This document shows, piece after piece, positions 1-64,000 of a stretch of 64,000 nucleotides of DNA. Below the pieces are notes generated by a model, which was not told where the DNA came from, ran no database searches, and saw only the letters and a list, made by a program, of their open reading frames with translations. The position numbers and the translations under genes were made by a program. Numbering within the stretch: position 1 is the stretch's first letter; each line of letters starts with the position of its first letter. The DNA comes from Macrocystis pyrifera (taxonomy: Eukaryota > Sar > Phaeophyceae > Laminariales > Laminariaceae), in contig JASSKH010000006.1 of assembly GCA_031763025.1 (NCBI GenBank), positions 15,217,479 through 15,281,478 on the forward strand, written 5' to 3'.

Positions 1-657
1 CCTTATCATTTCAACGCTGTCGGGGAGAAGCCGAGGAGGCTCGCTCGAGGCCAAAAAATAAGTAGGTATGAATAGCCACTTTTGAGGGACCTTATCAACA
101 GATACTGTTGTAGTGTTTCCGGTATTGGAGGTCCCTTATACTGGTGTTCGGTACCAACGTCCCTCATCAGACTTCGTACTACTTGTGTAGTACCTGACAG
201 TCAAACACCTGGCATAGGTAAAAAACGGCCCATGGATTGAGGTCCTTTACATAGCGTTTCCATCTTTATCGTAGGGTCCCCAAAAAGAGGCTAACAGTAC
301 CTGCTCTAGACTAAAACGGCGAACACACAACACGGTCGTAGAGTTGTACCCTACCGGGTACCCGTTTGATACCCGGATTTTCTCGGATATAAAGAGCTCC
401 GCATGCGCCGGCACCCATGCTTCGGACAGGAAAAATATAGCTATAGCCCGGTGAAATTAATTAATGTTTCGAGATCTGGTTGTACTGTCTGTACGTACAT
501 CATTATTTCGATGCCAAGTGTTGCAGGAACAAGGCAATGCCAAAGAAAGAGTTTTTCACAGGAGCAATAAAGCCAATCAATTCTAAGTAGTAGTGTAGTA
601 TATTACAGGATGAGATAAAATGCCTATTAATAGTGTGCCAGCAGACAGAGCAGACTA
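1..657. other. No gene recognised; repeat-poor left edge
   Basis: I see no convincing coding region or RNA gene here. A short tract near 350-380 has the GGGTACCC motif that recurs at 1721-1830 and 4085-4240. The one longer open frame on the minus strand (503-766) runs into the repeat that follows and does not look like protein. Confidence 0.5.
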
Positions 658-766
658 TTACGGGGAACCATACAGTAGTAAATAGGACCAAATATTGTTG
701 GTAAAAATAGGAAACATATACGTTTTTGTGCGTACCGCAGGTGCTATTTACTATGGTCCCCCGCAA
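658..766. mobile_element. TA-flanked MITE, copy 1
   Basis: Short palindromic element starting TTACGGGG and ending with the complement (CCCCGCAA), flanked by TA on both sides. The arms read CCATA..GTAAATAGGACC and its complement, and the centre is A/T-rich with no coding capacity. It belongs to the roughly 105 bp family described at 46900-47004, where an insertion into another repeat shows that TA is the duplicated target. That target fits a Tc1/mariner-type non-autonomous element. Confidence 0.85.
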
Positions 767-880
767 TAGTTCACCACTACTCGTATTGGTATAATTTGTC
801 AGGCTCGTTGTCTTCTGGTACTTGTACAGTATTCAGTCCTCGCCCTCATTTTGCAAACGATAACTCCCACAGCAGTAATC

Positions 881-1084
881 CTATCCCTCTCTCAGGCTCA
901 TTTGTGACACCTTATATTCCTTTACCAGTCTCTCTCTCAGGTCTGGCGCATTCAAGAGATTCTTGATCACACAGGCAAATCTAAGCTCTCCATTCTCATG
1001 ATCATAATTTCTGAAATTACTCACTTTTACGAGTAAGTCTGATTTCTCGTCCCACCACAGAAGCTCATTTCTTGGGTACAACAT
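881..1084 (-). CDS. Unrecognised small ORF, possible exon
   Basis: A 67-codon ATG-to-stop frame with protein-like composition: Trp-Trp near residue 10, mixed charged and hydrophobic residues, few low-complexity stretches. I recognise no family. A GT-AG-like tract lies inside the frame, so it could also be part of a spliced gene running off the left edge. Nothing nearby on the minus strand supports it, so it may be a chance frame. It stands out from the repeat-derived frames around it by composition only. Confidence 0.3.
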   Translation of the reverse strand: MLYPRNELLWWDEKSDLLVKVSNFRNYDHENGELRFACVIKNLLNAPDLRERLVKEYKVSQMSLREG

Positions 1085-1720
1085 CAGCAGTCTATGTGTC
1101 CATGTCTCCTTTCTCTCTCAGGCTTGTTTCTGAGCGGACTGGTATGCATAATTTACTGCAGCAGTACTATTGCTGTGCAGCAGTAATAGTACCGTACAGC
1201 AATACTGTACCTGTACTGTAATATAGTACTGTAGTAATTACACCGCGAAAAAGGGAGCTACCAGTATGAGTTAACCCACGAATATAAAGTTATGCTGAGT
1301 TTTAGCTGTCGTATAGTACTGTGCAAAGACTGCTGTTTGTTCTTGCTGCTTTCGTATCGTACTCGTGTCCCGACGAGGCAAGGCGGAGGGGGTGTAAGAG
1401 GTTAAAGGCAACCTGACCCGCCCAGGGAGGTACAGTAGTCCGGGGAAAGCGGTCGCTCCGCAAGATCCACGCTGTTCAGGGTCGCTGCGTTCGGCGGCGG
1501 TGGCAGCGCGCGACCCCTAGAGTGCGGGCGCGGCTAGCCCTAAGGCGCGGGAATAGGCGCGGCGGAGGCCGAGGAACGCGATCTTCAAGAAGAGCGGGTG
1601 AGAAAGCGAGGGCGAAGCCCGACACCGGAAGCGAACGGATCCCGGTCTCACGCCGAGATCGATTGGCGGAAATTACGATATTTCTGCTTCACTGTCGGTG
1701 CTTGAACATTGCTTGATACC
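1085..1720. other. No gene recognised
   Basis: Contains CAGTACTG-type simple sequence (about 1150-1230) and a G/C-rich stretch at 1380-1640. Neither gives a supportable coding region. Confidence 0.5.
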
Positions 1721-1830
1721 AGGTACCGGGAACCAGGTACATATACATATTACCCGTACCCGTGGCCGGGTACCCATTTCTTCGGGAGGTGCGGGTACCC
1801 GGGTACCCGGGTACCCGGATAACATACAGA
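1721..1830. repeat. GGGTACCC-motif element
   Basis: Run of short palindromes built on GGGTACCC and CCGGGTAC around a TTCTTCGGG centre. The same kind of G/C-word element appears at 4085-4240 (GGGTACC), 3550-3735 (GGCC-type), 39947-40135 and 50175-50440 (GGGTC-type). Confidence 0.7.
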
Positions 1831-1912
1831 GCTAGCTGTTGACGGGCATAAAAAATGGACATGGGACACAGAGAAGAGCGGAGAAAAAACAGCACGAAAT
1901 AAACGACACAAA

Positions 1913-2000
1913 GCTTCCCTTCGGGATGTGGTTGACGTGAAATCACGGGGGTGTCGCGAGTTGAACAAGGGGGGGCAGCATCATCATCAGGCGTCGCCAT
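1913..2000. repeat. Dispersed repeat, copy 1 (partner at 52023-52110)
   Basis: About 85 bp beginning AAGCTTCCCTTCGGG and containing GTTGAC, GTGTCGCGAG and CAGGCGT. The same order of words occurs at 52023-52110. Between the two copies small indels separate conserved blocks. Class unknown. Confidence 0.6.
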
Positions 2001-2938
2001 TTACTGCGAGACTGCAGTACACTGCTATGTGACAGGACGAGGTTCGACAACGTGTGCTTGATTTTAAATTTGTATGTGCAAATATGAACGTCATTGCATG
2101 TATCTCCTGGTGAACACTGCACACACATACATTCAAACACTGCTGTTGTACCGCTGCTCTGTAGTGTAGCGTGTGTAGTGCGTACCGTGACTGCGCGGTT
2201 GCTTTTGAAATACAGAAGAAGTGCGGGTTCGTATCACCATCCTGCACTCTGTGCGGCATCCAACTCATTGCACCTTTCCTCAGAGTATGTACGTGTGTAT
2301 CCCTACTTCCGAGGTCGGGAGGAATCACGGCCCACACACGCACACACACACACACACGAATGCGTCTTGGGCGTCACAAGGGGAAGAGCTTGGTGTGCGA
2401 CTGCTGCAGTTCCGTGCCTGCCTCGTTGTATAGAGCTCGAGGGACGGTGTGATCAGACATGATACAGCAGCAGCAGCAGTCAGCAGCAAGCAGCAGAGCA
2501 AATCTTTAAAATTGTGGGATTTCCATCGTCCTGCTTGGCTCTAGCAGGTCGGAATGCCTCCCCGTGGTCACTCGCCACAATTCGCGACTTTGGAGACCCA
2601 GAGCACGCGCCACGAAGCCCGGGCGGGACTCATACGACTTGCGACGTGGTGTATAGGCGGGCCGGGCCGGGCCGAGAGCGCGAGAAAAAGACCGCGGCCG
2701 GAGGCGAACAATTTTGTGTGTCGGAAAAACATGTTCTTCATATATGGACATACGGATCTTGTGGCGATGAGACGATCTTCATGTGTTTTGTCGCTCTCTC
2801 CTCTCCTCCCGGGAATATATGTGTATTTTTCATGGTCTCCCCGTCATTTAGGGCCACTCCTAAAGAAACCGAAAAAAAATCACGATTCGTGGCTTTTTGG
2901 CATGCCAAAAGATCACGATCCGTGACATTTCAGTTCTA
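2001..2938. other. No gene recognised; CAG run
   Basis: Holds a CA-rich tract (2330-2360) and a CAG trinucleotide run (2462-2500). Several overlapping open frames reflect the simple sequence. I see no splice-supported exon. Confidence 0.5.
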
Positions 2939-3428
2939 ACCAACTATTATGGGAAATTTTTTAAGGGGTCTCAGAACTGGCTTTTTTTGCCGAAAACCCG
3001 CGATTTACTCAACGGGACTGTCAAAAACACCGGTATACTTCTCAGGATGCCCCCCTTAGTTTTCCGAGAGCTTTCTCTAGCACTTTTCCGTTTCTCCAGA
3101 GTCGTCGTAGGACTGTTCGTCCATATTCACAGTTCTGAGGACATCGTGATTTAAAAAAAAAAAATCCTCGAAGATCCACTATTTCTGGCCCCAGTTCTGA
3201 CCAACAGCCTTACTTCTGACCCTCCAGAGAAAAGTGATTGGCAGCTCCAAATTTCAAATTAGGACTCTGGAGAAACGGGAAAATGTTCCTGAAATCTCGC
3301 AAGAAACTACGGGGAGCATTTTGAGCAGTCTATCAGCGTTTTTTGGCTTTCCCGCCGAGTAAAACGCGTATATTCGGCCTAAAACTCCAGTTCTGAGAGC
3401 TCAGAAATAATTTCCCATAATAGTTGGT
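2939..3428. mobile_element. Long-TIR fold-back element, about 490 bp
   Basis: The left end begins ACCAACTATTATGGGAAAT and the right end finishes with its complement. The arms stay alignable for about 80 bp (shared blocks: CTCAGAACTGG, GGCCGAA or TGCCGAA, and a CGGG close). The inner part carries a second inverted pair around TCTCCAGAGTC. No transposase frame lies inside. It is best described as a non-autonomous TIR or fold-back DNA element. The flanking bases do not give a clean target-site duplication. Confidence 0.75.
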
Positions 3429-3432
3429 ATAG

Positions 3433-3475
3433 CCCCCCCCCCGGTACGTACCTTCATTTTTTGTCGCGCATACGA
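3433..3475. repeat. Fragment of dispersed R repeat
   Basis: C-run followed by GGTACGTACC and TTTTTTGTCGCGCA. The same order of words appears within the R repeats at 11524-11790, 14640-14890 and 54182-54310. Confidence 0.55.
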
Positions 3476-3549
3476 AAAACGTCGCGTTTCGCGATATTTT
3501 CAAATAGTGATATATCAAACCCAACGTTTTTTGGGGGGGTGGAGCCAAC

Positions 3550-3735
3550 TCTCGAGAGTGGGGCACGGCCAGGCCGGGCTGGGCCGTCCGCACCTGGCCC
3601 AGCCCGTGACATATTCGAATCGCGGGCCGAAGCCTGACCCAGCCTGCGAGATTCCAACTTGACCGGCCGTCGGCCAAGCTCGTTTCGCGAGATTCCATCT
3701 GGCAGGCCGTCTGTCCGGCCTGGCCTGTGACATCC
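3550..3735. repeat. GGCC/GGGC-motif element
   Basis: Repeated GGCCGGGC and GGCCTGGCC words around CCCGTGAC, an A/T spacer and GCGAGATTCC. The layout parallels the GGGTC-type element at 39947-40135 although the repeated word differs. Confidence 0.6.
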
Positions 3736-4084
3736 TCAGGTCATTTTCGCGTTTGTTTTCCAGCAGTGGCTCCTCCTCCTGGAAATTTCGAGGCCACAAC
3801 CTCCTCGTTACCCGCGCCCAGCGGTGTCTTTGGGTAGCCGCACGTTGTCCACAAGCGGCGTACGAAGCAGAGTCTGCCATGCCCCTATACCGACCTTCGG
3901 ATACCGTTGGTGCGCGTGGGTTGCGTCGTGCCTTGATCAGGCGTATTTTGAGACGACAAATGTCACGAATCGTGATTTTTTTTGTTCGTTATGAGTGGTC
4001 CTTAATATGTCGTGTTTCTTGGGCGTATGATACATTAGGTGGTGCGATAAGTAATATCAATTCGCCGCATCCAATCCACTCGTA

Positions 4085-4240
4085 GGATCTATTACCCGCC
4101 GGGTGCCTGGGTAACCTGGGTACCCGTTCATATGGGGTAACCCGATACCCGGACCCTCGGGTCCAAACATCCGGCGGGAAAATAGGTCCAATCCCGTACC
4201 CGAACGAGTAGTCCTCGTCGGGTACCCGGGTAGTAGACCA
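4085..4240. repeat. GGGTACC-motif element
   Basis: Dense GGGTACCC, GGTAACC and CCCGATACCC words with local dyad symmetry. Related in style to 1721-1830. No coding potential. Confidence 0.65.
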
Positions 4241-5335
4241 ACAAACGGGCTGCACTATTCATACAAATCTAATACACAGATAGACTACTTCGTACTGGTA
4301 CGATATTTTGAGACAAAAAAACACGAGACTTGCACGAGTACCTGTACTTGCTTGTGCATGCTCGAAATGAAGCGCGCGAGCCTCCCTTCCAAGGTGCTAA
4401 AAACACATAAATACGTAAAGCAGCCACCATAGGAGTAGGAGTACGAAGGCAGCGCTCCTGGCAAGGGCCGTATCGTGTAAACGGGATAACATATTAAGGA
4501 TCCCGGCGAAAGCGGAGAGGGTGGTTCGGATTTACGAGTGCATAGGGATGGGGGTACGATTGCTCGTGATGAATAATTGGTTTGGGAGAGGCGTGTTTGG
4601 AGTTGGAGGCAACTAAAACTTAAGGCCACGGTGGCACGCTCAGGTCCCTTCAGCTCCTTTCATCCCCTACTTGTGAAAATCGACATCATTTCAATAAAAA
4701 AAAGCTACAGTTACAAAACGAGACTGTCAGGTTTCGGACCAATGGAAGGCTGAGGGTGACTTGAGGCAAAGCAGAAATCACTCTGGAAACTATGCGAATC
4801 GCTTTCTGGCTTATCGGCGTGGTGAGCGGTGCTCGGGCCTGCGGATCTATGGCGGCCCCACAAGGTAAGAGGGTTACCAGGGTCGTGAGACATGTCGCCT
4901 GCCAAAATTTGGTGGTATCCGGTGCACTGTGTGTCGAGAGCTGGTGTGGGCGTGTTCTAGTGACCGACAACCCTGGTTAGACCGCCTCTTGAGCCCGTGG
5001 CTAAGGCGTCCTACCCCTGTGCTCGTCTCACAGACCGCGCAACTTACCACATAAAGGCTTGACCTCACCGCCGTGTTGTTTGAAGGTGATTCCCCCCCCC
5101 CCGCAGCGTCGCAAACGAGCATGTATAAGTCGACTTTGGGCCCAAAAGGTCTGAGATTGGTCCGAAATCTGGACCGGAGGGGTGGCCAGGGTTATCGAGG
5201 CGTACTTGTACAAGTATCCACGCTGCACACACAACACAAACACACACCACCAACCACGGCAATCACTGTCGCTGCCCTGATGTGTGGTCCATCACCTGCG
5301 GTGGAATTGGCGCACGAGGTGCCGTACAGCAGTAG
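4241..5335. other. No gene recognised
   Basis: Several open frames overlap on both strands around 4700-5250, but none shows recognisable protein or convincing splice borders. A C-run lies at 5092-5102. Confidence 0.5.
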
Positions 5336-5339
5336 AAAT

Positions 5340-6450
5340 CCATGTTTTGGTTATGCAGGTCTGGTAAGGTAACACTGTGCTTAGGACCCACCCCTGCGAA
5401 GACAGGGCCATATGTACCCGTTTTGAGTCCCGCCGTTCTCTTTGGCTTTGGCATACTCGGCCAAATGTCTCGCAGCCCAAGGTAGCTGACATCCAGACGA
5501 ATCTGTAGACCTAAGAAAAATGGAGATAAACCAACGCTGTGGGCCTGGATGGACCAATACCGTAAACCCTTCATGCCAGAAAAAACGTCTTATATCGTTC
5601 AAAAAACGTGATTTTTGTACCAGTTTCAGTATGTGCACGCTCCCCGACTGGTAAGGAAGCTTGCTGGATTCACCCGTATTGGGGGCAGCTATTCTTCTAT
5701 GGTTTTTCCCGTTGGGCAGAACGCCTACTCCATAGAACATGGTAATTTATACGTAGACGATTCTGTAGGTCTCTCTTGAGCCTTGCAGCCCAAGGTAGCG
5801 GTGCGGTTTGATCCAATGACGTAAACCTAGAATGCTCCAAAAAATGTCGTATTCCCTTGAAAAAAAAAATGTTTTTGTACCATTTTTAGTATGCGCAGGC
5901 TAGCCTACCGGTCAGAAAGGTTGTCGGAACCACCCGTATTGGGGGCAGCCATTCTTCTATGGTTTTTTTTTTCCGTTGGACAGAACGCCTACTCCATAGA
6001 ACATGGTAATTTACACGTAGATGATTCTGTAGGCCTCTCTTGAGTCTTGCAGCCCAAGGTAGCGGAGCGGTTTGATCCGATGACGTACCTAGAATGCTCG
6101 AAAAAATGTCGTAAAATCCTTGAAAAAATGATGTTTTTGTACCATTTTTAGTATGCGCAGGCTAGCCTACCGGTAAGAAAGCTTGTCGGAACCACCCGTA
6201 ACGGGGGCAACCATTCAATGTTTGTTCGTCTTGGACAGAACGCCTACTCCATAAAATATGGCTGAATTCCGGACGGATCCATGAACCCGATGCCCATGTT
6301 ATTGCATTATCCTGCAATGAAGAAAAATACAGTACCACATACCTACTGCTGTTTATAAACGGCCTTTTCCACCATTCAAACGGTGCTGTGGTACCGTTAT
6401 TTGCATGTGCAAGCTTGCCCACCTGTTGCAAAACAAAAGAACGTCAGGTG
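5340..6450. repeat. Tandem repeat, about 260 bp unit, five units
   Basis: The block TTTTTGTACC..AGTATG.GCA.GC recurs at about 5611, 5871 and 6133, and in decayed form near 6384, giving periods of about 260, 262 and 251 bp. Each unit also contains CACCCGTA..GGGGGCA, GGACAGAACGCCTACTCCAT and TTGCAGCCCAAGGTAGC. The central units are most alike. The first (from about 5340) and last (to about 6450) are clearly more diverged, as expected for an old array refreshed in the middle. No coding potential. Confidence 0.85.
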
Positions 6451-7480
6451 CACCCGCTTTTGCGCTGCTGTTCATCGTGATCTCGATACAGTGCTCACAA
6501 GGTCAGGGATGGGATATAGATGACGTGAAGACGGTCCTATCAATAGCCCTCAAGTATACTTGCATTATGATGTTGTCAAGAAAACACCAAAACCGTGAGT
6601 GTGACATACTGCAAACACCGGCGTAGCGTTCAATAACAAAACCGCCTTTTCTTGTGCTGTGGGGATCATACGCAGGCGCGCACACAGCGCCTGTTCCGGT
6701 GAATGCTTCGGCGATGGATCTTCCTGCGATGTTGTGCGCTCAGCCACGACCGAGTCACTGGCGCAAGCAGGAAGAAGTTGAACGTGACCTGGGGCTCGAG
6801 GAGCAGGCCGTCAGCAAGTATTTTAGGAATTTGTGCGGAGGCACGCATGGCAGGAAGAATTACGACGAGGCCGTTTCGCTCCCGCGGCATCAATAATAAA
6901 AAAAAGCATTCTTATTTCTCGTCCTGGGGGGGGGGGGTGCATGGTGTACTACCAACACATGAACGCTTTGCTTTGCTCGCACCGCAAACATGTTGTAAAC
7001 AATTTAACTTTTCGACTTGATTAGTTTTCGTGTGTCGCGGATGCCATTGCCAATAACTAAGCGTATCCCTTTTTATTTGGCTACGGAAACAAGAAGGAAC
7101 GCGTTCGTCGCTAAGCCCAAACACCAAAACCTTGTCAGACAATCGGAAAATTACAGCAAGTTTTAGCCCTGGCGTCCAAACTAGACCCTGCTCGCTCACC
7201 CGCCTAACTACCACCCACGAAAAAAATCCATCGATTTCAAAGGACAAAACAACTTCAGATATAGCGCATGCGTTCATACCACCAAAGCGCCAGCATCCGT
7301 TCTACGAGCAAACTCCATCTTACAACAAACATCTCATTGCGCCCAGCAGTAACTGAACATAGGCACACACTGCTTATCCCTAACCCAAGACACAATGTGC
7401 TCAGACACAATGTACTGCGGCGAATCTGGAATTATTACTCGCAACGAAGTACAACACGTTTTCGTCTGCGCTGCATCTCT
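6451..7480. other. No gene recognised
   Basis: Short open frames on both strands overlap each other and none has a recognisable motif. Poly(A) and poly(G) runs occur near 6900-6940. Confidence 0.45.
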
Positions 7481-8420
7481 GCTTGTGATGCTCGAAAACG
7501 CCAGTGGGGGGGGAGGTTCGGGGGGGGGGGGGTGACGAGGATACCCTCCACCCCACCCCCCCGAAAAAAACAAATTAAAACGCCTATTGAGATTCTTCAT
7601 CACTTCTGCCTAAAAAACGCCAGCACGACCTCCTGGGGAACAACCTCCGTCATGCCGGGTGGGGATGTTTGGGGCGGGGGCGGGGGGGGGGGGGCACGAG
7701 AGTGGACCCCCCTCATAAAGAAAACATGCTCGCTCAATCAGATTCTCAATCACTCATGCCTAAGCAACGCCAGGGGGGGGGGTATCTGGGGGGGAAGGAG
7801 GGGAGAGAGGTGTACTCATTTTCTGTTCGCCTCACATCAATTGAACACTGACCACTCCTCCCTTCCGAGACGGAGCACCGTTCATGCTCGTAATAAAGCC
7901 ACCACCACCAGCAGTTGGGCGCTCACTACGTTTTCTTGACTATAATTCATAGGTACCTTTTGCTCATCTTATCCCCTTGCTGTTTCGCCGTCTGCGGCCA
8001 TCGTCTCTCTCCTACAATACAGGTCCTTTAGTCACTGCTATCTAGTGTACCCAATGTAAAAGCGACGAGGGTATAGCCCCTACCCCCCCCCCCCCCCCCC
8101 CCCAAAGAAAAACCCCCCTACACTTTCTTCATCAATTCTGTCCAAGTAACGCCAGCGCAACCTCATTGGGAACACCCTTCGTGTGCTCGGGCGGGAGTGT
8201 TTGTAGGAGGGGGGGCGACGAGGGTAGACCCCCTCAAAAACAAAAATTACTAGCCTAACGAGATTATTCACTTGTGCCTAAGCAACGCCAGCACAACCTC
8301 CTTGGGAATACCCTCCATGCCGTCCCCACTAAATATCCCCATCATGCGCTTCAAGCACCGGCCACGCCTGCATTGATTGCCGGCACCCCTGCACCCAATC
8401 CCACCAGCCGCGTTGTACTT
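7480..8420. repeat. Degenerate tandem repeat with poly(G)/poly(C) runs
   Basis: Units share GATT.TTCA, GCCTAAGCAACGCCAG, ACAACCTCC.TGGGAA and a terminal G-run followed by CGAGGGTAGACCCCC. Copies start near 7590, 7735, 8115 and 8262. A C20 tract lies at about 8083-8103. The array abuts the dispersed poly(C)-linked repeat at 8525-8850. Confidence 0.7.
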
Positions 8421-8524
8421 CAAATAACTTCTCACGGTGCGTGCGAGGATGTAGGGCACAGCGTCATCACCTCCGCGCTTTTTCTGGTGCTCGAAATTGG
8501 CCTGCACACGGGCCGGACGGCGGA

Positions 8525-8850
8525 TGGGGGGGGGGGAGGGGGGGGGGGGGGGGAGGGGGGTGCACTCATTATCATGCATGGCCATAGTATGACGAGGGGG
8601 GTACTCAATATCATGCATGCCCGTAGTCGTATGACCATACACCCTCGCATCCCTACAATGCCGGTACGGAGCGCGTCGGGTTTCCAACGACCAGGCAGAC
8701 GGTGCTTGCACCAAGCGCCAAGCGCCGTGAGGTGTTGGGCAAGTCGCATGAAGGGTGAGCTGCATCCTACTAACAACCGCTTGAGAGGCGGATTTTCTTG
8801 CATATTGGTCACAGCATCAATGCATTTATGGAATTTCTGGTGTGGCCACC
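8525..8850 (-). repeat. Poly(C)-linked dispersed repeat P, copy 1
   Basis: Minus-strand copy of a roughly 250 bp family (others at 16595-16833, 45311-45590, 46845-47175, 63725-63990). Read in family orientation it starts near CTGTCATCCATATGCAAG, continues CAGCTCACCCTTCATGCGA, then a hairpin GCGCTTCGCGCTTGGTGCAAGC, then TGTAGGGATGCGAGGGT, and ends at a C-run. Confidence 0.8.
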
Positions 8851-8917
8851 TCGATAGACTATAGCAAATAGGACCTGCGGTACGCCCAAAAAACTATACA
8901 TTTTCATCTTTGTACTA

Positions 8918-9022
8918 TTACGGGGGTCCATAGTTAACGGGACCAAATTTTGTTAGTAAGAATAGGTAAATATATAGGTTTTTGTGTATACCATAGGTCC
9001 TATTAACTATGGACCCCCGTAA
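8918..9022. mobile_element. TA-flanked MITE, copy 2
   Basis: Starts TTACGGGGGTCCATAG and ends with the exact complement, flanked by TA. A partial right arm follows near 9042-9060. Confidence 0.9.
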
Positions 9023-9265
9023 TAACAATATTTCGTTCTATTTACTCTAGGTCCCCCGTACTGACTCGACACTGCGGCGCACTATGCTCCCCTCTTGTAG
9101 TGTCATGCGTGTACTACTGCTGTACAATACGACAGATCATCGATCCCTACTTCCTGATCGACATGCATGAGAACTGATCTGTTACGAATCTTGTATGGTA
9201 TAGATGACGTCCGCGGCAGCTCGTTACAAGAGAGGCACGAGGCGTGCAATTTGAATGAACTAGTA

Positions 9266-9371
9266 TACGGGGGGCCATAGTAAACAGGACCAACGGTACA
9301 CACAACAATTTATGTATTTACCTGTTTTGAATAAAAAAAAATTGGTCCTATTTTTTATGGGTCCCTCGTAA
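9266..9371. mobile_element. TA-flanked MITE, copy 3 (diverged)
   Basis: Starts TACGGGGGGCCATAG and ends with CCCTCGTAA then TA. The arms carry several differences, so it is an older copy of the same family. Confidence 0.8.
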
Positions 9372-9729
9372 TAACACGACTACTGCTGATACTAGTAAAA
9401 TCTGCGCCAACTAAAAAAAATATATACACAGATCCCGCACAGCACCTTACAACGGAAGATTAGGTCAGTCAAATATATGCCGCAGACCATGAACTACTGC
9501 TGTTGCACACCGTGCAAGGTGTTTGTACAAGCACGGTTTTCAACACGGCGGTGTCTTGTGTTTCGGGCCATTTGCGTACGTACGTACGTACACGTCTCTG
9601 CTCCTGGTATAATAGACCACTACACAAAAAAAGCCTGGGGGAAAAAGCGCGTAATAAAACAAGGTCGATCGATATACATTTCCCCAGTCATATTTATTTT
9701 TCTCTGCTGCAAGGCAGGTAATCTATTAT

Positions 9730-9834
9730 TTACGGGCGACCATAGTAAATAGCACCTGTGGTGCAGACAAAAACCTACATATTGATCTATTTTTTCTGAC
9801 AATATTTGGTCCTGTTTACTATGAACCCCCGTAA
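9730..9834. mobile_element. TA-flanked MITE, copy 4
   Basis: Starts TTACGGGCGACCATAG and ends CCCCCGTAA then TA. The interior is in the opposite orientation to copy 2. Confidence 0.85.
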
Positions 9835-9940
9835 TAGAACCAACACCACACAAGACAGTGAGCAAATACCAGTGGTGTGATCATTGTTCCGTCCCACCCT
9901 ACGGCGGAACCTACGTACGACGAGGCATCGACCACGCACC

Positions 9941-10307
9941 TCAATGTCTAGCTACCCCAGAGATGATGTCCACCTGCTGGCGGCTGCAAGTGCCGGCACT
10001 CGGCCGGGAATCCTTCCTCTGCTTCTGCAGCGGCGTCTCACAAAGGCGGTCGCCAGCTTGTTCCTTGGCACTTGTTTGTGTTCCTCCGCCATCTCCTCCC
10101 AGAGTGTTGGGGCCGGTATCCCAATCATCGGCACCCTCCTTGCTGGATGTGAACACGCTGACTATGGCTCCGAGTACCATGTACCCTTCTCTCGACCTTG
10201 CATCCTCGTATCTGCTGCTCCAGGAGAGGCAACTTCACCCGAAAGAGAAGCCGGGAACCATCCTCGACCTTGCTGCGCTTAGACGGTGGCTGCTGTCTAT
10301 CGGCCAT
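9941..10307 (-). pseudogene. Decayed coding remnant of unknown function
   Basis: Read on the minus strand from the ATG at 10307, the start has good protein character (MADRQQPP then the basic patch KRSK followed by VEDG). Further on, protein-like composition continues to about 9941 but in different frames, one holding PTLWEEMAEEH. This looks like a once-coding stretch that no longer keeps a single frame, or two exons of a gene I cannot complete. I recognise no family. MITE copy 4 lies just outside it. Confidence 0.35.
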
Positions 10308-11519
10308 GGTCACGAAATCTGATGATAGAGTGGCTATTTGCTTGGTGGATTCAAAGCGCTGTGCGAGTACGAGTATCTCTCTTGCCACCGTGTGTTGTTT
10401 CTATGGGTATGATGGGGACGGCGTGCATCGTGTTCGCTCTCGTACTGCTGTACTGCTGTACGAACCAGGTATATCGTGCATAATCGCCCACTCTATTTCC
10501 TAGTCGATTTTATTTTTTTACGTGATTTCTAGCGGGAGTACTTTTGCGATACGTATTATTTTTTTTGGGCGAATAGACCGGTCGGAATAATCACGCCGTT
10601 CCTTTAAAAACCCGGGGTCGTCCTTTTACCGGCCAGATCGGATTCCTGAGCGTGCCACCGTGGCCTTAAACTTCAACGCCCCATCATTGTCATGGTCAAA
10701 AACAAAAAACAGGAACACCGCACCCAGAAAACAGGATAAACGTGTACTCGTCAAGCAATATACAGGAACACCGCACCCAGAAAGCAGGATAAACGTGTAC
10801 TCGTCAAGCAATATAAAATATCATGTACGTGTAAGATACGTACCGTAGGCATGACATGGTATCTTCTTGCGGATAGTGCGACAAGATTAAGGTTGGCGAC
10901 AGCAGTGGGTTTGTGCAAAAAAAGCATGAAATGCTATGTTCGACTGGCGGAGACAAATTAAGTCGATTTTTTTATTGAAGGCACGATTTCCGAATCGCCC
11001 CCAAACGTCACTTTAGTCCACGTTGCGTTGCAAGAGAGTGCCCAGGGGCTCTCTCTCACCAGTACAGCAGTGAACCAGTAGCTCTACGTACTGCTGCAGA
11101 TGTACGAGTATCACACTATTAATATTAATTTTATTGTTCGACATCCTTACGTATTGTTGGCGTGTTTGGTACTACTGCTGTACAGCTATTACGTTCAGCT
11201 TTGGCCAGTGAAGCAGGTTGCAGCTTGCAGGAGAGGCAAATTCTGTTTTCGAAAGACAAGAGCATCGAACAAAGCAGGTGCAGATCGATTCACCACCCAC
11301 ACGATGCCATAAAAAGCCATGCAGCACACATCAGGTTCAACACTTCGCAGTTTGTCAGCCGACTATTAATAATCACAGCAGTAATGCTTAGAACTCTGCT
11401 GGCACTTCCAAGCGTTTGAGTATCCGCGTTGCTGCACGACACCCGCGTGTGGGATGATGAGCTGATGAGAGGTCCACTCGTGCTCGTCGTACGGAGATCT
11501 TCGCGGTCGGCTGTGAGTA
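10308..11519. other. No gene recognised
   Basis: Apart from the 57 bp duplication at 10707-10815 this stretch holds only simple CAGTA-type sequence and short chance frames. Confidence 0.5.
10707..10815. repeat. Tandem duplication, about 56 bp unit
   Basis: Two near-identical units: AGGAACACCGCACCCAGAAA, then CAGGATAAACGTGTACTCG and TCAAGCAATAT. Confidence 0.9.
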
Positions 11520-11523
11520 CAAA

Positions 11524-11790
11524 ACAGCTTGCAAACTCGAGTATCGACCGATCGGTTGCTGACGTATTTTTTCTATTATTACGAGCAATAGCTCGTCGTA
11601 TGGGAGGTTTTTACCCTCTCTCAGCGATCTTCTGGACAAACCGTGGTCACAGGTAGGTGTCGTTCCTTCTCCCCCCCCGGTACGCACAGGGTCCAGTATT
11701 CCCACTGCTCGTCGATTTTCATCGAATGCAGCTTACTCACGCCCTCGCGCTTTCCAGTTTCTGCTACGAGTACAAGCGTATTAATATATT
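11524..11790 (+). repeat. Dispersed R repeat, copy 1
   Basis: Contains CAGCTTGCAAACT..GAGTATC..GCTGACGTATTT, then GATCTTCTGGACAAACCGTGG, GTCACAGGTAGGTGTCG, a C-run and TCGATTTTCATCGAATG. The same blocks occur in reverse at 14640-14890 (with a separate 5' block at 15031-15100) and at 54182-54310. Class unknown; no protein motif. Confidence 0.7.
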
Positions 11791-12724
11791 TTTTTTATTA
11801 TGCAAGAAAAAGTATTAATCATTTTTTTTTACTATGCATAGATGCAAGAAAAAGTCCCTACGAGTACGAGCATGCACTCGGTCTCAGCCTCAAGACTCTG
11901 AATACTCGTATTACCCACGAAATTGATCCTTGGGTAGGCAGGCGGACCACCTAACAAGCCACCGGGGACGCCGGCAGTTTTATACTGGTTAAAAAAAAAA
12001 GAGCTGGTGCTCGGTTTACATAGACGCAGAGCAAACAGTGTCAAACCAAAAAAGACATTGCGAGACTGATAAGCGATGCACGTTGAGGTCAGCTGGGACA
12101 TCACCTGAGGGCCCTGGATGGCTTGGAGATCTCCAGGTATAGCCTGCGGGAAAGTGGTGCTCACCTCCCCGCTATGAAGGAACGTTTGCACCCCGCCTGC
12201 GAATGCCGTTTATCTGGAACTCCCTGCAAATTCGACACAATGGGAATGAAGAGGGACGTGTCGACAAGCTTCAAGCTCACGAGACTTTGACTCAATCACA
12301 CAGCTTTTCTGGCCGAAGAGTGTCACGACAGTCAATTGCTAGTGAATCTCATGTCAAGAGCTCTCCAGGTTGTCAGTGCTCGCCATATATAGCGCCCTGT
12401 CACACTACAGTTTTTTTTTGTCCTTAGGGTAGCACACACACTCTGCCACAAGGCCTGGCAACAGCAGCAGCAGCAGCAGCAGCAAGCAGCAGCCAGTATC
12501 TTTCATAGCGATAGAGAAGCACACCATCGTCTTGACCTGAATAATCTTCGAGCCGGTTCGGGCCGCTCGCCATCAGAAGGAACCCTCTGGAAACCTGCGT
12601 GGATTACTGCTGTGTGAAGCGATCGGCAGGAACTGGTCCTCTGAGTTGCTACGGCGAATCAGCTTACTGAGAGGTGTGGTGGAATGTCAGGGTCATTTTG
12701 AACCTTGAACGCAGAGGTGGATAG

Positions 12725-13562
12725 ATGCCTCGGACAGACCAGAGATACCCACAGCAGCAGCAGCAGCAGCAACAACAACAACAACAACAGCAGCAGCAGC
12801 AAGGGCGTGATGGCTACGACGAGGATTGGGACGATGATGTGTACTACGCTGCGGCATCCAGGCCTGGTGAGATTACATAGCTGAGGCGAAAACCCTTGAA
12901 TGTTCGTTCTGCTTTACTATATTGTATTTTTATACAAGAGCTTCGCATGGGTGCCGTGACTACTTCTTTTAGCAACACGAGTATAAATACACCATTCATT
13001 CGATCTTATAAACAGCTTACAAAGTTGAGTATCAACTATTTAATCCGTCGAACTCACAGCTGACGTATTTCAAAATTTATAAAAAAAAATAGTACGAACA
13101 TGATCAGGTCAATGCCAAGTGGTGCAGGAAAAAAGGCAATGCCGAATTTCAGTTCTCAGTTTTGAATCTCTGTATCACTCGCATTACTATTGACCAACTT
13201 TTACCTGACTTTTATGATTTTTTTTTGCGACGTTGTTTCGTTTTTTTTTTCAGTGATCTCTGAAGCCGAATAATCAGAACCGTCTACTATTATGGGGCAG
13301 GAAACCATCGATACTTTTGATCTTTGTCCTGGAGGGGGCAGAAGTCAGCTCAGATCTGAGAGGTTTCTCACATTTCTCAGAACTGAGATTACATGCATTT
13401 TGTGGACCACAGTACTGCGGCCCTTTATCTGCCCAGTTGCCAAGTACCCCATACAGCATACCCACGGCGAAGTATCATACGCACCTATCTACGGCGAGCT
13501 GTACCTACCACCAACGGTGCTTGTGCAGGAGAAATAACCTCTCCTTTTCACATGAGAGCGAT

Positions 13563-13593
<31 letters not shown>

Positions 13594-14897
13594 GCAGCAC
13601 AACAGCACCATTCCGAAGCAGCAGCAGCAGCAGCAGCAGACAACATGCTCTAGGGGGCGAGAGCTTGCCGGCGGCGTCCTGCGGTATCCTCCCAAACCTG
13701 AAAAAAAGGCTGTTTTTTGCCATTCGAGACGGATCGAGAAATTTTGTCTTCTGTTTTGTACACACCAGCGGCTATTTGTTTTTTTATCGTACGCCTGGCC
13801 AGCGCCCGCCGCACGTCACTGGCCATTGTGTGAAGACGGTGACCCGAGGGTGGGTCGGAGCCCCTAACGAGCGCACTACGTTCAGAATTCATGACGCAAT
13901 CGTTGGTTTTGTCGATCGATGTCTGTCGAGGACTCGGAATCTCGCCGCTTCGAACCAAAGATCGGCCTGAGTTTTCCTCAGGCCGATCTTGGCCCCAAAT
14001 CCGCCCCAGATTTGCTTTTTTCGGGCTTTTCCAAAAGTTGGAACTTTTTTTTTTTCTGAACGTGCCCATAGGAAGCGTGTTCTAAATATTTATATATATA
14101 ATATTTTTGGCGGGTATCTTTGGAATTCAAACTTTTTATTGATACTTCGCGTTCCCATTGGCATAGATCTATTTTTTTTTTTCGTTTAATCGGATGCAAA
14201 TTAAATTAGGGAAAAAAAATCAAGTCAAATTGAAAGAACCGAAAGTCCTCGGTAAGATGGGCCCTTAAATTAAATTTGAAAAAAAAAAAAATCAAGTCAA
14301 ATTGAAAGAGCCGAAAGTCCCCGTTAAGATGGGCCCTTACCAGCACTGGTGTCTGCGGTGTAGGTCCAGCTCACACACTTTTACTTGCGTTCAACCTTGA
14401 CTGCTGCCAACTGAACTACAGACCTGCTACAGACTATACCAGGTACAAACTATTAATACCTGTAGTACTCCTGCTGCCGCAGCAGCTATGATATAACATA
14501 CTGCTCTGTCAACTCGTGAACTGCTGTACGTACCACACCACTGGATCAACCCTATCATTTCCCGACGTTCCTCTTCATTTCAAACTTTTAAAATGATATT
14601 ACCAGTTATATAGTATCAGAGTATCAGTGCGCAGAATGATTATTTAAAATTGTCCGGTTGACTCGGGCAGCATCCAGGGGAGCCGCTGGCCTATATATAA
14701 GCGGAAAGCGCGAAAGCGTGAGTTGGCTACATTCGATGAAAATCGACGAGCAGTGGGAATGCTGAACCCATTGCGCGACAAAAAATAAAGGCACGTACCG
14801 GGGGGGAGAAGGGACGACACCTGTGACCACGGCTTGTCCAGAAGATCGTCGAGGGTAAAACCTCCTACGAGTGGGCTGGGAAGTAAAAGTGATGGAT

Positions 14898-14928
<31 letters not shown>

Positions 14929-17900
14929 TATATATCTTTGACAAGGAATCACATATAGAATACGCGCGCTCGGTTTATCACAATACTTGTAAAATTAGGT
15001 AAAAATGGAATATAGACGAGGCGTATTACGCAGCTTGCAAAGTTGAGTATCAACTATTTAATCAGTCGAACTCACAGCTGACGTATTTCAAAATTTATAA
15101 AATACAATACGTGCAGCAGTAATAGCCAGTACGAGTACTCAACTCCTACCTACTGCTGCTGCCCTCGAGGAGGGATAATCACTGAGTTCGACTCTGCGAG
15201 ACAGCGACCAGTGACCAGAAATGACACCACACACACCACACACACTACCAACCAACCCGCACGCCACTCCACGCTTTTGTTTCTTGTGTGGTTCTTGCAC
15301 CTGTGTTTCTTGAACGTTGAAAGATGCCTGGTACCGGTATTTTTTTCGGATTTCTTCGAAGATTGCGGAAACGGCCATCGGCCATGAGCCTACCACACAT
15401 ATGCACGCTCGCACGCTGTCACTCACGCTCTTATTGATTGCGAGGCAACTTCTTCTCTAAATACTCGTATGATATGCCACCTGTTACGTACGTACAATAC
15501 GTTCACACCCTGGCTGCAGAGCGCAGAGCGATTGCATTCGACTTACTAATTTCCTCTGCTACACGGGACCTCTTTGCTGCGTTTTCGTTTTCCGATCGTG
15601 CTCTGCGGGCTTGCGAGTTGAAACCACACGCAGCAAACCGACCGTATTGAAAGCGGTACGACAGCAGTAAGTGGTAACAAAATAGGTTTCTCCCTTGCGT
15701 CATGTGGGCTTATGTGCCTCCAAAATCCAAAACGTATATCTCCAAGCGATCGTGTGCAGCAGTAGTAGTGGTAGCACCAGGTGTTGACTCAATGCGGTGT
15801 CCCTGGCCGGCTTTCAGGCTCAAGTGGGAGCCAGAAGGCGTCGGGAAGAGACGGACACTCCGGCGGTGGTGGCAGCGGGGAAAGAGGTACGGACGGCAAA
15901 GGTGGTGGAGATGAGGTGGCCCAGGAGGGGCGGGGTGGACGCGAAAGGACGGCCACCAAGCGGCACTACATGAAGGTGAACCTCTCGATCGATACGCACG
16001 GACTTGGGACATGCATTATTACGGGGGGCATATGGTAGTGATCAGATCCTACGATAGACCCTAACCCTATGTATCCCCGTGTGTTTACACACTATGTTTG
16101 GTTTTGATTGCTATTATACTACACTGTATGTATCACTATGGTTATGTTCCCCCGTAAATGCGTGCCAGAAATATAGCACTCTTCAGGTTACTATCGGTTG
16201 CGCATGGTGAGGCGTTTCGGTTGTGACATGGCCGTAGTTTAATCGCGCGCTCATTTGACCGGCTGCAGTACCGCTGCACCTTGCGTTCGACCGCTTTGCC
16301 TACACGAATAGTGCCGGCGCGATTATTTTAGTAGCCTGCTGTCGACGGTGTCGATTCTATGCATTCTTGTTGCGAACGGGCTGCTCCGACAACTCGCCTC
16401 TTGTGAAACGCGGAGGAGGTCGCAGCAAAGCCGTTGAAAATTGACGCATCGGCCGCTTGCCCAGCCTGCTCTCGTAACCAGTCAACGCCAGTCCCCCAGA
16501 AAAATGTCGACTACGAACAAACTCTCAGCTGCCTCTGTGTCTCGTCTCTCCCTCCCTCCCTCCCTCCCTCCCCCCCCCCCTACCTCCCCCGCTTTATTAA
16601 CGCTGTCATCCATGTGAAGAAAATCCGTCTCAAAAGCGGTGCTTAGTAGGATACAGCCCACCCTTCATGCGACTACGCCCAACACCTCACGACGCTTCGC
16701 GCTTGGTGCAAGCAATGTCTGCCAGGTCGGTGAAAACCCGACGTGCTCCGTCCCGGCATTGTAGGGATGCAAGGGTCGATAGTCATACGACTACGGCCAT
16801 GCGTGGCAATGATTACCCTCCCCCCCCCCCCCCGCCTCTCTCTCGCTCATTTCCGCGCTTTCTCCCACGTAGGTCCCAAACATGCGACACCCTCGAGCCA
16901 TGAGACCCAGCACAGACAACTTCTTCCCCACGGGCATCCACCACTCCGCCGACCTGCTGTCATCCCCTAGAGCGAGCACAGACACAGACCTCGCCGACAC
17001 GCCAACCTCCTCCTCTGGGAATGGGAGCTCTGTGGCTCTCCTGGGACACTTGACGCCTCCCTCGCCACAGGATCCGGAGCCGGGGGTCAGCGAAGGGTCG
17101 GGGGTGCTTGGAAGTGATCGACTACCACCGCACCAGGTGTGTGGGAAATATTATTTCGTCGGAGCTAGGCTCTGATTCAAGTTGTATGGTATAGTCGCCC
17201 GAAATGAATATGAGGGTCCTCACGATCCTGAGAGTGCAACTCTGTATTTCTGCCAGCAAGCTGCGCACTTCGTGGTGCAGGTGTTTCTGCAGGGATGAGC
17301 AGACCTCCCCCCCCCCCCTCTTAGTCGAAGGCCTTGCCATACACAGGGAACGTGTCGTCACGTTAACGCACGTAAAGTCTTGCCTGAAACGGCCGAGCTG
17401 ATGTGGTGGTGTTTTTTGTTGTTTTTTTCCGCCAGCGTTAGGCATGGTTTTGGGGGCACACGAAAAAAAGAGAGAATGGCACCACACGCCGCCCCTTGGG
17501 TCAAAAAAAAAAAAAAAAAGCCTGACCTTACGTACGAATTAGAAAACAAACCACGTGGTTCTAGTATACCCCTCTTTTTTCGGTCTCGAAAATGTTTGTG
17601 GTGTCGGATTTTGTTTTTGATACCCGGGGCGGGCAGTGTGTGCTGTACCCAGTTGTCTAAGGTCACTGCCTTTTTTTCTGTCATCCCTTGAGCTGCTGTG
17701 GGAGATTGCTGCGCCAGCCCCAACTGCATCGAACCGGGCCACCGCCCCTTCCATGGTTGCGATGTACGTTTTGCGCCACGCACGTTCGCGCCCAGGCGCT
17801 AGCGGCAACCAATCACCATGCGGCATCTCCCGATCGTGCGTCGTCTTCGGGACGCGCGGTGGACGAGCATGGCGCGCTGCCCAAGCCGATGGCCAGCTGC

Positions 17901-20900
17901 CTGGCGCACTTGAGGGGTTCGCCTCGATCGCCCGCGGTGAGGAATGCTAACTAGAAGACGGGGGGCTACTCTAGATCTGCGTGTCACCTCGTACCTTTGC
18001 ATGGTGTGCGACTGTCCGACAACAGTGTTTCTTTGCTGTGATGGGTGAGGGGAGAGGGGAGATTTCGAGTCATCGGGGCTGATTGAGGCTCTGTAGCTAT
18101 ACACTCCGGGGTTCAATCCCACGACATCGACTTCGGTCGGGCTTGGACAGGGACTTGAAAGAAAAAAAAGTTACGGGCGATTCGACTGCCGTGCGCCGGG
18201 TGGCATGTTGTTCCCGGTCGGTGTAGGAGTCATGTGGAGGCTTGGTTAATCTCTTCTGCACACGGGGTCTTCCGCAACCTTCGACCCTTTTAGTAGTGCG
18301 GTGTATATACACCATATGTCGGACTCTAATTGCAGCAGCTACAGTAACTTGTCCCCCAAACGGGAGTGCAGTCAGGCCTATAGGGATTAGCTGCTGGGGT
18401 GCACTCCAGTATAACCTACGATGGGCATGTACTACCCCTCGTACTCCGCACGTTGGGAGATAACGGTCTTGCTTCAAAACCCTCTTCTTTTAAATTGAAA
18501 CATCCTGGCAGAAAACATGGCGTGTGTATATACACGAACCCGTTTACATCTCTGGACATGTTCCTGCGCAATTGTAGCAGTGCTTATAGCAGCTGTGTCC
18601 TAGACTACAATAGTTTGCCGTCCAGACTACCTGCTCATAAAAATCAGACGCGTATTGGTGCCGCTGCGCAGCGAGAAATTCAAAAGCGCACGCCATCTAA
18701 CAGCAAGTTCCTCGATTCCCGCCGTCCCGACCGTGGGCATCCGTATCGACCGATCTGCACGAGCAGAAGCAGCCGCGCTCTCCTCTTGGCGCTTCCCCTG
18801 GCCTTGACCGAGCAACCGTTTTTTTTCTGCCGTTGGCGGGCGGCGGAACATGACGGTGCAGTCGTCTCCGGCTGCGGCGATGGCGGTGGCGGGAGGCGAT
18901 GGTGGTGTGGCCAGCCAAAAAAGGAAAAGAACGGCCGCGGCAACGACGGCGGCGGCGGGATCAAGCCACAGGTTTGTCGGGGTGGTGTGTCCGATGCAGT
19001 GTGCACTGCGCTCGCTGCCTGACACACGGGGGGTGTTTCGTACGTGCGCATAGTAGTCTAATCTTTTTTTGCAGAAGGCGTAGCACGTGCGGTGGCCTTC
19101 TGATGGCGTTTTGTACACCGTTTTTTTTTGCGGCAGGCGTAGCCCATGTAGTGGCCTTCTGTTAACGCTTAACGCTCTGTACACCAGCTTTGCAGGAGGC
19201 GTGGCGGCTCTCCGATGGCGTTTTGTACACCAGTGTGGCAGCAGGCGTAGCACATGTAGCGGCCCTCTGATTGCGTTTTGTACACCATTTTTGCAGCAGG
19301 CTAGCACATTCAGTGGCCTTCTGGCAACGTTTTGTACACCAATGCTGGAGCAGGCGTAATGCATTTAGATGGTACCACCTGCTGATGGCGATTTTGGCTG
19401 TCCTGTCCGCGGCGAAAGAGACTACGCGATCGTTGGCCATCGCTCGGTGAAGTCTTGCGCAGCTTGCACGTAAGACGAGGTACCTTCAGCGACGCGCGAA
19501 GCGGTGTGTATGACCGTGCATCCAACCCCGACGTCCACAGCAGCGATACGAGAAGGGAATGAATTGGGTGAGGTGGGGGGGAAAGGTATAGCCTTGGGTG
19601 TCATACTATGGTTGATTCGTAGAACATGTTGCATTTCGTCGCGCCAAGAGACCGGTTGTCAGGGGCGAAAACACTCTCTAGACAGTTCTAAGTTTGCGTT
19701 CCTGTCCGACGGCAGGTTTGGAGCCGTGACCTGGCCCGCACTCCGTGGCGCAACACCCCCGCCGCCGAAAGCCAACCGGAAAAGCCCAGAGCAAGGCGCG
19801 CCTGCTAGCTCGACCAGAGAGCGGGGAGAGGAGGGGGTGGCCGTAGCCGCGGCTTCTTCTTCGAGGCACGGCGGCCCCGATAACAACCGACGACCGAGCT
19901 TCACAGAGCAGGTGATGAGCGCGGGAGGCTTTGGGTAGAGCTGCACGGATTTTCGGCTGCCTTGCGCCAGGCGTGTGGGGTTGTGGTTCGTTCGCTGGGT
20001 GCATGTCTAGAGTGCGCGGACGGTTCCATTGTTGTCGGGTCCTGCGCCCAATCGGGAAAAGTTGGAGACCACACAAGTGCACGCCATTTTTTTATTGTGT
20101 GCTTGGACCCTAGCCCGTGCAGTGTATGTAGAGTGCTGGCGCGTTGCGCAGCCCCACGCGAAACATCATGCCATGCCATCCTTTAGTGGTGTACCGTGCC
20201 ACTGGTGTGTAGGCGTTTGGCTCGCCTTCCTTTCGTGCTGTATTACGTATAGTCGGCCAGGTGCAGTGCAGGGGCGTGTTGCCATTTAAACCGGCTCGCC
20301 AGTCTCTAGCAGTACTGCCGTAGTTGCACGTATTATACAACGGTGCGCAAGTACGTAGACGAATGGTGGTAGCGCAAGTCGACCCTGAATCAGTATGTGC
20401 CGCGTACCCGTCCGCCCTTCTCCGCCCTCACTTTTTATCATGCCGCTAATTTGCGAGCAGCAGCAGCAGCGGCAGCGGCAACAGCAGCAAGGACAGCAGC
20501 AACAGCGACAGCAGAAGCGGCAACAACCGCCGCAGCAACGACAGCAGCAGCAGCAGCAGCACCAGCAACACCAACAACCGCAGCAGCAACAACAACGGCA
20601 GCGGCAACATCGGCGAGAAGAACATCAACAGTCGCGGCAGCAGCAACAGCAGCAACAGCAGCAACAGCAGAGAAGAGGGGGACCAACTCTAAGCTTAGGG
20701 TCTTCGTTCTCGTGTTCAAGTCGTTCAGCCGGTGGGGGCGTCGACCCTTCATCCGGGCGATCGTCGGCCGCTTCTTCCCGGCGCGGCGAAGCCGTCGCGT
20801 CTCGCCAAGTTGGCGGGAGTGGCAGGACGCTGAACCCGCCCTTCGCTGACAGATAGACCGGCTAGATGGGCTGGCAAGGTGCGCAGCGCGAATTTGTTTG

Positions 20901-23900
20901 AGGATAGACACCTTCAATTGCGGTAGAATGGTCATGTGTCGCTGTGTGCTGTATGGGTGTGTTGTAGGTGTGTGGATGTGGTAGTGGATCGCTTCCACTT
21001 TTTTTGGAAGCCCTGTCTGGTTCCTCGCATTTCGTCTGTTTGCGTCCCTGCTGGAGTATATCTTGCGGGCAGGTTGGGACGGTTGCTATGGCGAGGAAAT
21101 CGTGCATGGTTGTTTGGTGTGATACCATTCCGCGCGTCCCTGCCCTGCTCGCGCTACCTGGTACATGCCAACATATGATGTTCTCCCTTGTTAACTGGAA
21201 AAATAGCAACGTACGACCATTTTTTGTTTCAGCGTAGCTATACTGGCGCAATCTAATCCTTGCGCAGCTTTATGGCAAGGGTATGTCCCACCGTGACCTG
21301 CAATGCGCGCACAGGCACTGGCGTAAGTCGTTGGTTTCAAGGGTGCGATCCCCTGCTCCCATGGCAAACGACCAAGTGAACCCCCTTTTCGCCGGCGTGA
21401 CATGGAAACCACCCCACGTCCAAAACTTGCAGTACATTACAGAACTCCGGTGCGATTCATGTTTCCGACCCCCCCCCCCCCTCCCGCCCCGACACGCTTG
21501 CTTGCTGGGCCCGGCGTCCCCTTCAGGGCGGGGGCTCGGTTGTGCGATCACCGTTGCGACCTGCTGGCGCCGCGATCGTTTCCCGTGGTATCGCCAGCAG
21601 CAGTAGTAGTAAGGACCACAACCACACCACAGGAGCGAGACATGCGGCCTCGAGTTCGAAAGCCCCCCCGGGGTCTAGGTTGCAGGCCAGGGCGGACGCG
21701 AGGGGGGGACAGGAAGGCGAGGCTCGCACGATCAAGGTGGGCGTAGCGTTCAGCCCTAACCCCCGTGGGCCTCTCGTCGTCGCTGTAGTTGGTGGGTTTT
21801 TTGGAAGTTTCGAAGGTTGCGGGGGCGTCCCAATCGAATTGATGAAGCAGCAGTGCATGTGGTCCTGCCTGCTGTTGGGTTGCTGTACGTGTTGGTCTTC
21901 GTGTTAGTGCTACAGTAGTGTTTGTCCTAGTCTTGGTATCAGTCTTGGTCTTAGTGTATATTAATAGTAGCCTTAGTCTTGGTTTTAGTCTCAGCCTCAG
22001 TATTGGTACTAGGATTAGCGCTAGTGTTTGTCTCAAGTATTGGTTTTTGTAGGCTTGGTCTTTGTTACACCCCGATGTTGCCCCAAGCGCTGCGAAGCTC
22101 TCTGTACGTTGAGACACCTCCATGCTGTACATAAAAAACAAGAGTTAAAGCACACTCTATCGACTTTTTTCTGTGCGCTAGGACACCCCTATGCTGCCCC
22201 GAAGACTCCAGAGCTCCCTGTCCCTTAGGTTTTTTTATCCCTGAACCTCCGTTTTAACCCCGATTCTGTTGACCGCACACCCACCCACCCACCAACCCTC
22301 CACGCACACAGCTCACGTCAGTATTCCAAGCCACCGCCAACTCATCACCCCGCCCGCGTGGCGCTTGGGGGAAGGACAGTCACCCTGGGGGGCATCGAGG
22401 CAACCACTACGCTCGTCTTCGAAGCAGGCAACCCGGCTTCTCCGGTGGAACTCCCGAGGCATCGTTCGACCCTACCCAGATGGGTCCGGCGGCTGCCACC
22501 CGCGGCGGGGTTGAAGCGGAGGAGGTGGAGGAGGTCGGCTCGGATGAAGACGACGACGGTTTCATGCGTGACGGTGCCGACGTCGCTTATTGGTCAACGC
22601 GAAACGGAACCTCGCGGCGAGGGAGCGAAGCGCGAGAACAGGATGGTGGCGAGGACGGTACCGACGACGGCGTTTGTGAGTACGACGATCGTGCGTTGGG
22701 GGAAGGTGACCGTGAGCTGGGGCGGGAGGTCGACGGTACGGATGGCATTGCGAGCAAGGGCGGGGCTGGGGGTCAGGGCGGTGAGCTGGAGGCGGGCCGT
22801 GGTAACCGGATGGGCTTGTCGAATGGTCCTGTAGTCTCACCCGGCCATGGAGCGACCGAAGAAGCTCGTTTGGATGCGAATGGGTTGCGCGGAGAGGGTG
22901 ATTGTGCTCGGCTCGTCGACCACGATGGAGTGGGGGCTATGTCGAGGGATGCAGACAAGGTCGATGGCTCATCGAGGAGCGAAAACAGTGCCGATGCCCG
23001 GCAACAACGACGCGCGGCTCAGCCTTCCTCGTCGGGCGTGTCACCAGTGAGCCAGATTCAAGGGGGCGAGGGGCTTGGAGCAGCGTCTGCTCCAGAAACA
23101 CCGCGAAGCGAGCGAAAGGGACAGCAACCTCCACCGCAACAGCAGCATCAGCAACAAAGGCGAGGACAGCAGAACGAAAGCGACGACCCGACCGGCCCCC
23201 CCACCCCGCACCCCCGTTCGACCACCGCGGGCCGCTTCGACCTCTGCCTTCGGGCGGCAAACCCCCCCACGCGCCCCCTCGGCGCCAGCTGCTGCCGCGT
23301 TGTCCTTGGCTCGACACGGCCAGTGGAGGCCATCCTTCGGAAGCGGGGGAGAAGGCAAGGTAGGACGCTCTCCGGGCACTATGCAGGCACCCTGGGCGGC
23401 ATTTTCTACCCCTTTGAGGGAGGGGGGTCCGGGGTGGGTGCCGCCGTCGGGGTGTTCGGCGACGGGGTCGGCATCCGTCAGGCGGAAACGAGGCGGGGGA
23501 GCGGGAAATGGCCCCCTGGGGCGACTTCTGCAGCAGGTACTTTTCCACGCGGGGTCATTTTTGTTTGCGTGTTATTGCTTTATACCACTCGGATCGGAAG
23601 TAGAAGGATCGTTTGCGTATGAACACGAATACACATGTGGTCCCTACGTTTCCGGACAACGTTTTTTTTTTTGTGTAGCAGTAGTATGAAACTGATGAAA
23701 CTGCAGTGTGAAAAATGTGTCTTGCTAATGTACCGGGTGTCGCGAGAGCGGGTCGCGGACGTAACGGTTCCAGTGCACCGGTTGCGACCATTGCGTTGTT
23801 CGTGCACATGCGTCATGCTTGGCGGTGCGAGACGTGTTGGCTCTTTCAGCGCGTTCTCTTCAGTGTGCTATATGTGTTACAAAGGGCCATTCCTGCACCT

Positions 23901-25087
23901 TGCCCTCATGCTCTCGGGCAAAAAGGAAACCCCTACTCTTACGTTTTGCCTTGTAGTTTACCGGAACACGCGACTCTTACTCCAAATGGGCACGGTGTGA
24001 GAGAGGCTCGCCCCCAGTTTTACCCCAAGGTAAATGCACGGCCACCTTTTCTCTAGGAGGGCAGGAGCTGCAACCAGGCTCTGAGAACGTGTCGATGTTC
24101 AGTCTTGATCAACACACCCCAAGCCACCCCATTCTTGTTCCTTGTTCCTTGTTTTTTCCGTTATTTTTCTTGTTTTGATTTCTCAAGTTTGTTTCTTGCT
24201 TTTCCGTTTTTTCCGTGTTGTTTTCTTGATTCGTTTGTTTCTCAAGTTTGTGTCTCGTGTTTGTTTGTTTCTTTATTTCCGTTTTATTTTTTGTGCTTGT
24301 TTTCTTGTCGTCTTGTTTGCCGTTTTTCTTGTCCCTTCACCTCTTTGTTTCCTTTGTCGCTTCCTACCTATTTTTTGTTTTCTTAATTAATTTTGTTTGT
24401 ATGTGCTTGGTTTCGTCCCAGGTGAGAGCTCGTTTCGACGGCGACGAGGCACGTCTACTTTCGGGAGAGTTTCCTTTCCGCAATGCTCCGACGGCTAAAG
24501 CCAACACAGATGCCGACAGTAGCAAGCACCCCCACCTTGGCGGGGCCGGAGGGGTCGGCAGAAGAGATCACGGAGACCCTCGCACGCGCTGCAACGTGGC
24601 GCTCGACGTCAGCTTGATGCCCGATGTGCCCAGAGAGGGTACCACCGGCGACGGAGCGAGTTCGGGGGGGGGAGGCAAAGGAGATTTGGGTAGGGGGGGC
24701 GGTGGTGTAGTGCGTTTTTTATGCTTCGTGCATAGGGTGTCCGATGTTTCTTCGGGGTCTAGCGGTAGCCGCGAGAGCCGCGCGGCGGACGCAAGGGTAG
24801 TAGTCACTACCTTGGAGCGCCTTCGACCCCTGGAAGGCGTCTGTGTAGACGCTTTGTTTAAGGAGGACACGCGCCGGGCTGTTGACCTGTGCCCGGGTTC
24901 TCAGCTCCGTATTTACGACCCGTGCTGCGTTTGGAACGACGCGAGCGCGGAGGGGAGGCCGTTGTTAGTGTGCACGCAGCTGTGCGAGCCGTTCCCCGCG
25001 AGTTTGCCGCCGCTGCCGTCACCTGGTTCGTGTATCATCACCAACAGTAGTAGTGCACGCCTTCGTGGGGAAGCTGTCGACGCCTGA
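12725..25087 (+). CDS. Large disordered protein with SPIDR-like C-terminal region
   Basis: Spliced gene assembled by phase. Exons: 12725-12866 (ATG; polyQ then acidic YDEDWDDD), 15818-15975, 16873-17136, 17718-17936, 18862-18971, 19716-19911, about 20458-20800 (polyQ; 3' border unresolved), about 21598-21736, 22480-23536, 24422-25087. All junctions except 20.8/21.6 kb agree in phase and have GT-AG borders. Most of the protein is Gln, Ser, Gly and Pro rich, hence disordered, with a basic patch QKRKR. The last exon is folded-looking: ALFKED..., LRIYDP..., PLLVCTQLCEPF. That spacing resembles the DUF4502 region of SPIDR, a scaffold that brings RAD51/FIGNL1 to broken DNA. The match is from memory and distant. 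Exon 22480-23536 needs a one-base change of frame near a C7 run (about 23200). The stop at 25087 may be bypassed by a donor near 25027. Confidence 0.55.
13011..13090 (+). repeat. Dispersed repeat block (5' part of R family)
   Basis: CAGCTTACAAAGTTGAGTAT, then CAACTATTTAAT, TCGAACTCACAGCTGACG and TATTTCAAAATTTATAAAA. Almost identical to 15031-15100 and recognisable at 11524-11570. Lies in the first intron of the gene at 12725. Confidence 0.8.
14212..14340 (+). repeat. Tandem duplication, about 65 bp unit
   Basis: Two units of AAATCAAGTCAAATTGAAAG, CCGAAAGTCC, and AAGATGGGCCCTTA, separated by an A-run. Confidence 0.9.
14640..14890 (-). repeat. Dispersed R repeat, copy 2
   Basis: Reverse-strand copy of the 11524-11790 family with TCGATGAAAATCGACGAGCA, TTGCGCGACAAAAAATAAAG, the G-run, and CACGGCTTGTCCAGAAGATC. 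A TATATATA stretch sits near 14690. A 28-base A-run follows at 14900-14927, so a retroposed origin is possible. Confidence 0.7.
15031..15100 (+). repeat. Dispersed repeat block, second copy
   Basis: CAGCTTGCAAAGTTGAGTAT and following blocks as at 13011-13090, with few differences, so the two are recent copies. Confidence 0.8.
16019..16157. mobile_element. MITE-family variant with different interior
   Basis: Begins TTACGGGGGGCATATGG, ends CCCCCGTAA, and has TA on the left. Its interior (TATGTTTGGTTTTGATTGC) is unlike the common 105 bp copies, and it is about 139 bp long. Probably a related subfamily sharing only the tips. Confidence 0.6.
16595..16833 (+). repeat. Poly(C)-linked dispersed repeat P, copy 2
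   Basis: Family orientation plus: CTGTCATCCATGTGAAGAAA, CCCTTCATGCGACT, GCTTCGCGCTTGGTGCAAGC, TGTAGGGATGCAAGGGTCGA, then a C14 run at about 16820-16833. It sits between the second and third exons of the SPIDR-like gene. Confidence 0.85.
18340..18380 (+). repeat. Short dispersed motif, copy 1
   Basis: AGTAACTTGTCCCCCAAACG followed by GGAGTGCAGTCAGG. Similar blocks occur at 56562-56600 (plus) and 54345-54390 (minus). Confidence 0.5.
19070..19365 (+). repeat. Tandem repeat, about 54 bp unit
   Basis: Units share GCAGGCGTAGCACATGTAG, GGCCTTCTGATGGCG and TTTTGTACACC. GTACACC recurs at roughly 19117, 19178, 19226, 19280 and 19334. Lies in the intron between exons 18862-18971 and 19716-19911. Confidence 0.85.
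21895..22060 (+). repeat. Degenerate hexamer repeat
   Basis: Irregular iteration of TTAGTC, TTGGTC and TTAGTG words. Intronic; no coding role seen. Confidence 0.75.
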
Positions 25088-26774
25088 ATCATGCAGCGGC
25101 AGCAATGGACGCCTTGTCGGGCTGATGGCCGTGGCGGCGCGCTCGTAGCGATGTTGTAGAGTAGGGGTGCCCGGCATTCCGGGGAGGGTTAGTTTGATGG
25201 TCGATGCCTCGACTGCCGCCTAGATTATTGCCAGCCAAGACGTTGCCTATGGTTCGTGGAGATTGCACGACACAATCTTTAGTAGTAGTAGTTGTATCGG
25301 AGTGTGCATGCGGTGAAGTTGGTTGTCTGGCGCGTTGCGCTTGTTGTGGAAACTTGCGTGTGCCCATACGAGGTAGTGTAGAACATGTTCAGTTGTTGTA
25401 TCACACGCTCCTCATGCGATGCCATTCTTTTACCCGAACGACAAAATTGAGGTGTATATATACCGATCTTCGATGCATTATGCCCAGCAGCCGACAGGCG
25501 ACTGCGGTACTACTCACCAACACGTCTGGGCAGTCGCCCCTAAATCCCCAGTTGAAATTGCAATTTTGACTCGGGCCAGCTTGAACAAGATGGTTGATGC
25601 GTACAGCGCACACAAAGTCATCGTTCTAGCTTCACTCCGAGAACTTCCCCAGTCGGGCGAGCGGGATTAGGATAAGATTAGGGTAGAGAAGGTTCGAGGA
25701 CGAAAACAGTGTAGTTCTGCCAGACCTACAACTGTAGAGTAGTTTTATCGGGCTACGGCGGTATGATTTACGCCGCTCGTCCTCGGGAAGCTTAGTGGCT
25801 ATTATGATAGTATGGCTGAGGTGCTGCGCAGTTGCCCGGTTCAATGGGGTTCTCTTTGCGGCACGGAGTCCAAATGCGCGTATAGGTCCGTCCGTAAAAA
25901 AATCAAAACTTGAATAAAGTGAAAGCGTGGTCAACAATTCTCTAGGATCACCTAGGGTCTTCTATAACGGAGAGTCCAAACGTGTTAGTCCGTCCGCAAT
26001 AATACCTTGATGCTCCCCCCCAATAGCAGAAGCGCAGAATCTACGCATTTGGTTTTCCCAACGGTCCCTAACCATTGACGTCCTTGCCGCGCACACCGCA
26101 AATCGATAGCCGACACGCACACAAGCGTCCCACCCCAAACTTCTGGCTTCTCCGGTGCTTTGTGCTTTGAGCTAGGCAACCCACATGAACAACCCTGGAC
26201 TACGTACATACGGACAACAAATCGTTCGTGCAAGAGCCGATGCGAGCATCGTTCGCAAATTGCGCATAGAGTAGTAGATGACCCATCAAAGCAACTGCTG
26301 TGGGCTTTGTGTGCTTTGATGGTAGAGGCCTCTGTTGCCCAGGAGTATCCCAGTGCACAATCTACCAGCACGAGTATCCTAAAGCTCAAAGCCAGCCGTG
26401 GCGCGCAACAACCACGAGCGTTACCAGATTCAACGTGAGCGAGTCAGCCACTACAGTAGTAGTACCCAAAACTGCGCAGGTGGCTTGGCATCGTGAAAAC
26501 AAGCACATTACATTTCATGGACAATGTCTTCCTCACCTGGCGGGCTAACATGTCGTGTTCACAAAAACACACGCCAAAAATCGCACCGATGGAACAGAAA
26601 CAAGCACAGAACACAATACGCGTACACCGCAGTATTATACCAACACGCGCAGCACCAGTGCGCCAGGGGACGGCACTTCGGGCCGAGATAAATCACCCGT
26701 TATTGCTCGCAAGCCAAAAACCAGGAGATTATCCACGGTATTACATAAATACGCGCACCCGAAAAAGAAAGATG
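25088..26774. other. Convergent 3' interval between the SPIDR-like gene and B9D2
   Basis: The two genes point at each other across about 1.7 kb. Open frames here (for example 25204-25569 plus) have Cys-rich, chance-like composition. If the SPIDR-like gene continues beyond 25027, further exons should lie here, but I could not identify one. Confidence 0.5.
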
Positions 26775-29700
26775 CTATAAGCAGGTGACCGCACGAGGGT
26801 TCCCCATTCGCACGTTCCTTTCGGCGAACCCCAAGGCCAAGATCTCGACATGGCAAAAAAAACCGTCCCCGCTGTTTCCGTCCGTAGCTCGAAACGATCT
26901 GCCCCTGATGCCGCCGTCTCCACGTTCTTTAGCTGCGGTGGGGCTCCAAGTAAGGCCGCTGGTGTGATCACGGCAGCAGGCGGTACGGGGGAGGGGAGGG
27001 AGGTTAGGGGCAGGTCTAGCGGTAGGTTTTGTTCGCAGTTAGTGGACTATACACTCAGTTGTGTCTTTTCAGAGGCAGGCTTCAACTTTTATGTTAGGCC
27101 GAAGGGGGTGTGTCCGACACTAAGTTCAGTACATATATATTAATGTGTATATTCCTTCACGCGAAAGGTGAGCCCTACTTTCATCTCCCCCGATTCGTAA
27201 GTGCTCGTACTCGTATCGCGTATTAATAACGCACACTATACCGTGCGCACACATTTTGAGACGTCTGCGTCACATGTGAGGGCTGTGATGCGGAGACCGC
27301 TCTAGGGTAGTGGTAAGGGTAGTGTGTTACTGCTGCATCGGGTCTGGTGCCTGCCTTAGTCCGGTAGTCCGTGTCTCAGCTTGGCTATATTTGATACCAG
27401 GGTACGTACACAAACAAGCGTCAGCTGGGAGTACGAGGAATTCGTTCGACGCTCATTCGTAACTTCAAGGTCCGTGACATGCCATGCCGGTCTCGTGTGA
27501 TACATGTGCAAAGCTAGCGGACGACAAACGAGAATATGTCGGTTACTTCACTGGGCACTACCAGGGCCATGCTCCAATATTGGAACGTTTTTTGACGATT
27601 TAGGAGGCGTTTCCCTTCCGGAGATATTTTTTGTGTTCCCTGTTTTGGTTTCCATTTAGATGGGCACTTTCGAAATGTGATCCTCCCCTCCGTGGGTGGT
27701 ATTGTGTACCAGGTATACTGTTGAAGAAACGGCGGGCGGGGCGACCTTCTCACCAGACATCCGGTCAGTGATAGTTCCTTGCGGTCTCCAGGTGACACAA
27801 TCTAGCTGGTGGCTGCCAGGTGACGTAGGGACGAAGCACATCCCGTAACCGGCTGGGCACAGTAAATATTAAAAACGCCGGATGGAGAAGGGAAATGAAC
27901 GGGGGAGGGAGGGAAGGGCGGAGGGAGAGAGGGAGGGAGGGAGGGGTACAGGTGGGTAGCAAGGGCACCAAGGTTCGCATGCCATAGTCATTTGGTGCAT
28001 GACCTGGGAGTTAGGGGGGGGGGGGGGGAGAGTACAGGCGAACGACAAGGGCCTTTGGGTTCGCAAGCATTGGTCACCTGATACACGATCTCAACCCCTT
28101 GGGGGTACTTCGAGAGCGGTCAACGAGTCAACGACCGTATTGGTTGATTTACCTCGGTCGATTCGTTGGGAGAAAGTGCATCGCATCATCGCATCATTCC
28201 ATGCATTGTTTCCTATCTCGGGGCGATGAATGGGAGCTGGAGCTGCTAGTCGTAGCCAGACCGAAACCTATCGAGTATGTACGTACGTTATCAGTATACC
28301 GGGTTGCCACCAAACATAACTTGGCACGTTGTTCTGCAGTAAGTGGTGCAAGGCGGGCAGGCAGAATATGAAAAATATCATACTGTAGTTAGATTTTGTG
28401 CATAGAGCTCTTTTTGCTTTCGTGGTTTTCTTCTTTCGGCTTGCTTGTGAGTGATCAACGTTGAAGCTCGTGGTAACACTGTCGGATGGCAAGGATATCA
28501 AATAAATTATACCAGGTAGATGTGTTTTCCGCGGCTTTTTTTTTGTCTTCTTCTTCGATGCTGCTTTTGACGGCGCGGGGAAGCATATCCCCCCAAACCT
28601 CGGTAAAGGAGCACAACCATGCTATCCAACTATTCGGGGGATTGCCTACTGTTTGTGAGGTTAGCATGATGACATGAGGAGAGAACCCTACACTAACCCT
28701 ACACTCTGATGGCGAGGAATATTATTATCTTAACCCGGCGAGCAATCCAAGGGACTGCAAGTAGACGGCAAAGACAGTGGGCTACCTCAGTCTTTAAAGA
28801 GTCCCGTCAGTCATAACAACAGATTGGGCAAAAAAAATACCCCCCCCCCCCCTACATTGGCATGCCTCAATACCTTTTGTAGCGCTTCACCTCATTGCTC
28901 TATTACTCACCGAGAGTATTGAAGGACTGCTATAAAAAAACGATTAGAAACAGCGCCTTAAGAGACTGTTCGTACGATGTGTCTTATACATAGTGTGCAC
29001 GCATACTCCCCCGGTATAACTTTGTCTCGCCGTTGAATTCCCCCAAGTGTGCCAAGCGGTTGTATAAAAACCAAAGATAAAACGGCTGCTCTACTGCAGG
29101 TCAAGTTCTTCGACTCCATTTGTTTTGACACGAATGGTATATGGTATACTCATACGGCTTGCGTATTTCCTCCCAGCGCCGCACGATACCACTCGACCAT
29201 ACGCTATGTACTGTACCCCCTCAATAGTTCAGCACTCGGGACAGTAATAGACATGTATTAATAGTCCCCTTTCAAGTCTATTGCTCTGCTGCTTACCGAG
29301 CTCACTCCTATCGCACGCGTCCACTCTCCACACCTGTCAGCGCAGGGTACACGTACACCAAATTTGAGAAAGATGGCAAGGTAAACATGTATGTGTGTTA
29401 TCCAAGCAAGCAAGCAAGCAATCTAGGTGACAGGCACGACCGTTACGGGCAGGCAATTACCAGGTGGGGCATGTGAGCAAGCGGCAGCAGTAGCAAACGG
29501 CGCAGTGCCGGGAATAAAACGGGTTGCTCATCCAACGCATCCATTACAAACTGCACAAACTAAAGATACTGAAAATACTGCACATACTGAAGATACTGAA
29601 AATACTGCACCTACTGTACCTACTGTACTACACCTACTGCACATAGAGCACGTACAACATGGACAGCGGTAATAACTCGGTAATTCCATCGACCTCAAGC

Positions 29701-32538
29701 GTTAGCACACGTCGGGTATATCGCACGCGAGTCGAGCGCAGACATGACGCACGAGTCCCAGTTCTGCAGTACAAGGGCTAAGAACGTTTCGAAGATTCAA
29801 ATGGGGAAGCCCAAATAAAGGTGGTACGTATTACGAGCGATGCCACGGTAGGTGTGGTGGCTTACTATCTGTGGATATACACATATACCAGTTATTAGGT
29901 AGTTTGAGAGTTGAGGAGACCCGTCCGTCCTACCGGCCTAAAAGTGCCCCCCCGTACCGCAATGCTGCAGAGGCATGGCTCTTCTACCCTCCACTCTGAG
30001 CACCTTCAGAAGTCACAACCCAAACAAAAACAGCCACTACCTTAACCCTAATAAACGACAGGACTGCAATTAGGGGCAGCAGGGACTACCATAGGGGTTG
30101 CAACTAGGGGCAGCAACTAGGGGCAGCACGTTTTGGCAAAAAATGTTCCTGATCTGACCCATGGGGTTCCCCAACTGAGGAATAACGATGATCAATGCAA
30201 CTGAAATGTCAGCTGTGTGTTTTCTGTTCTTCGATAAAAAAATTGAGCCATGCATAAGTCATGGCACTGCTGTCCATCGGAGTGCACTTTCAGTCTTCTC
30301 GAGGTGAGGTCTTGGGTGACTTATGAATGAATTGTGTATACTATAGAGCTGCTCAAGTGAGGACCCTCCCTCGTACATTTCAGGTGCGCCTCTGTCGCAG
30401 CATGCATCCTTATCATACTACATACTACTGTAGGGATAACAACACACACAGAACCGGCCCCTACCATACCTACCTACCATACCTACGAGACACATCGTAC
30501 CCATCACTACTATCATGCATATCATGCGTATTATATCTATCGTACCTCGATCAAGATCCGCGGCCACCCCGCCAGAGAATCCGTGCCGAGGTGCACATCG
30601 ATCGGATGATTCCATACGGCCGTACCCGAACCCTATTAATAAGAGTATAACATATGGTATGCAATGGATGATACGACGGCAGGTGTGCAAACGAGGTGCG
30701 TTTTAGTATTAAGGATACAGCGTGGACAGGCAGCTGTACGTAAACGCGCTTTCAAGCAAGCTTGCCCGAACGAGCTTCGGTTGGGGCCCATTTATCAATA
30801 CACCTATGACGATCCTCAGCCTGGTCCGATCCGTTTGTGGTTGGCGAATCTCTCCCGCCTCTGACCGTCTTTCCGCGCGGTTTTTTTGCCGGGGTGTGCT
30901 CCCTCCACGCCTGAAACGCTTGGCGTCGGAAGATCCGCCCGCTCAGCGCCGTAGAGCCCGCGCGAAGCCTTGACGTTGAGATCTACGAAGGAATCTCCGA
31001 AAATCCCTGCCCTGTCAGTGTTTTGGCCCATGGTCTCTCGACAAGGCGTACGCATTCGCGTGGTTCTTCCCGGCACGTCCTCTCCCGCCTCCGACCCATG
31101 GAGGGGGTCAGCTACCCGGCCGGCGTTGCCATTGTGGGGGCCTGCGCGGGTGGCTGTATCTGGGACATCGATGGAACGCCCCGATAGCACATGCCACCCA
31201 GGCTTGGTCAAGAACTGCCATTCATAAAAAATTATGCCCCCGGGGGATATATGAGAAATATATCGCATGTCACCTACAGTCAGCAGCACTTATGACGCCC
31301 AGCAGGACTTTTGGTGTGTACGCTAACGTACAGCGGCAGCTGCAGTGCAGCTGTAATACGTGGCTGCGGAGATGTACTGTATACAGCTACAGCAGTGCTG
31401 CTACAGCTGCTGTGACGGCACCTTTCTTCGGAGCTGCACTGTCGGTCATCGCGTCCTCCCTGAGTATGGAGTTAGATACACCGCCTTCTGGCGTTCCGCC
31501 GATTTTCGGGTGATCGGCAAGTAATCGTCAGTATTCTCGTTCATGGAGTGTGGAGTGCACGCTATCAATCTCTCGGCATCGAGTCTCAACCTCCTCCTCC
31601 TCTGCATCATGGTGTACGCCGTATGATACGAGCATCAAGTTGCTGACCTTTCGGTTATCAACTCTGAAGTTGAGATGCTCATACAATCATAGCTTGCGAG
31701 AGCTACTCTGTATGGTGGCAGCGGTTACACACTATCACGGTACACATGGGGCAGCTAGCGAGGAATTGTACTGTAGGTAATCTACATTAGATCTTTATAT
31801 ATTCCGTTTCAAGATTTTGTGCAAGAGCCGTATCATAAAAATCGTAAGATCATACAGATCCCACCCGGCAACCATGATCTAGATTGCGCAGAAAGTCCCA
31901 ATCAGGGATCTATCTGCCTTGAAATATCTACGTATACCATTACGGTATTGGATACATACAAGTATAACTGGATACATACATATATATGTATGTGGTCTAT
32001 CCGATGTGTTCATTCCAAGATCCTTCTTAAGACCTTCTTCTGGCGTTCTCCGCACCCGCTACAATTGTATGTATAATGTCTTTCCTATTAAGAGGTGGCC
32101 GGGATCTCCCCTTGCACAATGTGGCGATGAGAGATCCTTGTGGAGAGGAGACAATTTAGCAATGTAGCAAAGCATCACAGTAGGCGTACCGAATTGAGAG
32201 AGAGAGGTAGTCGACACCTTCTGGGGTTTGTTACACTGATTCTCCATCAAAATCTGTCTCCACCAGGATTTGTTTACGCCCACAATATGCAGGGGGGGGG
32301 GGGTCCCGGCCACCTGTGATGTCATACATAGAGTATTGATTGCCATACCGCTGTTGTCTACAGCCTATAGTTGCAACACGTCAGGTTAGACTCACTGTTG
32401 TCTCGTCGACTTGTGTATGCCCTTCGTCCATTCCCTGCATGACATGCCAGTTCTCCGTGTTGCACAGGATCTTGTAGTGAGCGTAGAGCCTACTCCCCGG
32501 AAAACCCGCCGCACCGGCAATTTCCCCGATAATGTGAA
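26775..32538 (-). CDS. B9D2: B9 domain-containing protein 2 (ciliary transition zone)
   Basis: B9D2 works with B9D1 and MKS1 at the ciliary transition zone, which gates entry into the flagellum. Exons in transcript order: 32538-32396 ([12 protein letters not shown]...GHTQVDETT), 30632-30546 (WNHPIDVH...LAGWPRI), 27852-27754 ([12 protein letters not shown]...WRPQG) and 26958-26775 (LLGAPPQL...[15 protein letters not shown]). Junction phases agree and donors are GTGAGT, GTACGA and GTGAGA. Order and spacing follow animal B9D2. Two pieces are missing: the initiator exon (only a few residues, since the first exon found opens mid-codon just before the usual first strand) and a roughly 13-codon exon between 30546 and 27852 that should carry the VW-QD-GR segment. 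In the last exon a T8 run puts the conserved end [13 protein letters not shown] one base out of frame. The out-of-frame reading stops at 26741, while the expected frame stops at 26775. Confidence 0.93.
27896..28031. repeat. G-rich simple sequence
   Basis: GGGA/GGGAG tract (27900-27945) and a G-run near 28015-28028 in a B9D2 intron. Confidence 0.85.
31836..32060. repeat. Dispersed L repeat, copy 1
   Basis: CATACAGATCCCACCCGGCA, then CATGATCTAGATTGCG, ATCAGGGATC.ATCTGCC and CTATCCGATGTGT. The same words in the same order are found at 47640-47960, and looser ones at 44380-44590. Located in the first identified B9D2 intron. Confidence 0.55.
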
Positions 32539-35500
32539 CTGCCAATTCTCGAGACAGATTGCAGAAGCACGGGCTTGCGTTAGGATTGACTTGGATAGGA
32601 TGGGCGCAAGCGTCGAGGCAGGGGTGCAGCTCGATACTAGGATATTGGAACTGATTCTGAGCGCGGCTACAGCAGTACGAGTAGTGGAACACATTTTGGA
32701 TAACGGTGAGATGGTCGCGATGAGGACATGGGGGATCCCGCCTGTTTATACGAGTACACCGCTGGTGGTGTCTTTTTCAGCAGTTATTCAGACTTCATCG
32801 TACTATGTACTCGTACGAGGTACGACGTATTTACTGCAGTTTCTACGAACAGTAGTATTAATAGTACGGCCTGCGTTTGTCCAACGCCAAGAAGACATAC
32901 CTAAAAAATATCGCAAGCCGTACGGCGCGGTACTCCCGGGGTACTACTGTATGACAACGGGGGGTTGTATAACTGTACTGCTGTACTGTACGTAAGTACA
33001 AGCAGCTGTTGAAACATACCTGGTACCAATCTACTGGTACAGCAGTACTGTACGGCACATCAAGTGCCTCTTATATTACCTTCGTATTGGGGCACTGCAA
33101 CCCATAGATTTAACTACTATTAATAGATCGAGCGGACCAAAGGGTGATGCGCTCATAGCAACACTGCTGTCTGTGCGAAAACAATGGGCAGTCCCCCGTT
33201 AACTCACAGCGACATTGGCACCAGTACGTATTACGACGTAATACGAGCGCGTGGGACAACTACAACTTCAGTACCACGCCTGTCGTAGACTTAGGACGGC
33301 CTACCCGCTACTGCTGGTACCATCACATACAATCCTCTACCAGGCACATGTACGGAGTACAAGCAGGAACGGTATCATGCCGGGTGTCGGTGTTTCTTTT
33401 CTTCGAGTTCGTATGTTGCTGCTCATGCATGTCTCGCGTCTCGCGTCCGAATGTTCCATGCGTGGCTTCGTATTTACTATTGTCAGTAGAACGAAGCACC
33501 AGTATCCACCAGGTACCTGGTGTTGACTTTTCCTCTGAATGCACACATACAAACACGCTGACCTTCCGGCATGTGCTGGCGTCCTTGCAGCCTTGTCTTC
33601 CCTGTCTATTCTCAGCAAGGGGCCCTCCCCTGCTGGTGTTTGCCGCGTCCGGTGTGTACAACAGTCGTATATAGTGACGATGTACTCGTGGATTCGTACC
33701 CTGCGATGAAGACGGATCAGTAATGCAGTGCGAATGAAAGCGCGAAACGGAAATTATTGCGCCGTATCGCAACCCCACTATCCCACAGACAAAACGCCTC
33801 GCACGTCAATAAAGGCCCTTCAACGCTGCTCACAAGAAGAAAGGACCCACGGAGGGAACACAACCACACAAACAGCCGACACGAGGTGAGATGGTGGATT
33901 CTGCGTCGCTGCTGGGGCTGGCGTATACAAATTTCGCTATGTGTGATCTTCTTTTTGCGGCGGTAGTGGCAGGTTGCTCTCTTCTTGCCACCCCAGACAT
34001 GTTGATATGCATGCCCGGAACGTGAGGTCCAGTGGGAGGGAGAGGGGTGCCTGTCGCCTGTGATACCAGCTCGTCGTTCACTAATTTACTGGCACGCATT
34101 GAGCACCCAGCCAACCGCTAGCTCATTGTGGTGTAGAGCTCCACGAGTCCACCCTGGCAGAGCAACTACACATTGGTTTTGCGTTCGGTGCTGGGAATAC
34201 CAAAATGATCCTGCCCTTCGTTGAGTCGAAAGAACGTTCAGCAGACGTAAATGGTGGTGGTTCACATGATATCACGATGTACTTGCATTTTCACATGTTG
34301 TACGAACAAGTACTCGTAGACCATTCGTACCATCCTGTACCAAGTGGTACAAGTACGAGGTAGGGGTATCAGATGTAGATGCTGGGAGCCCGCGCGGTTT
34401 GGCTCCTCGAAACTGACCGCCGTGGCCGTACCTTGAAACTACCACCGCTGTACTCGTACGTAGTGGTGGTATGTGAAGGCTAAAAGAGAAAATATGCCTT
34501 GACGCACCCAGAAAGACCAGTCCTAGTGTCACCGAACCGACTACGAGTACTGCTGGAAGGATGCGAAGCATCGCACCGATCGCACCCCCCTACGAGTACG
34601 TACACCGAATTTGTAAGCTCGATTGCTCCACAACCGGGGGGGGGGTGCTAATGTGCCATCGCAGAAGGAAGAGGGTGGTTTTGGAAGGATCTCATTGAGA
34701 GCTTTCCTTAGACGAGTCGGTCGGTTTTCTCAGCCTCGTGGTTGTGTTGCAATGGAGCTTCCAAAATCGGTCTGTAGGGGGGTGCGATGACTCTCGCATC
34801 ACCGACCGACCGTACCCACCTCATACACGTACTACCTCGTACTGCTGTACCATGGACGAAAGACGAAGATGTGAAGACTCTTTCTGGGTATATTGATACT
34901 ACTACCGAAAAGATCCTTGCCTTTCCGTCCAGAAAGGTATTGCAATTCAAGCCTCAAGCCCCACCCACCCCAACACAGTCATAACAATAGCAGCACCACC
35001 AGCACCACGTTCACACTGGCTGCGCTTAGATTACAGATACAAGTAGATACCAGCATCCTGCCACCCACCGCCCATTTCTTTCTGGTAGTTTTGTGACTAT
35101 TAATAGTGACTGCAGAGCTTGCATCTCTATACAGAGTACAAGTATTAATAGTGGTCCCTCTATACGTAGTGCCGCTAAACGTAGTGCCTATGGAATTAGT
35201 TGGCACAGATGAGGTTAAGCAGTGTGGTACTATTAATAGTTAGTGTGCGGACTGTCGATTAGTGCCGATTGCCGCTATAACAGCAGTGCTGGTAGTGATG
35301 GCTGGCTGGCTGGCTGGTGCATACCGCATACCGACACTATAGAGGGACCACTACGTATCGTAATAGGATGAATGGCACTACTAGTACTATAGACGGACAC
35401 TCAGTGTGTGCGCTGAATGCCGATGGGTACGTACGCAGAAAGAACGGGACGCGCACGCCGCTGCCTTTATCTGACCATTACGCCCCTCGCCATTCCACCA

Positions 35501-35574
35501 CTGCTGCCGCTGCTGCTGTTATCTCTTGTCCGACGGGCAGGCTTGTACCTTGCATCACAGCACTGTGTTATAAT
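32539..35574. other. Divergent interval between B9D2 and the Cpn10 gene
   Basis: Should contain the B9D2 initiator exon and promoters for both genes. A minus-strand frame ending near 33830 reads well from about 34100 (MRASKLVNDELVSQATG) but does not give the phase needed to join B9D2. The rest is CAGTAC-type simple sequence and TATTAATA words. Confidence 0.45.
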
Positions 35575-38500
35575 ATGAAGTGCGCCGCTTTTCTGCTTGC
35601 CGGGGGGGCGGTATGCGCCCAGGCGTTCACGACGGCACCTCTTGCCTCGACTCGTACCTCCACAGCCGCCAGGGTATCTGGACTGCACATGTCGGCGACA
35701 TCGGAACTGCCGACCCAGGTGTGGTATATATAAACATGATACTGCTGTTTTGTTGTGTGTTGCGCATGTAGTGTTGTAGTGTTGGATATCGTTTGGGAAT
35801 CGAGTTCGATACGATACCGATACACCAAAAAAAATGATACGATTTCGATATTTTATACCAGGTACCAGGTATATACGTGCGATGTTTCGTTCAATATGTA
35901 CATTCGCAGTTAATCTGCTTTAAAAAACGGGAATGCCAGGAGATGAGGGCAAAGCACCATTGATACGATATATCGGATTCCAAATTTCGATAGGTCGAAA
36001 TGTCTGATACGATAACGAGATCCAATCCTAATTGGTACCGGTACCTGGTACCAGGTATCGTATTACGTACTGTAGTAGGTATGGTGCGCGCCGATGGAGT
36101 TGACGCTTGACGCATTCGCTGGAGCGATTACTGTTTGAGTATCGAAGTCTGCAACAGGCTGGTTAGTCACACCTACTATGTTCCGGCGCATACAAATTTA
36201 TCGGGTATTTGGTGCTGCTTTCCAGCCCTTTACTCGTAGCGATGGTTTTGTGATTTTGCAGTTGGTATTTGCTCTCGGTGCCTTACATAGAAAGGAACCG
36301 CCGCTAAGTTTAGTAAAAAAAATGGTATCAGATATCATGACATGGCTACGTATTGGCTGCTGCTGTACTCCAGCTCAAGGGTTGACCAGGTACAGCTTTG
36401 CAGCTTACAGCTTTACAGCTTACAGCTTCACAGGTTACAACCGATGAGTCCCGCGTCGGGGTCAGATGGCAAGCTCTTAAAACTAAAATAGCACACCCTC
36501 TGACGAATGTCACTGAGACTACTAATACTGATACTGATACTGTCACTGGGATCAAGCCGATTGTCTCGACCACGGGCAGGGTGCAAATTCCTCGGAATTG
36601 AGTCTACGGAAAGAAGTGGACACTGCTGTTGTTGTTGCCATTGTTGCTGCTGTTGGTGTGTGCCCTCCTTGTTTTGGATAAAAACGACCCCAAAATTCGT
36701 CCCAGGGGGGGAGTGCGTGTGTCGTCTGTACTGTTTTCTTTCGTGATTTATCATACCACAGACCAGTATAGATGGTACCAGGTATCATACCAGTACGACG
36801 TTGCGTTCGTTGCTTACATCAGCAGTACGATGGGGTGTCGGGGCAGTGTTGTCGACAGAGCCTCATGAGGAATCAGTACGTATTATTAACACTCTACTGC
36901 CGCAATAGTCTACTGCTGTAGTCTGAACATCACATTAGGCGAACATCCGAAGGCTATGATGATAAAAAATGCATAGTTCATCCGATTGTCAAGTGAAGAA
37001 CAATCTAGTTACCATCTTAAACGTATCTGAGCCTCGGATAATCACGATTTATCTGGCCCATTAACCGCTGGCCAGCTACTATATATTACAATAGTAACAA
37101 ATATAATGTTGTCTGTTCGCGTGTACTATTAATACCAGTCTGCCAGCACCGTTCCGTGCTGCATCTACGGTGATGGTATTCACGTTAGTTTTGTTTTTTA
37201 TCGGTGTACCGTCGTTTCTCCTTTCGCTTGGAGTTTTTTGGTTCTGTGACCACACGCTCGTTTCATTGGAAACCACCTTCCACCTAGCGTCCGGTTATGC
37301 ATCAGATTTTATACTTGTAGGCTGATCTTCGGCCAGCTTTAGTCGGAAAGACAGAAAAGCCTGATTTTAGGTTTTCCGAGCCGGTTTTCACAGGTTTTAT
37401 ACATAGGCGAGTTGTGTTTTTGATTTTGCGCCGATTTTAGGTGAGGCGAGCCTATTTCTATTTTCATCCCCAGGGGGCGGATTCCGATAAGTTACCCGTT
37501 TCTATTTCAACCCAGGCCTGCTGGACATGGAACACCCAACGTCTGCAGATGATATATACGCTTGTATTGTTGTCTGGCTTAGCAGCCAAGGAGGCCGACT
37601 ACGAGAATCCAAAGCCGAATTATCTCCCGTAAAAAAGTAGTTTTGGAGTCGACCAATTTTCAAAGATTTCTCCATGGAGTATGGAAATCATTGTGACAAA
37701 TGTCCTGTCGAATGTTGTCCCCGTTACGTTACCAACCCTAACACTAGCACTAGCACTAAGCCTAAGCCTAACCGTTAAGGACAAAACAACGTCGAATAAG
37801 GGTTAGGGTTAGGGTCAGGGTCAGGGTACTACAGCAGGCTCTCGGGCGGTTGGGCGGGTACTCACTTAGAATAGCCTCAAATACTCGCGAGTACCCGACT
37901 ATTTTCCAACGAGATTTGGCCAGTACTATTACGGAGGGCCATAGTAAATGGGACCAAATTTCGTTAGTAAAATTTCGTTAGTAAAAATCGGGAAATATAC
38001 GGGTTTTTGTGTGTACCGTAGGTGTTGTTTACTATGGCCCTCCGTAATAGGTGCCCGCAAGCTATCGCAGAGGTACAACTCTACAGCAGCAGTGACATGG
38101 AAGGGCAGTGATTACTACCTGGTTGTTTTTAGACGGAGCTTCACGGCAGGGAGGTTGCGTGCAGTATCATCACTATCATGTACTACGCACATACAGCAGT
38201 AGCAGTAGCAGTAGTTTTTGGCAGGTACCTGGTATACCGCCGTAGCATCGTAGGTAGAGATATTACGTACCTGGCGTGTACTGCAATCCTTACATCCGAA
38301 AGGCTATGATGATAACAAATGCATAGTTCATCCGATTGTTTAGTGAAGAGCAATCTTGTTACCATCTTTAACGTATCTGAGCCTCGGATGTTTTAGCCCG
38401 TGTCTTCGCTGTCATCAGTGCCAGTTTTTTCGCTTTGAACGAATAGAAAGTGGTAGCATGGGGTAGGGTATTTTTCAGTCTCTGCTGCTCTCCGGGGAGG

Positions 38501-41500
38501 CTCTCGGTGGAACGATAGTATGATGCTGGCAGTGATTACGTCGTATGTCGGCTTGAGCGATATGCTGGCAGGGTCTAATTCTCGTGCAAGAATGAACAAG
38601 TAGCTTACCCCCTCAAACCTTTTATGTTGACAGAGGTTAACAGTAGAGACGCACCGTAATAGGTATGATACTGCTGTCTGTCTGTCTGTCTGTACGCTGG
38701 GATATCCTTCCCACTATTTTTTGGCTCCGTGCGGGCTACAGGGTACAGCAGCAAGCGCGATTGAGCCCAACAGTATGTTGACAAATACTTATTGTTGTAA
38801 CCTGTACTACTGCTGTAACGGGTATGAACTCCACAGCAGTGCTGCCTTTGGGCTGCCCTGTGCGCTGCCTTTTTGTTTTGAAATCGTAGCTCGCATGACT
38901 TTGTTTTGTTTATTGTGCTGGCTGTAGGTGCCGAGTTTATTTTGTTGTCCACTTTTCTTTTTTTCACGACGGTGCGTTTTCCCACGGAGCCATCTCGACA
39001 GCACATCGATAACCGTGTGGTGCTAAATTTTGTGTTCAATACCACGGGCTGTGACGAAGCAAAATGCATAGTTCATCTGATTTTTCAGTGAAGAACTAGC
39101 CTTAAGCAAATGTCTTTCGCTCCTATCCGAGCTCAGATGAACGAACCTCATACAACACCCCCCCGTATTGCTGTAGCACTATTATATCAGGTACCTGGTG
39201 TGTTTTTTTTGTTGCCTTTCTGCGAATCACACGAGTAGCTGAACGCGATGCACGTTGAGCACCACTGAGGGGTTAATCCTGTAGTACTTACTGCGACCCT
39301 CCTGATCATTTTTGATATCAGTACAGGACGCTATTCATATCGTTTAGAAGGTGTGTGCTCCAGCACTTATGGCTAGGGTGGAAGGCCATTAATAGCATAT
39401 GGTTTACCAATAGCGATCAAGCGCGTGGGGGGCTGTGACGAAGAAAAATGCATAGTTCATCTGATTTTCAGTGAAGAACTAGTCTAAGCAAATGTCTTTC
39501 GCTCCTATCCGAGCCCCAACGAATGCGGCTGATTCAAGTGACCTCCCCTTCTCTGTTGTTTTTTTCGGCACCCGTCAGTACCGAACACAATGCACGCGGG
39601 ACAATGTTGCTGGTTCTGTGGGCAAGTTATGGTCGACGCGCTAGAATACTGACTACTGACTGTACGTGAAGTTTTTTTTTGGAAGGTTTCCTCAGCTTTT
39701 ATAGGGATCTCGTCGACGATTAGCACAAGACCAATCGTTAACAAAAAGCGGCCGAGCGCGTGGAGGCAGTGACGAAGCAAAATGCATAGTTCATCTGATT
39801 TTCCAGTGAAGAACTAGTCTAAGCAAATGTCTTTCGCTCCTATCCGAGCCCAAACGAACGAAGCTGCTTCAAGAGACCTCCGCTTCTCTGTAGATAGATT
39901 TTTCGGTACCCGCTATTACCAAACGCAATGCACGCGGGACGGGTCAACCCTCGCGGGTCAGGCTTGGCCGGGCCAGGCAAACGGTGACCCGACCCGACCC
40001 GTGATCATTAAAAAAATCCTGACCCGACCTGACCCGACCCAACCCGACCGGTGAGATTCCGATTACTCCTTGACCCGACCCCCGGGTTGGTATCATGACC
40101 CGTGAAGACCCGTGCCCTTTAAGGGCTTCTGCCGACACGTTAAATTGTCCGATTTCTCACAAAACTGAATGCATAGTTTTTTCTGGGAAATTCCTCAGTT
40201 TTATGGGATCTGGTGTACAATTAGCACGAAGTGATAATGTGACATGAAGCGGCCGGGCGCGCGTGGGGGCAGTGACGAAGCAAAATGCATAGTTCATCTG
40301 ATTTTCCAGTGAAGAACTTGTCTCAAGCAAATGTCTTTCGCTCCTATCCGAGCCCCAACGAACAAACCCTAGCCCATTTTATGCACCTTATCACTGTCTG
40401 CACTGTCTGCGCTGTGCATCCAGCAGTCCCCCAAAACGGTAGCCCTGCCTTGAAAAATCAGTCGTACACTGCTACACTGCTAAGGCGGGCCAGAGTATTC
40501 AGAGGCCATGATGGACCGAAAAACCACTTATCCCCTTACAGCAGTAGGTTTATAAGCCATATTTGGTTCTGATTGCTATCGTATGTAATAGCGAGAACGC
40601 AATGGTCGTGCTCAAGAGCAATGCCACTTAAGGCAGTGGAAAACCCGGTTCCTTCGGATCTTAAGCCTTGTTTTTGTGTCTGTTGTTCTAAAATTGGATT
40701 TTTTGTTGTCGGGATTCCGGTTTGAAGGTGCTTTACGGGAGGCTGCTATTAGTATTCTGGGCACTACGTCACCGCAGAATATTTCGATGTTGTGGCATTG
40801 ACGGAGAAGGCCGGGCTGTGACGAAGCAAAATGCATAGTTCATCTGATTTTCCAATGAAGAACTAGTCTCAAGCAAATGTCTTTCGCTCCTATCCGAGCC
40901 TGGCTGCTTCTCCATCTACCTCGAGTGCAATAACTCGAGTGCAATGATTGAGTGTTGTGTTCAAACCTTTTTGTCTCGTTTTTTTCTGTGTTTGTTTTTC
41001 GCGATTGACGTGTACTATAATAATTTTTGCGAGTATCGATCGCAGTCCGCGTGTTGACGTTCTTCTTCGAGGTGAGCAGATGAGTCCGAAGAAACATTAA
41101 AGGGAGGGGTGGGGGTGGGGCACTCGAGGTCATGCCGCACTTTTTCAAGACTGCTTGGCTTTTCGATCGACGGGGAATTTTTCTCTGAACAGTACAGACA
41201 GCATTAGGATTGCGATGAGTAGTCATTTTGATGCGTACAACGCAGAAGATCGTATTTGTTTTCGGTTTACTCTCATCTTAACCCCTTCTGAACCGCAGCC
41301 ATTCTCGTTTTTTTTCGGATCAAATGACCCGAAAATAGAGAGTTAGGTTTTTTCTTGCAGTGGTATTGAAATGAGTCTCGGGAGACAAACAGGACAATTG
41401 GCTCGATAGCGCTTGTGCCGGTACCGTTGTTTTCTGTTGTTATGGCGTCTATCGTATGTATCGTATGTTCGTATGTATCGTTTGTATCGTACCTGGTATG

Positions 41501-44500
41501 TGTCGTATGTATCGTATGTATCGTACCTGGTATGTGTACGGCCGTGTTGTCGGTCTGTAATTGTGATTGGTTGGGTTGATAGTGCCGGGGCCGTGACGAA
41601 ACGAAATGCATAGTTCATCTGATTTTCCAGTGACGAACTAGTCGAAGCAAATGTCTTTCGCTCCTATCCGAGCCCCGTAAGCGCTCTCGAACGTTCTCGT
41701 GTGCTTCGTGTATGATACCAGGTATGTGCGAAACGCCGATAGAACATGGTGACAGCCAACGGCCAAAGGAGTCTGCTCCGCTCTCTGTCGTACCCGTCCC
41801 CTGGATACGATGCGTGTTTTCTTTTTTTCGTTCTGTCGCTACACATTTATGGTTATACTGCCCAGTAGATCGAAAGGTTATTTCTCCGATACCGCTTTTT
41901 TGCACGCATCCAACGCCGCTCACGGGTGCGTCGTCTGGTGCTATTTTTCTCTCTTGGGCTGTGATTTGAATGATTGAGTTTGTTGCGATGGGTCGATGGG
42001 TCGAACGATTTTAGCCCGCGTGCTACGGTACGCCTTAAATATTAAATGCGGGTGCTGACCAAGCAACAGGCAGTACTCGTACTACTCGGTTTGCCGTAAC
42101 TGTCTTTCGTAAATAGTGGTAGGCTCGTAGCGTGGTTATTGGTGAGAGAGGCAGCACAGCACCATACCGGTATACCCGCAATCTATGGGAAGAAGAGCCA
42201 AGGAAAGCCTCTTTTGAGAATATCCTCAACATGCGCCAAGTTTTGATGGAGACGTCCTCGTGTTCGACATTTTTCGAATTCCGACGACCTCCTCCGTATC
42301 CAGGCCCAGCGACAGCAGGCGCTGTACGACATGGTGTACGTGGAGCGACTGCCCGAGGAGCAGCAGATGACCTCGGGGCTCTTCCTGCCTTCCAAGGCGG
42401 ACCCCAGGATGCACGTTTGCAAGGTATGTATGTAATGTAATATGTTAATGTAATGTGTAGAACATTCTGCCCGTCCGTGTAGCGTAACGTGCTCACCACC
42501 TTATCATATGCTCTCGAGCAGCGCGATTTTCTTTTCAATAGCGTTTCGGCTTCCCCCTAATTCTCCTACGTGAAGGTTTCTAGCGTGGTAAGAGTTTTTC
42601 CAGACGTTCGGGGTGGAGGCTACTAGTAGTTTTTGTACTATTCATTGCGTTTTTGGAGACGGTTCTGTTGTGTCTGCTTGGAGTATAAGTGGTACTGTAA
42701 GTATCATTGCTATTAATAGTGGTGCAGTTCAGTCCCGGGCATTCTCGTGTAGAGATATCATATCACACGTAGCGTGCCCGACAATGCCGCTGTGTTTCAA
42801 TTTCGGATCTAATTTGAGGTGATTGTACTATGCATGCGACCATGGGGGCCTAAGCAAGTGTCCCAAGTGTTTCTGAGTTCTCGTCTAAGGAGCTATTAAT
42901 AGCTGTAATCACTAATACTATTGCTGCCAATATTACTATTAGTTACCCCACCCACAAGCACTATTAGCTACATGTAGTATTAGCTACGATTACCCGCCTT
43001 CAAGAAAAAAGGAAAGTGCAATGGTTGACGAACAATGCCATGGCCCAGGTATACATCGACGCATACAGTAGTGTTCAAACACAATATTTAAGGTCGAGCT
43101 ACGTACACAAGAATTAAAGACTGAGGAGCCTTTTAATTTTGACAAGAAAAGTACAGTGCCCCTATATATCGTACATGAAACGCCTAACAATAAAAGGTAC
43201 AAGGTTCAGTTCTTCCTAGCTACAATACCTTGTCGAAGTGATGTCGTGCGCCACTGTACCTTTGAAACGCTTTTTTTTTTTTTTTTTTTGCACCGCCGAA
43301 GGCGAGAGGGCGGCATTTGTGTTCAGTCCTGGCGCAAACAGCAAAGAGCGGTCCAATCGTTTCTGCTGACGGACAGCGTGATATCAGCAATAGGCCGACC
43401 GTGCCTACCTCCCTCGAGTGTATGGCCGGTATGGCCGCCTAAAGGACTTATTTCTCTTGCAGCATCAGTATGCCACGTTCGAGCGAGGGTCGCGCAGGTG
43501 GCATAGCATGGCATGGCATAGCATGTACACTATATACCCTAACCTGAAAAGGGTTGCCCCTATGATAGCACCCCTAACCCTAACCCTATGTCATTTTTCC
43601 CGGAGGCGTTTTTCCACTCTAGAGTTATTGGAGGCTGTACTGTGACCACGGACCGGATTTTATTGTGGCGATGGGATAAGGCGAGAACACCAACGATATG
43701 AGGTATATGATGCATCATTTCGTTTCTTTACGGTCCTCTTGTTCTTTCTGTGTCCGGCCGGACGGCGTGTTGACGTTTTGCAGGTTGTGTCCGTTGGGAA
43801 TGGGCGAGAGGGAGAGAGCGGACACGTAACGCCAAACGACGCCGTTAAGCCGGGCGACCTTGTCTTCGTAAAAGACCCCTTCGGTATCGGTGAGTTCAGT
43901 CCCCTCTCTATGTTCCTACTGTTCTAGCATACCAGGTATATCAATAAACCAAAAGGGGTGCTTACTGCTACTGCTGTAACGGTGGTAGGGTGCATACTCC
44001 ATACACTCTGGATGTAAAGCCCCTACGTACGGTGTCGGTGCTTCCGTACGATCTCATCAGTTCACGGGTTTGTTCACGAGTGTTCAGGGTAGGTACTCTG
44101 GATACATTCGGGTATTAACTTGTATGTTTACGCGGGTTTGTGGGGTTTGTCGGAGAGACAATGTCATGTTTATGGCCTCTACAGTAGAACCATTGTAGCC
44201 CCTGGCGGGAGATGATTGTTGGAGCACAGACGGCAATTTGTTGGAGCAGGGAGTGCAGATTACCCGAGCGTAAGGCACTACCGTGGCTGTCAGCAGCCTC
44301 AGTCCATCCCCTAATGAATATTCACTATTTACAGTAGAAAGAAACACTCCATACGTCGGACAGATCAGATTGATCGTATAGATGATATAGATCCTAACGT
44401 GCCGATATGGTATGCCGTGCTGGATACAGTGCAGATCGAACCCAGGAGACATGTGCTAGATCATGCAGATTGCATAGTTTTCATCCAGGCAACTTGCAAT

Positions 44501-45152
44501 ACGAGGTACTGTAGATGATGCAGATGGTAGTGTATCTGCCCTGACATATGTTGATCATTATCTGTAGATGATCTGTAGATGTTCTATCCTAGACCTAAAT
44601 TAGTTCTATGATTCGAGCGTGGGGCCTGTGAGTTTGGACAAAAATCACCCAAACACAAAATCGATTGGTGCCCATCTTTGCACGCTCTGTGCGTGATACC
44701 TTTTTTTGTTCCATTGATGGTCGAGCGAAAGGGCGTGTTCCGCCTCTTTGGTGTTCGTTGTGTTGTGCTGTGCTATGCTGTCGTATTGGTGTTGTGGCGG
44801 CCCGTTGCAGCAGCCGTCTAAACACGCAGATACAAAGCAGGTACCTTTTTTTCTTTCGTCGAGCGAAATGGTGTGCTTCCTTCGTTGATTTTCAATATGC
44901 TGAGCTGTCGTATTTCCGTGATGGTGGTTGGTGCCTGGCTGGATGGCTGGCTGGCCCTTGCAACGCCCGTGAAAACGCGCAGGACCCCGGGACGACGAGT
45001 TCGCGGGGAAGAAGTTCTCGTTCGTCCGCATAACCAGCATCTGCGCGGTTATCCCCAACTCGAAGGAGTACGAAGATGCCGCGCGAGAAGCCGGCGCGTT
45101 GCAGGCGGAGATCGACAAGGCTGCCGGCGCTGGCAGCGGTCTCGTGTTTTAG
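35575..45152 (+). CDS. Plastid-targeted Cpn10 (GroES-type) co-chaperonin
   Basis: Lid of the plastid Cpn60 folding chamber. Four exons: 35575-35718, 42304-42423, 43784-43889 and 44983-45152. They total 540 bases, giving 179 residues and a TAG. Residues 1-20 form a signal peptide ending CAQA before FTTAP, the Phe motif of stramenopile plastid leaders; a Ser/Thr/Arg-rich transit part follows to about 48. The single Cpn10 domain (about 55-150) shows YDMVYVERLPE, the mobile-loop region MTSGLFLPS, VVSVGNGREGE and KPGDLVFVKDPFGIG, then an alanine-rich tail. Phases agree (0, 0, 1) with donors GTGTGG, GTATGT and GTGAGT. Least certain is the link from exon 1 to exon 2 across a 6585 bp intron: exon 2 begins after a CCTCCTCCGTATCCAG acceptor, but nearby AGs in the same phase are possible. 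That intron hosts eight C/D snoRNA genes. Confidence 0.9.
36947..37037 (+). ncRNA. C/D-box snoRNA, type d, copy 1
   Basis: C box ATGATGA at 36956-36962, D' box CCGA at 36982-36985, C' box GTGAAGA at 36993-36999, D box CTGA at 37027-37030. Terminal stem CCGAAGGC pairs with GCCTCGG (one bulged A). The D' guide GCATAGTTCAT matches the same 25S rRNA stretch as the type-c copies downstream. The D guide (ACCATCTTAAACGTAT) is different and its target is not recognised. Intronic, on the host strand. Confidence 0.82.
37727..37826. repeat. Interstitial telomere-like repeats, converging
   Basis: CCCTAA-type words (37727-37775) face TTAGGG and CAGGGT words (37799-37826) across a short spacer, giving an inverted arrangement. 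Shorter CCCTAACCCTAA tracts occur near 43560 and 51445. Confidence 0.75.
37929..38047. mobile_element. TA-flanked MITE, copy 5
   Basis: Starts TTACGGAGGGCCATAG and ends CCCTCCGTAA between TA dinucleotides. The changed tip (GGAGGG) is matched by a complementary change in the other arm. It also has a small internal duplication of AATTTCGTTAGTAAA. Located in the snoRNA-bearing intron. Confidence 0.88.
38296..38387 (+). ncRNA. C/D-box snoRNA, type d, copy 2
   Basis: C box ATGATGA at 38306-38312, D' box CCGA, C' box GTGAAGA, D box CTGA at 38377-38380. Terminal stem CCGAAAGGC pairs with GCCTCGG. The D' guide is identical to copy 1. The D guide differs from copy 1 at one base (ACCATCTTTAACGTAT). 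Target of the D guide unknown. Confidence 0.82.
39046..39134 (+). ncRNA. C/D-box snoRNA, snR60/SNORD80-like, copy 1
   Basis: C box GTGACGA at 39051-39057, D' box CTGA at 39077-39080, C' box GTGAAGA at 39088-39094, D box CCGA at 39127-39130. Terminal stem GGGC with GCTC (one G-U pair). The D' guide GCATAGTTCAT pairs with GUGAACUAUGC of the large-subunit rRNA. The D guide GTCTTTCGCTCCTAT pairs over 15 bases (one G-U) with AUAGGGGCGAAAGAC. By the rule that the fifth base before the box is methylated, the targets are the A and G known as yeast 25S A817 and G908 (from memory). Confidence 0.9.
39429..39517 (+). ncRNA. C/D-box snoRNA, snR60/SNORD80-like, copy 2
   Basis: C box GTGACGA at 39435-39441, D box CCGA at 39509-39512. 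Terminal stem GGGGC with GCCCC. Both guides are identical to copy 1. The spacer that follows is homologous to the spacer after copy 3, so the duplicated unit included flanking DNA. Confidence 0.9.
39764..39851 (+). ncRNA. C/D-box snoRNA, snR60/SNORD80-like, copy 3
   Basis: C box GTGACGA at 39769-39775, D box CCGA at 39844-39847. Terminal stem GGC with GCC. D' box CTGA and C' box GTGAAGA present; guides identical to the other type-c copies. Confidence 0.9.
39947..40135. repeat. GGGTC/GACCC-motif element
   Basis: Repeated GACCCGACCCG words with CCCGTGATCATT, an A-run, CCTGACCCGACC, GTGAGATTCCGATTACTCC and a closing CATGACCCGTGAAGACCCGTG. A similar element is at 50175-50440. Occupies the spacer between snoRNA copies 3 and 4. 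Confidence 0.75.
40266..40356 (+). ncRNA. C/D-box snoRNA, snR60/SNORD80-like, copy 4
   Basis: C box GTGACGA at 40272-40278, D box CCGA at 40348-40351. Terminal stem GGGGC with GCCCC. Guides identical; the linker between C' and the second guide has one extra base compared with copy 3. Confidence 0.9.
40810..40904 (+). ncRNA. C/D-box snoRNA, snR60/SNORD80-like, copy 5
   Basis: C box GTGACGA at 40818-40824, D box CCGA at 40894-40897. The terminal stem is longer and different in sequence: GCCGGGC pairs with GCCTGGC through one G-U pair. The C' region reads ATGAAGA. Guides unchanged. Confidence 0.9.
41586..41677 (+). ncRNA. C/D-box snoRNA, snR60/SNORD80-like, copy 6
   Basis: C box GTGACGA at 41593-41599, D box CCGA at 41668-41671. 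Terminal stem CGGGGC with GCCCCG. The C' box reads GTGACGA. Two changes lie between C box and first guide (AACGAAATGC), but the guide cores are intact. Confidence 0.9.
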
Positions 45153-45310
45153 TTATTTCGTACCTTAGTTTTCTGTGACAGCTGTACATACAGCTGAGTG
45201 TCGCAGCCAAGTGTAGCGGGTACACGCTGCGAGTCACACGCCGTGTGGTGGCAGCAATTTTTCGGTGCTACTACTACTACTGTAGCGCTTTTAGGTCGGA
45301 ATGAGCCGCC

Positions 45311-45590
45311 ATTTACAGGGAGGGGGTGTACTCACGTCATGAATGGCTGTAGTTTTATGGCCTATGGAGACCCTTGCATCCCTACATTATTGCCGCGACA
45401 GAGCACGACGGGTTTTCACCGACCAGGCAGGCTTTGCTTGCACCAAGCTCGGGGAGGGGGGGGGTTATAGAGGAGTGGGTCAGTAGGTTGTTTTTTGCCC
45501 GGTTTCGGATGAAGTTGCCGATGAGAGTTGGGACTCAGTTGTGATCGAAATTGGATGAGTTTTCTTGCATGTCAAACTGCGCGATTGATT
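45311..45590 (-). repeat. Poly(C)-linked dispersed repeat P, copy 3
   Basis: Minus-strand copy with GGGTTTTCACCGACCAGGCA, CTTGCACCAAGC and CATCCCTACA. The middle is replaced by a G-run (about 45450-45463), so this is a rearranged copy. Confidence 0.65.
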
Positions 45591-46844
45591 GCCCTGCTGT
45601 CGATGGGGTGCGGAATGTCGGAAACGTCCCCTCCCCCCCCCCCCCCCCCCAAGTTGTCATCGTTTTGATGGCCGTCGGGAGTTGACCGGCACAGTGGCCG
45701 CATGCGTGGCGATTTTTTGCGGTGATTGTTCACCGTAGCTACAGGAATGGAAGTTGGCAAAGTTGAGATTTTTTTAAAGCTGACAAGTTTTGCGATTCCT
45801 GCGAGTACATACACTGTGAATAGAAGGGAGAAGCAAGCGAAAGGTCACACGCTCGAGTATTGGCAGGACCAGGCCGGGAGCTCATAAATTTTTACCGCTG
45901 TTAGTTGATGGTCACGGCAATTACGTACACTTACAGATATAGACTGGAAAATAGTGGGATTTGTCACAAGCCGGGGTATTGGCGGGGTAAGGTTGGGGAC
46001 ACGTCTCCTTGCGGTGTGGACGGGCATGTATCTAATGATATGGTGGGCGATGGACCACGACCGTCGACCGCGGTAAAATGTTGATGGTGTTGATGACAAT
46101 GTTCGACTGTTTCGGGGACTGCAAACAGTCAGCCGGTGGTTCTCGCTTACCGATGGATAGTCACCGTGATGTCCGCCTGAACTTGTATCGTGTATATGCA
46201 TGTGGTCACCCCGTCTACACCAATTGATGCAAACTTACATTTCAATAATTTGTTCAAGGGTCGTTTTTAATCCATCCGCCTCAAACATTACCCGCTTTTA
46301 ATTGCTCCTGCCGCGGGTTTACGGCACTCAGTTTGCTGTTCCTGCGATACTTTCCTTGTAGGTTTTCCGTCTGCACTAAAGCCCGAAGCATTGTTGACCT
46401 CAATTCTTGAAGCTGGTGGTCGATCCCGATTATCGCGCAACAATTGCTACCCCTTTCGCGGAGCAAGCATGTACTGCGTGTGGGCTTCAAGGATCTGCCC
46501 TATTTCCCAGATATATATGGACAAACGTTGACTCTTCAAAACAGTGCGCTCTCTCATCGACCGTCACAACAAAAAAAAACTCTCAAGGACAAGCATGGCG
46601 ACTGAGCAAGTCGGCGTGCAATAGAAATGCAATTCGATGGGGCGGCCACGAGACGGGGTAGCAGTAGACATACAGTAGACTAGTCGTTTGCGCCAAGCCC
46701 CTCCCCCCCCCTTCCGCCTCGAAAGGGATGCGTGGTCACTGGTCAAATGACTATGGCAAGCAACAACTGAGTACGCCCCCCACCCCCCACCCCCGCTTTT
46801 TTTTTTTGGCGGTCACCACGGCTGGCGGTCGAGTTAGATCATAA

Positions 46845-47175
46845 GTCATCGACGCTGTTATCCATATGCAAGAAAATCCCCATTCTAAAGCTGTTCCTAT
46901 TACGGGGGTCCATAGTTAATAGGACCTATGATAAACACAAAAACCTATATATTTACCTATTTTTACTAACACAATTTGGTCCCATTAACTATGGACCCCC
47001 GTAATAGTAGGATGCAACTCACCCTTCAGGCGATTCGCCCAAAACCTCACGGCGCTTCGCGCTTGCTGCAAGCAATGTCTGCCCGGCCGGTGAAAACCCG
47101 ACGTGCTCCCTCTCCGCGTTGTAGGGATGCGAGGGTCTATGGTCATACGACCACGGCCATGCATAATAAATAATG
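46845..47175 (+). repeat. Poly(C)-linked dispersed repeat P, copy 4, interrupted by a MITE
   Basis: Left part GCTGTTATCCATATGCAAGA to about 46899, then the MITE 46900-47004, then the right part from GTAGGATGCAACTCACCC through GGCGCTTCGCGCTTGCTGCA and TGTAGGGATGCGAGGGTCTA to the end. It lacks the C-run at its 3' end. Confidence 0.85.
46900..47004. mobile_element. TA-flanked MITE, copy 6, nested in a P repeat
   Basis: TTACGGGGGTCCATAGTTAA at one end and its exact complement at the other. The interrupted host repeat reads GTTCC-TA-element-TA-GTAGGATG. The intact P copy at 63725 has GGTTCT-TA-GTAGGATG. That shows insertion at TA with TA duplicated and no other loss. Confidence 0.95.
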
Positions 47176-47377
47176 AGTACACTCGCATCGTGTGGGCCGA
47201 ACGCCAGGATTTCGCTGAAATGTAGTTTTAGGAGCTTGAAGAGGCCGCCCGGCACGTATTGTTTTGGTACCAAGTACCTGGCTGCGGTTCTCGTAAACCG
47301 TACAGCAGCAGCACGTCGACCCGCAGTATCCCCACCAGGCGCGGAAGATACAGCGCACGGCAGGCGCACCATCTTTT

Positions 47378-47465
47378 GAAGGTGTCGCACACCACCCTTG
47401 AAAAGGTGTCGCACACCACCCTTGAAAAGGTGTCGCACACCAGTCAGCGTCACCAGTCAGTGTCA
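47378..47465. repeat. Minisatellite, about 24 bp unit
   Basis: Three units of GGTGTCGCACACCACCCTTG plus AAAA, then shorter CAGTCAG.GTCAC units to about 47515. Confidence 0.9.
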
Positions 47466-47639
47466 CACGCGATCCTTAAAACGTGTCGCACACCAGTCAG
47501 TGTCATTGAAAAGTGTCGCAGTTATCATCACAAACCTCACCTTCGTGCCTCCGCAAACGCACTCACGCATCGTAACGGACACCAACACTCAAATGAGCCC
47601 TTGCACCACGGCACACATCGTACCGATCGATCAGATATA

Positions 47640-47960
47640 TCACCATCCACCGTAGATCAGATAGATGATCTAGTCCCCTACTTGGTGAGGGTTAGAGGTT
47701 GTGCAGGATCTCGTAGTACATACCCAACCCAGGAACTACGTGCTAGATCACGTGTGCAGATTATACCGTTCCCACCCGGCAGCATGAGCTACAGCTGTTA
47801 TAGATACATAGAGGTCATACAGATCAGTCACGTAATTGCCCTGAAACATCTATATCATCAGTTATGGGTATATGATGTATCTGCTCTATCCGAGGTGTCC
47901 GGCGCTGAAAACGCTATATATATACACTTCGTGCTCGAAAGGCGGTTGCACTTCCAAAAG
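47640..47960. repeat. Dispersed L repeat, copy 2
   Basis: CCACCCGGCAGCATGA, GATACATAGAGGTCATACAG, TGCCCTGAAACATCTATAT and CTCTATCCGAGGTGTCC, in the same order as at 31836-32060. Confidence 0.55.
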
Positions 47961-48927
47961 AGTTAACCCTCTATATATACTCTATAAGATGGGACTGCTG
48001 TACTCTCGATGTGACGACATATAACATTAATATAATATTACTAATAATATAACATCACTTCGAATTAGAGTCAGAGTAAGGTTTCTGCACAGCAGTGCAC
48101 TGGTTGACGGGGTCATAAATCGAGGCTGTTTGCTTGGGGTGAGGGGCAACCTCTATGGCTCTCCCTCGGGTATATAGCGTGCATTCGCATCGCCACGCAC
48201 TGTACGACAATTCGATGTCTTCCAGCAGTAAGAACATGCAACCCCGGTGCTGCGAGATGAAGAAGACAAAACCTGGATTGAGATGCCCTCAGGACAGTTT
48301 GAAATTCCAAACTGAATCTTTGCATTGCTGCCGTGGCGTGTTCGACTAAACCGGGCTGAGAAGCCAATGAGACACATTTCAAACTTGCAATGCTGCCATG
48401 CTACAGCCGTGTTTGGCGTCTCTGATTCAACGTATCAGGTACTGCTGTAGTAGTACCGAATCAACAACAAAAATATGTTGCTGTTCTGACGCCCTCTAGC
48501 CTTGCGTGTGCTCTTCAATACATAACGCGTTCCGGAGGGTTTGCCTCTAGATCACGCTCACGGCGACGGGGAGGGAGCTTAGGTCCGTTAACGCCTTCAA
48601 CAGCAGCAGCGACAGCAGCAGCGACAGCAGCATCGACAGCATCAGCAGCAGCACTACTCTATTAGATGACCGAACCCTGCCAAACTCTTACCCCAACGAT
48701 TCATCACCCAAAGGAAACCAACGGTGCCCCCCCCTCGCTACCCCAACAAGAACTCCGTAGCTCTCTCCCCCGCCATCACCCCTCTGCACACCCCAACAGG
48801 AACTCCGTAGCTCCCTCCCCCTGTCAGCAATCCCTCCTCACACCCCTGCAGGAACTCCGTATCACCCCCTCACCCCCCCCCCAACAAAAATATCTCCGCA
48901 ATCCCCCCAAGTCTTCCCTCTCAGCTC

Positions 48928-51900
48928 CTACTTTCCGCTTGGTGCAGCAGCAGCAGCAGCAGCAGCCCCACGCCCGGGCGTGGGCAGCAGCGGCCTCGCA
49001 GGTTGCGCGCCTAAACGGTGCGGGTCCATGGAAGCATAATACGGAGCTGGTGGGGGCCCTGGTGGGGGACCCGGCGGGGGCCCGGGGGGTGGCCCTCGCC
49101 GTCCTGCCCCGCCCGCGTACATTGGCCCCCCGCCTCTCACGGGTCCGTATGAAGGCAGCGGGGGCCCTCGAGCATGGTGGTGGCCGTGGTACGATGGTGG
49201 CTGCGGGCCCGGTGGGGGAACATACGCGCTCGCCGGCTGCTGCTGGTAGGCCGATGGCGGCGGCGGCTGGTAGCCCTGAAGCTGCGGCATGGGTGGCATG
49301 TGTGGGACGGGGGCCACGGGAGCCCCGGCGGGGAGCCCAGGAACTGGGGGCATCGGGACCGGATGGTACATAGCAGGAGTTTTAACGGCCGCAGCTCCTT
49401 GTTTAGACTCCCCCTCTCCCGTCTTACCGCCGGCAGCTTCGCCTTCACCTTCGCCTTCTTCCCGTTTCTCGTCGCTACCGGCCGCTTTTAGCTTAACCTG
49501 TGCGGAGTCCCCCTCTTTTTTGGCGCCGTCGCGTGAATCTTCGATTCGGCGGCGGCCCTCCGGGCCGTTGAAGCCCGACGTCCCAGATTCTTCTGAGCGC
49601 GTGGCCCAGTTGAGGCGCAAAAGCCTGCCCTTGATGATCAAGCACTGCGCGAGGGAGGCACGGCGTAAGGGAGGCAAACAAGCAAGCAAGCACGCGCGAA
49701 AACATGTTTTATCGGTTGGGAATCTGTTTCCATTCTTCCAGCGTTGCACCGGCAGCATTATCGGGGAGGCGGTGGCAGCGGCAAATATGTGAACGATCGT
49801 CTCAAATAACAAACAAATATTCACACTCAAAACACACGACAGCCCAAACTCCACGATCACGAACAAAAAAAGGCGCGGGCTGACAAATGACCCCCCCCCC
49901 CTTATGTTTTACTCCACCTTAAAACCAGCGCAGGAAGTTAGAACATTTTTTCTTCGTCAAGCTGGCCGTGGGCAGAGGATAGGTGCATACATACATGTAG
50001 CATGTAGTCTAATGTACTATTAATAATAGACTGATGTACTATTACGGGGGACCATAGTAAATAGGACCAAATATTGTTAGTAAAAATAGGGAAATATATA
50101 GGTTTTTGTACGTACCGTAGGCCCTGTTTACTATGGTCCCCCGTAATATTAATAATGCGTTTATGTATTTATATCAGGGCTGTTCACGGGTCGGGTCGGG
50201 TCGGGTCGGGTCGGATCGGGTCGGCAAAAGGGTGACCCGACCCGAGCCGACCCGACTCGACCCATGATATTTACAAAACTTCTTGACTATTACGGGGGTA
50301 CATAGTTAACAGGACCTATGGTATACATTAAAACCTATATATTTTTACCTATTTTTACTAACAAAATTTGGTCCCGTTAACTATGGACCCCAGTAATAGT
50401 AGGCCCGCGGATTGAGTCATGAACCGTGAAGAGCCCTGATATGAGTAGATTACTATATATTACTGTATATTACTATACCACCCTGATCGGAAATATAAGG
50501 AACGCTTGGTCTTCATCTTCATGTATAAATTATCCTTATATTTACGCCCAGAGTGGTAGCCCTTTTTGCCCAAAACAACCATGACTGACGGGGCTCCAGA
50601 ATTCTAACACCAGAAGACAACAAGCCATCAAGCCAATAAGGCATTAAGGCCTGCCTTGCTTGTCGCTGGAACATCATCTGAGTATGTTGACCGTCAGTCA
50701 GATTATTTTAATAAATATCTACGCCATGGTAATTTTTGGCTCGTCGGGTTGCATTTGCAGCTATCTCGAGGTCATTTTTTTTAGGGTGAGGTGAGGAAAA
50801 AAAAGAGCTACTTGTACCTGTAGAGCTCTTGAAATTCGTATGGTATTAATGGCCTCATAAACTATTCAATACTGCACGAACTGCTATCGTAGCCTGCATT
50901 GTGTGCTCATCTATCTACGTTTGTGTGTTGTGTGTCGTGTACGTGCCGGACTCACTGGTACTCAAACATGCCACGGGCCAAGCTCCAAGACTATGGGGGA
51001 AAAAACCAGCGTATGAAAAAAAGAACTCATGATCGTGCATGACATGAGAACCCCTCCCCCGCCCCCCACTCCACTTCAAACACCATGTGAAAGATTGTCG
51101 CACCTTGTACAGCTGTTCTGCCGCCGCCTCCGCCGCCTGCCTGGTGGTGAACTGCACGAAGGCGAAGTCTTTGCCGGGAACTATTCGGATGGAGCGCAGC
51201 TCCCCGAAGCTATAGAAAGCGTCGCGAAGGTCCTGAAAAACGACAACAGCCCACCCCCCGACGAAGCCCGAAGAAGCATGCGACGACAAAGAACGGTCCA
51301 TGTGTGCATCACAGAAGAGGCGTGCAAGAGGAGGATGCATCAAGCCAGGCAGTCTTGCGTCCGGGCAAAACCCTTCAGAAACGTACATACCACGTACATA
51401 CCCTATAGCTGGTCATGTTTAGTGTGGTTTTGCTTGCGTATAAACCCTAACCCTGGCATAACGCGTAACGTGTAACGCCTAACCCAGGGTAACTGTCGCT
51501 GGTGGATACCTGTACGTTAATATTTGAAGTAAATACAGTAGTGTGGTCAACTAGAGCGCTGGCGAAACCAATAACCCCCCCCACTCCCCCCGACGTTTTT
51601 GGGTCTGACATGTGACGGCTTCATTCACCCAGCTCAAAACGGGTCCCTATAGTGCAGACGGCCGTGCAAAAAACATCGTCAACATCCTTACCTCTGGCGT
51701 GATGTGCTCGGCCATGTTGCCGAGCCAGAGGCTGCTGATGCCCTCGTCCTCCGGAGGCTCCAGCTTAGGCATTTCGTCCTGTCTTGTCATCATCTTGGCC
51801 GCCACAGGGTCGTCTTGGCCGTAAAATCGGTCTCGAATGTTTTGGTTGGCCAAGGGGTCTGCCTTGTCTGTCGGCATCTCGTGCCTGAAAGATAATAAAA

Positions 51901-54900
51901 CAGACAATGGTTGACAATGGTCAGCGGTCATTAACAAATCCGAGTTGGGGGGGGTTTATGCATTTACTACGTGCTGCTGTACTCGTAGCCGCGAAGGTTG
52001 CTCCACAGATAAACTAAAAGTGTGTAAGCTTCCCCTTCGGGTTTAGGGGTTGACTTGATTTAAATCCCGGGGTGTCGCAAGCTGAAAAAGGTTAACACAG
52101 TCAGCAGGCGTTCGTTCTTCGTACATACCAGCTACTGTACTCGTACGTAGCCACCGGGCAAGAATGAAGAATATAAGAAAGCTCTTGAAAGTTGAAGAAA
52201 AAAACTAGCAGGCACAGCAGGGCAAGTTAGACCGACAAGCCCAAACGAGTTTGTAGATAATGTCGTTCTATATAGTGTATATATTGACTAGTGTGTAAAA
52301 CACAACTTGGTCCAGCTGGGACAAAAATGGTTGACATGTACAGTCAGTCCTCACTACAGCTCCACTCCAACAAATTTCCGAGAAATTTCCGACAACTTTC
52401 GAAGACGGTCGGGGTCAGGATCAGGGTAATCAAAACGATTGCAACCACTTCGTACACACGGCTGCGATGGTTGTTTTACAGTGCAGTTGGTGGAGAATCA
52501 TGCCCACCACATTCCCGATGCATTGAATCTCTCTCTGAACTTCTGGCTGGCACTACAGCTCTCGTGGAATGTACAGTATGTATCACTATTAATACCGAGC
52601 AACGCTCCCACTGACACCCTGGAAGGACAAGCGATGCAGGGGTCGAGCTAGACAGTCATGGATGGTAGCATAGCATAGCATAGCATAGCATAGCATAGCA
52701 TACGTACTCTATTACCCCAACGAGGGCTGAAATGCGTTTTTGACTTCCCTAACCGCAGATTTCCTTCCCTCCCTCCCTCCTTCCTTACCAGGGAATACGA
52801 GGCAGTCCATGACGGCAGTCGTCAAACGTGGGACGAAGGACGCTCTGAAGCTGCTCTAGCAGCACAATTCCGCGCGAGGTGGTCCCCTGACCCCAAGACA
52901 ATCGACGACCAACCCCCAACTAAGCACCCGCGGTACGCATCGCAACACCTCAGGCGTGCGCCGTTGTCCAGACGCTGCATAGAGATACGCATTGCAATGC
53001 CTCGAACATGCGCCGCCGTTCAGACGCTGCACGGCGAACGGCATCATCGCAACATGCAACATCTCAAACGTGTGCCGCGGTTCAAACGCTGTACAGCGAT
53101 ATATAGACATGGCAACACTTCAAACATTGTGCATACCCGATCTAAGCACTCACAATATGTACGGTAACACCTCAAACTTGCGCCGTCGTTCACATGCTGC
53201 ACGGCAACATGTACGCAGGCATTGCAACACCTCAAAACCTGCACCGTGGTGGAGACGATGGACGGCGATGCAACACTCACAGGAAAGGGCACTTGGCGCC
53301 TCGGTTGCACTCCCCCTTGGCGTAGAAGGAGCACTTGTGCGGCTGGTTGCGCTTGTAGTAAGGCGTCGACCGCGCCATGCGGAGCAGCTGCGGTACGATA
53401 ACCCATGCGCACGAGATAAAACACGTGTGCGACAAGCGATGCGTACGATAAAGCATGTGTACGACAAGGCATGTGTACGACAAGGCATGTGTACGACAAG
53501 GCATGTGTACGACAAGGCATGTGTACGATAGGCATGTGTGCGATAAGGCATGTGGCGCAAGGACGTGGGACACGGCATGCACCCAACAGGGAGGTATCGA
53601 CAGGAATACACACACGCGAGCCCAGCATACAGCAGTACACATAACACCAGTACCAGTACCAGTACCAGTACCAGTACCAGTACCAGTACCAGTACCAGTA
53701 CCAGTACCAGTACCAGGTAAAGATAGTTCGTCAACAGTCGCAAATGTTTCAAAATCCTACCGCCGCTGGCCGCTGTACAATACACTTACAACTTGAAAGT
53801 CTCAAGAGGTCAGCAGAACAGCAGGACGGCAGTACAGCAGTGCAATACTCGTACAGCAGTATCATCAAAAGTCGGCAGGACCGTAGCATAACTAGTGCAT
53901 GTGAACCAAAGGCCAACAGTGTAACAAACAGTATAGTATAAACGTTGATCAAGTGTAAGCAGTACAGCAGCAGAATCCGTACAGCTTAAAGGCTAAAGGT
54001 ATGAGGGAGTCAGCAGCATAGGTGTACAAGTTAACCGAAGGTCACGAGCACAGCAGTATAAGTTGGGGCAATATATCAGCAGCACAACAGCACAGCCGTA
54101 TAACTTGAACGTTTCAGACGATAACAAATAAACCAGTACAAGTCGAAGATATCAAGGCACAGCAGTACACTTGAAGCTATTAGCAGTACGGTAAAATTCG
54201 ATGATAATCGAGGAGCAGTTAAACCTCTGCGCGATAAAAATGAAGGCACCTACTGGGGGGGGAGAAGGGAAGGCATCTTGGACCAAGGGACTTCCAAAAG
54301 GCTGGAGAATAAAAGTAATGGTTACCCCGTTCAGGCTTTAAGGAGGCGCTACGGACTGCACTCCCGTTGTGGGGACATGTTACTTGGAAATAGAGTCATA
54401 TCTAGGTATATGTGCAGTGCAGTATTATTAAGAAAGGGTTAAAACTAAACACGCAACAGCGGTACGACATGTTAAAGGCGTCGCAGGCTCAGACACGGGT
54501 CAAAGGCGGCAGGCGCCCTGGTCCCGATGCATACCTTCTGGTTGAGGGGCTTGTTGCTGTACGGGTTACCCCCTTCGGCGAGTTGCTTCTCGTGAACCTG
54601 CGTCATGTACTCGCGGTTTGCATCGCTGCCGGGCACTTCCAGCCTGTCCTCCTCTGCTAGGAACTTGTCACGAACCTCCACGGGCAGCCCTGACAGCCAA
54701 CGTCAGACAACACGTCATGGAGGGGAACACGTCATGGAGGGGAACACGTCATGGAGGGGAACACGTCATGGAGGGGAACACGACCGGGTAGTTTTTACGA
54801 ACATCGTTTGCCGCAGCAGTAAAACCAAAGTCAGGCAGGCGGGAGTAGTACGTACCGGTACGTACACAAACACTACACCGGGCGGGCGGGCGGACGGGCG

Positions 54901-57900
54901 GGCGGGCGGCTGTCGCCGTGTTGCGAACACTCAGGCCAGGGGGGGTCCACCAATTGTTTTCTTTCCCCGCACCCCAGGACCCATTTTCGAGACCCGGACA
55001 GGCAGCGGGGGGTATCGTACCAAAATCAAGTAAAATACAAACCTGAAAAAAATCGTTTTTCGTCATTTCGTCCATAAATCCCAACGCATTGGTTGTTCCT
55101 TTTGACGCTGGGGAGTAGTGTACGTAGGTCGTTTTCTCTTTTTGTCTAGCACCCTTTTTCAGGCGTAAGACGGAGCTTGGATCGTTTTGGTGGTTTCGAG
55201 ATGAAGGTGGAGATATTTCGCATGACAAGACACATACGCTCAACCACGAACCAGGCACATGTAAGACTGGCAGTTGCTATGTACGACTAGCACTATAATG
55301 CTATGGATCTCTATTGGTGTTGCACCTGGCATGTACTTCGACCCCCACCCTGGGTCGCACGGGTTATGTCACGTCATGTCATCCACTACGTTAGCTTCCT
55401 CTCCGTCCCGACCAATCGTACTCCGGTTTCTGCCGTCATTTCTAATGTCGCGCATTCGACTTCGGCTCAGAAAGTTACTCGGGCCGACTTAAATATTAGC
55501 AACACAGTAGTAGTACTCCATACTGACCCCGTCTCGTGTATATACAACAGTATTATTCCGAGCGAATGGGTGCTCTTGTTACTACATACAGTAAATACAC
55601 GCCGCGCCAAAATATATAGACTTTCTTTGACTTGTCTGAGGCTAGTTGCTACCTCTACGACCGCCGAACGAGATCTCCGACAAGCAAGAAGCTACAAAAG
55701 GACAGGCGAATTTTCCGATGGACCCATCATGACATCAACCCTAACGCCTAACGCACACAACAACCAACCCAACCATCGGACGGCAGCTACAACCATCGGA
55801 CGGCAGCTACTAAACATCCTGTTGCGCAAGGCGTAGGCTCCTAGCGACACCTATACGACAACTATATAACTACTGTATACTAATACTATCTTACCCCAGG
55901 AACGAAGCGTCGAGAAACAACGTCTTGGGGCAGCCGCACTGCAAAAAAAACCCCCGTCCCAGATACGATAGCTATTAATACAAACACTGCTGGAATACAA
56001 ACACTACTGCCTGTACATTCAACCTTGTGGGACCTGAGGTGGTTGGCGTTCCGATACAGTAGTGCCAGTCACTATATAGTGCCAGTACGTGATATGCGCC
56101 CGCCAACAATAATACCGGCACTATATATGAACCAACCGGCACTAAATACTCCGCACACTACCACACTGGTTTAACTCACATGCATGTGCCAAGCAATTTT
56201 CCGGCACCGCAAAATGATAGCGGGCAGCCGGCACAATCGGCACTATAGAGGGACCTCATCACTACTGCTGTACACTGTACACACTAAATGGTGACTAATA
56301 AGGAACTACCTTTTACGTACGACTGGGTTGGACACGCATCCGAAGTGTACCGTACGACTACGTATAGGCTGCATTGCACGCGCGCAGCACAACAATGCTA
56401 ATACTCGTGCTGCTGCACACTGTTCTACATACAGTCAGTACACGGATCGTACGACCGCATTTCTAGTTTTTTAGGTCGCCATGCCAGGGTCCCAATACCT
56501 GAAGTAGGCTTAACCCGTTGCAGACCGCAGTCCGGTTCAGGGAACATACCACTGTAAATCCAAGTAGTTTGTCCCCAAGACGGGACTGCAGTACTGAAAG
56601 GGTCAACACCTAACCCTAAGGTAAATAGTGACGGTCAAAGTCAACGTGAAAACGACGGTGAAAGTGATCGCTAACGTGGTGATGAAAGCGGTGGCTTCTC
56701 ACCGTATTGTAGGTCGAGTACGCATGTCTGGCATGCGTTCTTCAGCTTCGCGCACGTTTGGCACAGCTGAGTGCTTTTGATGCGCCCTTGCGTACCAGCC
56801 TTCCAGCGAAACACTGATACATACACGATACGAGAAGTATGGCAGCAGCGGTGTGCACGAGCGTGTAACGATTGGGCGCTTGTGTCAGATGCGATGCTGT
56901 TGTTGAATGCTTAGTCAGAAGCGGTGTCGTGATTGGGTACTTGGTCAGATGCGATGTCGTGATTGCATGCTTGGTCAGAGGCGATGTCCCCGACTGGGTG
57001 CTTGGTCAGATACGACGTCGTGAATGGGTGCTCGGTCAGGTGCGATGTAGCAATTGGGTGCTTGATCAGATGCGATGACGATATTGGGTGTTTGGTCAGA
57101 TGCGACGTCGTGATTGAATGGTTGGTCAGACAGTTGCGGACGGAAGGCCGGCACCGGTTACGAACCGGTTTGAAATAACACTGCTGTACACCTGTACACT
57201 ATTAACACGTAGGTAGCCCCTTTCAAGGGAGCGCATCGTAACACAGTCAGCACAGTCAACACATTCAGGGTAAGAGGTCCCTTATCGCGGTGTTTCCTAG
57301 AGGGGCCTCCCACTGCCCACTGCCCACTGCCCACTGCCCACTGCCCACTGCCCACTGCCCACTACCCACTGCCCACTGCCCACTTACCACTGCCCACTGC
57401 ACTGCTGTACCTCGACGCACCTCGTTCGCGACGTGTGAAGCGCCATCTGTGAGAGTCGCCTTATATCGCATCGATTCGAACTAAACTCCCACTCCCCGTG
57501 ATCTGTTGGCAGAAATCTAGAGCTTGAGCTGTTGAAGGCATATATACTACCCGGTAATAAATAGGCTAGATTAAGACGAGAGCAACGAATTGTGTAAACA
57601 TCAATGTTATCGAACAAGACCAACCAATCGCCAATCATTCTATCCTAAAGGTTGACCATTCCACCCCAAGCTCACGCCAGCTCAATCCTTGTAAATAGTC
57701 GTACAGCTGTGCCACATATGTACACTATTCATAGACGGTGGTTCGACGTGTTCGATAAAAAAAATCTTGTATACGACGTGGGGTCATCATCATCGTCACC
57801 GCATTCGTCTTTCACGGCTTTGTCGTCTGTCGTTCTAAGGAGGAGGGCAATAGCGATACAGAAGTATGTAGTTGTCCTTCCCTTCCTTGCCTTGCCTTGC

Positions 57901-60221
57901 AGAGGAGATAAGGTTCTTCAGCCGACGATCCCACACTACAGCAGTCTGCACACGTACATCAGTTGCTGTTGATGATATCACATTAGGCTCTTTGCTATAA
58001 TCTACCTACCCCGTGGGGATACGGTCTTATTAATAGGTGGAACCACGGACAGGGGCCCCGCCGGGCCATTACCGGTGTACGAGTAGCAAAAAGCCTTGGA
58101 GCCACGAAGGCACTGGTTCCAAGTCTATTCTTATACCTGGTACCGTATGTGACAGTGAGTGACACAGCCCGTCTTGATACCACACCCCCCCCCATAGAGT
58201 ATACCAATAGTATATACCACCCGGGTGGCCACCACTCTAAAATCCTAAACAACCACCCGAGTTATCACCCGGGGTAGGGTGCTTACCACGTATACCACAC
58301 CCCCTGAGGTATTGCCTCGAAATCAGCAGACGGGTCGGTCCACTGGTACTAGTAGTTGCCGCCTTTGTGGCGTGTTGCGGAAACATAATACCCTAAAGAG
58401 TCATGAGCGCCGAGTTTGCACTTTAGGGGCCTTAACAGGTGTCATCGATTTTCAGCGCTCGATGTTGTTTCGAAAGGGGAAGGAAGGTTGCCAATACCGA
58501 ACAAGGTGTTTTCGGAAATATCTGGTCGAGAGGCCTCCGAAAATAGAATGTTAATGTTAATATTAATGTTAATGTTAATGTTCGACTAAAGCACCCTTAC
58601 CGCTGTCGAGAAAGCTATCACAAAACCGCTAAAAAATGATCGCACCTGTGATATGTGCAAACTCAAAGCTCTTTACTCTTTACTCTTTACTGTACACTAA
58701 TCCCATCCCAGACCAGTTTTCCGCTCAACTCGCGTTTGCGTGTGGCGTCCTCGAAACAATCTGGTTCTCAGAATACCGAACGAAGCTCGCGATATCAAGC
58801 ACGCGTTGAACACAGTCACCGAGCCGCAAACTATCCGTTTCGGATGCCCAAGAAGATACAGGTACGAGTAGTAGTATACAATAGCTGTCACTACTTGTGG
58901 CAACTCTGATAGCAGCAGGATATTTGCAACCGTTGTCAACTTGTGTGCGGCGTTTGTGGATGGTAGACGGGGGGAGGAGGGAGTAGTTGGTGCTGTCTTA
59001 TCGCCCTTCATTGCAACTGCTGTGTGTTGAATGTCGTCTGTAGCCACTGCTACCATTCCCCCTTGTAAATCACACCCCAGTATACCACCCGGAGGTGGTG
59101 AGTGATCTGAAATCCCAAACGACCACCCAGTTTATCACCGGGGGTATACCACACCCCCCGCCCCCCCCGCACACACTACACCATCCCCGATGATGAGAAT
59201 CCAAAACCAAAAAATATTCGTAGTCACCGAGGGTGTGGTACACACTGCTGTCATGCTGCTGTGTACAGCAAGCAGTACGTATAAATACGCGTAGGCTACT
59301 GCTTCTATCATACCGAGTGCCGACTGGGAGATGCGCATGGGAAATACTACTGCTGTACATATGCTATCATCTACCAGGTATCATACTCTAGACTATTGAT
59401 AGACACTCGCACCGCGTACTCTTTCTTACGATATACCAGTGTGAGATGCAAGACGAGAATTACGCCAATTTAAGTATTAATAGTATTAATACCAGTATAC
59501 CCTATAGAAGCGACAATGTGCAGCTAAACAGCAGTATAATAGTACACGGGCTACAGGCAAGTGATATCACCTCGGTCGAGAGGAGCGAAGTTAACTTGAG
59601 CGGATGTGGCAACAAAAAGCGTGAAGTACTTCGTAAAAGCACGAGCACTGCTCACCATGTTTGTACGATTGAGAGGCTTACAAGGCCATCGTTTTCTTTT
59701 CTTATTAGTAGAAGAGGGGCGGCCGCGCGGGTCGCCCTCGAAAATAAACAGAGTTCACCTTCGATTGACACTCTACCTTGTACTTTCTGTAGGCAGACGG
59801 CACACAGGAGTAGGTACCCGTTCACCACCAGAACCTGGTACCCGGTATATGATAATAGCAGAATACTCGTATCTAGCGCGTACTCGTAGATAACACTCGA
59901 GACTGTTCGAGCGTTCGAGCACAGTACTTTGCCCACTGCCCACTGCCCACGTCCACACAGGGCGGCGAGGAAGTACGAGGCTGTCCGAGTGTCATGGCAG
60001 TGAGAGGTGAGAGGGCGTGATGGGTAAAATACGACGCCATCAAGAAGTCACTCACCTGTGTACGGCCTTTCGCAGATCTTACAAGCCTTCCCGTGCGGCT
60101 CCTTCGTCATGCGGACGTAGGGGTTATCCCCCAGACACGTTTCACACACAATGGGGAAGTCCGACTCCTCCCACGCCTTCTTGTTGTTGCCCCCCTTCAG
60201 CTGATATCCCCGCTCCCCCAT
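48928..60221 (-). CDS. RBM22: Pre-mRNA-splicing factor RBM22/Slt11
   Basis: RBM22 (Slt11/Ecm2 in yeast) binds U6 and the intron in the activated spliceosome and helps shape its catalytic core. Coding exons: 60221-60056, 56813-56703, 54689-54535, 53387-53281, 51884-51692, 51232-51104 and 49644-48928. They sum to 1578 bases, or 525 residues and a TAG, with every phase matching. N-terminal Cys-pair zinc sites: CETC...CKIC in exon 1 and CQTC...CQTC in exon 2. A CCCH finger of form C-x7-C-x5-C-x3-H spans residues 163-181, crossing an intron. The RRM (about 230-305) has RNP2 SLWLGN and RNP1 KDFAFVQF. The C-terminus (about 305-525) is acidic, then Pro/Gly rich with [14 protein letters not shown], longer than in the human protein (420 residues). 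The start is the first ATG, which precedes the conserved [13 protein letters not shown]. Introns are 0.46-3.2 kb and repeat-laden. Confidence 0.97.
50042..50146. mobile_element. TA-flanked MITE, copy 7
   Basis: TTACGGGGGACCATAGTAAA and its complement, between TA dinucleotides. In RBM22 intron 6. Confidence 0.92.
50175..50440. repeat. GGGTC-motif element, interrupted by a MITE
   Basis: GTTCACGGGTCGGGTCGGG-type start, AAAAGGGTGACCCGACCCG, CCCATGATATTTAC, then the MITE at 50290-50396, then CATGAACCGTGAAGAGCCC. Ends resemble those of 39947-40135. Confidence 0.75.
50290..50396. mobile_element. TA-flanked MITE, copy 8, nested
   Basis: TTACGGGGGTACATAGTTAA and CCCCAGTAA tips with TA on both sides, only 144 bp from copy 7. 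Interior in the same orientation as copy 6. Confidence 0.92.
52023..52110. repeat. Dispersed repeat, copy 2 (partner at 1913-2000)
   Basis: TAAGCTTCCCCTTCGGG, GGGGTTGACTTGATTTAAA, GGGGTGTCGCAAG and CAGGCGTTCG. In RBM22 intron 4 region. Confidence 0.6.
52660..52702. repeat. TAGCA pentamer tandem repeat
   Basis: About eight units of ATAGC in a RBM22 intron. Confidence 0.95.
53440..53716. repeat. Two minisatellites beside RBM22 exon 4
   Basis: A 16 bp unit (GCATGTGTACGACAAG) repeats five to six times at 53450-53545. A hexamer (CAGTAC) repeats about eleven times at 53650-53716. Both lie in the intron upstream of exon 53387-53281. Confidence 0.93.
54182..54310 (-). repeat. Dispersed R repeat, copy 3
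   Basis: TTCGATGATAATCGAGGAGC, CTCTGCGCGATAAAAATGAA, a G-run, then AGAAGGGAAGGCATC. Corresponds in order to 14740-14860. Confidence 0.65.
54345..54390 (-). repeat. Short dispersed motif, copy 2
   Basis: Reverse-strand CCAAGTAACATGTCCCC then ACAACGGGAGTGCAGTCC. Compare 18340-18380. Confidence 0.55.
54711..54783. repeat. Minisatellite, 18 bp unit, four copies
   Basis: Unit ACACGTCATGGAGGGGAA repeated exactly, just upstream (in transcript sense) of RBM22 exon 3. Confidence 0.97.
56562..56600 (+). repeat. Short dispersed motif, copy 3
   Basis: CCAAGTAGTTTGTCCCCAAG then ACGGGACTGCAGT. Compare 18340-18380. Confidence 0.55.
56870..57130. repeat. Minisatellite, about 30 bp unit
   Basis: Eight to nine units of TTGGTCAGATGCGATGTCGT with GATTGGGTGC between them, beginning 57 bases from RBM22 exon 2. 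Confidence 0.93.
57308..57400. repeat. CCCACTG heptamer tandem repeat
   Basis: About twelve units in RBM22 intron 1. Two to three more units occur at 59930-59951. Confidence 0.97.
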
Positions 60222-62391
60222 GCTGCTGCTGCTGCTGGCGTCGCCTCAGCTAGACCTCTCGACTCGCGCCAAATCGACACAACACAGACCGGCTCCCTAG
60301 TCGATGCTTGTCTCCTCGCCTGTCTTGCTTAAGCGAATTGCAATATCTGGAAACGCAAAAGTTTTACTTTGTACTTCGAGTCGAAGAGATGTAGCTAGAG
60401 GCCGTGGCGTGCGGCCGGAGTTGTTGGAGGTTGGAGCCGCTCCTTGCGAGTTGTGAGGGTGATCGACGGTGTTCCAGAAATATTTGGCGTTATTTGTACG
60501 GAACATAGGGGATATTTGAACATCCCGCTTTTCACACCCTCACACACGTACACATAACCTCAACCAGCACGAACTGCCGAACACGATACGGTATATCGTT
60601 ACTGCCGAAGGTCTCCGAACTATTCTGCTTCAACCCTGACGCCGGGACCACTTAAAGAACCTGCGAGGGCTGCGGCCGCCATTACACTGGTACGTTCGTC
60701 GAGGGATGGGTACTCATGGGCTCTGGAGTAACGTATGGTGTTGTTGTCTCATTTCTTTGTTTTGGATCGAGAACCTCGGGAAAGTTCCTTCTTTTTGCTC
60801 TTTGCTCCGACGTTAGCGCGAACCATATCAGGTACGAGTACCACTGCTGAGGGTATACGATGCGCCGTTGACACGCTGGGGTGGTTGTACGTATAATGTA
60901 CGATCTGAGCCGAGCCCCTTGGTATTGCTGCAGCATTGGTTTGTTTGTATGTTGTTCCAGCATACTTGGAGCTTGGACAGGCACTACTCACTGCTGTACT
61001 ACTCTCAATGCATTGAGAACTTGACGCACGGCGGTTGGATACTGCTCGACGTGTCGATACTTCTGCTGCGATACTTTGCCATCTTGCCCGCTACCCAGGT
61101 CCGACGCACCCGCGCGATCGATATTTTTATATCGTTGCTCATTGCTCGGCGTGCGATGTTGAGCGCATCCTCGGGGAGTCCCGAACCACTCTTAACTCGT
61201 CGTTGTCGTAGTTTCCCCGACTACGAGTATACGTACAAGTATATGTACAGCAGCCAGTATACAGCAGTAGGTATTATTAACGTGGAAATTATGGAAAAAA
61301 AGCTCTCCGATACAGAATAATACAAAACGACGTTTGAAATGAAATCTGTTCTGTTACTGCTGCTGTATACCTGGTAACTGTTATCAATAGTACAGGAAAA
61401 TAAGAAATTCGGCAGTGGTTATACTGAAGTTAGTGTAGAACTTACCCATTCTTGAATAAGAAATCCAGCCTGAACCAACCCGCCTGTTTTTTTGATGCAC
61501 CATTATACATCAATATCCTTCGTTAATACCTGGTACTAATAATATCATAATACAAATAAACACCTGGTACTCTATGTAGTACAAAGGCGCTTCGCTCCGC
61601 GGGCGGCCTACGCCGCCCGCTACGCTCGCTCAGGAAGGAAAAGTACATCAAATTATGCGAAGCGGACAGAGGTCCATGATTGAATATATATTTTTTCATG
61701 ACCGTAGTTGCAAACTGGCGACTTGATAATGCCAAGGGTCTCGCCGCCATGCTTCATTCATTCATTGATTGAGGAGAAACAGCTCGGACGCCACATACAC
61801 TTCGCGTCGCGGGCGGTTTTCCGCTACGCTCGCTCACATGTCGTACGTACGTACACACCCCAGGTAGGGCACCTATTTTCTTCTTTCGATATGCTCTGTG
61901 TCTGTACTCGTCTGTACGAAAGATAAAGCACAGCACGGCACAGCAACACAGCAAAAACAATGGAAATGAAAGCGAAAATTTCTGAAAGGAAAAAAATCCC
62001 CGTCCCCTGTCGTGTAATAATTTACCATTAATACTTGATTGGAACACCTTACACCGGTCAATAAGAAAAAAGAAAAAATCAAACAGCAGAGCTTCTCCCT
62101 CAGCCTCGTACGCCGCCCGCCCCTCTCGCGACCATCTCGCCACCGATTCGGTCCGGGTAAAGCTTTCCTCCCTCTCTTCCACAGTGAGCCCCGTCGCCCG
62201 CCTCGCATGAAGCCCGGTGCTCACCGTGGACCTCGTTCGCCAGCTCGACAATGTTGGTGCTCCGACTGGGTACCGCCCTCTTGTAATTTTCAGCCCGGTC
62301 GCAAAAACAAGAACCGCTTGAATATTATCTTACAATCCCGAACGACCCTTAAATCCTTAAATACTCGTACGTACTCTATCAAAAATCACAA
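60222..62391. other. Region upstream of RBM22; no gene recognised
   Basis: Contains the RBM22 5' flank. A frame ending at a CAG-GTCCGA border near 61100 reads WILLDVSILLLRYFAILPATQ-like hydrophobic residues but has no partner exon. A plus-strand stretch at about 62214-62310 and its complement both look weakly coding. Neither is supportable. Confidence 0.45.
61585..61640. repeat. GC-rich hairpin, with partial second copy at 61798-61840
   Basis: CGCTTCGCTCCGCGGGCGG, CCTACG, then CCGCCCGCTACGCTCGCTC. The second copy has CGCGTCGCGGGCGG then CCGCTACGCTCGCTC. Such palindromes stand apart in composition from the A/T-rich surroundings. Confidence 0.7.
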
Positions 62392-62733
62392 ATGGAGGCC
62401 AGACAGAGCCTATTGATGCATCCCTCGTGTCTCGAGGCGCACGCGACGCCTAGGCACGAAAGCGGCGACCGCGCTCCTTGCAACTCCCCCTCTACCCGCC
62501 AGCACCCGCTGACACCCGCGTCAATGCCGGGTTCGCCCGCGGAACCGTGCTCGGAGTACACGCACGCACATGAAACGAAAGAAGAAAAAAGGAAAGAAGG
62601 GCTGAAAGTACGAAGAGAAATGGAGAAAACAGAGACCCGCTGGAAAGGTCCGGCAAGTAATAACAGGAGGCGATTTCCAAGTGGGAGCTCTAAGAGGCCA
62701 GGGATGTACCAACCGAGCACGCTCAGAGAGTGA
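62392..62733 (+). CDS. Hypothetical 113-residue hydrophilic protein
   Basis: ATG (context ACAAATGG) to TGA. The second half is strongly charged (HETKEEKRKEGLKVRREMEK) and ends in a Ser/Arg/Pro-rich tail. I recognise no family. The first half is Pro/His/Ser rich and could instead be untranslated, with a later start at residue 44. Codon composition is G/C-rich compared with the flanks, which favours a real gene, but the opposite strand is also open over most of it. No intron borders or homologues seen. Confidence 0.35.
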   Translation: MEARQSLLMHPSCLEAHATPRHESGDRAPCNSPSTRQHPLTPASMPGSPAEPCSEYTHAHETKEEKRKEGLKVRREMEKTETRWKGPASNNRRRFPSGSSKRPGMYQPSTLRE

Positions 62734-63724
62734 GATCTAAGTAAAAAGTTCTATACTACTACTCTGTGCACTGCTGTCCGAGTACTACTGCTGTATACAA
62801 CAGTCTACAACAGTAGTACAACCAGGTAACCAATCGGTTCTCGATGTCTGGTGCATGATGCATGGTGCCTGATAGAAACATGCCCGACACCAGAGGCAGC
62901 ACTAGCAACAGCTTTAGGCTCTTTATTTAGCCAACGAGTGCATGCATGACCATGACATGCTGCTGCCTGCAGCTGACGTTCCGGAACACGACCGTCCGTT
63001 TGGTCGTTTGGTCATTTGTAACTTGACGTTTGAGGGTACATATTTAGCGTACAACAACAGTATTTACATTCGACGTGATATACCGCCATTCGCTTGTTGT
63101 AGATCCCTACGACAGGAAGCCACCCCCGGCGGTAGAAAGGCGAAACTGCAAGAAAAGGACAGCAGTTTCATCACCAGGGTACGTGAGGCGTTATATATGG
63201 TAGGCGTTACGTACCACCAGGGTTACAATCAGGCCGCCGGCACGTGGTGCGCGCAGCTTGGACATACCGACATAAGGACGTAAATATGCTCAAAACGTGG
63301 GTCGCCTGCGGCGAGACGGCCGGAAAAAAAAATAGGCCTGCGGCGAAACGGACCCCAATACTTGTGATGTTTTCGCCGCCGACGAAAAAGTGGGCGCACT
63401 TATCATATTTTGACCTTTATATGTACTGCTATGCACAGCACAAATAGAAGTGCAGCAAGCCGCACATTGCCTCCAGCGGATACCAGAAAGTGCGCCAAGC
63501 GGAATTCTGACGAAAAAAGTGCGCCAGCGCACCGCCGCACCCCCCAACCACATCCCTGGGTATATACCACCCCCCCCTGGCTGGCGATCAAGTTAGATCA
63601 TTTTTGTGCGGGGAGAACCTTAACTCCGCACAAGGGGGATGGTCGTATCACGTAGTGTGTATATGGTAAGGCGCCTACGAAGCAGTTACATAGTGAACCC
63701 ATTGCTGTCTCTGGAAGCGGCCAC
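62734..63724. other. No gene recognised
   Basis: Mostly CAGTAC-type simple sequence. Frames at 62942-63283 and 63410-63655 look like chance reading. Confidence 0.5.
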
Positions 63725-63990
63725 ACCAGAAATTAAATCAATTCATTGATGCTGTCATCCATATGCAAGAAAATCCGCCTCCAAAGCGGTTCTTAGTAGG
63801 ATGCAGCTCACCCTTCATGCGACTCGCCGGACACCTCAAGGCGCTTCGCGCTTGGTGCAAGCAATGTCTGCCTGGTCGGTGAAAACCCGATGCGCTCCGT
63901 CCCGGCATTGTAGGGATGCGAGGGTCTATGGTCATACGACTACGGCTATGCATGATATTGAGTCCCCCCCCCCCCCCCCCCCCCCCCATA
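63725..63990 (+). repeat. Poly(C)-linked dispersed repeat P, copy 5 (most complete)
   Basis: ATTCATTGATGCTGTCATCC, GCGGTTCTTAGTAGGATGCA, CACCCTTCATGCGACTCG, GGCGCTTCGCGCTTGGTGCA, TGTAGGGATGCGAGGGTCTA, TGCATGATATTGAGT, then a C-run of about 22. This is the reference for the family and shows the uninterrupted site of the MITE in copy 4. Confidence 0.9.
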
Positions 63991-64000
63991 TTATATATGG

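Follow-up and report, generated by a model that had tools for sequence, protein, structure and literature searches.

The window, by which we mean the whole 64-kb stretch of DNA that was analyzed, contains a Cpn10 gene modeled with four exons, GT..AG introns, and in-frame joins. The joined exons would encode a 179-amino-acid protein, which matched the Pfam Cpn10 domain with 41.1 bits (cutoff, 21.1). Intron 1, already named as the site in the preliminary description, harbors eight box C/D snoRNA copies; judged from this gene model, the arrangement is that of an intronic snoRNA cluster, that is, several snoRNAs in one intron and on the host strand. The features are as follows.

35575..35718, + strand: Cpn10 exon 1, N-terminal presequence MKCAAFLLAGGAVCAQAFTTAP..., GT donor at 35719
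35719..42303, + strand: intron 1 (6585 bp) housing the array, GT..AG, in-frame joining
36957..37030 (box C to box D), + strand: snoRNA copy 1, canonical UGAUGA/CUGA, A817-type D' guide, without G908-type guide, RF00309 39.1 bits
38307..38380, + strand: snoRNA copy 2, subfamily of copy 1 (92% alike), RF00309 40.0 bits
39052..39130, + strand: snoRNA copy 3, UGACGA/CCGA, both guides, RF00309 58.6 bits
39436..39512, + strand: snoRNA copy 4, UGACGA/CCGA, both guides, RF00309 68.0 bits
39770..39847, + strand: snoRNA copy 5, UGACGA/CCGA, both guides, weak closing stem, RF00309 56.4 bits
40273..40351, + strand: snoRNA copy 6, UGACGA/CCGA, both guides, RF00309 67.2 bits
40819..40897, + strand: snoRNA copy 7, UGACGA/CCGA, both guides, longest closing stem, RF00309 61.2 bits
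41594..41671, + strand: snoRNA copy 8, UGACGA/CCGA, both guides, C' box UGACGA, RF00309 58.7 bits
42304..42423, + strand: Cpn10 exon 2, in-frame join, Cpn10 domain protein
43784..43889, + strand: Cpn10 exon 3, in-frame join, Cpn10 domain protein
44983..45152, + strand: Cpn10 exon 4 including stop codon, in-frame join, Cpn10 domain protein

The host is probably a nuclear gene for a plastid chaperonin, the targeting being deduced from the presequence, which carries a motif that we take to direct Cpn10 to the plastid. As a separate observation, the N-terminal part matched the antenna proteins ACPI-3 and CCPI-S, presumably of cryptophytes, with E values of only 0.82 to 0.93, so that we describe the source no more narrowly than as probably an alga whose plastid is complex.

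All eight copies, first described as C/D stretches on the host strand, have boxes C, D', C', and D in order with guide spacing, and all match the snR60/U80 family (Rfam RF00309). A covariance-model search had been expected to score every one of them; this was borne out for copies 3 to 8 (56.4 to 68.0 bits), above the gathering score of 41, while copies 1 and 2 fell just below it (39.1 and 40.0 bits). A C-D'-C'-D pattern, written after the copies had been seen and permitting C or U at 3b and 3n, returned exactly these eight matches on both strands of the 64 kb. With a covariance model made from the eight copies, they scored 84 to 115 bits, which is true by construction because the model was built from the same sequences, and the next match reached 11.5 bits. 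Neither the box pattern nor this model detected a ninth copy in the 64 kb; a candidate at 40149-40214, based on a shared 11-mer, was rejected (8.7 bits). The spacers contain repeats, as the preliminary description stated, and range from 257 to 1276 bp between box C-box D cores instead of the 250 to 900 bp it gave. Matches to other Rfam families were all below their cutoffs, some of them coinciding with inverted-repeat elements, and a tRNA scan of the DNA found none. Exact-pattern scans of viral_contigs and a blastn search of plasmids with the copy 1 region yielded no related copies; since these collections are not eukaryotic, the empty searches are uninformative about snoRNA distribution.

The array had been regarded as essentially one snoRNA, a view that we replace with two subfamilies. 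Core identity is 91 to 97% within copies 3 to 8 and 92% within copies 1 and 2, but 61 to 65% between the two sets, and copies 1 and 2 differ in the second half, the boxes, the kink-turn (k-turn) pair, and the second guide. Both carry the canonical boxes UGAUGA/CUGA (2/2), whereas box C UGACGA and box D CCGA are found in 6/6 of copies 3 to 8, so that the U:U pair of the predicted terminal k-turn is replaced by C:C (pair columns U/U in 2/2 and C/C in 6/6, respectively). The sequence of a 3-nt k-turn loop with a final U, GA/GA, and C:G at -1b:-1n are present in all eight.

The D' guide word (Am817 type) occurs in 8/8 copies and the D guide (Gm908 type) in 6/8, namely, copies 3 to 8. As copies 1 and 2 are without the Gm908 guide, they were classed as diverged paralogues and not as two-site members. 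For the pairing tests, copies 1 and 5 served as representatives against five foreign eukaryotic large-subunit (LSU) rRNA sequences. A first LSU rRNA pattern had given four loci, none with an rRNA family match, which were dropped; later patterns gave six, five of which hold LSU rRNA, and the remaining one (L010), with no Rfam match, was excluded from the tests. The D' guides of copies 1 and 5 formed a duplex of 9 to 11 bp from the box in 4/5 LSU rRNAs, none passing in L005. For copy 5, the D guide formed a 15-bp duplex in 5/5, a result that is partly circular because the sequences had been fetched with a pattern holding part of the Gm908 site. Wherever both duplexes were found (4/4 LSU rRNAs), the +5 nucleotides were A (D') and G (D), 91 nt apart; Am817 and Gm908 of yeast are also separated by 91 nt (PMC5199042). 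The guides of copies 3 to 8 are thus predicted to aim at the LSU rRNA equivalents of yeast Am817 (D') and Gm908 (D).

In place of the Gm908 guide, copies 1 and 2 contain a segment able to pair with rRNA adjoining the Am817 target. Five nucleotides of its rRNA partner also belong to the D' target, and therefore both duplexes cannot form fully together. Against a 31-nt LSU stretch of locus L008, pairing as good was obtained with 130/20000 (copy 1) and 22/20000 (copy 2) dinucleotide shuffles and with 53/20000 and 32/20000 mononucleotide shuffles, figures to be read knowing that the pairing was spotted before the statistical test and that the two copies are not independent. For yeast U18, such extra pairing is reported to have had no effect (PMC5389607). 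It is also conceivable, although we judge it unlikely, that the D guide of copies 1 and 2 aims at a new target, be it a different site in rRNA, an snRNA, or an mRNA, and that there is no extra-pairing element. Their canonical D box and the conservation between both of the region preceding it speak for such a target, but no D-anchored duplex of at least 9 bp was common to the five foreign rRNA loci, in which small-subunit rRNA was full in only two and partial in a third; the duplexes obtained were isolated (copy 1 in 1/5 loci, copy 2 in 2/5).

Duplication of a transcribed unit, one of the explanations proposed at the outset, is supported by two segments of about 200 bp, flanks included, that are shared by copies 4/5 and 5/6, respectively.

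39399..39602 = 39734-39940, + strand: duplicated segment, copies 4 and 5 with flanks, 85.6% over 208 columns
39659..39862 = 40164-40366, + strand: duplicated segment, copies 5 and 6 plus the flank upstream, 82.1% over 207 columns

What copies 7 and 8 have in common with the others is barely more than the snoRNA body (e.g., 40267-40354 versus 40813-40900), and the same applies to copies 1 and 2 compared with each other, a pattern that would suit retroposition of the mature RNA as the way in which the copies spread, in place of segmental duplication. We find this quite improbable, given that flanks of at least 110 aligned bases are common to copies 4/5 and 5/6 (about 42 in 3/5) and that old duplications plus selection on the body should likewise leave matches that stop at the snoRNA ends.

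Our main reading, to which we assign a probability of roughly 0.8, is an intron-hosted array of eight paralogous snR60/U80 box C/D guides that arose by old local duplications, with copies 3 to 8 as two-site and copies 1 and 2 as one-site guides. At the level of sequence, the family, the guides and boxes, the host intron, the division into two subfamilies, and conservation of the function-bearing positions are established. The array would be transcribed within the Cpn10 pre-mRNA, and each snoRNA would be released from the intron, the k-turn and closing stem defining where it ends on either side, and assembled with 15.5K/Snu13, Nop56, Nop58, and fibrillarin. Copies 3 to 8 would guide 2'-O-methylation at the equivalents of Am817 (D') and Gm908 (D) via a C:C terminal k-turn, and copies 1 and 2 at the Am817-type site only, via a canonical k-turn and possibly helped by the extra pairing beside the site. 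The eightfold multiplicity may raise or buffer the guide supply, dosage being a possible reason for it. According to PMC11028025, snoRNAs are usually transcribed from separate genes in fungi and from intergenic clusters in plants, and by analogy each copy could have its own intronic promoter, with the host gene incidental. This seems to us improbable: in crude tests, no 6- to 8-nt word was found in more than 4/8 of the 112-nt upstream stretches and a four-T run was found in 4/8 of the 60-nt downstream stretches, and few copies have upstream flanks that can be aligned.

The terminal stem attributed to every copy was indeed found. It is shortest in copy 5, with 3 contiguous pairs, and longest in copy 7, with 8. 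Each copy's own 5' and 3' flanks paired better than swapped ones (74/40320 permutations as good); covariation of the closing stems in the array is weak, with shuffles as good in 22/500 (cells paired) and 39/500 (covariation score). Folding was clearly better than that of shuffles only for copies 1 and 2 (z of -2.4 and -3.2), and for the other six, z ranged from -0.35 to -1.84. Among copies 3 to 8, 1/48 columns varied in boxes and guides versus 9/31 elsewhere in the core (Fisher P = 0.0007). Pairwise, core differences were fewer than those in the shared flanks for copies 4/5 (3/87 versus 22/116; P = 0.0009), 5/6 (2/88 versus 22/110; P = 0.0001), and 3/5 (4/87 versus 14/42; P = 0.00003). Boxes, guides, and copy-specific closing stems have been conserved while the flanks diverged, and the copies therefore look maintained; gene conversion could be a partial source of the conservation of the snoRNA body. 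The variable closing stems (only 3 contiguous pairs in copy 5), the nonstandard boxes of six copies, and the repeats in the spacers could be read as signs that most copies are decaying relics carried in a large repeat-rich intron where one or two functional ones suffice, which is the least probable alternative, as 47/48 guide and box columns are invariant over six copies and the shared flanks differ several-fold more.

We propose only tentatively, and with more doubt than conviction, that the terminal k-turn underwent a paired change of its strongly conserved U:U to C:C, affecting both boxes, in one snoRNA lineage, kept in six copies beside two U:U sisters, and that C:C would fold more readily without protein; the subfamilies would therefore differ in assembly besides target sites. 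For another k-turn, published rules are said to have C at 3b favoring folding in metal ions. An archaeal k-turn with C:U at the equivalent pair position showed reduced L7 binding (PMC6461891), and C:C might for this reason weaken snoRNP assembly. Our literature search found no report of the C:C k-turn.

The array shares with RF00309 the D' and D guides, their spacing, the Am817- and Gm908-equivalent targets, the box order, and the terminal stem, and differs from it in having eight copies, six with UGACGA/CCGA instead of UGAUGA/CUGA and two without the second guide. Intronic snoRNA clusters reportedly exist in the green alga Chlamydomonas. Clusters 3 and 5 of Ostreococcus likewise have several snoRNAs inside one intron, but the snoRNAs there are single copy save for three exceptions (PMC7671301), while the eight described here are one family. 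Local amplification of one C/D family is also known from mammalian SNORD113-116, of which SNORD115 and SNORD116 formed subfamilies, as described in PMC11028025; those, however, are orphan snoRNAs that lie at imprinted loci as large tandem repeats, and the array consists of rRNA guides in a single intron. Human U77 (SNORD77) and U80 (SNORD80) belong to one host gene, GAS5. In the last column of a table in PMC2780460, taken as human, the Am817-type site is assigned to U80/U77 and the Gm908-type site to U80 alone, the same split into two-site and one-site guides as between copies 3 to 8 and copies 1 and 2. GAS5 differs in that U77 and U80 lie in introns along with eight other snoRNAs, and the array comprises the snR60/U80 family only, in one intron; no U77 model was among the Rfam matches listed. 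The preliminary description called the array "unusual," and the word seems apt for the presence of eight copies in a single intron, as it does for the C:C pair. Intronic clusters as such, and families duplicated in one host gene across different introns, are established in the literature (PMC11028025, PMC8178906, PMC7671301).

Apart from the array and k-turn features, this is an ordinary ancient rRNA guide. The array illustrates how a two-site guide can divide into specialized copies within an intron, and it prompts one to ask how all eight RNAs are excised from the same intron. If our tentative k-turn proposal is true, the U:U and C:C subfamilies within one intron would be a natural side-by-side test of the purpose of the U:U pair. 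Should the C:C copies be functional, U:U would be replaceable as a pair in the C/D k-turn, and this would bear on how 15.5K/Snu13 recognizes snoRNAs and on the need for the k-turn to stay unfolded before the protein binds.

The GC content of the window is 50.7%, and we regard the DNA as eukaryotic because its genes bear introns. The Cpn10 gene has four exons spanning 35575-45152, which join in frame to give a 179-residue product. Pfam recognises a Cpn10 domain in it (41.1 bits versus a cut-off of 21.1), and its best solved relatives are GroES co-chaperonins (E 5.4e-7). The N terminus of this product may be a bipartite presequence of the type used for targeting to complex plastids. Intron 1, with a length of 6585 bp, contains eight box C/D snoRNA genes, all on the host strand, the last of which (copy 8) ends 632 nt upstream of the 3' splice site. 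The snR60/Z15 family (Rfam RF00309) matches all eight copies, six of them above the curated score and two slightly below it, and a window search with a covariance model made from the eight did not find a ninth. The array is an intronic cluster of an already known snoRNA family. Thus far, the preliminary description of an intronic array of eight snoRNAs was right in its main points, and the array is real. Its view that they are essentially one snoRNA fails, since the array holds two kinds of guide: core identity (box C to box D) is 91 to 97% among copies 3 to 8 and 92% between copies 1 and 2, versus 61 to 65% between these two groups.

When compared with eukaryotic LSU rRNA sequences, the D' guide (copies 1 and 5) finds its partner in GTGAA*CTATGC, whereas the partner of the D guide (copy 5) is ATAGG*GGCGAAAGAC; the asterisk stands after nucleotide five from the box. 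The five LSU sequences used (L005 to L009) are foreign, being eukaryotic stretches inside records titled as bacteria. Four of the five have both duplexes over threshold, and in each of these 91 nt separate the two sites; the sequences had been retrieved with a pattern that includes part of the second (Gm908-type) site. The 12-nt D' partner word is exact over its full length in L008 only and is changed in L005, L006, L007, and L009; L005 gave no D'-anchored duplex over threshold at the Am817-type site. Yeast Am817 and Gm908, also 91 nt apart, are both assigned to snR60 (PMC5199042), and Neurospora Am797 and Gm888, with the same spacing, are assigned to one snoRNA listed alongside snR60 and U80 (PMC2780460).

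Both guide words are present in all six of copies 3 to 8. Copies 1 and 2 carry this same D' guide, but in them the Gm908 guide is absent and no D-anchored duplex of at least 9 bp was common to the five rRNA loci. In these two copies, TTACCATCTT(T) pairs over 10 to 12 bp (G:U counted) with AAAGATGGTGA or a similar rRNA word in all five loci. Against a 31-nt stretch of L008, this pairing was equalled by 130 of 20,000 dinucleotide shuffles of the same snoRNA region for copy 1 and by 22 of 20,000 for copy 2, a post hoc reading in that the match came first; copies 3, 4, 6, and 8 attain only 7 Watson-Crick pairs there. AAAGATGGTGA shares five nucleotides with the D' partner GGTGAACTATGC, and the extra and D' duplexes would therefore compete for them. 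Extra pairing boosts methylation in yeast snR13, may overlap the guide, and has no effect in U18 (PMC5389607). An extra rRNA pairing beside the Am817-type site is a possible feature of copies 1 and 2, graded no higher in view of the overlap between the rRNA word it would use and the D' target. In what is presumably the human column of PMC2780460, the Am817-type site is listed for U80 and U77 and the Gm908-type site for U80 alone, both snoRNAs being located in GAS5 (PMC6856654); this division of sites seems comparable to that between copies 3 to 8 and copies 1 and 2.

Shared segments including flanks extend over ca. 200 bp in copies 4-5 and 5-6 and over ca. 130 bp in copies 3 and 5, while copies 7 and 8 share little outside the snoRNA body. 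In the multiple alignment, most other flank pairs were about as alike as segments drawn at random from the window (for 60 such pairs, a mean of 27% and a maximum of 41%), and the downstream flanks of copies 1 and 3 reached 43%. Local duplication followed by flank decay would explain this pattern; retroposition is a less likely alternative. The upstream stretches held no common word indicating separate promoters, and long snoRNA-ended RNAs can arise from two snoRNAs in one intron (PMC11028025). The portion of the literature covered, PMC4513859 included, yielded no account of an array of this sort from brown algae or other stramenopiles. Repeats and other elements in the window were as follows.

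37926-38050, 46897-47007, and 50039-50149: MITE-like family of short elements whose 23-bp terminal inverted repeats (CTATTACGGRGGNCCATAGTAAA) resemble one another
747, 8915, and 9815: single arms of the CTATTACGGRGGNCCATAGTAAA inverted-repeat family
39950-40110: abundant GACCCGACCCGACC-type repeats, spacer 3' of copy 5
41450-41538: TATCGTATG / TACCTGGTATG repeats, directly ahead of copy 8
near 35850-36060: TACCAGGTA-type inverted repeats as well
50915-53756, - strand: RBM22-like splicing factor gene pieces, RRM above the Pfam cut-off

With as many as 3 mismatches allowed, the CTATTACGGRGGNCCATAGTAAA arm has nine matches, where chance would give none. At 46897 and 8915, the family overlaps Rfam matches to miRNA and HIV_POL models that stay below threshold. 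For the CCCH zinc finger in 50915-53756, the best match was the RBM22 model, under that model's cut-off.

Among copies 3 to 8, only 1 of 48 columns in boxes and guides is variable, versus 9 of 31 in the remaining core (p 0.0007), and the three flank-sharing duplicate pairs differ by 2 to 5% in the core versus 19 to 33% in the flank. Gene conversion limited to snoRNA bodies could give the same core-versus-flank pattern. The closing stems are copy specific, the summed pairing of own 5' and 3' flanks being matched by 74 of 40,320 permutations; individual swapped pairs were sometimes stronger than own pairs, and simple covariation counts were weaker. Minimum free energies were unremarkable in six of the eight copies, which is what RNAs of little internal structure would show. 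The 3' flank of copy 3 carries TCAGATGAAC (39133-39142), which can pair over 10 bp with the D' guide and box of that copy, and this pairing dominates the predicted fold; copy 3 may be self-inhibited if its precursor retains that flank.

The sequences of all eight copies fit a standard k-turn: the -1b:-1n pair is C:G, U is the last nucleotide of a 3-nt loop, and two G:A pairs are followed by 3b:3n and G:C. The 3b:3n pair is the usual U:U in copies 1 and 2 and C:C in all six of copies 3 to 8 (UGACGA with CCGA). U:U is strongly preferred in archaeal and human box C/D k-turns (PMC5689011). In Kt-7, 3b=C allows folding in metal ions (PMC4382518), a rule transferred here to a snoRNA k-turn; in box C/D, G:C at 4b:4n opposes such folding (PMC5689011), and that pair also occurs in these copies. 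Guanines 1b and 2n, to which the k-turn protein makes specific contacts (PMC5579392), are intact; on the opposing side, C:U at 3b:3n reportedly lowers L7 binding, an effect not seen with A:U (Kuhn 2002, as given in PMC6461891). A literature text search, blind to figures, found no report of C:C at 3b:3n in snoRNAs, and its single match of UGACGA with box C calls the motif a C' box. Both U-to-C changes could date from one time, before copies 3 to 8 split, and the C:C changes therefore count as one event. As far as the literature search reaches, what appears to be new is the predicted C:C k-turn, retained by six copies whose two sister copies have U:U.
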